39,355 bases of DNA. Source: an uncultured Christensenella sp. (lineage in GTDB: Bacteria > Bacillota > Clostridia > Christensenellales > UBA1750). The notes beneath the pieces are model-generated. The model was not told the DNA's origin. It searched no databases and saw only the letters and a program-made list of their open reading frames with translations. Position 1 is the first letter of the stretch; every line of letters starts with the position of its first letter. Below are positions 1 through 39,355 of this stretch, piece after piece. The stretch spans positions 1-39,355 of the forward strand of contig CAOKIU010000015.1 of assembly GCA_948468595.1 (NCBI GenBank), in the 5' to 3' direction. A program made the position numbers and the translations under genes.

Positions 1-5
1 AAAAT

Positions 6-40
6 AAGTTGCGAAGGATCATTTGAACCTTGCAACTTAA
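6..40 (-). terminator. hairpin at window edge, possible terminator of a gene outside the window
   Basis: AAGTTGC and AAGG pair with CCTT and GCAACTT with a single bulged base. On the minus strand the stem is followed by ATTTT, so it would best end a transcript arriving from the right. No gene on that strand is seen before 723, so it may instead belong to the gene left of the window. The assignment is tentative. Confidence 0.35.
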
Positions 41-80
41 TACTACTCCTCACAAATTTTTCCTTTTTTGAAAAAAAGTG

Positions 81-109
81 TTGACAAGTTTTCTCCCCCC
101 TGCTATAAT
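81..109 (+). promoter_or_regulatory. sigma-A promoter of the tRNA operon
   Basis: A consensus -35 TTGACA (81-86) and a consensus -10 TATAAT (104-109) are separated by 17 bp. The first tRNA begins 39 bp after the -10, so this promoter drives the tRNA-Gln/tRNA-Glu pair. Confidence 0.85.
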
Positions 110-147
110 TACCTTCGTTGACACGGCAACGAGCCAACACAGGGTAT

Positions 148-221
148 AGCGGGATGGTGTAACGGTAGCACCTACGACTCTGACTCGTATTGCCTAGGTT
201 CGAATCCTAGTCCCGCTGCCA
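148..221 (+). tRNA. tRNA-Gln, anticodon CTG
   Basis: The acceptor stem AGCGGGA pairs with TCCCGCT, followed by discriminator G and an encoded CCA (219-221). The anticodon stem TACGA/TCGTA closes a seven-base loop whose central bases read CTG, decoding CAG. The T arm contains the invariant GGTTCGAATCC. The gene is co-transcribed with the tRNA-Glu 8 bp downstream. Confidence 0.95.
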
Positions 222-229
222 TTTCATAT

Positions 230-305
230 GCCTCCCTGGTCTAGTGGCCTAGGACACCGCCCTCTCACGGCGGCAACAGGGGTTCGAATCCCCTGGGAGG
301 TGCCA
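230..305 (+). tRNA. tRNA-Glu, anticodon CTC
   Basis: The acceptor stem GCCTCCC pairs with GGGAGGT (first pair G-T), followed by G and an encoded CCA. The anticodon stem CCGCC/GGCGG closes the loop CTCTCAC, giving anticodon CTC for GAG codons. A canonical T loop GGTTCGAATCC is present. It is the second gene of the Gln-Glu operon. Confidence 0.95.
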
Positions 306-306
306 T

Positions 307-345
307 AAGCCCCAGCATCATTGCGTTGATGCTGGGGCTTTTCTT
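307..345 (+). terminator. rho-independent terminator of the tRNA operon
   Basis: A perfect 14-bp stem (307-320 with 327-340) closes a six-base loop and runs into TTTTCTTT. It starts directly after the CCA of tRNA-Glu. Confidence 0.9.
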
Positions 346-417
346 TACCACTTTGCAAATACGCGCCCGCCTAAACGGCTGGTGGATGGGAAGACCTGGA
401 CGGCGATGAGGCCCCGC

Positions 418-463
418 ACAGAAAAAGTCCCCCGGCCAGCAGCGGCCGAGGGACTTTTTCTGT
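418..463. terminator. bidirectional hairpin with A/T-tract flanks
   Basis: ACAGAAAAAGTCC is mirrored by GGACTTTTTCTGT around a GC-rich inner stem CGGCC/GGCCG. The flanking A and T tracts make it a usable intrinsic terminator in either direction. The 346-417 spacer before it holds no gene that can be supported. Confidence 0.7.
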
Positions 464-580
464 AAAAACCTCCTAAGAAGTCAACCAAACGCGCCAAAAT
501 GGGCATAAAACCATGTGGGCGCACATATTCATCTAAGGAGAGGCAGCCGTCCGGGAGGACAAGCCCTGAAGGAGGTACGC

Positions 581-706
581 ATGAACATCATCCTATTTGA
601 CGGCGAATACACCGTTCACTACACGCCGGCGGAGGCCCGGCAGGCCAAATGGGACAAGCTGTTGAGCATGGCGGCGGAGATCCTGGCCGAGCTCAGGGGC
701 AGATGA
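581..706 (+). CDS. small hypothetical protein (41 aa)
   Basis: A 41-codon frame starts at an ATG preceded by an excellent Shine-Dalgarno AAGGAGGT (569-576, 4-nt spacing). The product begins MNIILFDGEYTVHY, a short beta-hairpin-like stretch, and continues as an amphipathic helix rich in A, E and R. There is no signal peptide or membrane segment. A longer reading from 515 lacks a ribosome site and is not preferred. No family is recognised. It lies convergent to the AEC transporter with 16 bp between the stop codons. The strong ribosome site makes translation plausible but the function is unknown. Confidence 0.5.
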   Translation: MNIILFDGEYTVHYTPAEARQAKWDKLLSMAAEILAELRGR

Positions 707-722
707 GCGCAGCGGCAGGCCG

Positions 723-1676
723 CTAGAGCAGGAAGCCCGCAACCCATACCACCACCGGCAGCGTGAGGGCCGAAAGCACGGTGGTCGCGGCGAACAGCTC
801 CGAGGCGTAGAGCGCGTTGCGGTCATAGCGGATGGAGAACATCGTGCCCATGGCGGCCGTGGGCGCGGCCAGGGCGACGGCCACAGTCAGCGTGATGATG
901 GTGGGCAGGCGGAAGAGGGAGAAGACCAGCACCACCAGGATGGGGGCCAGGAGGAGCTTGAGGGCGCAGACGTAATAGGTGCGCCCGCGGCCAAAGGTCT
1001 TGATGAGGTTGGTCTGCGCCACCGTCGCGCCCGCAATGAGCATGGCCAGCGGCGTATTCATGCCCGAGATGTAGTTCAGCGCGTCAAAGGCCACCTGCGG
1101 CAACCGCCATTGCAGCAAAAAGCAGACGAGGCCCACCGGCACGGCGATGATGGAGGGCGAGCACAGCGCGCGCAGCAGGCCCTTGGCGTCAAACTGCCCG
1201 CTGCCGGTGAAGAGGAACAGCCCGTGCGTCCACACGATCAGGTTAAACGCGGTCAGCACCGCGGTCAGATAGAACACGCCCTCGGTGCCGAACATCGCCA
1301 TCACCAGCGGAATGCCCATAAAGCCGCAATTGGAGTAAATGGTGGAAAACCGCTCGATGACGTAATCGTGCTTCCCGCTCTTGCGCAGCAGCAAGTACGC
1401 CACCGCCATGGCGATGGCAAAGCCCAACAGCGACAGGCCAAAGGCCGCGGCCAGACCCAGAAGCATCTCCTTGTCAAAGTCCCGCTGATAGGATACGAAG
1501 ATCACCACCGGGCTGACCAGCAGGATCAGCAGGTCGGACAGGTGCTTGCTGCCCTCCTTGGTGATCACGCGCGTCTTATAGCAGATCACCCCCGCCACCA
1601 CCAAAATGAGCATCAGCAGCACTTGATTGATAATCACTGAAACATAACTGCTCAACAGACGGACCCACCCTTGCAT
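723..1676 (-). CDS. AEC-family (auxin efflux carrier-like) transporter
   Basis: An integral membrane protein of about 317 residues made almost entirely of hydrophobic helices, with the two five-helix halves typical of the AEC family. Family-like elements are GFMGIPLVMAMFG near the middle and the later NTPLAMLIAGATVA. Bacterial AEC proteins are secondary carriers for small organic acids such as malate, and the substrate here is not identifiable. The ATG at 1676 is chosen. A TTG at 1709 would add 11 charged residues, and neither start has a strong ribosome site. It is divergent from the creatininase gene. A second AEC paralogue lies at 21285-22226. Confidence 0.88.
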   Translation of the reverse strand: MQGWVRLLSSYVSVIINQVLLMLILVVAGVICYKTRVITKEGSKHLSDLLILLVSPVVIFVSYQRDFDKEMLLGLAAAFGLSLLGFAIAMAVAYLLLRKSGKHDYVIERFSTIYSNCGFMGIPLVMAMFGTEGVFYLTAVLTAFNLIVWTHGLFLFTGSGQFDAKGLLRALCSPSIIAVPVGLVCFLLQWRLPQVAFDALNYISGMNTPLAMLIAGATVAQTNLIKTFGRGRTYYVCALKLLLAPILVVLVFSLFRLPTIITLTVAVALAAPTAAMGTMFSIRYDRNALYASELFAATTVLSALTLPVVVWVAGFLL

Positions 1677-1769
1677 TTTTCTTTCTATTGTAGGCTTTTT
1701 CGCGCGCAACTACAATGCCCGCGTGTAAATTAGGCGCGCCCAACGTGTTAAGAACGTGTTTCCCCCGCC

Positions 1770-1798
1770 TTTACAACGCCCGAAAATCGTGCTACTTT
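1770..1798 (+). promoter_or_regulatory. probable promoter of the creatininase-family gene
   Basis: TTTACA (1770-1775) and TACTTT (1793-1798) are spaced by 17 bp and end 37 bp before the start codon. Just upstream, AACGTGTT occurs at 1742-1749 and AACGTGTTT at 1753-1761, a short direct repeat that could be an operator. Confidence 0.5.
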
Positions 1799-1835
1799 AT
1801 ACAAAGAACAGACATAAATAAAGGAGGATGGGTTT

Positions 1836-2636
1836 ATGCGTGAAATTCAATTGGAGCTGATGCGTCCTGACCAGATTGTGGCGGAGAAGCAGCGCTGCTC
1901 CATCGCGTATCTTGCCGTGGGGCCTTTGGAGTGGCACGGCCCTGCCGCGCCCTTTGGCACTGATCCCTTGACCGCTTATGAGGTGGCCAAGCGGTGCGCG
2001 CGCCGCGTGGGCGGCGTGGTGCTTCCGCCCCTTTATCTGGGCACCGAGCGCGAGCGCCGGCCGCAGGACCTTGCCAATCTCGGCTTTTCCGATACCGATC
2101 AATACGTTGTGGGCATGGATTTTCCCGCCAACAACGTGCCCTCCTACTATTTCCGAGAGGACATCTTCGCCCTGGTGCTGCGCGAGCATCTGCGCCTGCT
2201 CAAAAAGCAGGGCTACAAGCTGGCCGTCGTGGTCAACGGCCACGGCGCGTCGGGTCAGGTGGAATCCTTAAAGCGCGTTGCCGCCGAGTTTAACGGCGAG
2301 ACGGACCTAAAGGTGTTGGTGGTCTTCCCCGTCGCCTCGCTGGGCTTCCCGGGCGAGGACCCTGGCCACGCCACCCGCGCGGAGATCTCCACCGCGATGG
2401 CGCTGACCGAAAGCGTGGACCTAACAAAGCTGCCGCCCGAGGGAGAGCCCATCGTCATGTGGCAATACGGCATGGCGGATGGCAGCGCCTTTGCCGGCCA
2501 TCCCAACGCGGACTTCTCCGTCACCGACGATCCCAGGCAGTCCACAGCCGAGCTGGGCGAGCGCTATCTGGCCGCGGGCGCGGAGATCGCCATTGAGCAG
2601 GTTCAGTCGGCTTGGGAGGCGCTGAACAGGGCCTAA
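1836..2636 (+). CDS. creatininase-family amidohydrolase
   Basis: A 266-aa cytosolic protein of the creatininase/creatinine amidohydrolase family, metal-dependent hydrolases acting on cyclic amides and related C-N bonds. The N-terminal metal motif reads PLEWHGPAAPFGTD, where the family usually has a GS-x-EQHGP-x-LPLGTD form. The central VVNGHGAS and the later GHATRAEIS supply the remaining His, Asp and Glu ligands. Length and domain extent fit a full-length member. The ribosome site AAGGAGG lies just before the ATG. The MFS transporter starts 150 bp downstream on the same strand and could import or export the substrate, but that is inference. The exact substrate cannot be told. Confidence 0.9.
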   Translation: MREIQLELMRPDQIVAEKQRCSIAYLAVGPLEWHGPAAPFGTDPLTAYEVAKRCARRVGGVVLPPLYLGTERERRPQDLANLGFSDTDQYVVGMDFPANNVPSYYFREDIFALVLREHLRLLKKQGYKLAVVVNGHGASGQVESLKRVAAEFNGETDLKVLVVFPVASLGFPGEDPGHATRAEISTAMALTESVDLTKLPPEGEPIVMWQYGMADGSAFAGHPNADFSVTDDPRQSTAELGERYLAAGAEIAIEQVQSAWEALNRA

Positions 2637-2786
2637 CCGCCGCAAGACCGGCACGCCCTTTCCCCCTGCAACTCCCCCTGCCGTGCGCCGGGCGCGCGGC
2701 AAATTGATGCGGCATCTTTTCATCCCTTCGAAGATGTGGTATGCTGGTTATAATCGACCGCAACCAAGCATTCGGAGGGATTTTTG

Positions 2787-4058
2787 ATGCGAAAATGGCT
2801 CCGGGAGATGTCTCCCGCTATGTTGCTGTATCTGGTGGTCATTCTTCTGGTCGCTCTGGGCAACGGCATGAGCGACAGCGTGCTGGCAAACTATTTCAAG
2901 GACGCCTATCATGTGGATTCTGTGCTGCGCGGGTTCATCGAGTTTCCGCGCGAGCTGCCGGGCTTTCTGTGCGCTCTGCTGATTGCGGCGCTCTCCTTCT
3001 TTGGGGACGTGCGCTCGGCCGTCTTTGCGCAGATTCTGTCCGTCATCGGGCTCACGGTGCTGGGGCTGTTCACGCCGCCCTTTGGGGGCATGCTGGTCTT
3101 TCTGTTCATCTACTCCATGGGTCAGCATCTCTTCATGCCCCTTCAGGACTCCATCGGCATGTCCCTGGCCGAGCCTGACCGCATCGGCAAGCGCATGGGT
3201 CAGTATAACAGCGTCAAGTCGGCGGTGGGCTTTGTCGCGGCGCTTCTCATCTTCTTCGGCTTCCGCTTGAATTGGTTCTCCTTTACCACGCCCGTCAAGC
3301 TCCCCTTCCTCATCGGCGCGGTGTGCTTTGCGCTGGCTGTGATCGCGCTGCTTGCGCTGGACCGCCGCGTGGACCGGCGCCCGGTGGCGCGCGGCAAGAA
3401 GCTGCGGCTCGTCTTTCGAAAGCAGTACAAGTACTATTATCTGCTCACCGTCATTCGCGGCGTGCAAAAGCAGATCGCCTTTGTCTACGGCACCTGGGTG
3501 GTGGTGGATCTGCTGATGAAAAAGGCGGATACCACGGCGCTGCTCTCCATCGTCTCCAGCTTCATCTGCATCTTCTTCCTGTCGCGCCTGGGCAAATGGA
3601 TGGATAAATTCGGCATCAAGAAGATGATGTATGTGGACGCCCTGACCTTTATCGGCGTCTATACGCTCTACGGCTTTGTGGTGCTGGGCATCACCTCCGG
3701 CGCGCTGCCGGACGTGGGCTGGCCCGTGTTTGTGGTCTACACGCTCTTTGTGCTGGATCGCCTCTCCATGCAAATCGGCATGGTCAACGCCATTTACCTG
3801 CGCTCCATCGCCTATGACGAGGACGAGGTCACGGCAACCCTTTCCACCGGCGTCTCCCTTGACCACATCGTCTCCATCCTGGCGGCAGCGGCGGGCGGCC
3901 TCGTGTGGAAATACTGGGGCAGCCAGTGGGTGTTCTTCATGGCCGCGCTCTTTTCGGTGGGCAACATCATCGTGGCCTACCTGGTCAAGCCCGATCAGGA
4001 GCGCGAGCAGGCGCTGGCCGCGCGGGCGCAGCGCAACGCAACGGGCGCGTCCCTTTAG
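2787..4058 (+). CDS. MFS transporter
   Basis: About 423 residues with roughly twelve hydrophobic segments, charged cytosolic loops and a long central loop near DRRVDRRPVARGKK, which is the usual major facilitator arrangement. It would act in the plasma membrane as a secondary transporter. No substrate signature is recognised. The ATG at 2787 follows GGAGGG (2774-2779) at good spacing, and a TTG immediately before it at 2784 is the alternative. A TATAAT at 2749-2754 may give the gene its own promoter, although no good -35 is seen. It follows the creatininase-family gene, suggesting a linked role. Confidence 0.88.
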   Translation: MRKWLREMSPAMLLYLVVILLVALGNGMSDSVLANYFKDAYHVDSVLRGFIEFPRELPGFLCALLIAALSFFGDVRSAVFAQILSVIGLTVLGLFTPPFGGMLVFLFIYSMGQHLFMPLQDSIGMSLAEPDRIGKRMGQYNSVKSAVGFVAALLIFFGFRLNWFSFTTPVKLPFLIGAVCFALAVIALLALDRRVDRRPVARGKKLRLVFRKQYKYYYLLTVIRGVQKQIAFVYGTWVVVDLLMKKADTTALLSIVSSFICIFFLSRLGKWMDKFGIKKMMYVDALTFIGVYTLYGFVVLGITSGALPDVGWPVFVVYTLFVLDRLSMQIGMVNAIYLRSIAYDEDEVTATLSTGVSLDHIVSILAAAAGGLVWKYWGSQWVFFMAALFSVGNIIVAYLVKPDQEREQALAARAQRNATGASL

Positions 4059-4138
4059 TGCGGACCGCTCCGCGCTATCCGGCGCGAAAAGCCCGCGGCG
4101 TGCAGATAAAAACTGGCTGTGCCAAATGCCGAACTTTA

Positions 4139-4147
4139 TGTTATACT
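4139..4147 (+). promoter_or_regulatory. extended -10 promoter
   Basis: TG-n-TATACT (4139-4147) is a textbook extended -10 element without a clear -35. It lies 54 bp before the start of the membrane-anchored protein gene at 4201. Confidence 0.45.
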
Positions 4148-4200
4148 GGTTCGTGTAGGAGTGTACCCTCCCCCAGAGGGTGAAAGGAGTGCTGAGGAAA

Positions 4201-5478
4201 TTGAGTAAGGTTCCGCCGCGCCGCGGGCGTCCCCATAAAAATCCCGAATCCCCCAAGAGCATCGGCGTAGAAAACATCCGCTGGTCCGCGGTGATTGCCA
4301 CGGGACTGGTGCTGCTTGCCCTCTTGTTTGGCTTGACCTTTGGCATCCGCGCCTGCGCGGTGCGCAGCGGCAAGCAGGAGCCTGTTTCCGTCAAGGCGCC
4401 GTCCGCGACGCCCACTGCGACGGACCCGGGCCTTGATCCCGTTTCCCCAGAGCCTTCGGGCGCGCCGGGTTCCTCTCTGGAAAACCCCATCGATCTTTCC
4501 GATGGCATTGTGGAGATTGCCTCCAAGGAGAAGAGCGTCAATACCCCCGATGTCTTTGGCCACGAAATGGTCTATTCCGCGGGGACCGGCTCCCTGCTAA
4601 AGCCGCTGCTCAAGACGCTGTATCTGTACGATCTGGAGACCGGTACGGAGCAGGAGGTCGCCAAGGTCAAGATCAAGGACGGCGAGATCTTCGAAACCGT
4701 TCTCAACGGCGATTACATCGCCTGGCTGGACACCGACCAGAAGGGCTCCAACGCCATCTATGTGCTGGATCGCAACGAGGCGAACGCCAAGCCGCGGCTC
4801 ATCAAGGAGTGCTCCTTCGCGGTTCCCAAGCTGCGCCTGTCGCAGGACTACCTGATGTGGATTGAACAGAACGAGGAAAAGGAAGAGCGCTTGTACGTCG
4901 TGGACCTCATCTCCGAGGAGAACGCATCCATTCCCGGCTTTGCGGAGTCCATTGAGCGCGCCATGTCCACTTATGGCGTGTCCGCGCCCGGTATCTACGA
5001 CACGGAGATCATTTGGGCCGCCTCCGACCCGGAACAGAGCCAAGAGGACAGCATCCTCAATGGCGAGAAGAGCGCCATCTACTACTGCGATTTGACTTAC
5101 TTTGCGCAGGATGACTACGAGCCCGCCGTGTTCCGCCCGGGCATGTACGTGCATGATCCCATCACCAATGGAGAGGTCTGGGCTTGGATCGATAAGAACA
5201 AGGCGCCTGATTCCACGCTATACCTGAAGGTCGGGGATGAGGTCCGCTGCATCGGCCAGGGCGTCATCACCTATGCCCTTGGGGATGAAATGCTCGTCTT
5301 TGGCAAGGACGGCAACATCTACGCCTATTTCTACAAAGACGGTTCCTACGCCCGCCTCAACCGCGAGGGGGAGCGCGGCATTATGCCGGTGGTTTCGGGC
5401 CGCCGCGTGGTCTGGTTCAATAGATCCGCCAAGGACGGCGATCAATTGGATTATCTGAGCGTACCCTATCGGAAATGA
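4201..5478 (+). CDS. membrane-anchored protein with extracellular beta-propeller-like repeats
   Basis: A basic N-terminal tail (PPRRGRPHK) is followed by one membrane helix at about residues 28-50, a Pro/Ser/Thr-rich linker and a large soluble part. That part has recurring strands of the type YVLD, YVVDL, VVWFN and DYLSV every 45-60 residues. This resembles the blade repeats of TolB- or DUF5050-type propellers, with the domain facing outward. No catalytic motif is visible. The TTG at 4201 is chosen because AAAGGAG (4183-4189) precedes it. A GTG at 4180 in the same frame would add seven residues but has no proper ribosome site. The function is unknown. Confidence 0.7.
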   Translation: MSKVPPRRGRPHKNPESPKSIGVENIRWSAVIATGLVLLALLFGLTFGIRACAVRSGKQEPVSVKAPSATPTATDPGLDPVSPEPSGAPGSSLENPIDLSDGIVEIASKEKSVNTPDVFGHEMVYSAGTGSLLKPLLKTLYLYDLETGTEQEVAKVKIKDGEIFETVLNGDYIAWLDTDQKGSNAIYVLDRNEANAKPRLIKECSFAVPKLRLSQDYLMWIEQNEEKEERLYVVDLISEENASIPGFAESIERAMSTYGVSAPGIYDTEIIWAASDPEQSQEDSILNGEKSAIYYCDLTYFAQDDYEPAVFRPGMYVHDPITNGEVWAWIDKNKAPDSTLYLKVGDEVRCIGQGVITYALGDEMLVFGKDGNIYAYFYKDGSYARLNREGERGIMPVVSGRRVVWFNRSAKDGDQLDYLSVPYRK

Positions 5479-5487
5479 ACGCAGACT

Positions 5488-5536
5488 GCCTCCCCTTGAG
5501 GGGAGGTGTCGCGGCGCACCGCGACGGAGGGGTGGG
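5488..5536 (+). repeat. left inverted repeat of the DUF559 unit
   Basis: The sequence contains the palindrome CTCCCC-TTGA-GGGGAG, then GTCGC pairing with GCGAC, then GGAGGGGTGGG. It starts 9 bp after the preceding stop codon. The reverse complement of 5914-5959 has the same order of blocks. The GGAGGGG part may also serve as the ribosome site of the enclosed gene. Confidence 0.8.
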
Positions 5537-5543
5537 ACGATCC

Positions 5544-5963
5544 ATGCAGGAGAATCGATTCCCGCGCAGGGAGGGCAGCGTAGAGGCCGCCCGTGAGCAG
5601 CGCAAGGGCATGTCCCGCGCTGCCAAACATCTATGGTATGATTTTCTGCGCCGTTACCCCCTTCGCTTCCGCCGCCAGGAGATCATCGGTGACTACACTG
5701 TGGATTTTTTCTGCTACAAAGCCCGCCTGGCAATAGAGGTGATGGGGCCGCTTTCCCCACCCGCCTTTGCATTGACCGAAAAGGCGCGCTATCTTCACTC
5801 TTTGGGCATTCAGGTTCTCTGCTTCTCGGCAGAGCGCATTCTCAACGATTTTCCCGGCGTGTGCACGGCAATCGATCTGGCGGTTCGCCTCCTGGCGCCG
5901 GCTGGTTCCATCCCCCACCCCTCAGTCGCCCAAGGCGACAGCTCCCCTCAAGGGGAGCCTTAA
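5544..5963 (+). CDS. DUF559 domain protein (putative endonuclease fold)
   Basis: About 139 residues. The core from residue 19 reads MSRAAKHLWYDFLRR, FRRQEIIGDYTVDFFC and ARLAIEV, followed by a Rossmann-like LGIQVLCFSAERI. This matches the DUF559 family, which has a PD-(D/E)xK-type nuclease fold related to Vsr-like proteins. The family normally reads EVDG after the second strand. Here it is EVMG, so one expected acidic residue is replaced by Met. Both gene ends are built from the flanking inverted repeats: the start lies just inside the left copy, and the right copy encodes the last residues (PHPSVAQGDSSPQGEP). The gene and its repeats therefore behave as one unit. Confidence 0.8.
   Translation: MQENRFPRREGSVEAAREQRKGMSRAAKHLWYDFLRRYPLRFRRQEIIGDYTVDFFCYKARLAIEVMGPLSPPAFALTEKARYLHSLGIQVLCFSAERILNDFPGVCTAIDLAVRLLAPAGSIPHPSVAQGDSSPQGEP
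5914..5959 (-). repeat. right inverted repeat of the DUF559 unit
   Basis: Read on the minus strand it is GGCTCCCC-TTGA-GGGGAG, then GTCGCC/GGCGAC, then TGAGGGGTGGG. This matches the left copy at 5488-5536 block by block. It overlaps the 3' end of the DUF559 coding region. Confidence 0.8.
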
Positions 5964-6005
5964 TCCGTCCACCCGTTGATTTTATTAGAAATGGAATAAC
6001 GCATC

Positions 6006-7382
6006 ATGCCCAAAACAAAACTGCTCTATATCTGCTCTGACTGCGGCTATGAATCCGCCAAGTGGATGGGCCGCTGTCCCTCCTGCGGCGCATGGAACAA
6101 GATGGAGGAACAACAACCTGAGCCCGCCAGCACGCCCATGACAGGGCCTCTGCGCAGGAGCACCGTTAGCGCGCCATCCGCGCCGGCCAAAACCCTGCTC
6201 CAGATCGAGGAGGCACAGGAGGAGCGCGCCCGCTGCGGCATCGAGGAGTTCGACCGCGTGTTGGGCGGCGGCATCGTGTCCGGCTCGCTGGTGCTCATCG
6301 GCGGCGACCCGGGCATTGGCAAGTCCACCCTGCTTTTGCAGGTATCCGCCCGTCTGGCGCAGCAAGGCGCGCGCGTGCTCTACGTCTCCGGTGAAGAGTC
6401 CGCCCGGCAGATCAAGATGCGCGCCAAGCGCCTCGGCGTGGGCGGCAGCAACCTATACGTCATGAGCGAGACCAACATGGACGAAATCGAGGCGCAGCGC
6501 GCGGCGCTCACGCCCGATTACATGATTGTGGACTCCATTCAAACCGTCTATGTTCCTGGAAAAAACGCCGCGCCCGGGTCCGTATCGCAGGTGCGCGAGG
6601 CGACGGGCATCTTGATGCGCGCCGCCAAACAGGGTGGCGCCACGATCTTCCTGGTGGGCCACGTCACCAAGGAGGGCGCGCTGGCCGGCCCCCGGGTGCT
6701 CGAGCACATGGTGGACGCCGTTTTGTATTTTGAGGGCGAGCGCCACCAGGAGTACCGCATCCTGCGCGCGGCGAAAAACCGCTTTGGTTCCGTCAACGAA
6801 ATCGGCGTATTCCGCATGGAACAGACGGGAATGGAGCAGGTGCCCAATCCCTCGGAATTCCTGCTCTCCGGGCGCATCCCGGGCGCGGCGGGCTCAGCGG
6901 TGGCGGTGTCCATGGAGGGCACGCGGCCGGTGCTGGTGGACCTTCAGGCGCTGATTGCGCCCACCTCGTTCGGCACGCCCCGCCGCCAGGCGCTGGGGTT
7001 TGACTACAACCGCCTGGCGCTGCTGCTCGCGGTACTGGAAAAGCGCGCGGGATTGATGCTCTACAACCAGGATGCCTACGTGAATGTGGCGGGCGGCTTG
7101 GAGCTGGATGAGCCCGCCTGCGACCTGCCGCTTGCGGCGGCCGTGGTCTCGTCCCTGCGCAATGTCCCGCTCCCGCCCGATTGGGCGCTCATCGGCGAGG
7201 TTGGCCTGACGGGCGAGGTGCGGGCGGTGAGCATGATGGAGCGCCGCCTCGCCGAGTGCGCGCGCATGGGCTTCACCCACCTCATCCTGCCCAAGGCCAA
7301 CCTGCGCGCGCTGCGCGTGCCCGAGGGCGTGGAGGCGCGCGGCGTAACCACCCTGAGCGAGGCGCTGGCCCTTCTCTTCTAA
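6006..7382 (+). CDS. radA: DNA repair protein RadA (Sms)
   Basis: A 458-aa RecA-like ATPase that promotes branch migration during recombinational repair. The N-terminal zinc finger has Cys10, Cys13, Cys24 and Cys27. The Walker A motif GGDPGIGKST is at 99-108 and the RadA-specific KNRFG motif is at 257-261. The Lon-like C-terminal domain (AYVNVAGGLELDEPACDLPLAAA onward) lacks any protease function in the family. The ATG at 6006 has only a weak ribosome site. It is followed by the PIN/TRAM gene, as in many Firmicutes, but the disA gene often found between them is missing. It begins 43 bp after the DUF559 unit. Confidence 0.97.
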   Translation: MPKTKLLYICSDCGYESAKWMGRCPSCGAWNKMEEQQPEPASTPMTGPLRRSTVSAPSAPAKTLLQIEEAQEERARCGIEEFDRVLGGGIVSGSLVLIGGDPGIGKSTLLLQVSARLAQQGARVLYVSGEESARQIKMRAKRLGVGGSNLYVMSETNMDEIEAQRAALTPDYMIVDSIQTVYVPGKNAAPGSVSQVREATGILMRAAKQGGATIFLVGHVTKEGALAGPRVLEHMVDAVLYFEGERHQEYRILRAAKNRFGSVNEIGVFRMEQTGMEQVPNPSEFLLSGRIPGAAGSAVAVSMEGTRPVLVDLQALIAPTSFGTPRRQALGFDYNRLALLLAVLEKRAGLMLYNQDAYVNVAGGLELDEPACDLPLAAAVVSSLRNVPLPPDWALIGEVGLTGEVRAVSMMERRLAECARMGFTHLILPKANLRALRVPEGVEARGVTTLSEALALLF

Positions 7383-7457
7383 ATCGAAGCAAACGGGCCA
7401 AGGCGAGAGGCCCTCGCGGACAACCCCATCTTATCCAATTAGGAGGTGACGCAACCC

Positions 7458-8558
7458 GTGAAAAAAACCATGCGCTGGGTCCTGACCGCATTCGGCGTTC
7501 TGCTGGGACTGGGTATGGTCAACGAGCTAATGGGCTTTATGGTCAGCATCAAGCTGATCTCCCCCGATCACGCGGACATCTATCCCTGGGTCTCCCTTAC
7601 GGCATACATTCTGGGCGCGGGTATTTTCGCAATCATATTCTATCTTTTTTCCATTCCGTGCGGCATGGCGTTCATCCGCCTGATGCGCTGGATCGAGGGC
7701 AAGCTCTCTTCCGTGCCCATGATGGACATGATCTTTGGCTCCCTGGGGCTGCTGTTGGGCGTTCTGCTCTCGTTCCTGATCACGTTTATGTTCATGTGGG
7801 GACATTCCACCTGGATCTACACCGTGCTCAGCGTGGGGGTGTACATCCTGTTTGGGTATCTGGGCACCACCATCGGCATCAAGCGATGGCGGGAATTAAA
7901 CTTCGGCTGGGTGCGCAAATTGCAGCAGCAGACCGAGAAGGGCCCGGCCGCGCCCGATCACGCCGCATCGCTCAAGGTGCTCGATACCAGCGTCATCATC
8001 GACGGCCGCATCTTCGACCTATGCAAGACGGGCTTTATCGAGGGCGCGCTGGTGCTGCCCAACTTCGTGCTCAAGGAGCTGCGCCACATCTCCGACTCCG
8101 CAGACCCGCTCAAGCGCAATCGCGGCCGCCGCGGCCTGGACATCCTTTCCCGCATGCAAAAGGAACTGGGCATCCAAATCCAGGTGGACGAACAGGACTT
8201 TGACGACACCGACGAGGTGGACGTCAAGCTGCTCAAGCTGGCGCGGCTTCGCGGCGGATATGTGGTGACCAACGACTACAACCTCAACAAAGTGGCGGGC
8301 GTATCGGGTATTCAGGTGCTCAACATCAACGACCTGGCCAACGCCCTCAAGCCCGTGGTGCTGCCCGGCGAGGAAATGCTGGTGCAGATCATGCGCGAGG
8401 GCAAGGAGCAGAACCAGGGCGTGGCCTACCTGGATGACGGCACCATGATCGTCGTGGAAAACGGCAGAAAGTGCATCTCCGAATCGGTTTGGGTGGTTGT
8501 GACCTCGGTGCTGCAAACCTCGGCCGGCCGCATGATCTTCGCCAAGCTCAAGGAGTAG
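7458..8558 (+). CDS. PIN and TRAM domain membrane protein (YacL-like)
   Basis: 366 residues. Four hydrophobic helices fill residues 1-140. A PIN-type ribonuclease domain starts near 174 with LDTSVIIDGRI and carries conserved acidic residues through DEVDVKLL and TNDYNLNKVA. A C-terminal TRAM RNA-binding domain begins near PGEEMLVQIMREGKEQNQGVAYLDDG. This order is that of the YacL family, membrane-tethered probable RNases. The GTG at 7458 is chosen because AGGAGGTGA (7441-7449) sits 8 nt before it. An upstream GTG at 7446 overlaps that site. The radA-yacL order supports the call. Confidence 0.93.
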   Translation: MKKTMRWVLTAFGVLLGLGMVNELMGFMVSIKLISPDHADIYPWVSLTAYILGAGIFAIIFYLFSIPCGMAFIRLMRWIEGKLSSVPMMDMIFGSLGLLLGVLLSFLITFMFMWGHSTWIYTVLSVGVYILFGYLGTTIGIKRWRELNFGWVRKLQQQTEKGPAAPDHAASLKVLDTSVIIDGRIFDLCKTGFIEGALVLPNFVLKELRHISDSADPLKRNRGRRGLDILSRMQKELGIQIQVDEQDFDDTDEVDVKLLKLARLRGGYVVTNDYNLNKVAGVSGIQVLNINDLANALKPVVLPGEEMLVQIMREGKEQNQGVAYLDDGTMIVVENGRKCISESVWVVVTSVLQTSAGRMIFAKLKE

Positions 8559-8738
8559 AGTCTGCCCCGCATGCCCGCGGAGGGTACGGAATGATCGGGG
8601 CGCAAGGATCTAAATCGTCAGCCATGCCGCCAGGCGGCGGGCGCGCAATCGGGAGCCCGCGTCATTGGCCGAACCGATCGAAAACAAGATGGAGATGGAG
8701 GAGGATACCCAATACCGGCGCGGCGCTCTTTGCGCGCG

Positions 8739-8775
8739 AAAGCCCCCCGCAACGCATTGCGGGGGGCTTTTTTTG
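8739..8775 (+). terminator. strong rho-independent terminator of the radA-yacL transcript
   Basis: AAAGCCCCCCGCAA pairs perfectly with TTGCGGGGGGCTTT around a CGCA loop and continues into a T run. It lies 180 bp after the PIN/TRAM gene. The spacer 8559-8738 has no supported gene. A minus-strand transcript through kdgK, which ends at 8795, could use the same hairpin. Confidence 0.88.
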
Positions 8776-8794
8776 CTTACCTGTGTGGATTTGC

Positions 8795-9823
8795 TTACCG
8801 CTGCACGCGGCCGGAGGCGTTGCCGCCCATCAGGGACTTGACCTCGGCAACAGAGACCATGTTGAAGTCGCCCTCGATGGTGTGCTTGAGCGCGGAGGCA
8901 GCCGCCGCGTACTCCACAGCGCCCTGGTTGTCATAGCCCGCCAGCAGCGCGTAGATCAGGCCGGAGCCAAAGCTGTCGCCGCCGCCAACGCGGTCCACGA
9001 TGCGGATGGAATACTTCTTGGAGATGGAGATCTCGCCGGACTTGCCGTCATAGAGCATGCCGGACCAGTTGTTATCGGACGCGGAGAGGGACTCGCGCAG
9101 GGTGATGGCGACCTTCTCGCAGCCAAAGCGCTCCACGAGCTTGCGGGCAACGGACTTGTAGCCCTCCACATCCAGCTTGCCGCTGTTGATGTCGGTCTTA
9201 TCGGCATGGATGCCAAAGACATCCGCAGAGTCCTCTTCGTTGGCGATCAGCACGTCAACATAGGGAACCAGCTCGCCCATGACCTGGCCCGCCTTCTCGC
9301 GGCTCCACAGGTTCTTGCGGTAGTTCAGGTCGCAGCTGATCTTCACGCCGCGGGCCTTGGCCGCCTTGCAGGCCTCCAGGGTAACGGCCGCGGTGCCATC
9401 GGAAAGGGCGGGGGTGATGCCGGTCCAGTGGAACCAATCGGCGCCCTCAAAGATCTTATCCCAGTCGAAATCGCCGGGCTTGACATTGGCAATGGCGGAG
9501 TCCGCGCGGTCGTAGACCACCTTGGAGGGACGCATGGAAACGCCCTTCTCGCAGTAGTAGACGCCCAGGCGCTTGGAGGAGCGGACGACGTCGGAAACAT
9601 CCACGCCGAAGGTCTTGAGCGCGTTCATCGCCGCGTCGCCGATGGGGTTGGAGGGGACGGCGGTGACATAGTGCGCGTCCATGCCGTAGTTGGACAGAGA
9701 AACTGCCACGTTCGCCTCCGCGCCGCCGTAGACCGCGTCAAAGCAATGCGCCTGCTGGAAGCGCTGATAGCCCTGCGGGGCCAGACGAAGCATGATTTCG
9801 CCAAAGGTAACGATTTTTGCCAT
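8795..9823 (-). CDS. kdgK: 2-keto-3-deoxygluconate kinase, PfkB family
   Basis: A cytosolic 342-aa sugar kinase expected to phosphorylate 2-keto-3-deoxygluconate to KDPG in hexuronate and pectin catabolism. The PfkB signatures are clear: YGGAEANVA at 32-40, and VGGGDSFGSG with catalytic base Asp283. The N-terminus (MAKIVTFGEIMLRLAPQ) and the SCDLNYRKNLW stretch resemble KDG kinases more than fructo- or ribokinases. The ATG at 9823 is preceded by AAGGAG. It lies downstream of an IclR-type gene on the same strand, the usual neighbour of kdg genes. Another 2-keto sugar acid or fructose-like substrate is possible. Confidence 0.85.
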   Translation of the reverse strand: MAKIVTFGEIMLRLAPQGYQRFQQAHCFDAVYGGAEANVAVSLSNYGMDAHYVTAVPSNPIGDAAMNALKTFGVDVSDVVRSSKRLGVYYCEKGVSMRPSKVVYDRADSAIANVKPGDFDWDKIFEGADWFHWTGITPALSDGTAAVTLEACKAAKARGVKISCDLNYRKNLWSREKAGQVMGELVPYVDVLIANEEDSADVFGIHADKTDINSGKLDVEGYKSVARKLVERFGCEKVAITLRESLSASDNNWSGMLYDGKSGEISISKKYSIRIVDRVGGGDSFGSGLIYALLAGYDNQGAVEYAAAASALKHTIEGDFNMVSVAEVKSLMGGNASGRVQR

Positions 9824-9840
9824 TGAGGTACACTCCTTTT

Positions 9841-9874
9841 TATGCTTACGCATAATATATTTGTGCAGGCACAA
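9841..9874. promoter_or_regulatory. palindromes in the kdgK leader
   Basis: TTGTGC-AG-GCACAA (9861-9874) is a perfect inverted repeat. TATGC-TTAC-GCATA (9841-9854) is a second one, immediately before the kdgK ribosome site. They may be operator or attenuator elements. A clear promoter for kdgK alone is not seen, so it may be read from the iclR promoter. Confidence 0.4.
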
Positions 9875-9918
9875 AATAGCCATGGCGCACCCACGCACTT
9901 TGTGCCAAGGGCAGCGGA

Positions 9919-10680
9919 TTAGTCGCGGTAGCCCATGCGCTGGGAGATGCTGTGCGCCGCGTCCATGACCAGGCCGGCGATCTCCTCATCCCTTGCGGGG
10001 GTGATGATCTGCTTTAAGCCCGAGGTGGACACCGCCGCAATGATGTTGCCGCGATAGTCGTAGATGGGCGCCGCAATGCAGCGGATGCCCGGCTCGTGCT
10101 CCTGGTCGTCCCGGGACCAGCCGCGCTGGCGCGTGAGCCGGATCTCCTTGATCAGCGCCTCGGGATCGGTGATGGAGCGCGAGGTGTAGGTCGGCAGCTT
10201 GGTAGAGCGAATCCTCTCACAAAGCTCCGCATCCGGCAGGCCGGAGAGCAGCGCCTTTCCCGTGGCCGTGCAAAGCGCGGGGGAACGGCGGCCGATCTGC
10301 GAGTACATGCGGATGGAATGGATGGTCTCGATTTTGTCAATATAGATGATCTCCAGGCCGTCCAGCATCGCCAGGTGAACCGGCTGCTTGGTCAGCTGCA
10401 ACAGCTTTCTCAGGTAGGGCTGCGCCTCGGTCTTGAGTTCTACTTGATTTAGGTATAGGCTGGATAGCTCCACGATTTTCATGCCCAGGCGGTAGGCCCC
10501 GCCGCTGCGCTGTTCGACATACCCGCGTTCGCCAAGGGCCGATAGCAGGCGATGCACCGTGGACTTGTGAAGGCCTACGCGCGTGGAGATCTCCGTAACG
10601 CCCAGGCCCTCTTTCTCCCCCGCCAGCGCTTCTACTATGGACAATGCGCGGTCAATGGACTGAACGGTTGCCTTTTCCAT
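9919..10680 (-). CDS. IclR-family transcriptional regulator (KdgR-like)
   Basis: 253 residues with an N-terminal winged helix-turn-helix (LGVTEISTRVGLHKSTVHRLLSALGERGYVEQ) and a C-terminal IclR effector domain (SALCTATGKALLSGLP, then the late GNIIAAVSTSG). IclR proteins bind small carbon acids and control nearby catabolic genes. The position next to kdgK suggests a 2-keto-3-deoxygluconate-responsive repressor, which is inference. The ribosome site GAGGAGAG precedes the ATG. Divergent transcription toward the dehydrogenase at 10915, with repeated palindromes in between, points to control of both directions. Confidence 0.92.
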   Translation of the reverse strand: MEKATVQSIDRALSIVEALAGEKEGLGVTEISTRVGLHKSTVHRLLSALGERGYVEQRSGGAYRLGMKIVELSSLYLNQVELKTEAQPYLRKLLQLTKQPVHLAMLDGLEIIYIDKIETIHSIRMYSQIGRRSPALCTATGKALLSGLPDAELCERIRSTKLPTYTSRSITDPEALIKEIRLTRQRGWSRDDQEHEPGIRCIAAPIYDYRGNIIAAVSTSGLKQIITPARDEEIAGLVMDAAHSISQRMGYRD

Positions 10681-10713
10681 CTCGTTTCTCTCCTCGTGCG
10701 TGTTGTTCTGCTA

Positions 10714-10811
10714 TATAAAACGCCGTTTCAACAATGTGAGTATACCACAGAACAAAAAAGCGCGCAACCATTTTTGAAACGAAGTATCATATTATGAAAC
10801 GGCAATTTCTG
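10714..10811. promoter_or_regulatory. three operator-like copies with the core TGAAAC in the iclR-mtlD intergenic region
   Basis: Aligned on one strand the copies read TGAAACGGCGTTTTA (minus strand, 10715-10729 region), TGAAACGAAGTATCA (10775-10789) and TGAAACGGCAATTTC (10795-10809). Each approximates the palindrome TGAAAC-G-n-C-GTTTCA. The first touches the transcription start region of iclR. That gene's extended -10 (TG-G-TATACT, minus strand, 10739-10747) lies between copies one and two, with a possible -35 TTGCGC at 10762-10767. Binding by the adjacent IclR protein is inferred. Confidence 0.6.
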
Positions 10812-10843
10812 TCGAAAAAATTCCGAACTTTACGGGCGAGTTC

Positions 10844-10872
10844 TTGATAAACGGCACGGGGAAAGATATAAT
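10844..10872 (+). promoter_or_regulatory. sigma-A promoter of the mannitol-dehydrogenase-like gene
   Basis: TTGATA (10844-10849) and TATAAT (10867-10872) are separated by 17 bp, 42 bp before the start codon. The nearest operator-like copy ends about 35 bp upstream of the -35. Confidence 0.8.
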
Positions 10873-10914
10873 GAAAGAATCATGGCATAGCCTTATGAGA
10901 GACGGAGGGGCAGC

Positions 10915-12099
10915 ATGGGTCAAAAGAGAATGGCGGTAATCATCGGCGCGGGAAAGATGGGCCGCGGATTCTGCGCGGAAATTCTCCTGAGCGCCGGATG
11001 CCATTTGACATTTGTAGACAGCGACGAAACCCGCGTCGCGCGCTTGAACAGCGCCCGCGGCTACACCATATACAAGGCGCGCAAGACCTATTTTGAAACG
11101 GTCTTTATCGAGGGGTATGACGCGCTGCCCCTGAGCGCGGAGGGAGAGCTATCCGACCTCATCGCCAAGCGCGGCGCGCTGGTGATGCTGGCGGTTCCCT
11201 CGCAGCAAATCGAATCGGTGGCCTCGCTGCTGGGCGTCTGCATCGCGCGCAAGGCCATGGAAACGCCCGACGAGCCGCTGGACATCCTGCTGTGCATCAA
11301 TGAGATGGACGCCAAGCGCCGGCTGCAAACCCTGTTTGAAAACATGCTGGGCGGCAGCGCGCTGGACTACGTCCATCGCTGCGTGGGCATTGTGGAGACG
11401 GTGGCCATCTGCATGTGTCCGGAGCTGCCGGATAACCTGGCCGAGCGCGACCCGCTGGGGGTGCTGACCAACGGCTACCCGGAGATGCCCATGGACGCCA
11501 CCGCCTTTAAGGGCGAGCCGCCCCGCTCGGAGAAGATCCGGCTGACCTACCATCTCTCGGCCGAGGCGCACCGCAAGATGTATACCTTCAACACCGCCTA
11601 CGCCTCTGTGGCCTATCTGGCCAGCCCGCGGCACTACGTCTGGGCCACGGAGGCCATGAAGAATGAGGACATTCACAACGGCGTAGTCCGGGCGCTGGAG
11701 GAATCCTCCGTGGGGCTTTGCGGCGAGTACGAATTCACTCCGGAGGAAATGGCGGACTGGAACGCGCGCATCCTGGCCGTGATTGACAACCCGCTGCTGG
11801 GCGATACCATCAACCGCCTGGGTGCGGATACCCCGCGCAAGGTGGGTCCGCAGGACCGCCTGGTGGGCGCGGCGCTGCTGTGCCTGAAACACGGCGGTTC
11901 GCCGGACACGCTGGCGCGCGTCATCGCCAACGCCTACCGATACCCCGCCTCCGACGACCCGCGCACTCAGGCGTTCATGCGCTTTATCGAGTCCGAGGGC
12001 ATTGAAACCGCGTTGGAGCGGTATTCCCGCCTGGCGCTGCGCAATCAGCTCCACCGCCAGATACGCGAAATCTATGAAAAACTGGGAGAGCCGGACTGA
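10915..12099 (+). CDS. mannitol-1-phosphate 5-dehydrogenase-like oxidoreductase
   Basis: 394 residues of the polyol-specific long-chain dehydrogenase group. The NAD-binding loop GAGKMGRGF is at 11-19. The family motif K-x4-N-x2-H appears at 221-229 as KMYTFNTAY, so Lys221 and Asn226 are kept but the His is Tyr229. PQDRLVGAALLCLKHG near the C-terminus is also family-like. Members interconvert sugar or sugar phosphate and polyol, and relatives act as hexuronate reductases. The setting beside kdgK and an IclR gene favours a sugar-acid role, but the substrate is not known. GGAGGGG precedes the ATG. Confidence 0.8.
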   Translation: MGQKRMAVIIGAGKMGRGFCAEILLSAGCHLTFVDSDETRVARLNSARGYTIYKARKTYFETVFIEGYDALPLSAEGELSDLIAKRGALVMLAVPSQQIESVASLLGVCIARKAMETPDEPLDILLCINEMDAKRRLQTLFENMLGGSALDYVHRCVGIVETVAICMCPELPDNLAERDPLGVLTNGYPEMPMDATAFKGEPPRSEKIRLTYHLSAEAHRKMYTFNTAYASVAYLASPRHYVWATEAMKNEDIHNGVVRALEESSVGLCGEYEFTPEEMADWNARILAVIDNPLLGDTINRLGADTPRKVGPQDRLVGAALLCLKHGGSPDTLARVIANAYRYPASDDPRTQAFMRFIESEGIETALERYSRLALRNQLHRQIREIYEKLGEPD

Positions 12100-12418
12100 G
12101 GATACGCGCGGCGCCCTTGGGGCGCGCGGCCCTTCGCGGCGCCAAAACCCAGCCGTCAGCACCCAGGCGACGGCCCAACTGCACCCGCGACGCGAGCGTC
12201 CGGGCGCTTTTGCTCCTCACCGCAGAATTGACGCCCCTTCGCGCATCGCGGCGGGGGCTGCGGTCATCGCACAAGCTTTCCTTGGTTCGCTTCCAGCACG
12301 GGGCTCGCTTGCGCTTTGGGCGATCGCCCGCTTTTCTCCGCCTGGCGGTTGAAATCGCGGTCTCGTTCCAGGGTTCGGGGCGCTTCCCTCACATGATTAC
12401 AGAATGGAGGACTCACAC
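12100..12418. other. GC-rich intergenic stretch without a supported gene
   Basis: The frames here are short or open only because of G+C bias, and none has a start with a ribosome site. GGCGCCC/GGGGCGC-type inverted repeats occur near 12110-12140. The segment around 12305-12355 (TGGGCGA, CTCC, GGCGG blocks) loosely resembles 13197-13225. No promoter or RNA is recognised. Confidence 0.5.
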
Positions 12419-13135
12419 ATGAAAAGTCAGGCCGCATTTCTCGCCGACGTACACGGCAACCTGCCCGCTTTAGAGGCTGTGCTGCGCGATCTTGACCGCC
12501 GGGGTGTGGAACAGATCTACTTCCTGGGCGACGTGCTGGGCAAGGGGCCCTCGGTGGGCGAGGTGATTTCCCTGCTGCGGGGCGCGTGCACCGGCGCGAT
12601 CTACGGCAACTGGGATCAGTTGGTCCTCACCGCCAAGGATGGCGCGCGTTTTGGCGTTCCCTATTACCGCCAGCGCCTGACCGGCGAGGACCTGGCCTTT
12701 ATCCAGGCCCTGCCCGAGACGCTGGAGCTGGATTTCTGCGGCCGCTCGGTGCTGGCCTATCACGGCCGCCATTCCATCGACTGCGTGGTGACGCCGATGC
12801 TCAACAACGACCGCGCCAACGTGGAAAAGGCGATGTACCGCTTTGGCGCGCACGACATCACCATCATGGGAGATGCGCACCATCCCTTTTTCTTCACCCA
12901 TCAGGGCCGCTTCTTTATGAATACCGGCGCGGTGGGCAATCCCTGCGACAGCATCACCCAGGCGAGCTACCTCATTTTGCACGATGAGGACGGTGTTTTC
13001 TCCACGGAGCATGTGCGCGTGCCCTACGACCGGGCGCGGGCGGTGAGCTTGGCGTTGCGCACGCCCGAGCTGCCCATGCTGGATTGCTACATCAACGAGA
13101 TTGCGACCGCGCGCTACGGCCGTTCCTACAAATAG
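12419..13135 (+). CDS. metallophosphoesterase (YfcE/MJ0936-like)
   Basis: 238 residues of the calcineurin-like phosphoesterase fold. Metal-binding motifs appear in order: ADVHGN at 9-14, LGDVLGKGP, GNWD, then YHGRH and MGDAHHPFF with NTGAVGNP toward the end. These supply the two-metal centre used to cleave phosphodiesters or phosphomonoesters. The protein is cytosolic. The ATG at 12419 follows TGGAGGA at 8-nt spacing, and an upstream ATG at 12404 overlaps that ribosome site and is rejected. It stands alone between two GC-rich spacers. The substrate is unknown. Confidence 0.9.
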   Translation: MKSQAAFLADVHGNLPALEAVLRDLDRRGVEQIYFLGDVLGKGPSVGEVISLLRGACTGAIYGNWDQLVLTAKDGARFGVPYYRQRLTGEDLAFIQALPETLELDFCGRSVLAYHGRHSIDCVVTPMLNNDRANVEKAMYRFGAHDITIMGDAHHPFFFTHQGRFFMNTGAVGNPCDSITQASYLILHDEDGVFSTEHVRVPYDRARAVSLALRTPELPMLDCYINEIATARYGRSYK

Positions 13136-13594
13136 TCCTAGTCCCCGCCGGAAAGCGCCTGGGCGGAGGTTCTTCCCTCGGTCGCGCTCCATCCATCTGG
13201 GCGACCGGCTCTCGCTCCTCCAGGCGGACCCTTTCGCGCTGGATGCCTCTTAACCCCTGGGGAGCAAGTTTTGGCCAGCGTGCTGATCGCGTATGTGGGC
13301 GTGCACGCCTTTGTCCGCCGCGCCGCTAAACCCCAAGCGGTGTCCTGCGTGCTGATGCGCAGCGGGGCGCATTCCTGCGCCGCGGCCTTTGCGGGCGTTG
13401 AATCGCTGCATCAGGGCGGGGACCCAAAGTTCTCTTCCGCGCTATAGCGTGCTGGGCTTTCGGCGGTTGAGCGCGAGGGTTGAGCGCTTTGTCTGCGCCA
13501 CGTTCCCATCGTGCCACAAGCGCATGCCAGCGCGCATCCTCGCAATAATGGGATTCATGCCGAAAAACCGCGCCGTATTGACCGCCGCGGGCAC
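13136..13594. other. long intergenic stretch without a supported gene
   Basis: About 460 bp of GC-rich sequence. Open frames on both strands lack ribosome sites and resemble no family. The composition suggests decayed coding DNA, but no protein homology can be claimed. It ends at the long hairpin at 13595. Confidence 0.5.
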
Positions 13595-13643
13595 AACAAG
13601 AGGGACAGGCCATCGGTGAAATCGATGGCCTGTCCCTCTTGTT
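13595..13643. repeat. perfect 21-bp-stem hairpin element
   Basis: 13595-13615 is the exact reverse complement of 13623-13643 around a seven-base spacer. Pairing resumes outside: GCACAAC on the left matches GTTGTGC on the right after a 9-base interruption. There is no clean T run, so a repetitive palindromic or MITE-like element is as likely as a terminator. It abuts the decayed GNAT copies. Confidence 0.75.
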
Positions 13644-13673
13644 CATTTTGTTGTGCTGTTCGGTCCTGCGGCG

Positions 13674-13835
13674 TCAGTCCCTATGCCCGGCGTCAAAGAG
13701 AAGGAGCATGTCGTTCCAGGACGCGCCTCCTCTATCATCCGGTGAAGCAGGCTCGCCGCGATGCCCTTTTTGCGGTGGTCGCGCTGCACATTTGGGCCGA
13801 AGGCCGTCTGATGGGCGCAGTCCGGTCCTGCCGCG
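13674..13835 (-). pseudogene. decayed second tandem copy of the GNAT 3' end (162 bp)
   Basis: The minus strand encodes fragments matching the end of the GNAT gene at 14086-14586: HQTAFG, RKKGIAASLLHRMIEEAR, then a jump to PGTTCSFSL in a shifted frame. Compared with the next copy, 88 bp are missing between two ACGCGCC heptamers, consistent with a deletion by short homology. It has no start codon or ribosome site, so it is not expected to make a protein. Confidence 0.75.
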
Positions 13836-14085
13836 TCAGTCCCCTTGCCCGGTGTCAAAGAGAAGGAGCATGTCGTTCCAGGACGCGCCCTGCCACACGA
13901 ATCCGAACCGCTCGTAATAGGGCCTGAGCGCGTTCTTACAGGCGAGGGCCACACCCTTGCGGCCGCGTGCACGCGCCTCCTCTATCATCCGCTGAAGCAG
14001 GCGCGCCGCGATGCCCTTTTTGCGGTGGTCGCGCTGCACGTTTAGGCCGAAGGCCGTCTGATGGGCGCAGTCCGGTCCTGCCGCG
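13836..14085 (-). pseudogene. first tandem copy of the GNAT 3' end (250 bp)
   Basis: The minus strand encodes HQTAFGLNVQRDHRKKG and continues to YYERFGFVWQGASWNDML, closely matching the last ~80 residues of the intact GNAT protein. The unit begins a few bases after that gene's stop codon. Its 250-bp length (not a multiple of three) places it in another frame, so readthrough would not join the two. It lacks the N-terminal half of the acetyltransferase fold. It keeps WQGASWNDM without the eight-residue insertion present in the intact gene. Confidence 0.8.
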
Positions 14086-14586
14086 TCAGTCCCTTTGCCC
14101 GGCGTCAAAGAGAAGGAGCATATCGTTCCAGGACGCGCCGCCGTGCGTGGAGGCGGACGCGCCCTGCCACACGAATCCGAACCGCTCGTAATAGGGCCTG
14201 AGCGCGTCCTTGCAGGTGAGGACCACGCCCTTGCGGCCGCGCGCACGCGCCTCCTCTATCATCCGGCGAAGCAGGCTCGCCGCGATGCCCTTTTTGCGGT
14301 AGTCAGGCAGCACGTCCAGGCCGAAGACCGTCTGATAGGCGCCATCCGGCCGGTGCAAAGAGGCGTCGTGGTACAATTCGTCCGGCAGGCAGGGCTCATC
14401 GTGCGCGCAGCCGTTGATGAAGCCGACCACGCGCCCCTCCTCCTCCGCCACGAAGAAGCACTCGGGGAAGGCGGCAAAGCGCGCCGTGAGCGCCTGCGGC
14501 CCTGCGGCCTCCTGCGGCGGAAAGCAGACGCGCTCAATCTCGATGATGGCGTTCAGGTCGCCCGCACGGGCGTTGCGGATGCTCAT
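14086..14586 (-). CDS. GNAT-family N-acetyltransferase
   Basis: 166 residues. MSIRNARAGDLNAIIEIERVCFP is a typical GNAT start, FFVAEEEGRVVGFING gives the central strands, and VLPDYRKKGIAASLLRRM is the acetyl-CoA pyrophosphate loop (R-x2-G-x-A form). YYERFGFVWQG is the usual C-terminal strand-turn. The acceptor is unknown. The ATG overlaps the stop codon of the upstream exonuclease gene (ATGA) and is preceded by AGGAGAG, indicating translational coupling. Residues near the end carry an insertion (ASTHGGAS) from a 24-bp duplication-like segment at 14140-14163. Two truncated copies of its 3' end follow downstream. Confidence 0.9.
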   Translation of the reverse strand: MSIRNARAGDLNAIIEIERVCFPPQEAAGPQALTARFAAFPECFFVAEEEGRVVGFINGCAHDEPCLPDELYHDASLHRPDGAYQTVFGLDVLPDYRKKGIAASLLRRMIEEARARGRKGVVLTCKDALRPYYERFGFVWQGASASTHGGASWNDMLLLFDAGQRD

Positions 14587-15566
14587 TTTGTCTCTCCTGT
14601 CTCCGCGCGCACGGCCTTGCGCGCCGCGCGCGGCAGCGTTTTCCTCGCGGCGTTCCGCCGCGCCATGACGTCGGCGACGCGCTCGGGCGTGGCCAGGTAG
14701 GCGCGCTGGTGCATCACCAGCTTGTTGTTGTACAGGCGCTTAAAGTGCATCTGGGCAAAGGATGTGCCGTGCTGCGGGCAGTCGCACAGCGCCATGAAGC
14801 GGCCGTGACCGGCGTCGAACCAGGGCAGCGTCATCGCCGTTTCGCCCCCGCAGACGGGGCAGCGCACCGCCACCATGCGCGCGTTGCCCAGCACATCGTC
14901 ATAGTTGGTGTAGGTCGTGGGCACGGAGCGGGTGTCCGACTGCGCGGCCAGCGCCTCCTCGTTCAGGAATTTCCGCAGCGCCTGGGCCGTCTCCTCCGTC
15001 GCGGCGGAAACGGCGCCCTCCAGGCGCTGGAGCACGCGCGCGGTGTAGAGCGCGTCGTTGAGCGCGCGGTGCGCGGGCAGGTCCATGTCCATGCCCAACC
15101 GCTCCATGGCCGTGGATAGGCCCACCTGCTGCAACGGCTTGTCCGTCAAAAGATGGGAATAGACCATCTGCACGTTGAGGGGCGGGTCCAGGGGCAGGTC
15201 CATCTTGTAGTAGCGGGTGTTGCGCAAAAGCACGGGATAATCATCGCGGCCCCAGGTGCACAGGCAGGCATCCTCGCCGCACCACTTGACGAACTGGGTA
15301 AACGCGCGCGCAAAGGAGAGGCCCGCTTCCAACTCCTCCGGGTCGATGCCCGTCACCTCGCGGATGTGCTTGTCGAGCACGGGGTAGACGACGGGCTTGA
15401 TGATGTATTGCCGCTCATCCAGAATGCGCAGGTCTCGGTCCAGTTTGACCGCACCAATTTCGATGATCTCATGCGGGATCTCGTGGTTGGTGCGGCTGGC
15501 GTGCTGGTTCCACTCCAGGTCCATCACAACGAAGCACTGCGTTTTCTCGGGCACAAATCGTAGCAT
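14583..15566 (-). CDS. DEDDh 3'-5' exonuclease with C-terminal zinc-binding region
   Basis: 327 residues. The exonuclease fold shows Asp16 and Glu18 in MDLEWN, Asp108 in WGRDDY, and His166 with Asp171 in HRALNDA. Together these complete the two-metal DEDDh site of DnaQ/ERI-1-like enzymes. A C-terminal extension has CPVCGGE and CDCPQHG, a likely zinc ribbon for nucleic-acid binding. It probably trims DNA or RNA 3' ends in the cytosol, and the exact substrate is unknown. AAGGAG lies 11 nt before the ATG. The gene is coupled to the downstream GNAT gene by a 4-bp overlap. Confidence 0.9.
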   Translation of the reverse strand: MLRFVPEKTQCFVVMDLEWNQHASRTNHEIPHEIIEIGAVKLDRDLRILDERQYIIKPVVYPVLDKHIREVTGIDPEELEAGLSFARAFTQFVKWCGEDACLCTWGRDDYPVLLRNTRYYKMDLPLDPPLNVQMVYSHLLTDKPLQQVGLSTAMERLGMDMDLPAHRALNDALYTARVLQRLEGAVSAATEETAQALRKFLNEEALAAQSDTRSVPTTYTNYDDVLGNARMVAVRCPVCGGETAMTLPWFDAGHGRFMALCDCPQHGTSFAQMHFKRLYNNKLVMHQRAYLATPERVADVMARRNAARKTLPRAARKAVRAETGETK

Positions 15567-15628
15567 CTCGGTTAAAACTCCTTCATTCCTCCGCCCGCCG
15601 GGCGGGCAGGGGACGCAAATACTTTGCT

Positions 15629-15658
15629 ATTATACCACCGCGCGCCCCGTTTTGTCAC
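15629..15658 (-). promoter_or_regulatory. promoter of the exonuclease-GNAT operon
   Basis: On the minus strand GTGACA (15653-15658) and an extended TG-G-TATAAT (-10 at 15629-15634) are spaced by 18 bp, 62 bp before the start codon. A GC hairpin (GCCCGCC/GGCGGGC) occurs in the leader near 15594-15607. Confidence 0.75.
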
Positions 15659-15781
15659 CCTCAATCGCGGGTCCGCGCGCCGCGTCGCTGCAAATTCCGC
15701 GCCCGCTTGGGCGCGTCCCTCTTTTTTTCCGCGCCGCGCTGTGGTATCCTTACCCTATAAGAGTATCGAGGAGGTTTTTTC

Positions 15782-16138
15782 ATGGTCATTCGCAACTTTC
15801 TGGAGACCCCGCTTCACGATGACTGCATCCACGACGGCCAGGGCCTGTGCCATCACGCCAACATCCTGCCCGCCGAGGTCTTTGACGCGCCCATCCGTTT
15901 TCTGAACTACACCATCCTGCCCAAGGGCGCCTCCTTCGGCGTTCACAAGCACGGGGACGACAACGAGCTCTACATCATCTTGGAGGGCAGCGGGCACTAC
16001 ACCTGCAACGATGAGACGGTGCCCTGCAAGGCGGGCGACGTGCTGGTCAACCCCGCCTTCGGCGCGCACGCCATCGTCAACGACGGCGACGGCGATGTGG
16101 AAATGCGCGTGCTGGTGCTGGAAGCCTATAACCGCTGA
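15782..16138 (+). CDS. cupin domain protein
   Basis: A 118-aa single-domain cupin. Motif 1 reads GVHKHGDDNELYIILEGSG, with the two His and the Glu of the metal site. Motif 2 reads AGDVLVNPAFGAHAIVN with the third His. Such small cupins bind metal and may isomerise or sense sugars, and nothing in the sequence specifies a substrate. GAGGAGG sits 7 nt before the ATG. TG-G-TATCCT (15742-15750) is a weak extended -10. The 3' end of the gene is echoed twice in the following 200 bp. Confidence 0.9.
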   Translation: MVIRNFLETPLHDDCIHDGQGLCHHANILPAEVFDAPIRFLNYTILPKGASFGVHKHGDDNELYIILEGSGHYTCNDETVPCKAGDVLVNPAFGAHAIVNDGDGDVEMRVLVLEAYNR

Positions 16139-16342
16139 CCACTTTGCGTTGGGCAGGCTGCACCTGCCGGGGACCAGAGCGCGCGCCAGCGCCAACGATG
16201 GCTGCGTGGATACGCACGGCTGGGGCCGAAGGTCCAAAGCCGCTGATCTCTTTGCGTTGGGCGGGCTGCACTGCTCGGCGGCGCGTCGGCGCCGTTCGCG
16301 CCGCAGCGCGGGCCGTCTCCCGTCGAAGGTCTATAACCGCCG
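16121..16342 (+). repeat. degenerate direct repeats of the cupin gene's 3' end
   Basis: Copy 1 (16121-16163) contains the cupin stop codon. Copy 2 (16228-16271) repeats CCGCTGA, then CTTTGCGTTGGGC and GGCTGCAC with one-base differences. Copy 3 (16325-16342) repeats only GAAGGTCTATAACCGC. The spacings are about 107 and 97 bp. The segment holds no other supported gene. Confidence 0.65.
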
Positions 16343-16350
16343 GGCGGGCC

Positions 16351-16785
16351 TCACCTCTCGTCCAGAGTTTCTTCCAGCGCCCTTAAAAAGGCCTGATCCT
16401 CCGCCGCCGTGCGCTTTTTCGGCCCGCGCAGACGCCCCCCGCCGCGCCTGATCTTTCGGGCGGTATGCCGCGCCAGCAGCAGCGCGTCGATATTGTCCGC
16501 GCTGTAGCGCAGCCCATCCTGCCGCAGGACCTTCGCGCCCCTGGCCAGGCACATGGCCGCCAGGCCGTAATCCTGGGTAACCGCCACGTCGCCCGGCCGC
16601 ACGGCGTTCGCCAGCGCCAAATCCGCGCTGTCGGCGCCCTTTTCCACCACGAGGGTGCGCGCGCCCATGCCCTCCACGTTGTGCGACGTATCGCACACGA
16701 GGAGCGTTTCCACGCCCCGTTGGGCCGCCGCGCGCACGCAAAGCTCGATCACCGGGCAGGCGTCGGCATCCACCAGCAGTCTCAT
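16351..16785 (-). CDS. DUF188 / UPF0178 family protein (YaiI/YqxD-like)
   Basis: 144 residues. It opens MRLLVDADACPV, the hallmark of the family, and continues with VVEKGADSADLALAN, PGDVAVTQDYGLAAMCL and RGGGRLRGPKKR. All of these are conserved stretches of UPF0178. The fold is PIN-like by family knowledge and the role is unknown. The ATG at 16785 is preceded by GGAGGG. The frame stays open far upstream (to 17652), but that part is antisense to the aldo/keto reductase and is not coding. It is divergent from that reductase with 45 bp between starts. Confidence 0.9.
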   Translation of the reverse strand: MRLLVDADACPVIELCVRAAAQRGVETLLVCDTSHNVEGMGARTLVVEKGADSADLALANAVRPGDVAVTQDYGLAAMCLARGAKVLRQDGLRYSADNIDALLLARHTARKIRRGGGRLRGPKKRTAAEDQAFLRALEETLDER

Positions 16786-16830
16786 CTCATCCCTCCGCAC
16801 CAAATTGTCATGTAAAGGAGAAAAATTACG

Positions 16831-17748
16831 ATGGAATACACTCACTTGGGTTCGACGGATATCACGGTTTCCCGCATCGTCCACGGCTGCATGGAGCTGG
16901 GCGGCGGTCCCTGGGAGGTCCAAAGCGACAAGGAGAACCTCGCGCTGCTCAACGCCGCGCTGGAGCACGGCGTCACCACCTTTGACACGGCCGAAAGCTA
17001 CGGCGGCGGCCATTCCGAGGAGGTGGTGGGCGACGCCCTCCACGCCGTGCGCGACAAGGTGGTGCTGTGCACCAAGGTGGCCAAGGAGCACCTGAAAAAG
17101 GAGGATGTCATCGCCGCCTGCGAGGGCAGCCTGCGCAGGCTGCGCACCGACTACATCGACTTGCTCTACATTCACTGGCCCAACGACAGCATTGACATTG
17201 GCTCCACCATGGAGGGCTTCAACCAGCTCAAGGACCAGGGCAAGATCCGCGCCATCGGCGTATCCAACTTCTCGGTAGAGCAGATGCAGGCGGCGATGCG
17301 CTACGCCCGCCTGGACGCGCTGCAACCGGAGTACAATTTGCTCTGCCGCGGCATTGAGCGCGACGTTTTGCCCTTCTGCGCGCAGAACCACATCTCCGTG
17401 ATGACCTACAACTCCATCGCCAAGGGCATCCTCTCCGGGGCGTTCCACTTCTACGGCGCAAAGGTGACGGATTTCCGCACCGCCAAGCCCCTCTTCCAGC
17501 CCGAGGCGCTCGAGCGGGAGCTGCCGCTGCTCAACCTTTTGCGCGACATCGCCCAGGCGCACGGCGTCACCATCGCCCAGGCCGCCATCCGCTACAGCCT
17601 GGCGCAGCCGGGCGTGACCTCCACCATCGTGGGCACGCAAAACCCCCGCCATTTCCTGGACAACATCGCCGCCGCGGACCTCGTCCTCTCGCCGGATGAG
17701 CTAAAGGCCCTTGCGGAGGCCAGCTCCGCGGTGCTGGCCGCGCTGTAA
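16831..17748 (+). CDS. aldo/keto reductase
   Basis: A 305-aa TIM-barrel NADPH-dependent oxidoreductase. The catalytic tetrad is visible: Asp52 and Tyr57 in FDTAESYGGG, Lys82 in LCTKVAK, and His115 in YIHWP. GVSNFS, Arg-rich loops and VGTQNPRH near the end are cofactor-site features. It reduces aldehydes or ketones, and the substrate is not predictable. AAAGGAG precedes the ATG. Its promoter would have to lie inside the start of the divergent DUF188 gene. Confidence 0.93.
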   Translation: MEYTHLGSTDITVSRIVHGCMELGGGPWEVQSDKENLALLNAALEHGVTTFDTAESYGGGHSEEVVGDALHAVRDKVVLCTKVAKEHLKKEDVIAACEGSLRRLRTDYIDLLYIHWPNDSIDIGSTMEGFNQLKDQGKIRAIGVSNFSVEQMQAAMRYARLDALQPEYNLLCRGIERDVLPFCAQNHISVMTYNSIAKGILSGAFHFYGAKVTDFRTAKPLFQPEALERELPLLNLLRDIAQAHGVTIAQAAIRYSLAQPGVTSTIVGTQNPRHFLDNIAAADLVLSPDELKALAEASSAVLAAL

Positions 17749-17804
17749 CGCCAAGGCCCGACTTTAACGGATGCGTTGATGGCGCTGGGGCGCAAATAAA
17801 ACGA

Positions 17805-17833
17805 AGGCGCGGAAAGGATGACTTTCCGCGCCT
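17805..17833. terminator. bidirectional terminator between aldo/keto reductase and guaB
   Basis: AGGCGCGGAAAG pairs perfectly with CTTTCCGCGCCT around a five-base loop. The minus-strand side continues into TCGTTTTATTT, which favours guaB termination. The plus-strand side is followed by CTTTC. Confidence 0.8.
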
Positions 17834-17843
17834 CTTTCATCGA

Positions 17844-19352
17844 TCACTCCGCCTGAATGCCCTTGTTCTTGAGCAGCACGTCGTGCGAGCCGCCCTCGAC
17901 GATGGAGGTGGAGGAGACCACCGTCAGCCGCGCGTTCTTTTGCAGCTCGGGGATGGAGAGCACGCCGCAATTGCACATGGTGGAGCGCACCTTGTAAAGC
18001 GAGGTGTTGACGTTGTCCTTGAGGGAGCCGGCATAGGGCACGTAGGAATCCACGCCCTCCTCAAAGGAGAGCTTGGCCGCGCCGCCCAGGTCGTAGCGCT
18101 GCCAGTTGCGCGCGCGGTTGGAGCCCTCGCCCCAGTATTCCTTCATGTAGTTGCCGTTGATGTTGACCTTGTTGGTGGGGGACTCGTCAAAGCGGGCAAA
18201 GTACCGCCCCAACATCAGGAAATCCGCGCCCATGGCCAGGGCCAGCGTCATGTGGTAGTCGTAGACGATGCCGCCGTCCGAGCAGATCGGCACGTAAACG
18301 CCCGTCTCCTTAAAGTACTCGTCCCGCGCCGCGGCCACCTCAATCAGCGCGGTGGCCTGGCCCCTGCCAATGCCCTTGGTCTCGCGCGTGATGCAGATGG
18401 AGCCGCCGCCAATGCCCACCTTGACAAAGTCCGCGCCCGCACGCGCCAGGAACAGGAAGCCGTCCCGATCCACCACGTTGCCCGCGCCGATCTTGACCGA
18501 ATCGCCATATTTGCCGCGCACCCAGGCCAGCGTGCGCTTCTGCCACTCGGTAAAGCCCTCGGAGGAATCGATGCACAGCACGTCCGCGCCGGCCTCCACC
18601 AGGGCGGGCACGCGCTCCTCATAGTCCCTGGTGTTGATGCCCGCGCCCACCACGTACCGCTTCTGCTTGTCCAGCAGCTCGTTGGGGTTTTCCTTGTGCT
18701 GGGCGTAGTCCTTGCGGAACACCATGTAGACCAGGTGCTGCTCCTCGTCAATTAAGGGAAGGGAATTGAGCTTGTGCTCCCAGATGATGTCGTTGGCCAC
18801 CTTCAAGGTGGTGTCGGCCGGGGCGGTGATGAGCTTATCAAAGGGCGTCATGAACTCGGAGACCTTGGTAGAGGGGCTCATGCGGCTGACGCGGTAGTCG
18901 CGGCTGGCCACGATGCCCAGCAGCTTGCCCTCCGCGGTGCCGTCCTCGGTCACCGCCACGGTGGAGTGCCCGGTCTTTTCCTTGAGGGCGAGCACGTCCT
19001 CCAGGGTGTTGTCCGGCTTGATATTGGAATCCGACTTGACAAAGCCTGCCTTGTAGCTCTTGACGCGGGCCACCATGGCCGCCTCGTCCTTGATCGACTG
19101 GGAACCATAGATGAAGGATATGCCGCCCTCGGTGGCCAGGGCGATGGCCATGTTGTCGTCCGAGACCGACTGCATGATGGCGGAGACCATGGGGATGTTC
19201 ATCTCGAGCGGGCACGCTTCCTCGCCCTTCCTGTACTTGACCAGCGGGGTCTTCAGGCTCACGTTGGCGGGGATGCACTCCGCAGAGGAATAACCGGGAA
19301 CCAGCAGGTACTCGCCAAAGGTGCGGCTGGGCTCAGAATAGTAAAAAGCCAT
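17844..19352 (-). CDS. guaB: IMP dehydrogenase (Tritrichomonas-like type)
   Basis: A 502-aa enzyme oxidising IMP to XMP with NAD+, the committed step of GMP synthesis. The catalytic Cys is Cys320 in GGGSICITR. The usual bacterial loop reads GPGSICTTR, and the CITRE-KGIGRGQ form here is that of the parasite Tritrichomonas foetus. The mobile-flap Arg-Tyr pair is 419-420 (NWQRY). CBS domains occupy about residues 105-220. The C-terminal YAGSLKDNV and TMCNCG also match the parasite-type enzyme. The ATG at 19352 follows AAAGGAGAG, and the frame's upstream 33 codons are not used. No purine riboswitch is visible in the short leader. Confidence 0.95.
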
Positions 19353-19391
19353 GGCTTGTCTCTCCTTTATCCATCGTTTTATATTAGTGGC

Positions 19392-19419
19392 ATTATAGCA
19401 GAAACCTAGGCAATTGCAA
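19392..19419 (-). promoter_or_regulatory. guaB promoter
   Basis: On the minus strand TTGCAA (19414-19419) and a consensus TATAAT (19392-19397) are spaced by 16 bp. The transcription start would be about 30 bp before the guaB start codon. Confidence 0.75.
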
Positions 19420-19500
19420 CGGCTTTTCCAAAAAATTCGAAGATTTAACATCGATTTTGCCTGTCAATCCTGCATTATGGCCACATAAATCCGAATATTA

Positions 19501-19543
19501 CAAAACCCCGCTGCGCGCAATGTTCACGTTCAGCGGGGTTTGG
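19501..19543 (-). terminator. terminator after the ROK kinase gene
   Basis: AAACCCCGCTG on the minus strand pairs with CAGCGGGGTTT, and the stem runs into TTTTGTAATATT. It lies 36 bp after the ROK stop codon. Confidence 0.8.
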
Positions 19544-19578
19544 GAATTTCTGCGGAAGCTATCCTTCACTTCATTATG

Positions 19579-20535
19579 TTAAAGCGCATTTTTTCCTGCA
19601 ATCTCATCCAGCGTCATCTTGTGCAGTCCCAGCACGACCGAGGCCTCCGGGTTGGCCGCCAGGCGGATGGCCGGGTGCCCCCAAGGCGTCCAGGCGTACT
19701 TGTTAACGTGCTCCTCCATCGGCCGGCGCAGGTCCTCGCCCATCCGGGCAATGCCGCCGGAGAGGACGATGACCTCCGGGTCGTAGGCGACGATGAGATT
19801 GCAAAGGTTGGCGCTCCAGCAGTCCAGCGACCGCTTGAGCAGTTTTTGGGCGAGCAGGTCGCCCTCGTCCGCGCAGCGCTTGAGGTTTTTGTAGTCGATG
19901 ACCTCCAATCCGCTCAGGGCGCTGACCTCAAAGAGGGGGTCCTTGCGGGCGAACAGCGGCAGGGACCAGGAGCTGGCGTTGGCCTCCATGCAGCCGATGT
20001 TGCCGCAGTTGCAGGGCGTGGCGTCGGGCCCGGCCTCAATGACCATGTGCCCGCCGATGCAGGCCGCCTGGAAGTGCTTGCCGCGAATCAGCCTGCCGTC
20101 CATCATGGCCGCCGCGCCAACGCCGGTGCCGAAGATCATCATCACGGCGTCGCGCGTGTCCTGGGCGCAGCCGTAGGCCACCTCGCCGATGAGCGCGGCG
20201 TTGGAGTCGTTGTCCAGGACGAAGGGGCAGTCGAACGTGCGCTTGACCCAGCCCTTTAAATCGTAGCCGATGGCATCGACAAACTTGCCGTTGGCCGAGA
20301 CCACCACCTTTTCCTTGGGATTGACCAGGCCCGGGAAGGCGATGCCCAGCCCGTCCACGCGGTCAAGGCCCATCTCCGCCATCATGGCGCGGCCCTCCCG
20401 CTCCGCCGTGTCCAGGTTCTTTTGGTACTTTCCGTCGCGGTAGGCCTCCACCATGCGCTCCTTTAGGATCTTGCCGTCCTCAAGCAGCGCCAGCTTCATG
20501 CGCGTGCCGCCAATATCCATTGCCAGTGTAATCAT
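19579..20535 (-). CDS. ROK-family sugar kinase
   Basis: 318 residues of the ROK family. The phosphate-binding DIGGTRMKLA is at 7-16 and the catalytic Asp110 is in LDNDSNAAL. The ATPase loop is FGTGVGAA. The zinc site is His163 (GGHM) with Cys175, Cys177 and Cys182 in CNCGNIGCMEA. No N-terminal helix-turn-helix is present, so it is a kinase (glucose, fructose or N-acetyl sugar type) and not a ROK repressor. The ribosome site is a modest AAGGGG. Only 25 bp separate its start from the inverted-repeat element, so the element may have replaced its natural promoter region. Confidence 0.9.
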   Translation of the reverse strand: MITLAMDIGGTRMKLALLEDGKILKERMVEAYRDGKYQKNLDTAEREGRAMMAEMGLDRVDGLGIAFPGLVNPKEKVVVSANGKFVDAIGYDLKGWVKRTFDCPFVLDNDSNAALIGEVAYGCAQDTRDAVMMIFGTGVGAAAMMDGRLIRGKHFQAACIGGHMVIEAGPDATPCNCGNIGCMEANASSWSLPLFARKDPLFEVSALSGLEVIDYKNLKRCADEGDLLAQKLLKRSLDCWSANLCNLIVAYDPEVIVLSGGIARMGEDLRRPMEEHVNKYAWTPWGHPAIRLAANPEASVVLGLHKMTLDEIAGKNAL

Positions 20536-20560
20536 GTTTTCATAACCCCTTATTTTTTAT

Positions 20561-21234
20561 CTCCCTTTTCGGAAAGGTGTTCCCAATGGCCGTTACGAAC
20601 CTTGATAAGAAAAAACATCGGTTTAATCCCGAGAACATCAAAAAGCATTGTTTATAACATGCTCTTCATGTACGCCTGGAGAGCAGTGTATTCACGCTGA
20701 TATGAGCCTCTTTTTTCCTCGCTTACATCAGCATAAAATTGGTGTTGCGAGAACAACTCAATCGCTTCTTGCAGAGGAATCCACTCCGGCTCCAGTCCAC
20801 GACGTTTCTCTGCATCTGTCAGATGCATCTTCCCTTCACCAATCACTTCACATACAAAATAGTGACTGATATAACGATATTCCTCATAGTATTCATACAA
20901 CGTCAGAAACTGCTCTATAGGACGCACAATCAGACCCGTTTCTTCCTCTGCTTCCCGCACGCAGCATTCTTCGGGCGTTTCACCCTCCTCCAACCCGCCG
21001 CCGGGTACCAACCACCATCCGGACGCCGTTTCGTGGGTAAGAAGAATCTTCCCATTCTGCACAATCACTGTCCGGCTGCCCGCACGCGTCTTGGTGAAAG
21101 TTTCAAAACGATTCGCACCAAGTATTTCTATCTCCTTCATGTCGCTTCTGCCACCTATTCTTGGGTTTATTCCCAAAGTATTTTTCGGCATTCTCGCAGC
21201 TAATTCTAATGGATACACAATTCCGAAAAGGGAG
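20561..21234. mobile_element. inverted-repeat-bounded cassette carrying a Nudix gene
   Basis: CTCCCTTTTCGGAA (20561-20574) is the exact reverse complement of 21221-21234. Extending inward, 23 of 29 bases pair between 20561-20589 and 21206-21234. The outside flanks TATTTTTTAT (20551-20560) and TTTTTTTTAT (21235-21244) agree at 9 of 10 positions, like a target-site duplication, though both are low complexity. By hand count 20701-20940 is about 44% G+C, against about 68% at 21601-21660. There is no transposase, so a non-autonomous element mobilised in trans is the best reading. Confidence 0.7.
20652..21140 (-). CDS. Nudix hydrolase
   Basis: 162 residues. A perfect Nudix box, G-x5-E-x7-REAEEETGL, begins at GGLEEGETPEEC after the strand WWLVPGG. 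The fold hydrolyses nucleoside diphosphates linked to another moiety, and the specific substrate is not evident. The ATG at 21140 is chosen, with AGGTGG about 11 nt upstream. In-frame codons further up reach into the terminal repeat and lack a ribosome site. Codon use is clearly richer in A and T than in the neighbours, and the gene sits wholly inside the inverted-repeat cassette, both signs of transfer. Confidence 0.9.
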   Translation of the reverse strand: MKEIEILGANRFETFTKTRAGSRTVIVQNGKILLTHETASGWWLVPGGGLEEGETPEECCVREAEEETGLIVRPIEQFLTLYEYYEEYRYISHYFVCEVIGEGKMHLTDAEKRRGLEPEWIPLQEAIELFSQHQFYADVSEEKRGSYQREYTALQAYMKSML

Positions 21235-21284
21235 TTTTTTTTATCTATCCACCCTCATCAGGCGCCTGCGCATCCGCCCGCGCC

Positions 21285-22226
21285 CTAGATCAGCGCCAAG
21301 GATTTGAGCGCGAAGATCCACAAAAACATCGTCAGCACCGCCAGGAGCGAGCCAAAGACCACCAACCCGCCCGCCAGTTCGCTGTCGCCGTCCATCTGCT
21401 GGGCCATGGTAAAGGAGGAGACGGCGGGCGGCGCGGCGAGCATCACCATCAGGGCGATGAGCTCCTCGCCGCGGAAGCCCAGCATCACGGCGATGGTGAC
21501 AAAGATCAGCGGCATGATCACCAGCCGGCCCGCCACGCCTATGGCCAGCTGCCGGACGCAGCCCTTAACGGAGCTGAAGTTGAACTCCGCGCCCAGGATC
21601 ACCAGCGCAAGGGGCGTGGCGACCTTGGCCAGGTCCCCTATGGGCTTGAGCAGCACCTGCGGCAGCTTGATGTTCAGCGCGAGCATGACAAGCCCCAGCG
21701 CCGAGGCGATGATGAGAGGGTTGGTCGCGACGGACTTTGCGATCTTCCAGAAATTTGGACGGCCGCCGCGGTTGATCTCCAGGGCGATGACGGAGAAGGC
21801 GTTAAACATCGGCACCACCACGGCGATGACCAGGGACACGGCGCCCGTATTGCCGCCCTCCCCGCACAGGGAGATGAGCACCGGCAGGCCGAAGATGACG
21901 AAGTTGGAGCGCATGATGCCCTGGATCAGCACGCCGCGGCGCCGCTTCTCCTTTTCCACCAGCGGCACCACGATCATGCACAGGGCGAATTCCGCGATGA
22001 CAAAGAGCACGGCCGTGAGGATCAGCGGCCCGTTAAAGGCCGTGGTCAGGTCGGTCACGACGATGTTATAAAACAACAGGATGGTCAAAAATACGCGGAA
22101 GACGACGTTGTTCATCTTTCGCAGCGTGACCTCGTCCACCATCTTGATGCATTTGATGAAATAGCCCAGCGCCATCATCAAAAACAGGGGCAAAACCACG
22201 TTAAAGGCCAGGATTAGATTTTCCAT
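21285..22226 (-). CDS. AEC-family transporter
   Basis: 313 residues with about ten membrane helices. It starts MENLILAFNVVLPLFLMMALGYF and keeps the family pattern of a mid-protein NFVIFGLPVL and a later TPLALVILGAEF. It would be a plasma-membrane secondary carrier of organic acids or similar anions. It is related to the transporter at 723-1676 but clearly diverged. The start ATG has GGAGATGG upstream. It precedes the ROK gene on the same strand, with the Nudix cassette now between them. Confidence 0.88.
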   Translation of the reverse strand: MENLILAFNVVLPLFLMMALGYFIKCIKMVDEVTLRKMNNVVFRVFLTILLFYNIVVTDLTTAFNGPLILTAVLFVIAEFALCMIVVPLVEKEKRRRGVLIQGIMRSNFVIFGLPVLISLCGEGGNTGAVSLVIAVVVPMFNAFSVIALEINRGGRPNFWKIAKSVATNPLIIASALGLVMLALNIKLPQVLLKPIGDLAKVATPLALVILGAEFNFSSVKGCVRQLAIGVAGRLVIMPLIFVTIAVMLGFRGEELIALMVMLAAPPAVSSFTMAQQMDGDSELAGGLVVFGSLLAVLTMFLWIFALKSLALI

Positions 22227-22259
22227 ACGCGCGCCATCTCCATTTGATGTACTGTCTGC

Positions 22260-22288
22260 ATTATAGCATATCCTCTCCCGCCCGTAAA
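22260..22288 (-). promoter_or_regulatory. promoter of the second AEC transporter
   Basis: On the minus strand TTTACG (22283-22288) and extended TG-C-TATAAT (-10 at 22260-22265) are separated by 17 bp, 33 bp before the start codon. Confidence 0.8.
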
Positions 22289-22337
22289 CGGACTGAGGCG
22301 CATTCCGTTGTTTCCCGCCGCGGACCGTATCGGCACA

Positions 22338-22378
22338 ATAAAAAAGGGAGGAGCGGCCTATCCGCCGCTCTCCCCCTT
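22338..22378 (-). terminator. terminator of the yhaO-yhaN operon
   Basis: On the minus strand GGGAGAGCGGC pairs with GCCGCTCCTCCC with one bulge and ends in TTTTTTATTG. It lies directly after the YhaN-like stop codon. Confidence 0.85.
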
Positions 22379-22389
22379 GGGCCGTCGTC

Positions 22390-24141
22390 TCATCCCGGCA
22401 TGCGCGTCACCCGCGCGCCGCCCAACAGCTGCGCGTTCCGCTCCTGGCAGGTAAAGAGCAGGACCTGCCTCCCCTGCTGCGCGAATTCCCTCGTCAGCTC
22501 CAGCGCGGCGCGCGTGCGCTCGTCGTCAAAGAGCGCAAAGGGATCGTCCAGCAGCGCGGGCAGCGGCCCGGACCGCTTTTCCATCATTTGCAGAAGCGCA
22601 AAGCGCAGGGCGAGGTACATCATCTCCACCGTACCGCCGCTGAAGTAGTCCCAGGGCTGCATGGCCCCGCTCTCGGGCTGCAAGGACAGCTCCAGGCTCT
22701 GGTTGACCGCGGCCTTGACGTACTTGCCCGCCGTAAGGTGCGAGAGAATGCCCTCCATCCTGCCCGTCAGCGCCGGGACAAAGCTCCCCTGGCGCTCCCG
22801 CGCCGCCAGCATCAGCTCCTCCTGCGCCATCGTGAGCGCATCCAGGCGGGTTTGCAGGGCGCGCTCCCGGGCCTGAAGCTCGGTCAGCCGCGCGCGCCGC
22901 GCCTCGGGGTCGCCCCGCTGCCGCAGCAGGGTCTCCATTTCCACGCGCGCGGCCAACAGGCGCTCCTGCGCGTCCTCCTGTGCCGGGCCTGCCGCATACT
23001 CGATCTGCTCGCCCAAGCGCGCAATGTGCGCGCCCAGCCGCTCCGCCTGCTCAAAATACATCGCCCGCTCCCGCTGCGCCGCGCTCAGCTCGTCCTTGAG
23101 CGCCGCCGCGTTTCCGCTGCGCATGGCGGCCTCGCACTTGTCCTTCTGCCGCATGTACAGAACGGCAATCCCCGCCGTGAGGATCAGGCCGGCGTAGACG
23201 GCGTTGTGGATCAACAGCCCGCCCGCCACGCTCAGCGCCGCCACGAGGATGGCCAAGACGAGGTACACCACGGTCAGCGCGCTCCCGCGCGGCGGCTTCC
23301 CCCGGCCCTGGGCGCGGCCAATTTCCTCCTTCAGCTCCCGGATGCGCCCGTCCAGGCTGCCGGCCTTGAGCAGATAGGCGTCGCGGCGCGCGGCGGCCGC
23401 CTCCTTTTCGGCCATCTTGGAGCGCGTCTGCCCGGCGTCTGCCCGCGCGGCCGGGGTAGAGAGGGCCTCCACCTCCCGGCGCAGCGCCTGGAGCCGCGCC
23501 TCCGCCTTTTCGCCCTCGAGCAGCTCCCGGCGCACCTGGGCCATCTCCTCCCGCGTGTCGTTGAGGCTGCCCTTATCGCGCACGCGCGGGGCGACCTCGC
23601 TGCGGGCGGCGCGCAGGCGGTCCATGATCTTGCCCAGGTCCACGTCCTCCGCGCCCGTGCCGATGAGGTTCTTGATCTTCTCCGTCAGCGCCGCGCCGTC
23701 CCCGTCGGGCCGGCTCCCGCGCGCGGAAACATAGAGCGTGCCGGCAAAGACCGCCTCGTCCACGCCCAACAGCACGCGCCCCACCTCGTCCCCGGCGGGG
23801 ATCTCCACGGGATCGCCCGTTGCGAGCTCCGTCACGCGCAGGGAGTCCAGCTTCTTGGTCTGCCCAAAGACGCGCGCCACCTCAAAGACCGCGCTGCCAT
23901 CGGTCAGCCGCAGGCTGCCGCCCATGCTCGTCTCGCCCCAGGGCATGTACTTTTTGCGGTCGTTTTGCAGAATCGAGGCGGACTTTCCGTTTAGGCCGTA
24001 GAGCATGGCGCGCAGAAAGGCCATCACCGTGGTCTTGCCGCTCTCATTGCGCCCCAATATTACGGTCATCCCCTCCGACAAGCGCAGGTCGAAATTCCGC
24101 AGCTTGCCGAACTTATCGATGTGCAGCGATTCAATCCACAT
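22390..24141 (-). CDS. SbcC/YhaN-like SMC-type ATPase with central membrane hairpin
   Basis: 583 residues. Walker A GRNESGKTT lies at 30-38. Long charged helices (about 155-280 and 340-470) form a coiled coil. Two hydrophobic helices at roughly 288-310 and 313-330 interrupt the middle. The C-terminal ABC signature YFSGGTVEMMY and Walker B LPALLDDPFALFDDE complete the ATPase. This is the layout of YhaN-type proteins, whose partner is a YhaO nuclease. The pair is a probable membrane-associated DNA end-processing complex. Its start overlaps the YhaO-like gene by 11 bp, implying coupled translation. Confidence 0.88.
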   Translation of the reverse strand: MWIESLHIDKFGKLRNFDLRLSEGMTVILGRNESGKTTVMAFLRAMLYGLNGKSASILQNDRKKYMPWGETSMGGSLRLTDGSAVFEVARVFGQTKKLDSLRVTELATGDPVEIPAGDEVGRVLLGVDEAVFAGTLYVSARGSRPDGDGAALTEKIKNLIGTGAEDVDLGKIMDRLRAARSEVAPRVRDKGSLNDTREEMAQVRRELLEGEKAEARLQALRREVEALSTPAARADAGQTRSKMAEKEAAAARRDAYLLKAGSLDGRIRELKEEIGRAQGRGKPPRGSALTVVYLVLAILVAALSVAGGLLIHNAVYAGLILTAGIAVLYMRQKDKCEAAMRSGNAAALKDELSAAQRERAMYFEQAERLGAHIARLGEQIEYAAGPAQEDAQERLLAARVEMETLLRQRGDPEARRARLTELQARERALQTRLDALTMAQEELMLAARERQGSFVPALTGRMEGILSHLTAGKYVKAAVNQSLELSLQPESGAMQPWDYFSGGTVEMMYLALRFALLQMMEKRSGPLPALLDDPFALFDDERTRAALELTREFAQQGRQVLLFTCQERNAQLLGGARVTRMPG

Positions 24142-25216
24142 GCCGCGTCACCTCGCCTTCAAACGCCTCCAGCCCCAGGCGCAGCGCCTCGCGCGCCACG
24201 GCGGGGTCCTCGCCGCGCTCCTGCGCCCGGCCGATGCGGTCGAGCATCCGGCGCACGAACGCGCCGCGCAGCGTGTCCTCCCGCGCGGTTTTGGCAAGGT
24301 CCGCCTCCGGCCGCGTCTCATCCTCTATGCGCATTTCCAACGCGCGCCCGGCAAGCAGGCGCAAAAGCGCGTCCGCGTCCACGGCAAAGCCCTTGGGCGA
24401 GCCGGTCAGCGTCAGCTTGACGCGGTGCTCCTCCTGCCGTCCGATCTTATGGTCGTAGCGCGCGGCCACCTCCGTCAAGCTGCCGCAGCCGTCGACGTTG
24501 AGCGTCTTTTCCAGCGTCATGCTGCCGCAGAGCTTGACAAAGGCCAGCTCCACGTCCTCCCCCTTGACCGTTCCCAGGTAGGCGCCCTTTTCCCCCGCCT
24601 CGTCAAAGCCCGCGCCTTGCAGGCACCCGCTGTAGGCGTAAAGGGTGCGGCCCGCCCGCTGAACCGGGCTGCGCGCGTGGATGTGGCCCAGGGCAAGATA
24701 GCCCAGGCCCGTTTGGGCGATCTCCTCCCTGGCAATGGCGCGATAGTCGCTGCGCGCGCCGGGGCTGGCCAGGTCGCCGTGCAAGACGCCCAGATCGTAC
24801 AGCCCCTCGGTCAGGCGCAGGCGCTTGCGCGCCGGGGCGAAGGGCGGCATCCTTTCCGCGGTAAAGCCGGCGCCCCACACGCGCACGCCGTAGGCGGGAA
24901 TCTCCGCGCAGGACCACTCCCCGCCAAAGGCGTAAACGTTGGCGGGCATGGCTCCATCGTAATTGCCGCCCGCAACGAGCGGGTCGTGATTGCCCGGGGC
25001 GATCATCACGCAGAGCGATGGATTGCCCGCAAAGGCCTCCATCACCGTCCGGCGCGTGCGCTCGTCCACGCGCGGCGCGTCAAACAGGTCTCCCGCCACC
25101 AGCAGCACGCCCACGCCCTCCCGCTTGGCAAAGGCGAGCATGCGCAGGAACGCGCGCATCCGCTCCTGGCCGCCGGCGCCGCCCAAGTGCAGGTCGGCAC
25201 AGTGAAGAAATTTCAT
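24131..25216 (-). CDS. SbcD/YhaO-like metallophosphoesterase exonuclease
   Basis: 361 residues. The Mre11/SbcD-type metal motifs appear in order: HCADLHLGG at 5-13, VAGDLFDAP, PGNHDP, then LGVLHGD and LGHIHAR. A C-terminal part of about 120 residues would contact the ATPase partner. It is expected to be a Mn-dependent DNA nuclease working with the YhaN-like protein encoded immediately downstream. AGAGGAGA lies before the ATG. It is the first gene of a two-gene operon, and no clear promoter is seen in the 25217-25260 spacer. Confidence 0.9.
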   Translation of the reverse strand: MKFLHCADLHLGGAGGQERMRAFLRMLAFAKREGVGVLLVAGDLFDAPRVDERTRRTVMEAFAGNPSLCVMIAPGNHDPLVAGGNYDGAMPANVYAFGGEWSCAEIPAYGVRVWGAGFTAERMPPFAPARKRLRLTEGLYDLGVLHGDLASPGARSDYRAIAREEIAQTGLGYLALGHIHARSPVQRAGRTLYAYSGCLQGAGFDEAGEKGAYLGTVKGEDVELAFVKLCGSMTLEKTLNVDGCGSLTEVAARYDHKIGRQEEHRVKLTLTGSPKGFAVDADALLRLLAGRALEMRIEDETRPEADLAKTAREDTLRGAFVRRMLDRIGRAQERGEDPAVAREALRLGLEAFEGEVTRHVD

Positions 25217-25261
25217 TTTCCGTCTCCTCTTTCCGCGCCCATGGGCGCGCTATCCGCCGCG

Positions 25262-25308
25262 TAAAAAGCGCGGCGCGTCCCGTTCAGGCCGCGCCGCGCG
25301 AAAAAACC
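25262..25308 (-). terminator. terminator after the first VanW gene
   Basis: On the minus strand GCGCGGCGCGG pairs with CGCGCCGCGC and runs into TTTTTAC. A second small hairpin (ACCGCGC/GCGCGGT) lies at 25320-25339 between it and the gene. Confidence 0.8.
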
Positions 25309-25394
25309 AAGATCCGCTGGACCGCGCAAAATCGCGCGGTCGCCGGTCCCCGCAAGCAAGCGCAGGGGGCGGCGCCGGATCTCCCGCGCCGCGC

Positions 25395-27065
25395 TCACTC
25401 CTCGGGAATGTCAAATCCTTCGTCCGGCGGGAGCGCGGGGGTCTCCCCGGGCGCGTCGGGCACTGAGCCGCCGCCGCCCTCCTCGGGGATGGAGCCGCCC
25501 GCACCCGGCGTCGCCGCGGAATTGACGGCGATGACGGGCGTGCGCTTGGGGTAGCTGGACTTGTGCAGCACCTCCTTGCCGGTCTGCTTGCCGTCCTTCT
25601 TGGTGATGAGGTAGGTGGTGACCTTCTTGCCCTCCAGGCCCTCGGTGACCACGACCTCCTCGCCGTAGCTCAGGCTGGGGTCCTGGGTGTACTTGGGCTC
25701 CGGAATTTCCAGCGTTTCGGTGATCTCGCTCTCCAGGTCCAGGGTCACGCCCTCCTCCAGGATGGGAATGCCGTAGACCGTGGCCTTGAGCTTTTTGCCG
25801 CTCTCGTCAAAGGACATGACCACGGCCACGGGCCCGGCGGAGTTGTTGACAAACTTAAAGTCCTTGTGGGGATAGTCGATGGCCGCGTCCTCGCCGATGG
25901 GCACGTAGCTGGAGACGATGGTGTGGTTGTGGCGCTCGGTGATGTCAAAGCCGGCGCGCACCACGGCGTTAAAGAGCGTGGAGGACACCTGGCATACGCC
26001 GCCGCCCGGCTCCTGGATGTAGACGCCGTTCTTGATGACGGTGGCGTCCTTATATCCCTTGGCCGCGGTGCGCGCGCCAGTGATGCCGTTGACGGAAAAC
26101 TCCTCGCCCTGCTTGACCACCGTGCCGCTGATGGCCTCCGCGCACAGGCGGATGTTGGTGTTGCGGTTGGAGTTGGAGGTGGTCTTGGTGGTGAAGGAGG
26201 CCAGCTTCTTAAACCGCTCCTTCAGCGTGGCCTTGTCCATTTGCGGCGGGGTCTCCTTGACCACAATCTTGACCACGATCGCCGCGTTATCGTCCAAATT
26301 CCCCGTCTCCACCGCGGCCTTGGCCGCCGCCAGCGTGGCCTCCGTATCCACGGCAAGGCCGTTTTTGCCCTCTTCATAGGTAAAGGAGGCGTCCTTTACG
26401 TTAAAGCCGGTGACGGTGGCGTTCACAGGCGCGGTTTCCACCGCGCTGCAAATGGAGGCGAGCACCTGGGTCATGTCCGGAAGGGAGTAGCCAGGCTCCA
26501 CGGTGAAGTTGACGGGCTCCGCCTTGAGCTTTTCAATGGCGGCCAGGTTCTCCTCGCGCGTGCCTTCCCGCCCCACACGGTAGGCCTGGTCCACCACGTC
26601 GGATAGGTCCGCGCCGGTGAGCAGCTCCACGGGGAAGGACTGCCCCTCGTGCGTGAGGGTGAGGATGTGCTGGCTCAGGCCCAGGTTGGCCTCCACGGCG
26701 GACACAGCCTCTTCCTTGGTCATGCCGGAAAGGGCCACGCCGTTGATGCTCACGCCCTCGTAGATGGTATTTGCCTCAAGGACGAGGTCCTCCTGCTGGC
26801 GCTTGTCCTGCGCCTCCTGCTCCAGGCGCTGCTGTTCCTCCTGCGCCTTTTGCTCTTTTTGGGTCTTGAAATAGTTATAGCCCGCAAACGCGCCCAGGGT
26901 CACCGCCAAAACCAACAGCGTAATGGGCAGCGCGTTGTTCCTTTTCTTCTTGCGCCGCCTGCCGCCCCTCCGGCTCGAGCCGCCCGATGGCCCCGCGCCC
27001 CTTTGGCTGCTCGGCCTGCGCGCCGGCTGCGTTCGGCCGCGGCCATCGTTGTAATAACTGGACAT
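25395..27065 (-). CDS. VanW-family protein with G5 domain
   Basis: 556 residues. A basic, Arg/Ser-rich cytosolic tail leads to one membrane helix at about 44-65. Then come peptidoglycan-binding-like repeats and a VanW core (NIRLCAEAISG, QEPGGGVCQVSSTLFNAVVRAGF, AAIDYPHKDFKF). A G5-like domain follows near EVVVTEGLEGKKVTTYL, then a Pro/Gly-rich tail. It should be anchored in the membrane facing the wall, and family members are linked to envelope functions of unknown chemistry. The ATG at 27065 is chosen because AGGAGG lies 6 nt before it. The ATG at 27071 abuts that site. A paralogue is at 30348. Confidence 0.9.
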   Translation of the reverse strand: MSSYYNDGRGRTQPARRPSSQRGAGPSGGSSRRGGRRRKKKRNNALPITLLVLAVTLGAFAGYNYFKTQKEQKAQEEQQRLEQEAQDKRQQEDLVLEANTIYEGVSINGVALSGMTKEEAVSAVEANLGLSQHILTLTHEGQSFPVELLTGADLSDVVDQAYRVGREGTREENLAAIEKLKAEPVNFTVEPGYSLPDMTQVLASICSAVETAPVNATVTGFNVKDASFTYEEGKNGLAVDTEATLAAAKAAVETGNLDDNAAIVVKIVVKETPPQMDKATLKERFKKLASFTTKTTSNSNRNTNIRLCAEAISGTVVKQGEEFSVNGITGARTAAKGYKDATVIKNGVYIQEPGGGVCQVSSTLFNAVVRAGFDITERHNHTIVSSYVPIGEDAAIDYPHKDFKFVNNSAGPVAVVMSFDESGKKLKATVYGIPILEEGVTLDLESEITETLEIPEPKYTQDPSLSYGEEVVVTEGLEGKKVTTYLITKKDGKQTGKEVLHKSSYPKRTPVIAVNSAATPGAGGSIPEEGGGGSVPDAPGETPALPPDEGFDIPEE

Positions 27066-27155
27066 ACCCATCCTCCTGTCGGCAAAAATACCAGTAAAAT
27101 ACCATATATATCACGACGCGGCGCCCGCAAATGTTGCAGGCTCAGCGCCCTATTT

Positions 27156-27184
27156 ATTATAGCCCTCCCCACCCAAAATGGCAA
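27156..27184 (-). promoter_or_regulatory. promoter of the first VanW gene
   Basis: On the minus strand TTGCCA (27179-27184) and TATAAT (27156-27161) are spaced by exactly 17 bp. The resulting leader is about 85 bases, with no recognised regulatory RNA. Confidence 0.8.
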
Positions 27185-27260
27185 CAAAGCGGAAGCCTCG
27201 GTCCCGACGCCGTTTGTTAAAAATACAATATGACGCGCGAGCGCCGCGCGAAATGCGGGA

Positions 27261-27288
27261 TGGACAACGGTGCGCGGTGTGGTATACT
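27261..27288 (+). promoter_or_regulatory. promoter of the UlaG-like gene
   Basis: TGGACA (27261-27266) and extended TG-G-TATACT (-10 at 27283-27288) are spaced by 16 bp, 33 bp before the start codon. Confidence 0.75.
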
Positions 27289-27321
27289 AAAGGCAGAAGC
27301 GCACAAGGGAGGGTTGCATCC

Positions 27322-28020
27322 ATGGCAATGGAATTGGTTTGGCTGGGGCAAGGCGGTTTTCTCATCCGGTGCGGCGGCGCCTCGATCTGCCTGGACCCCT
27401 ACCTGTCCGACAGCTGCGAGCGAAGCGGCGGGCATACCCGCATCGCGCCCCCGCCCCTGGACCCCGCGCTCATCGACGCGGACGTCTTTGTTCTGACGCA
27501 CGATCACATGGACCATCTGGACGAGGGGACGCTGCGGCGCATCGACCTTGCGGCCAACCTCTTTGCCGGGCCGGCGTCCTGCCGGGCGCACCTGGAGCGC
27601 CTGGGCGTGCCAAAGGAGCGCCTGCTGCCCTTTGACCGGGGCGATCACTTCGGCATGGAGGACGCGGAGCTTCACGCCGTGTATGCCGAGCACACGCAGG
27701 ACTCCATCGGCCTTGTGGTGCGCGCCGGCGGCCGCACCGCCTACTTTACCGGCGATACGCTCTATTCGGACAAGCTCAGGGAGGCGGCGGCGCCCTTTGC
27801 GCCCGATCTCCTCGTGGCCTGCATCAACGGCCGCTGGGGCAACATGAACGCGCAGGAGGCCGCCGCGCTCGCCCGCGCGCTCAAGGTCAAGGTCGCCATC
27901 CCCACCCACTACGGCATGTTCGCGGAAAACACCGCCGACCCGGCGGCCTTTGCCGCCGCGATGGACGGCCAAGGCGTTAAGATCCTAACGCCATACGAAC
28001 CCACTGCCATAAAATGGTGA
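27322..28020 (+). CDS. metallo-beta-lactamase fold hydrolase (UlaG-like)
   Basis: 232 residues. The zinc motif THDHMDHLD supplies His60, His62, Asp64 and His65. Later ligands are in EHTQDSIG, FTGDTLY and PTHYGMF. The sequence MELVWLGQGGFLIRCGG at the start and the short length place it with UlaG-type lactonases, which open L-ascorbate-6-phosphate-like lactones. The true substrate is open. AGGGAGGG lies 8 nt before the ATG. The C39-like and methyltransferase genes follow on the same strand with gaps of 24 and 13 bp, so they form a likely operon. Confidence 0.88.
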   Translation: MAMELVWLGQGGFLIRCGGASICLDPYLSDSCERSGGHTRIAPPPLDPALIDADVFVLTHDHMDHLDEGTLRRIDLAANLFAGPASCRAHLERLGVPKERLLPFDRGDHFGMEDAELHAVYAEHTQDSIGLVVRAGGRTAYFTGDTLYSDKLREAAAPFAPDLLVACINGRWGNMNAQEAAALARALKVKVAIPTHYGMFAENTADPAAFAAAMDGQGVKILTPYEPTAIKW

Positions 28021-28044
28021 CGCCCCAAGCACAACGGAGGAGAC

Positions 28045-28680
28045 ATGAAGAAATACAAAGACCTCACCGCCCAGCAAAAGCAGGCGCTCAGCCAGCGCAT
28101 TCAGCTCTACGGCGGCATCGCGCTGATTTTCGTGCTCTGCGCGCTCTTTTTGCGGAACTACAACATCAAGCTGATCCAGCGCGACGGCATCGCGCCCACG
28201 CCCCGGCGCGCGGTGGCGGCCCTGCCGGTGACCTACCGCGCGCAGGACGACCCCCTCTGGGCGCAGGACCCGCTGGGCGATACGGGCTACACCATGGGGC
28301 AGGAGGGCAGCCTGTTCGCCTGTCTAACCATGGTGCTGGAGACCAACGGCATTGACACAACCCCGGGGGAAATCAACCGGCAGTTCATCGAGCGCGACCT
28401 GTACATTGACGGCCGCGCGGCGGATGTGACGCGCCTGGACCTTCTCTACCCCCAGATCCACTTCACCGCGCCCAGGGACTTTGACGGCGGGGACATCACC
28501 GCCGTGCTCAGGGGCGGCCGCGCCTGCATGGTGCGGGTGAAGGTGGGGGAAAACGTGCACTGGCTCTGCGTGGTGGGCGCGGACGAGGAGGATTTTCTCG
28601 TCCTGGACCCGCGCGGCGGTTCGGAAATTAAGAAGCTGCGGGATTACGGCAACGTCTTTGCGCTGGGCATCATCAAGTAA
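28045..28680 (+). CDS. membrane-anchored C39-like peptidase-fold protein, catalytic Cys absent
   Basis: 211 residues. A membrane helix at about 22-37 is followed by an outward-facing domain resembling C39-like papain folds: WAQDPLG, then GQEGSLFACLTMVL, then VHWLCVVG with His162 and LVLDPRGG with Asp178. The family has GCGPTSLAMVL at the nucleophile. Here the aligned position is Ser89, and a Cys appears four residues later (Cys93). It may therefore be non-catalytic, use Ser, or use the shifted Cys. GGAGG precedes the ATG. It is the middle gene of a likely three-gene operon. Confidence 0.75.
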   Translation: MKKYKDLTAQQKQALSQRIQLYGGIALIFVLCALFLRNYNIKLIQRDGIAPTPRRAVAALPVTYRAQDDPLWAQDPLGDTGYTMGQEGSLFACLTMVLETNGIDTTPGEINRQFIERDLYIDGRAADVTRLDLLYPQIHFTAPRDFDGGDITAVLRGGRACMVRVKVGENVHWLCVVGADEEDFLVLDPRGGSEIKKLRDYGNVFALGIIK

Positions 28681-28693
28681 GGGAGGGCGTCCC

Positions 28694-29287
28694 ATGGCGG
28701 AACACTACTATACCAATACCCCCTCCTCCGCCCACGAGGAGCGGCACATTCAGGTGCGGGCGGGCAGGCGGCTGCTCACCTTTGAGACCGACGCGGGCAC
28801 CTTCTCCAAGACGCGCCTGGACCCCGGCAGCCGCCTGATGCTGGATTCGCTGCCCCCGCTCTCCGGCCGGCTGGTGGACCTGGGCTGCGGCTGGGGCGCC
28901 CTGGGCGTGACGTTGGCAATTCAAAACCCCGGCCTTGCGGTGGAGATGGTGGACGTCAACGAGCGCGCGGTGGGCCTGGCCGCGAAAAACGCCCTGGCCA
29001 ACGGCGCCGCCAACGCGCGCGCCTATTGGAGCGACGCGCTGAGCAGCGTGGAGCCGGGGATGGACGTCTGCGTCACCAATCCCCCCATCCGCGCGGGCAA
29101 GGCGGTGATCTACGGCTTTTTTTCCCAGGCCGCGCAGGCGCTCGCGCCGGGCGGGCAGCTCTTTGTCGTCATTCGCAAGCAGCAGGGCGCGCCCTCGGCG
29201 CTGAATTACCTTCGCCAGATCTTTGCCTCGGCCGAGGTTGTGGCCAGGGACGCCGGATACTGGATTTTGCGCGCCGTGCGCGCCTGA
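28694..29287 (+). CDS. class I SAM-dependent methyltransferase, RsmC-like
   Basis: 197 residues. The SAM-binding motif is VDLGCGWGALG and the acidic loop is VEMVDVNERAV. The catalytic NPPIRAGK matches the NPP[FI] signature of RsmC, a 16S rRNA guanine-N2 methyltransferase. Only the catalytic C-terminal half of the E. coli protein is present, which is the usual form in Firmicutes. The opening HYYTNTPSSAHEE fits those short relatives. GGGAGGG lies 6 nt before the ATG and 13 bp after the previous stop codon. The RNA target cannot be fixed from sequence. Confidence 0.9.
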   Translation: MAEHYYTNTPSSAHEERHIQVRAGRRLLTFETDAGTFSKTRLDPGSRLMLDSLPPLSGRLVDLGCGWGALGVTLAIQNPGLAVEMVDVNERAVGLAAKNALANGAANARAYWSDALSSVEPGMDVCVTNPPIRAGKAVIYGFFSQAAQALAPGGQLFVVIRKQQGAPSALNYLRQIFASAEVVARDAGYWILRAVRA

Positions 29288-29333
29288 GGCCGCGCGGAGG
29301 CTGCGTTAAACTCTTCCATCGCCCATTTTCCGC

Positions 29334-29362
29334 TTGTCATGGCGGCGATTTAATGCTATACT
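29334..29362 (+). promoter_or_regulatory. rex promoter
   Basis: TTGTCA (29334-29339) and extended TG-C-TATACT (-10 at 29357-29362) are separated by 17 bp. The leader to the rex start is about 70 bases. Confidence 0.85.
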
Positions 29363-29374
29363 CTTTGGGTAGGG

Positions 29375-29392
29375 GTGTTAAACTTTTGGCAA
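29375..29392 (+). promoter_or_regulatory. putative Rex operator
   Basis: GTGTTAA-ACTT-TTGGCAA matches 11 of the 14 fixed positions of the Rex consensus TTGTTAA-n4-TTAACAA. It begins 13 bp after the -10, where a bound repressor would block transcription, so autorepression by Rex is likely. Confidence 0.65.
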
Positions 29393-29439
29393 ACTTGTTT
29401 GGGCGCCCTGAGTTGACAGGATGGGAGTGAACGGACGAA

Positions 29440-30108
29440 ATGGCTGCGCACAGGATTTCCGATGCGGTAATTCGCCGCCTGCCCGGATATTACCGATATC
29501 TGCGGGAGCTGGAAAAGATCGGCATCACGCGCATCTCCTCGCAGGAGCTGGGCGCGCGCATGGGGCTGACCGCGTCGCAGATCCGTCAGGACATCAATTG
29601 CTTTGGCACCCTTGGCCAGCAGGGCTACGGTTATAACGTCACCGAGCTTCGCAGCCACATTGCGGGCATCCTGGGCCTGGGGCACAAGTATAAAATGGTG
29701 ATCGCGGGTGCGGGCAACATCGGCCAGGCGGTGGCGTGGTATCCCGGCTTCTCCCAGCGCGGGTTCGATCCGCTGGCCATGTTCGACGTCAAGCCTGACC
29801 TCATCGGCCGGGTGATCCGCGGCGTACCCGTCCACAACATCACGGAGCTGCGGCCCTTCTTGCAGGAGCATCCCGCCGAAATTGGCGTGGTGGCAACGCC
29901 CGCCCGGGTGGCCCAGCAAGTGGCCCAGCAGATGATCGAAGGCGGCGTTAGAGCCATATGGAACTTCGCGCCGCTGGACCTGAAGGTGCCGCCAAACGTC
30001 GTGGCCAACAACGTCCATCTCACCGACAGCCTGTTGGTGCTGACCTACCGCCTGCACCAAATGGAGCAAAATGAGGAAGCGGCGGACGCGAACAACCCGG
30101 AGCGCTGA
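29440..30108 (+). CDS. rex: redox-sensing transcriptional repressor Rex
   Basis: 222 residues. The N-terminal winged helix (ISDAVIRRLPGYYRYL, SSQELGARMGLTASQIRQDINCFG) binds DNA. The Rossmann domain starts at VIAGAGNIGQAV and binds NADH or NAD+. WNFAPLDLKVP and the C-terminal swapped helix are typical. Rex represses fermentation and respiration genes when the NADH/NAD+ ratio is low. The ribosome site GGGAG is about 12 nt from the ATG, a long spacing. Its own promoter carries a Rex-like operator. Confidence 0.97.
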   Translation: MAAHRISDAVIRRLPGYYRYLRELEKIGITRISSQELGARMGLTASQIRQDINCFGTLGQQGYGYNVTELRSHIAGILGLGHKYKMVIAGAGNIGQAVAWYPGFSQRGFDPLAMFDVKPDLIGRVIRGVPVHNITELRPFLQEHPAEIGVVATPARVAQQVAQQMIEGGVRAIWNFAPLDLKVPPNVVANNVHLTDSLLVLTYRLHQMEQNEEAADANNPER

Positions 30109-30121
30109 GTCGTTTAAAAAA

Positions 30122-30154
30122 TCGCCGCAGGCTTGATCTTGCGGCGTTTCTTTT
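30122..30154 (+). terminator. rex terminator
   Basis: CGCCGCA pairs with TGCGGCG around a ten-base loop, followed by TTTCTTTTC. It lies 14 bp after the rex stop codon. Confidence 0.75.
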
Positions 30155-30280
30155 CGCGCTTCCCAAGCGCGGCAGGCGCATAAGCCGGCGGCGGCAAAGG
30201 GAAGCTAAGGGCGCCGGAGGCAGACGCCCCTTTAAGAAGAAAATCCCAAAGATCGGGACTATACTTCTAACATGGTTTCG

Positions 30281-30289
30281 TGGTATGAT
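30281..30289 (+). promoter_or_regulatory. extended -10 promoter of the second VanW gene
   Basis: TG-G-TATGAT (30281-30289) has the extended form but no clear -35. A TATACT at 30260-30265 is an alternative. The remaining spacer 30155-30347 holds no gene. Confidence 0.45.
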
Positions 30290-30347
30290 AGACATGAATT
30301 CGGCGGGCGGTTCTCGCCGCCATATCATATAAGGAAGGGCTGAAAAA

Positions 30348-31916
30348 ATGGCAAAGGATACGGACAATCGCGTGGACGAGGGCGAAGAGAAGGATTTGGA
30401 AACCCCGGCGGAATCTTTCCAGGAAGAAGAGAGCGCCCGCGCGCCCAAGAAGAAGAGCGGCAGGAGCATCACGGCCACCGTCTTGCTCAGCCTTGCCATC
30501 GTGCTGTTTTTGGCCGGCGGCGTATTGGGTCTGTTATACTATAATTCCTATCGCAGTCTGGAGGAAATGAAGGCCGCGGTGGACGTGGAGGGGTTCTATC
30601 CCGGCATCACTATCGACGGACAGGACGTGGGCGGCAGGTCCTACGAGGAGGTGCGCGCCGAAATCCTCGCCCGCCAGCAGGCGGAGGCGGACGCGCGCGT
30701 GCTCACGGTTGCGTTTGAGGGGCAGAGCTTTACCCTGCCGGCGCAGTCTTCCTACGATACCGAGCAGGTGCTGGTTGACGCCTACAACTACGCCAAAGAG
30801 GGCGAGCTCAAGGAGAGATACGAAAAGGTCTCGGCGCTGCGCACGCAGCCGCTCGATTTTACCACCACGGTCAGCGTCACCGTTGACAAAGTGGACGCCT
30901 TTATTCAGGAGATCGAATCCGCCGTCAACATCCCGGCGCAGGACGCCACGGTGGGCGCCTTCGACGCGCAGAGCAAGACCTTTACCTTCACCGACGAGGT
31001 GGCCGGCCGCACGATGAATTCCGAAAAGCTGCGCGCCTACATTGACGCCGCGATCAACACGGGCGATTTTTCCGCGCCCATAGCGCTGGAAGTGGAAAGC
31101 GTGCTGCCCACCGTCACCAAGGCGCAGCTGGAGGCGCAAAACACCCTGCTGGCCTCCTTTACCACCAAGACCACCTCCTCCACCTCCCGCAACACCAACA
31201 TTCGCCTGTGCTCCTCCGCCTTCAACGGCTACGTCCTGGCGCCCGGCGAGACCTTCTCCATCAACACGCTGACCGGGCCGCGCACCTCCGCCAAGGGCTA
31301 TAAGGAGGCCGGCTCCATCCAAAACGGCATTATGATTCAGGAGCCGGGCGGCGGCGTCTGCCAGGTATCCACCACGCTCTTTAACGCGGTGGTGCGCGCC
31401 GGCTTGGAGATTGAGGAGCGGCACGGCCACTCCTGGCCCTCGGACTACGTCAAGATCGGCATGGACGCGGCCATCGACTATCCGGCCAAGGACTTTAAGT
31501 TCAAAAACACCTCCGACGCGCCCATTTACCTCGTCTCCACCTTTGAGGACCGCAATCTAACGGTGGAGGTCTACGGCAAGCCCATCCTGGAGGAGGGCGT
31601 CACCATTGACCTGCGCTCCACCACCGATTCCACCATCAAGCGCGGCAGCGACATCATGGTCTTTGACGAAAGCGTCGCCCCCGGCAAGAACAAGACTGTG
31701 CGCAAGGGCCGCGACGGCAAAAAGTCCACCACCTACATCCAGTACATCAAAAACGGCGAGGTGTTCGAGGAAAAGGTGCTCTTTACCACCACCTATCCCG
31801 CCATTCGCGCCATCATCAATTACGGTCCGGAGATCGTCTACGAGGACCCCAATCCCGCTCCCTCCGAGCCCGATACCCCCGTGGTTCCTCCGGAAGAGGA
31901 CAACATCTGGGATTGA
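30348..31916 (+). CDS. VanW-family protein (second paralogue)
   Basis: 522 residues. An acidic cytosolic tail (residues 1-35) leads to one membrane helix at about 41-64. Repeated peptidoglycan-binding-like modules follow (FYPGITIDGQDVGGRSYEE). The VanW core (NIRLCSSAFNGYVLAPGETFS, QEPGGGVCQVSTTLFNAVVRAG, AAIDYPAKDFKF) and a G5-like C-terminal segment complete it. It is close to the VanW protein at 25395-27065 over the core but has an acidic, not basic, N-terminal tail. It probably faces the cell wall, with unknown biochemistry. AAGGAAGGG precedes the ATG. Confidence 0.9.
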   Translation: MAKDTDNRVDEGEEKDLETPAESFQEEESARAPKKKSGRSITATVLLSLAIVLFLAGGVLGLLYYNSYRSLEEMKAAVDVEGFYPGITIDGQDVGGRSYEEVRAEILARQQAEADARVLTVAFEGQSFTLPAQSSYDTEQVLVDAYNYAKEGELKERYEKVSALRTQPLDFTTTVSVTVDKVDAFIQEIESAVNIPAQDATVGAFDAQSKTFTFTDEVAGRTMNSEKLRAYIDAAINTGDFSAPIALEVESVLPTVTKAQLEAQNTLLASFTTKTTSSTSRNTNIRLCSSAFNGYVLAPGETFSINTLTGPRTSAKGYKEAGSIQNGIMIQEPGGGVCQVSTTLFNAVVRAGLEIEERHGHSWPSDYVKIGMDAAIDYPAKDFKFKNTSDAPIYLVSTFEDRNLTVEVYGKPILEEGVTIDLRSTTDSTIKRGSDIMVFDESVAPGKNKTVRKGRDGKKSTTYIQYIKNGEVFEEKVLFTTTYPAIRAIINYGPEIVYEDPNPAPSEPDTPVVPPEEDNIWD

Positions 31917-31927
31917 TCTACAGGACA

Positions 31928-31968
31928 AAAGAGCCGTCCCGGCGCGCTGCGCCGGGGCGGCTTTTTTC
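31928..31968 (+). terminator. rho-independent terminator after the second VanW gene
   Basis: AGCCG-CCCGGCGC pairs with GCGCCGGG-CGGCT, with a single non-Watson-Crick position, and leads into TTTTTTC. Confidence 0.9.
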
Positions 31969-31974
31969 GCCCGC

Positions 31975-32003
31975 TTGACATTTCTCTTGCCCTGCATTAT
32001 AAT
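31975..32003 (+). promoter_or_regulatory. perfect consensus promoter of the tetR-flavodoxin operon
   Basis: TTGACA (31975-31980) and TATAAT (31998-32003) are separated by exactly 17 bp. This is the full sigma-A consensus, implying strong transcription unless repressed. Confidence 0.9.
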
Positions 32004-32005
32004 CG

Positions 32006-32030
32006 AGTTATATAAATCGTTTATATAACT
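32006..32030. promoter_or_regulatory. perfect palindromic operator for the TetR-family regulator
   Basis: AGTTATATAAA, a TCG centre, then TTTATATAACT: two exact 11-base arms. It starts 2 bp after the -10 and covers the expected transcription start, the usual place for a TetR autorepressor site. Binding is inferred. Confidence 0.8.
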
Positions 32031-32051
32031 TGATTATGTGGAGGTACGCGC

Positions 32052-32624
32052 ATGCCAAAGCAGCGAATGACAAGGGAGACGGTGATCGGCGCCGCCTTTG
32101 CGCTGGCCCGAAGCGGCGGGATGGAGCAGGTCACGGTCAAGGCGATCGCCCAAAGACTAGGCTGTTCGGTGCAGCCCATCTACAGCTATTGCAAGAACAT
32201 GGAGGGGCTGCGGCAAGCCGTGGTGGAGGAAACGAAACGCTTCGTAAAGGCGTATGTCGCGGCGCAGATTGACGCAGGCGACCCCTTCCGCAGCATGGGG
32301 CGCGCCTACATTCGGTTGACGCAGGAGGAGCCGCATCTCTTCCGCATCTTCATTCTGCACAAGCGGGAGGGAATCTCTTCCCTGGACGATCTGTACCGCG
32401 CCGAGGCGGACGGGAGAATCCCCGCCTATCTTGCCGAAAAATGCAACGTCAGCGCGGCGCAGGCACGGCAGCTGCATCTGGACATGCTGATCTACACCAT
32501 CGGCATCGGCGCCATCTTCTCGGTGAGCACGCCGGGCATCCCCGCGGAGGAGATCTTTTCGCAGCAGGAGAGGGCTTATCGCATCTTTATCAAGGGCATA
32601 ACGGAGGATGAACATGGACAGTAA
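32052..32624 (+). CDS. TetR/AcrR-family transcriptional regulator
   Basis: 190 residues. The N-terminal helix-turn-helix is MTRETVIGAAFALARSGGMEQVTVKAIAQRLGCS, with recognition helix VQPIYSYCKNMEGLR. The remainder is a helical ligand and dimer domain without recognisable specificity. GGAGG precedes the ATG. It is encoded just behind a perfect promoter and palindrome, so it very likely represses itself together with the overlapping flavodoxin-domain gene (11-bp overlap). Confidence 0.93.
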   Translation: MPKQRMTRETVIGAAFALARSGGMEQVTVKAIAQRLGCSVQPIYSYCKNMEGLRQAVVEETKRFVKAYVAAQIDAGDPFRSMGRAYIRLTQEEPHLFRIFILHKREGISSLDDLYRAEADGRIPAYLAEKCNVSAAQARQLHLDMLIYTIGIGAIFSVSTPGIPAEEIFSQQERAYRIFIKGITEDEHGQ

Positions 32625-33174
32625 CATTCTGATTTGCTACAAAAGCGTGACGGGCTTTACCAAGCGCTACGCGGAAATGATCGCCAAGGAGGCCGGCGGC
32701 ACGCTGATGGCGCTGGAAGACGTCACGCCCGAGGCGCTGAAACCCTGCGATATCGTGGTATTCGGCGGCAGGTTTCATGCCGGTGCGGTGGACGGCCTGA
32801 AGCGCATGAAGGCGCTCCTTGCAAAGGGGAGGACCCAAACCTTCATCGTTTTTGCGACGGGCGCCATGCCCATAACGGCGGCGGAGACGATCCGGCAGGC
32901 ATGGGAAGGCAATTTCACCGCCCAAGAGCTGCGCCAAATTCCGCACTTCTATCTGCCGGGCGGCCTTCGCTACGAAAAAATGCCGCTGCATGAAAGGGCC
33001 ATGATGCGGGCCTTTGCCGCCGTGATGAAGGGCAAGATCAACCGCAAAAAGGAGAAGACCGCGCAGGACGAGGCATTCGTGCAGATGATTGGGACCTCCT
33101 ATGATCTTTCCGCAGAGCAATACATCGAACCACTGGTATCCTGTTTAAAAGAAAAAACAGGGGCGCGGGGGTAA
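32614..33174 (+). CDS. flavodoxin-domain protein (HemG/flavodoxin_5-like)
   Basis: 186 residues. The N-terminus ILICYKSVTGFTKRYAEMIA has the Ser/Thr-rich FMN phosphate loop after the first strand. IVVFGGRFHAG and FIVFATGAMP fit later flavin loops. Relatives include HemG-type protoporphyrinogen oxidases and stand-alone electron carriers, and the choice cannot be made here. The ATG at 32614 is preferred over 32608 because GGAGG (32603-32607) abuts the earlier codon. It is translated from within the end of tetR, so its level should follow that regulator's ligand. Confidence 0.82.
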   Translation: MDSNILICYKSVTGFTKRYAEMIAKEAGGTLMALEDVTPEALKPCDIVVFGGRFHAGAVDGLKRMKALLAKGRTQTFIVFATGAMPITAAETIRQAWEGNFTAQELRQIPHFYLPGGLRYEKMPLHERAMMRAFAAVMKGKINRKKEKTAQDEAFVQMIGTSYDLSAEQYIEPLVSCLKEKTGARG

Positions 33175-33217
33175 AGGAGGCGCTTAGGCTCTCGTTGGCC
33201 GTGCATGCCGGGGGGAA

Positions 33218-33436
33218 TTAAAACTCCCTTTCATCGCTTCTCCCGGTCAAATAGTCCAAAGAGACGCCGTATAGGTCCGAAATGCGAATCAGAATCCCCA
33301 GCTTGGGCTCCCGCGCCGCCAGTTCGTAATTCTGGTAGGCCTTTTCGGTGATGTCGCAGTAGACCGCGGCCTCCCACTGGGTCAGGCCCTTCTCCCTTCG
33401 GCACTGCCTGAGCCGTGCGGCGAGTATTTCTTTCAT
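33218..33436 (-). CDS. small XRE-family helix-turn-helix regulator
   Basis: A 72-aa stand-alone Cro/C1-type DNA-binding protein. LAARLRQCRREKGLTQWEAAVYCDITEKAYQNYE is the helix-turn-helix, followed by GILIRISDLYGVSLDYLTGRSD, the standard closing helices. There is no extra sensor domain. The ATG at 33436 has AAGGTGA 8 nt upstream, and longer in-frame readings to 33622 lack a start signal. It is divergent from the germination operon with 216 bp between starts and may act locally, but no operator is obvious. Confidence 0.85.
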   Translation of the reverse strand: MKEILAARLRQCRREKGLTQWEAAVYCDITEKAYQNYELAAREPKLGILIRISDLYGVSLDYLTGRSDEREF

Positions 33437-33595
33437 GCTCTTTTCACCTTCAATTGTTGTTAATGAAAACCAGTATGAACCATTTGAAACGGCGCAATAC
33501 CAATGATCGTTGGTGTATATCGAATCAAGAGGCGGGGAAAAACCGCTGAAAACAGGGGACGCGAGCCACGGCGTCTCCTTCTTTTTGGCACGGGA

Positions 33596-33626
33596 TACAT
33601 AAACTGACGCGGAGCCTTCCATAATA
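33596..33626 (+). promoter_or_regulatory. putative sigma-G promoter of the germination operon
   Basis: TACATA (33596-33601) and CATAATA (33620-33626) are spaced by 18 bp. These resemble the forespore sigma-G elements (about TGAATA and CATAnTA). The leader would be only about 20 bases. Known gerA operons are sigma-G dependent. Confidence 0.5.
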
Positions 33627-33652
33627 ATGAAAAAAGGGGAGGTGCGCGCTTG

Positions 33653-35149
33653 ATGCCGTCACTTGGCTATTGCATCGCGGACAACTTAGAAACCTTTCAA
33701 GAGCTCTTTCACGCCCAACGCAACTGCGACTTTATCATAAGGGAGCTTTCGCCCTACGGCGTGCGCATGGCGGTACTCTACATCGATGGGATGGCGAGCC
33801 GGACCAACATCGAGGACATGGTGCTCCGCCCGCTGATGCGGATGCGGCCCTTCGGCTCCATTGCGCCGGCAGGACGCGCGCAGGCGCTGATGGATATGGT
33901 GCTGCCCACGGGCACCGGCGAGCTAGAGACGGACGTGATGAAGGTGGCAAACTTCATTCTGGACGGCAACTGCGCCGTGCTCTGCGACGGCAGCGGCGAG
34001 GCGGTGCTTGCCGAGATGCAAGGGTTTGTCACGCGCAGCGTGGACCAACCGCTGATTGAAAACGTGACCTTTGGCCCGCACGAGGCCTTCAACGAGTCCA
34101 TCCGCACGAACCTGACCTTGCTGCACCGCACGCTGCGCACGCCCGACCTGGTCACCGAGATGATGGAGATCGGCTCCACCTCCAAGACGAAGGTGGCGGT
34201 GGTCTACTTAAGCGGGGTGGCCAATCCGGATACCGTCAATGAGTTCAAGCGCCGGCTAAGCGGCGTCAAAGTGGACAAGCTGCTCTCCATCGGCCAATTG
34301 CAGCAGCTCATTGAGGACCGCCCCGGCCGCTTGCTGCCGCAGATCTTGCAGACGGAGCGGCCGGACCGCACGGCCTCCTTCCTAATGGACGGGATGGTGG
34401 CGGTGGTCTGCGACAATTCGCCCTACGTCTTGGCGGCGCCGGCGACGTTTCTGACCTTCCTGCACACGCCGGATGATCACGCGCTGCGCTGGCAGTACGG
34501 CTCCTTCATCCGCGTGGTGCGCATACTGGGCTTCTTCCTCTCGCTGTTGCTGCCGGCGGTCTACAACGCGCTGCTGCTGTTCCACCAAGAGCTGCTGCCC
34601 ACGGACCTGCTGACCTCCATTTTGGAGGGGTACACGCTGGTGCCGCTCTCGGTGACGCTGGAATTGGTGCTGATGGACTTCATCTTCGACTTGATCAACG
34701 AGGCGAGCCTGCGCATGCCCGGGAGCATGGGATCGACGCTGGGCATCGTGGGGGGACTGGTGCTGGGGCAGGCCGCGGTCAGCGCCAACCTCATCTCCCC
34801 CATGCTCATCATCATCGTCTCGGTCGCGGGGCTGGGGCTGTTTGCGGTGCCCAGCTATCCGCTCTCCCTGGCGCTGCGCATCGCGCGGCTGGTGCTGGTC
34901 ATCGCCTCGACCGTGGCGGGGTTTGTGGGCATAGCGCTGGCGCTGTGTTTTTTCATCGGCTCCAGCGCGGCGCTGGAGAGCTTCGGCACGCCCTATTTCG
35001 CCCCGCTGGCCCCGCACATGCGCCACAATGGCGACCTCTTCCTGCGCCTGCCCGAGCGCTTCCAGAAAAAGCGGCCGGGCATGGCGCACCCGCTGAAGAC
35101 CAACGCCGCCCCCGCCCCGCGCGGCTGGGATAAGAAGGAGGGAAAGTGA
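33653..35149 (+). CDS. spore germination protein, GerAA/GerKA subunit
   Basis: 498 residues, the A subunit of a nutrient germinant receptor in the inner spore membrane. A soluble domain of about 285 residues includes MDGMVAVVCDNSPYVLAAP. Membrane helices start near 289. The conserved ESFGTPYFAPLAPH precedes a basic cytosolic tail. GGGGAGG precedes the start. The ATG at 33653 is used, and TTG at 33650 is an equally spaced option. It is the first gene of a three-gene operon ending one base before gerAB. The germinant is not predictable. Confidence 0.95.
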   Translation: MPSLGYCIADNLETFQELFHAQRNCDFIIRELSPYGVRMAVLYIDGMASRTNIEDMVLRPLMRMRPFGSIAPAGRAQALMDMVLPTGTGELETDVMKVANFILDGNCAVLCDGSGEAVLAEMQGFVTRSVDQPLIENVTFGPHEAFNESIRTNLTLLHRTLRTPDLVTEMMEIGSTSKTKVAVVYLSGVANPDTVNEFKRRLSGVKVDKLLSIGQLQQLIEDRPGRLLPQILQTERPDRTASFLMDGMVAVVCDNSPYVLAAPATFLTFLHTPDDHALRWQYGSFIRVVRILGFFLSLLLPAVYNALLLFHQELLPTDLLTSILEGYTLVPLSVTLELVLMDFIFDLINEASLRMPGSMGSTLGIVGGLVLGQAAVSANLISPMLIIIVSVAGLGLFAVPSYPLSLALRIARLVLVIASTVAGFVGIALALCFFIGSSAALESFGTPYFAPLAPHMRHNGDLFLRLPERFQKKRPGMAHPLKTNAAPAPRGWDKKEGK

Positions 35150-35150
35150 C

Positions 35151-36221
35151 ATGAACGACAGCATCCGCACCCCGGAGATGACGGTACTGCTCGCATCGAT
35201 CCTCACCGCGCAGTGGTTTTCCTCCACGGGCAACGGGTTTTTGGACGCCTGTGGCAACGCGGTGATCTGGGCGATCCTTGCGGCGGGGCTGCTGCTGACG
35301 CTGCTCTCCCTGCTGCTGGTGCGTCTGGCGCCCAAGCGGGGGCTGCTGACCGTCTGCCAGGAGAGAAAGGGGTTTTTCCTCTTCCCGCTGATCAGCTTTG
35401 CGCTCTTTTCGCTGCTTGCCGCCACCGCCCTGCGCGACACGCTCTCCATGCTCTCCACCTTTCTGCTGCCGCACACGCCGCGCTGGTTTCTGCTGCTGAT
35501 GCTGCTGCCCGTGATCGGGCTGGCGGGGTGGCTGGGCATCGCCTCGGTCGCGCGGTCGATCAAGCTGGTGGGGCCGGCGCTGCTGGCGCTCTACGCCGTC
35601 GTGCTGGTGCTCTCGGTCTGGAACCAGGGGGATGTCTACAATTTCTTCCCACTGCTGGGCAACGGCGTGCCCGCGCTGGGCAAGACGGCGCTCAGCGCGC
35701 TTTCCGTCACGGCGTGGCTGCCCATGTTGTGGATCGACAAGCCGCAGCTGGAGGGCACGGGCAGGGCGGGGATGCGCGCGCCGCTCTACGCCACGGCGAT
35801 CAGCCTGGCGGGCTATATCGCCTACGGCCTGCTGTTCTCGGGCGGTGGGGCGGCCACGACGACCTTTCCCCTGCACCGGCTGAGCGCGGCGGGCGGGTTT
35901 TCCCACTCGTTCCAGCGCACGCACGCGCTGTTCGTCTTTGCATGGCTGCCGGTGCAGGTGGCGGCGGTGGGCGCGGGGATCTGCTACGCGGCGCGCAGCC
36001 TGCACGCCGCGCTGCCCGCCGCGCCCGGGCGGATCTTGGTGATCCCCCCGCTGGCGCTGGCCTGCGCGCTGGGCTTTCGGGACATTGAGCACAGCCCCAT
36101 GTGGCTGAACACGCTCTTGCAAACCAATCTGCAATCGCTGCTGGTGCTGCCGCTGCTCCTGCCCATGATCGTGGGCAAGGCGGCGGAGAGGCGGCGGGAA
36201 AAGGAGGCGCGACATGCGTAA
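35151..36221 (+). CDS. spore germination permease, GerAB/GerKB subunit
   Basis: 356 residues with about ten hydrophobic helices and few charged loops. It belongs to the APC-like family of the B subunits (MTVLLASILTAQWF start, LSTFLLPHTPRWFLLLMLLP in the middle). In known receptors this subunit binds the germinant and may conduct ions. AAGGAGGG lies before the ATG. The gene starts one base after the GerAA stop codon and overlaps gerAC by 8 bp, so all three subunits should be made together. Confidence 0.93.
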   Translation: MNDSIRTPEMTVLLASILTAQWFSSTGNGFLDACGNAVIWAILAAGLLLTLLSLLLVRLAPKRGLLTVCQERKGFFLFPLISFALFSLLAATALRDTLSMLSTFLLPHTPRWFLLLMLLPVIGLAGWLGIASVARSIKLVGPALLALYAVVLVLSVWNQGDVYNFFPLLGNGVPALGKTALSALSVTAWLPMLWIDKPQLEGTGRAGMRAPLYATAISLAGYIAYGLLFSGGGAATTTFPLHRLSAAGGFSHSFQRTHALFVFAWLPVQVAAVGAGICYAARSLHAALPAAPGRILVIPPLALACALGFRDIEHSPMWLNTLLQTNLQSLLVLPLLLPMIVGKAAERRREKEARHA

Positions 36222-37347
36222 GTGGGCGGCGGTGCTGCTGATGGCGGCGCTGGCGATGCAGCTTACCGGCTGTTACGACGCGGTGGACCTAGGCGATCAG
36301 ATCTTCGCCATCAACCTGGCGCTGGACAAGGGGGAGACCAAGGCCCTGCGCCTGACGATGCAGTACCCGCAGATCACGCCCGTCGGCAAGGAGGGCGCGG
36401 ATTCTGGCGGGGGGAACAGCGACCTGAAGAAGGATGGGTACCTCATCGAGCAGGTGGAGGGGGACGACCTTTCCGCCTGCCTGACGCTGATGCGCATGGT
36501 CACGCCGCGCAAGATGGACCTGATGCAGCTGCGCGGCATCTTCATCAGCGAGACGCTGGCAAACTCCCGCGTCACGGTGCAGGAATGCCTATCCGCGCTG
36601 CTTTCGACGCACAACGCGCGGCCCACGGCCACGGTGTTCTTAACGCGCGGCCGGGCGGAGGACGTGCTCTCGGCTCAGGTGCCGCTCTTTGGCGCGCGCC
36701 TATCCAAGTCGCAATCGGCGCAGAGCTCGCAATTGCAGGAGCAGGGCGTCATCACCGCCTCGCCCTTGAACACCTTTTACTACTGCTTTGCCACCCCGGG
36801 ATGCAGCGCGGTGGCGGTGCTCACGGCCGTCAACGGCATGCAGTACATCTCCGCGCCCTCCAGCCAGGGCACGCAGGCCACCTCCTACCTGGCCGGCGAC
36901 GTGCCCCGCAACACGGTGGGCACCACAGACTACTGCGGGTGCGCGGTGTTCGGCGACGAGGACCTGATGTTCCTGGACGGGTATGAGACGCAATTGCTCA
37001 ACCTTATGCTGGGCAAGCTGCGCGAGCTGAACATGGAGATTGGCGGGCGCACGGTCTCCCTGTACTTTCCCAGGGCGCCGCGCATCAAGGTCAAGCCCCT
37101 GGACCCCGATGGGCCGCGCATCGCCATTCGGGTGCCGGTGCTGTGCGACGTGCCCGACGCCGCGCCCTACACCCAGCGCCTGATCGATGACCTGGCCACG
37201 CTGCTGCTCAAGCTACAGCAGCGAAAGATGGACCCGGTAGACTTTGCCCAGCGGGCGCGGGTGAGCGCGCTGACGCTGGAGGACTGGGGGGCCATGGACT
37301 GGCCCGCGCTCTACGCCAGGGCCGTGTTTGACATCTCCATCGCCTAA
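36214..37347 (+). CDS. spore germination lipoprotein, GerAC/Ger(x)C subunit
   Basis: 377 residues. A signal peptide ends in the lipobox LTGC with lipidated Cys21, giving an outer-face lipoprotein of the inner spore membrane. YDAVDLGDQIFAINLALDKG is the characteristic opening of the C subunit. MRMVTPRKMDLMQLRGIFISETLA and the final AQRARVSALTLEDW are further conserved parts. The start overlaps gerAB by 8 bp. It completes a full A-B-C receptor set, with no D subunit present. Confidence 0.93.
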   Translation: MRKWAAVLLMAALAMQLTGCYDAVDLGDQIFAINLALDKGETKALRLTMQYPQITPVGKEGADSGGGNSDLKKDGYLIEQVEGDDLSACLTLMRMVTPRKMDLMQLRGIFISETLANSRVTVQECLSALLSTHNARPTATVFLTRGRAEDVLSAQVPLFGARLSKSQSAQSSQLQEQGVITASPLNTFYYCFATPGCSAVAVLTAVNGMQYISAPSSQGTQATSYLAGDVPRNTVGTTDYCGCAVFGDEDLMFLDGYETQLLNLMLGKLRELNMEIGGRTVSLYFPRAPRIKVKPLDPDGPRIAIRVPVLCDVPDAAPYTQRLIDDLATLLLKLQQRKMDPVDFAQRARVSALTLEDWGAMDWPALYARAVFDISIA

Positions 37348-37375
37348 GAGCGACGCGCGCCAAAGGGCAGACGTC

Positions 37376-37404
37376 TTTACGCGCGCCGAGAGTTATGTTA
37401 AAAT
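37376..37404 (+). promoter_or_regulatory. promoter of the lipoprotein gene
   Basis: TTTACG (37376-37381) and extended TG-T-TAAAAT (-10 at 37399-37404) are spaced by 17 bp, 55 bp before the start codon. It separates this gene from the ger operon. Confidence 0.7.
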
Positions 37405-37459
37405 ATGGATGGACAGGCGCGAGGGCGAGCCCCGGCGCGCCGGGTAGGAGGGTTCAAAA

Positions 37460-38062
37460 ATGAGAATGAAAAAGGTCCTGGCGGGCTTTTGCTGCGCGCT
37501 AATGCTGGTGGCGCTGACGGCCTGCGCCGCACAGCCGGGCGGAGGCATGCAGCTGAGCCGGGCGGAGCTGACCGAGGAGGAGGAGAGCATCCTCTCCCTG
37601 CTGGGCGGCAGCCGCGCTTCCATCTTCGACTTTACGATGGATGAATCCATCAAGACCGTGCGCATTGAGCGCTATGAACTGGGCCAGGACGGGAAGTGGC
37701 AGTCCTTTGGCGGCGGCAGCTTTGCCCTCAGCGGCAAGGAGGGGCGCCTGGCGCTCTCCCTGGACCCGACGGGGAACGAGATTCGCCTGGCCGTGCAGGA
37801 CGAGCACGGCACCAGCGCCATCAAGCATTCCTATCCCACGTCCGGCTTTGCGGGCATGTCGGCGGCCACCTCCATGGCCCCCGCCAAGACGGCCATCGTG
37901 CCGGACCAGGAGATTCCCTTGGTGGTGCAGATCCTCACCGCCAAAGATAAGACGGTCTCCTACAGCGTGGATTACTTCTTCCACCCCGAGGAGTACGCCC
38001 AGCACGGCTATGAGCACGTCTACGCCGTCACGGCCACCTTCTCCGCCAATCCGCTCTCCTAA
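37460..38062 (+). CDS. lipoprotein of unknown function
   Basis: 200 residues. The signal peptide MRMKKVLAGFCCALMLVALTAC ends in the lipobox LTAC, so the protein should be tethered outside the membrane. The mature part begins with a flexible Gln/Gly stretch and an acidic helix (TEEEESILSLL). It continues mostly as strands (IKTVRIERYEL, YSVDYFFHPEEY). No enzyme motif is seen. GGAGGG lies 7 nt before the ATG. It sits after the ger operon but has its own promoter and terminator, so a germination role is not implied. Confidence 0.75.
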   Translation: MRMKKVLAGFCCALMLVALTACAAQPGGGMQLSRAELTEEEESILSLLGGSRASIFDFTMDESIKTVRIERYELGQDGKWQSFGGGSFALSGKEGRLALSLDPTGNEIRLAVQDEHGTSAIKHSYPTSGFAGMSAATSMAPAKTAIVPDQEIPLVVQILTAKDKTVSYSVDYFFHPEEYAQHGYEHVYAVTATFSANPLS

Positions 38063-38070
38063 ATGGCGAT

Positions 38071-38100
38071 TCCCCCGGTTTTGCCGGGGGATTTTCCTTT
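38071..38100 (+). terminator. terminator of the lipoprotein gene
   Basis: TCCCCCGG pairs with CCGGGGGA around TTTTG and is followed by TTTTCCTTT, 8 bp after the stop codon. Confidence 0.85.
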
Positions 38101-38145
38101 GCGGTCTACGCCCCCCTCCCCTGCCTGCGCGCGGTTTCAAAAGGA

Positions 38146-38186
38146 CAAAAAGCGGCCTCCGCCAATGTCGGCGGGGGCCCTTTTGA
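38146..38186 (-). terminator. terminator of the zinc-ribbon protein gene
   Basis: On the minus strand GGCC-CCCGCC pairs with GGCGGAGGCC, with a mismatch, and continues into TTTTTGTCC. It is convergent with the terminator at 38071-38100. Confidence 0.75.
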
Positions 38187-38204
38187 TTGGCGGGGGCAGA
38201 CGGC

Positions 38205-38600
38205 CTACGCCTTTTTGTCGTACTTGAGGCGGCAGTTCTTGCAGGTGATGGTGACCCTGCCCGTCCCCTTGGGCACACAGGCGATGCGGCCGCACTGGGG
38301 GCAGAGGAAGTAGCGGTTCTTCTTGCCGTAGCGGACGCTCAAATAGAGCCACCGGAACCAATTTTGAATGGGGTTCCACAGCTTCATAAACGCGCGGTTC
38401 TCCCGCGCGCGGCGGGCCGTATTGCGCGAAAACATGCGCAGGAAGGCCACCAGGAGGGGCGCCATGGCGATCAGGGAGCCGATGGCGCCCAGCGGCGTCA
38501 TCGCAAAGGCGATGGAGAGCACAAGAGACAGGAGAATGAGCGCAAAATTGAGCGGGTCCGTGCCGTACCGCCCCGTCATGAACTTCTGGAGCCACTGCAT
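38205..38600 (-). CDS. small membrane protein with C-terminal zinc ribbon
   Basis: 131 residues. MQWLQKFMTGRYGTDPLN is a short amphipathic start, followed by two hydrophobic helices at about 20-57 and a basic linker. A C-terminal treble-clef or ribbon has CPQCG and CKNC, four Cys for one zinc. The pattern is familiar as a Clostridia protein of unknown function. The start at 38600 is preferred because GAGGG lies 6 nt upstream. In-frame ATGs at 38606 and 38618 are alternatives. It may be a membrane-bound nucleic-acid or protein-binding factor, but nothing more can be said. Confidence 0.75.
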   Translation of the reverse strand: MQWLQKFMTGRYGTDPLNFALILLSLVLSIAFAMTPLGAIGSLIAMAPLLVAFLRMFSRNTARRARENRAFMKLWNPIQNWFRWLYLSVRYGKKNRYFLCPQCGRIACVPKGTGRVTITCKNCRLKYDKKA

Positions 38601-38738
38601 GAGCATCCCTCTTTCCATTCATTATACATCAAATCTTATCGCGCCCATGCGGCACTGTCGCGCGTGGGCGCGTAAAATCTTTATGGACCAACTGTGAACC
38701 GGCGAGGGCGGGGCTGCAAGGCCGGCCGCGGCGGGCGG

Positions 38739-39355
38739 TCAGTCGTTATCCACCTCCGGGACAAACAGCGGCAGCGGGAACCAGGCGGCGACCTGCGGAG
38801 CCAGGGCGCGGCGGGCCGGGGCGTAGAGGCCGAAGAGCACCTCCATGGCCTGGCGATGGGTGTAGCGCACGGCGCATGCGCCCGCGTGGGCGGTCACGCG
38901 CGGCACGCCGCCCTCCACCGCGATGCGCAGGGCCTCGGGGCCGGCAAAGCCGTCAATGGCCATGGTGATCTCCCCATCCGCCAGGGGTGCAAACGCGGCC
39001 TTGAGCCGCAGCGCGGCGCGGACCACCTTTTCGTAGTGGAAGACGTTGTACTGCTCGGTGGGCGTCACCGCGCAGTTTTCCGCGATGTCGGCCAGAAGGT
39101 CGAAGAGCGGGCGGGAATAGAAGGGGACGTGCAGCGTCAGCTCCTCCCTGCCCAGGAAGGCGTAGCAGGCGCGCAGCACGCCGGGCGCGTGCTCCGGCGC
39201 GGCGCAGTCGATCTCGCTGACGCTGTCGGTGGCAAGGAAATAGCCCGCCACCGCGCCATCGGGCGAAAAGACGGCGCAAACGCGGCTTTCCCAGGTGCTC
39301 ATCACGTCAAAGAGGCGGTCCTGGGGCCGCAGGGCATGGCTCGGCTGCCGCCGGG
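38739..39355 (-). CDS. GNAT acetyltransferase with SCP2-like C-terminal domain (5' end outside window)
   Basis: The frame is open from its stop at 38739 to the window edge, giving at least 205 residues and no start codon that looks real. The visible part resembles the central and C-terminal regions of Eis-type acetyltransferases. LFDVMSTWESRV and AGYFLATDSVSEI come from the second acetyltransferase repeat. AIDGFAGPEALRIAVEGG leads into the sterol-carrier-like domain, ending AAWFPLPLFVPEVDND. Such enzymes acetylate amines and often have a carboxy-terminal catalytic carboxylate. A GTG/ATG pair near 39302-39305 is internal by comparison. The substrate is unknown. Confidence 0.72.
   Translation of the reverse strand, partial: RRQPSHALRPQDRLFDVMSTWESRVCAVFSPDGAVAGYFLATDSVSEIDCAAPEHAPGVLRACYAFLGREELTLHVPFYSRPLFDLLADIAENCAVTPTEQYNVFHYEKVVRAALRLKAAFAPLADGEITMAIDGFAGPEALRIAVEGGVPRVTAHAGACAVRYTHRQAMEVLFGLYAPARRALAPQVAAWFPLPLFVPEVDND

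Follow-up and report, generated by a model that had tools for sequence, protein, structure and literature searches.

A Nudix gene cassette in an uncultured Christensenella belongs to a widespread family of non-autonomous elements

In the window, by which we mean the whole 39,355-nucleotide stretch of DNA that was analysed, a single Nudix hydrolase gene lies between inverted repeats, and the locus raises the question of whether those repeats delimit a mobile element and, if they do, of what kind. The original prediction was of a non-autonomous transposable cassette with a metabolic or sanitising passenger. It was largely right, yet too modest about the extent of what it had found: positions 20561-21234 represent a single member of a widespread class of non-autonomous elements whose ends recur in pairs and whose targets are duplicated, and four congeners lack the insert between the same two genes. 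The findings do not point to the element having a metabolic or sanitising role, because the Nudix gene is one among dozens of interchangeable passengers.

A low-G+C cassette beside a ROK kinase gene

The terminal 14-bp arms (20561-20574 and 21221-21234) pair at 14 of 14 positions, and the repeat extends inwards with 20 of the first 24 positions paired and 23 of 29 overall. The left end (LE) is the 24-bp terminal inverted repeat CTCCCTTTTCGGAAAGGTGTTCCC at 20561-20584 on the plus strand and the right end (RE) is the 24-bp terminal inverted repeat CTCCCTTTTCGGAATTGTGTATCC at 21211-21234 on the minus strand; each matches its family consensus without a mismatch. The flanks agree at nine of ten positions over 10 bp and at seven of eight over 8 bp. 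The arms, the extended pairing and the flanks were recomputed with the values first claimed, and the lower G+C content was likewise borne out (47%, against approximately 62% in the flanks), a value above the family median of 35%. The element lies 25 bp from the start codon (20535) of an intact ROK-family kinase gene (19579-20535, minus strand; Pfam ROK 6e-44), as had been stated, and on its other side is an intact Mem_trans (AEC-type) permease gene (21285-22226, minus strand; Pfam Mem_trans 1e-31); both genes are outside the element. The predicted target-site duplication exists but its proposed length of 10 bp does not hold: perfect 8-bp duplications in relatives point to a true length of 8 bp, comprising a left copy TTTTTTAT (20553-20560, unstranded) and a right copy TTTTTTTT (21235-21242, unstranded) that agree at 7/8 positions, an imperfect match within a T-rich tract.

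The Nudix gene (20652-21140, minus strand; Pfam NUDIX E=5.7e-21) is the only convincing gene inside the element, as the original prediction had it, and it is read from RE towards LE like other passengers. Its frame was listed as an open reading frame at 20652-21218; translation probably begins at the ATG at 21140, with AGGTGG (21151-21156) upstream, giving a protein of 162 amino acids and not the 188-amino-acid GTG frame. An NCBIfam search with the protein returned no equivalog above the cut-off and its closest solved relatives are generic MutT/Nudix proteins, so no substrate is predicted. The enzyme itself is ordinary.

In first-order resampled windows, 14-mer inverted pairs within 2 kb arose by chance with a mean of 1.15 and a maximum of 9, and the real 39-kb window contains 11 such overlapping pairs. 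A window of this size can readily contain a perfect 14-bp inverted repeat, and proof that the element is real therefore needs recurrence.

Recurrence of the ends in the home genome and across Clostridia

The exact 14-mer occurs five times in the 2.48-Mb genome from which the window comes, and all five occurrences are cassette ends; they belong to the window copy and two more, one complete and one broken by a contig end. Searching that genome with the window element gave an inverted pair at C14:32990-33912 and a right end at C7:192-229. The C14 copy is 915 bp long with 34% G+C in surroundings of 62%, it carries a single CAAX-protease (Rce1-like) gene and it is bounded by a perfect 8-bp duplication, TAAAATAA. 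The third copy (G000:C7:1-222; L007) has an intact right end and its remainder is past the contig end. That right end is upstream of a gene cluster whose first open reading frames are MraZ- and RsmH-like (named by eye from sequence), and the 34 visible residues of its passenger, unnamed by Pfam, show a weak similarity to the beginning of a cytidine-deaminase-like stretch from another host (12/30 identical).

A query made of the two flanks joined without the window element aligned along its whole length with three congeners, at 81-82% identity, and in two neighbouring segments with a fourth. In each of the four congeners the ROK gene and the permease gene are separated by a short spacer with no insert. 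Thus, the expectation of an empty site was met as far as insert-free congeners are concerned; the exact pre-insertion sequence was not recovered, because the congener spacers do not align base for base. The ends are absent from 296 other genomes of the order, save for one chance-like match with two mismatches, and a search of 100 relatives for close relatives of the window element gave only a 25-bp match.

Looking for inverted pairs of the ends elsewhere, as had been suggested, was productive in many other genomes as well as the home genome. An exact scan of public genomes with CTCCCTTTTCGGAANNGTGTNYCC found at least 119 stretches; among the matches listed, nearly all came from Clostridia, either Lachnospiraceae or others, and one was an Erysipelotrichales record. 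Whole-genome scans of 59 hosts gave 1-20 ends per genome and almost none with a reversed-pattern control. Elements were assembled by pairing ends on sequence, with weak ends also paired by their duplication, and beyond the home genome this yielded 77 elements with both ends, which have 61 distinct interiors between them; most are in Lachnospiraceae, and their lengths range from 62 to 2604 bp with a median of 726 bp. Identical 8-bp duplications flank 44 of the 75 elements for which both flanks are available (permuted mean 0.9), and duplications of at least 7/8 flank 52 of the 75 (permuted mean 3.1); among the 73 pairs whose acceptance rested solely on their ends, the corresponding counts are 42 and 50. 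The target duplications in the first set of elements are approximately 95% A/T. One 768-bp cassette was found at six sites, in copies that are 97-99.7% identical and each have a different duplication; the labels of their hosts are Clostridiaceae, Lachnospiraceae, Erysipelotrichales and Clostridia.

The window element had no match in plasmid collections. With the chassis ends as query, plasmid and phage collections yielded nothing more than short matches ascribed to chance and, from a human faecal phage record, a single end of 21 bp; scans of viral contigs found phage-borne copies only. The terminal sequence was not found as an element end in the open-access literature, where the six matches, in unrelated studies of mouse, human cells or plants, were chance-like. 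The cassettes belong to a large and apparently undescribed family of transposable holders for genes, without a transposase of their own. Its novelty is in the cargo repertoire, in the host range and in conserved ends that bear a predicted promoter and surround unrelated genes.

Conserved ends, exchangeable cargo and the search for a transposase

The family ends start with CTCCC, and left and right ends differ consistently (LE ...GGAAAAGTGTTCCC, RE ...GGAATTGTGTACCC). The resemblance extends past the terminal repeat: at positions 24-100 the REs of 25 clusters are alike around unrelated interiors, and positions 24-70 of the LE form groups of ten and six. In 54 of 56 interiors the longest open reading frame is read in the RE-to-LE direction. 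Distances between start codon and RE are typically 75-125 bp, with a median of 116 bp. Within the RE terminal repeat is a -35-like TTGTGT, and a -10 element with at least 5/6 matches is found 16-18 bp past it in 37/56 REs, compared with 5/56 LEs at the same offset and approximately 8% of shuffles. From these data we infer promoter activity: in most copies, the RE usually holds an inward-facing promoter. The RE of the window copy has the TTGTGT without a recognisable -10, its interior being degraded or unusual.

Several arrangements of ends depart from the simple pair. A phage-like region (L105:1784-3943) has four LEs in the same orientation, 574-944 bp apart and each beside small genes, with no right ends recognised, and two further loci (L046 and L263) have two repeated LEs each; such repeats are possibly tandem cassettes or a co-opted promoter/operator. 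Five phage-type cassettes (L047, L102, L109, L246 and L251) have a distinct left end, CACTGTATATTGGAACTACTTTTCG, and carry helix-turn-helix or RHH-like regulators in phage contexts; one of them, L246, has a perfect AAAGGGAA duplication. The 34-bp CTCCCTTTTCGGAAAAGTGTTCCCGAAAAGGGAG (L116:6002-6035) looks like two fused ends with nothing between them.

Scanning 50 passengers with Pfam identified eight GNAT proteins, three Nudix proteins and two CAAX proteases, together with a histidine phosphatase, a methyltransferase, an AAA kinase-like protein, an S51 peptidase, NADAR, DUF4291, DUF1877, Imm19, Imm51 and an ABC transporter; many passengers are small membrane proteins or lipoproteins without a family. 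Many are of kinds tied to stress, resistance or competition (acetyltransferases, immunity proteins, NADAR, Nudix). An ABC ATPase and permease behind the same right end form a two-gene cargo in three genomes (L327, L340 and L244), the largest natural cargo seen. A 2604-bp P-loop kinase cassette (L199:797-3400) contains a group II intron reverse transcriptase reading frame, and thereby an intron within a cassette.

Cargo-free copies of 62-264 bp were also found (L059, L101, L113, L328-L330 and L337), six of them with perfect duplications. The 119-bp L059 and the copies L101, L328-L330 and L344 have the same LE and RE as the cassettes, and L059 looks like a left and a right scaffold joined together. 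The criterion for a MITE (short and cargo-free, with the same ends and a duplication) is met by these relatives and not by the gene-carrying window copy. Three cargo-free copies of 62-182 bp in one genome (L328, L329 and L330 in G348) have the variant ends GGATTTGTGTTTCT / CAGAAAAGTGTTCTC, with perfect 8-bp duplications in two of the three, and the 264-bp L113:3424-3687 has a perfect duplication and several copies of GAGACCCAA in both orientations.

A transposase gene bounded by the same ends, for which it had been proposed to look, was not found. None appears in the 25 families listed for the 50 Pfam-scanned passengers, and the families listed for 87 open reading frames within 3 kb of unpaired ends include no recurrent transposase. 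The IS1595, IS256, ISL3 and IS66 families make 8-bp duplications. None of the four was detected above cut-off in the home genome, and none of their loci in host genomes is bounded by the family ends or has them more often than chance would give. The exception is a solitary LE beside an IS1595-type reading frame (L099/L216), which we regard as coincidental since the IS1595 family is present in only two of ten hosts. Pairs more than 1.3 kb apart were opened as candidate autonomous elements and rejected: L199 is the kinase cassette with the intron reverse transcriptase, L200 and L325 have lipoproteins as cargo, L327 contains its two ABC-transporter genes and L244 has two unrelated ends. The mobilising enzyme acts in trans, or is seldom present, or has ends that have diverged beyond the reach of the scan. 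Within the IS4 family, some subgroups combine CT ends with duplications of 7-9 bp (PMC2266710, Table 1), and by this analogy an IS4-family parent of the cassettes may be considered, though only as a lead.

Mechanism, rival explanations and known systems

We are confident that the cassette at 20561-21234 is a DNA transposon, non-autonomous and of the mobile insertion cassette (MIC) type. The ends recur, targets are duplicated, congeners lack the insert, passengers keep one orientation between ends that are conserved around unrelated genes, and identical cassettes occupy different sites. Transposition in trans is inferred: a DDE-type transposase supplied from elsewhere would recognise the asymmetric ends, LE CTCCCTTTTCGGAAAAGTGTTCCC and RE CTCCCTTTTCGGAATTGTGTACCC, and insert the cassette into A/T-rich targets of 8 bp. 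A copy would normally have one passenger gene, with its ribosome-binding site, inside its ends, and in most copies transcription would proceed from the RE promoter, with TTGTGT as its -35 followed, after 17-18 bp, by TATAAT or TATAAA. The ends form a conserved chassis around unrelated genes, from which we infer that passengers were exchanged during evolution. Several points weigh against the reading: no transposase with these ends was found, the window copy has an imperfect duplication, no recognisable -10 and a G+C content above the family median, and its exact pre-insertion sequence was not recovered. A bolder form of this proposal, in which the conserved ends are a dedicated gene-capture vehicle and an active mechanism repeatedly loads genes, together with their ribosome-binding sites, at one fixed place downstream of the RE promoter, is possible without being favoured.

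Four other accounts of the locus must be weighed. That a chance inverted repeat in A/T-rich intergenic DNA happens to surround a native Nudix gene can effectively be dismissed: perfect 14-bp inverted repeats do arise by chance in such windows, but many genomes have these exact ends again, in inverted pairs flanked by 8-bp duplications, and the congeners have no insert. It is very unlikely that the cassettes are decayed insertion sequences, either with the transposase deleted and chance DNA in its place or as independent elements with similar ends and no common chassis. The terminal repeats are IS-like and MICs are thought to be IS-derived, on the example of IS231 and MIC231 (cited in PMC3913671); however, no transposase remnant was seen among 50 passengers, passenger orientation is fixed with start-codon distances clustered and, as a strong argument against decay, the ends are alike as far as position 100 around unrelated genes.

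The remaining two accounts concern how genes came to be inside the ends. An integron-like, site-specific system, in which a recombinase swaps passengers at a site inside the chassis, would fit the promoterless gene with its common promoter and fixed orientation, and the passengers are of a similar kind (GNAT and immunity proteins, with a Cass2-type domain near unpaired ends). We nevertheless consider it improbable: neither a recombinase nor a shared internal recombination site was identified, and the 8-bp duplications at the outer ends indicate transposition. A composite MITE, in which two cargo-free copies flank a gene and the outer ends move the whole, with capture as in TIME-COMP, remains possible without being favoured. 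In its favour, some copies without cargo share the LE and RE of the cassettes, and TIME-COMP is an experimental precedent (PMC4133298), but a scan of the elements found no inner ends inside the cassettes, and random capture without selection would not be expected to cluster the distance from start codon to RE. The composite MITE and the trans-mobilised MIC-type transposon that we prefer are not mutually exclusive, the former being one route of capture for the latter.

The closest known kind of element is the mobile insertion cassette, or cargo-bearing MITE. MIC231 of Bacillus cereus is mobilised by IS231A, and the qnrD and qnrS2 mic elements are further examples (PMC3913671). The structural features of a MIC are all present: two inverted repeats, no transposase inside or nearby among the families listed, a target-site duplication and a passenger unrelated to transposition. 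The family thus resembles MIC231 in its inverted repeats, passenger, duplication and lack of a transposase, although mobilisation in trans has been shown for MIC231 and is inferred here; it differs in its terminal repeat CTCCCTTTTCGGAA, its 8-bp duplications, its hosts and the absence of a known parent IS, and differs from MICs in having a far larger passenger repertoire and an inward promoter in the right end. Elements of the IS231 subgroup have CAT ends and 10-12-bp direct repeats (PMC2266710), and membership of IS231/MIC231 (IS4 family) is ruled out by ends that read CTCCC and not CAT and by duplications of 8 bp and not 10-12. TIME elements are Tn3-derived MITEs with 38-bp repeats and 5-bp duplications, and one TIME / TIME-COMP element has weak promoter activity (PMC4133298). 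They share with our family a MITE-type mobilisation of passengers, but TIME-COMP has whole MITEs on both sides whereas single ends bound the gene here, and the 24-bp ends of different sequence and the 8-bp duplications exclude membership. Transporter insertion sequences, mentioned in PMC3129680, are ISs with passenger genes; they too place genes unrelated to transposition in an IS-like element, but they keep their transposase and none was found in the family.

The ends themselves provide a simple search key for the whole pool of cassettes, for the missing transposase and for the mechanism of capture. Integrons are the textbook route by which bacteria share single accessory genes, and their cassettes, which are defined by an attC site and an integrase, carry small, single, orientation-fixed and diverse accessory genes that are served by a common promoter. 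The present cassettes are like them in holding single, small and diverse genes in a fixed orientation and unlike them in moving by their own inverted ends with their own promoter; the families listed for passengers or for reading frames near unpaired ends include no integrase. These observations suggest that gut Clostridia possess a pool of single-gene cassettes of comparable diversity, which move by transposition and bring their own promoter. Should the conserved ends prove to be a dedicated gene-capture vehicle, they would be a transposon-borne counterpart of the integron, with hundreds of mobile cassettes shared by gut Clostridia and their phages.
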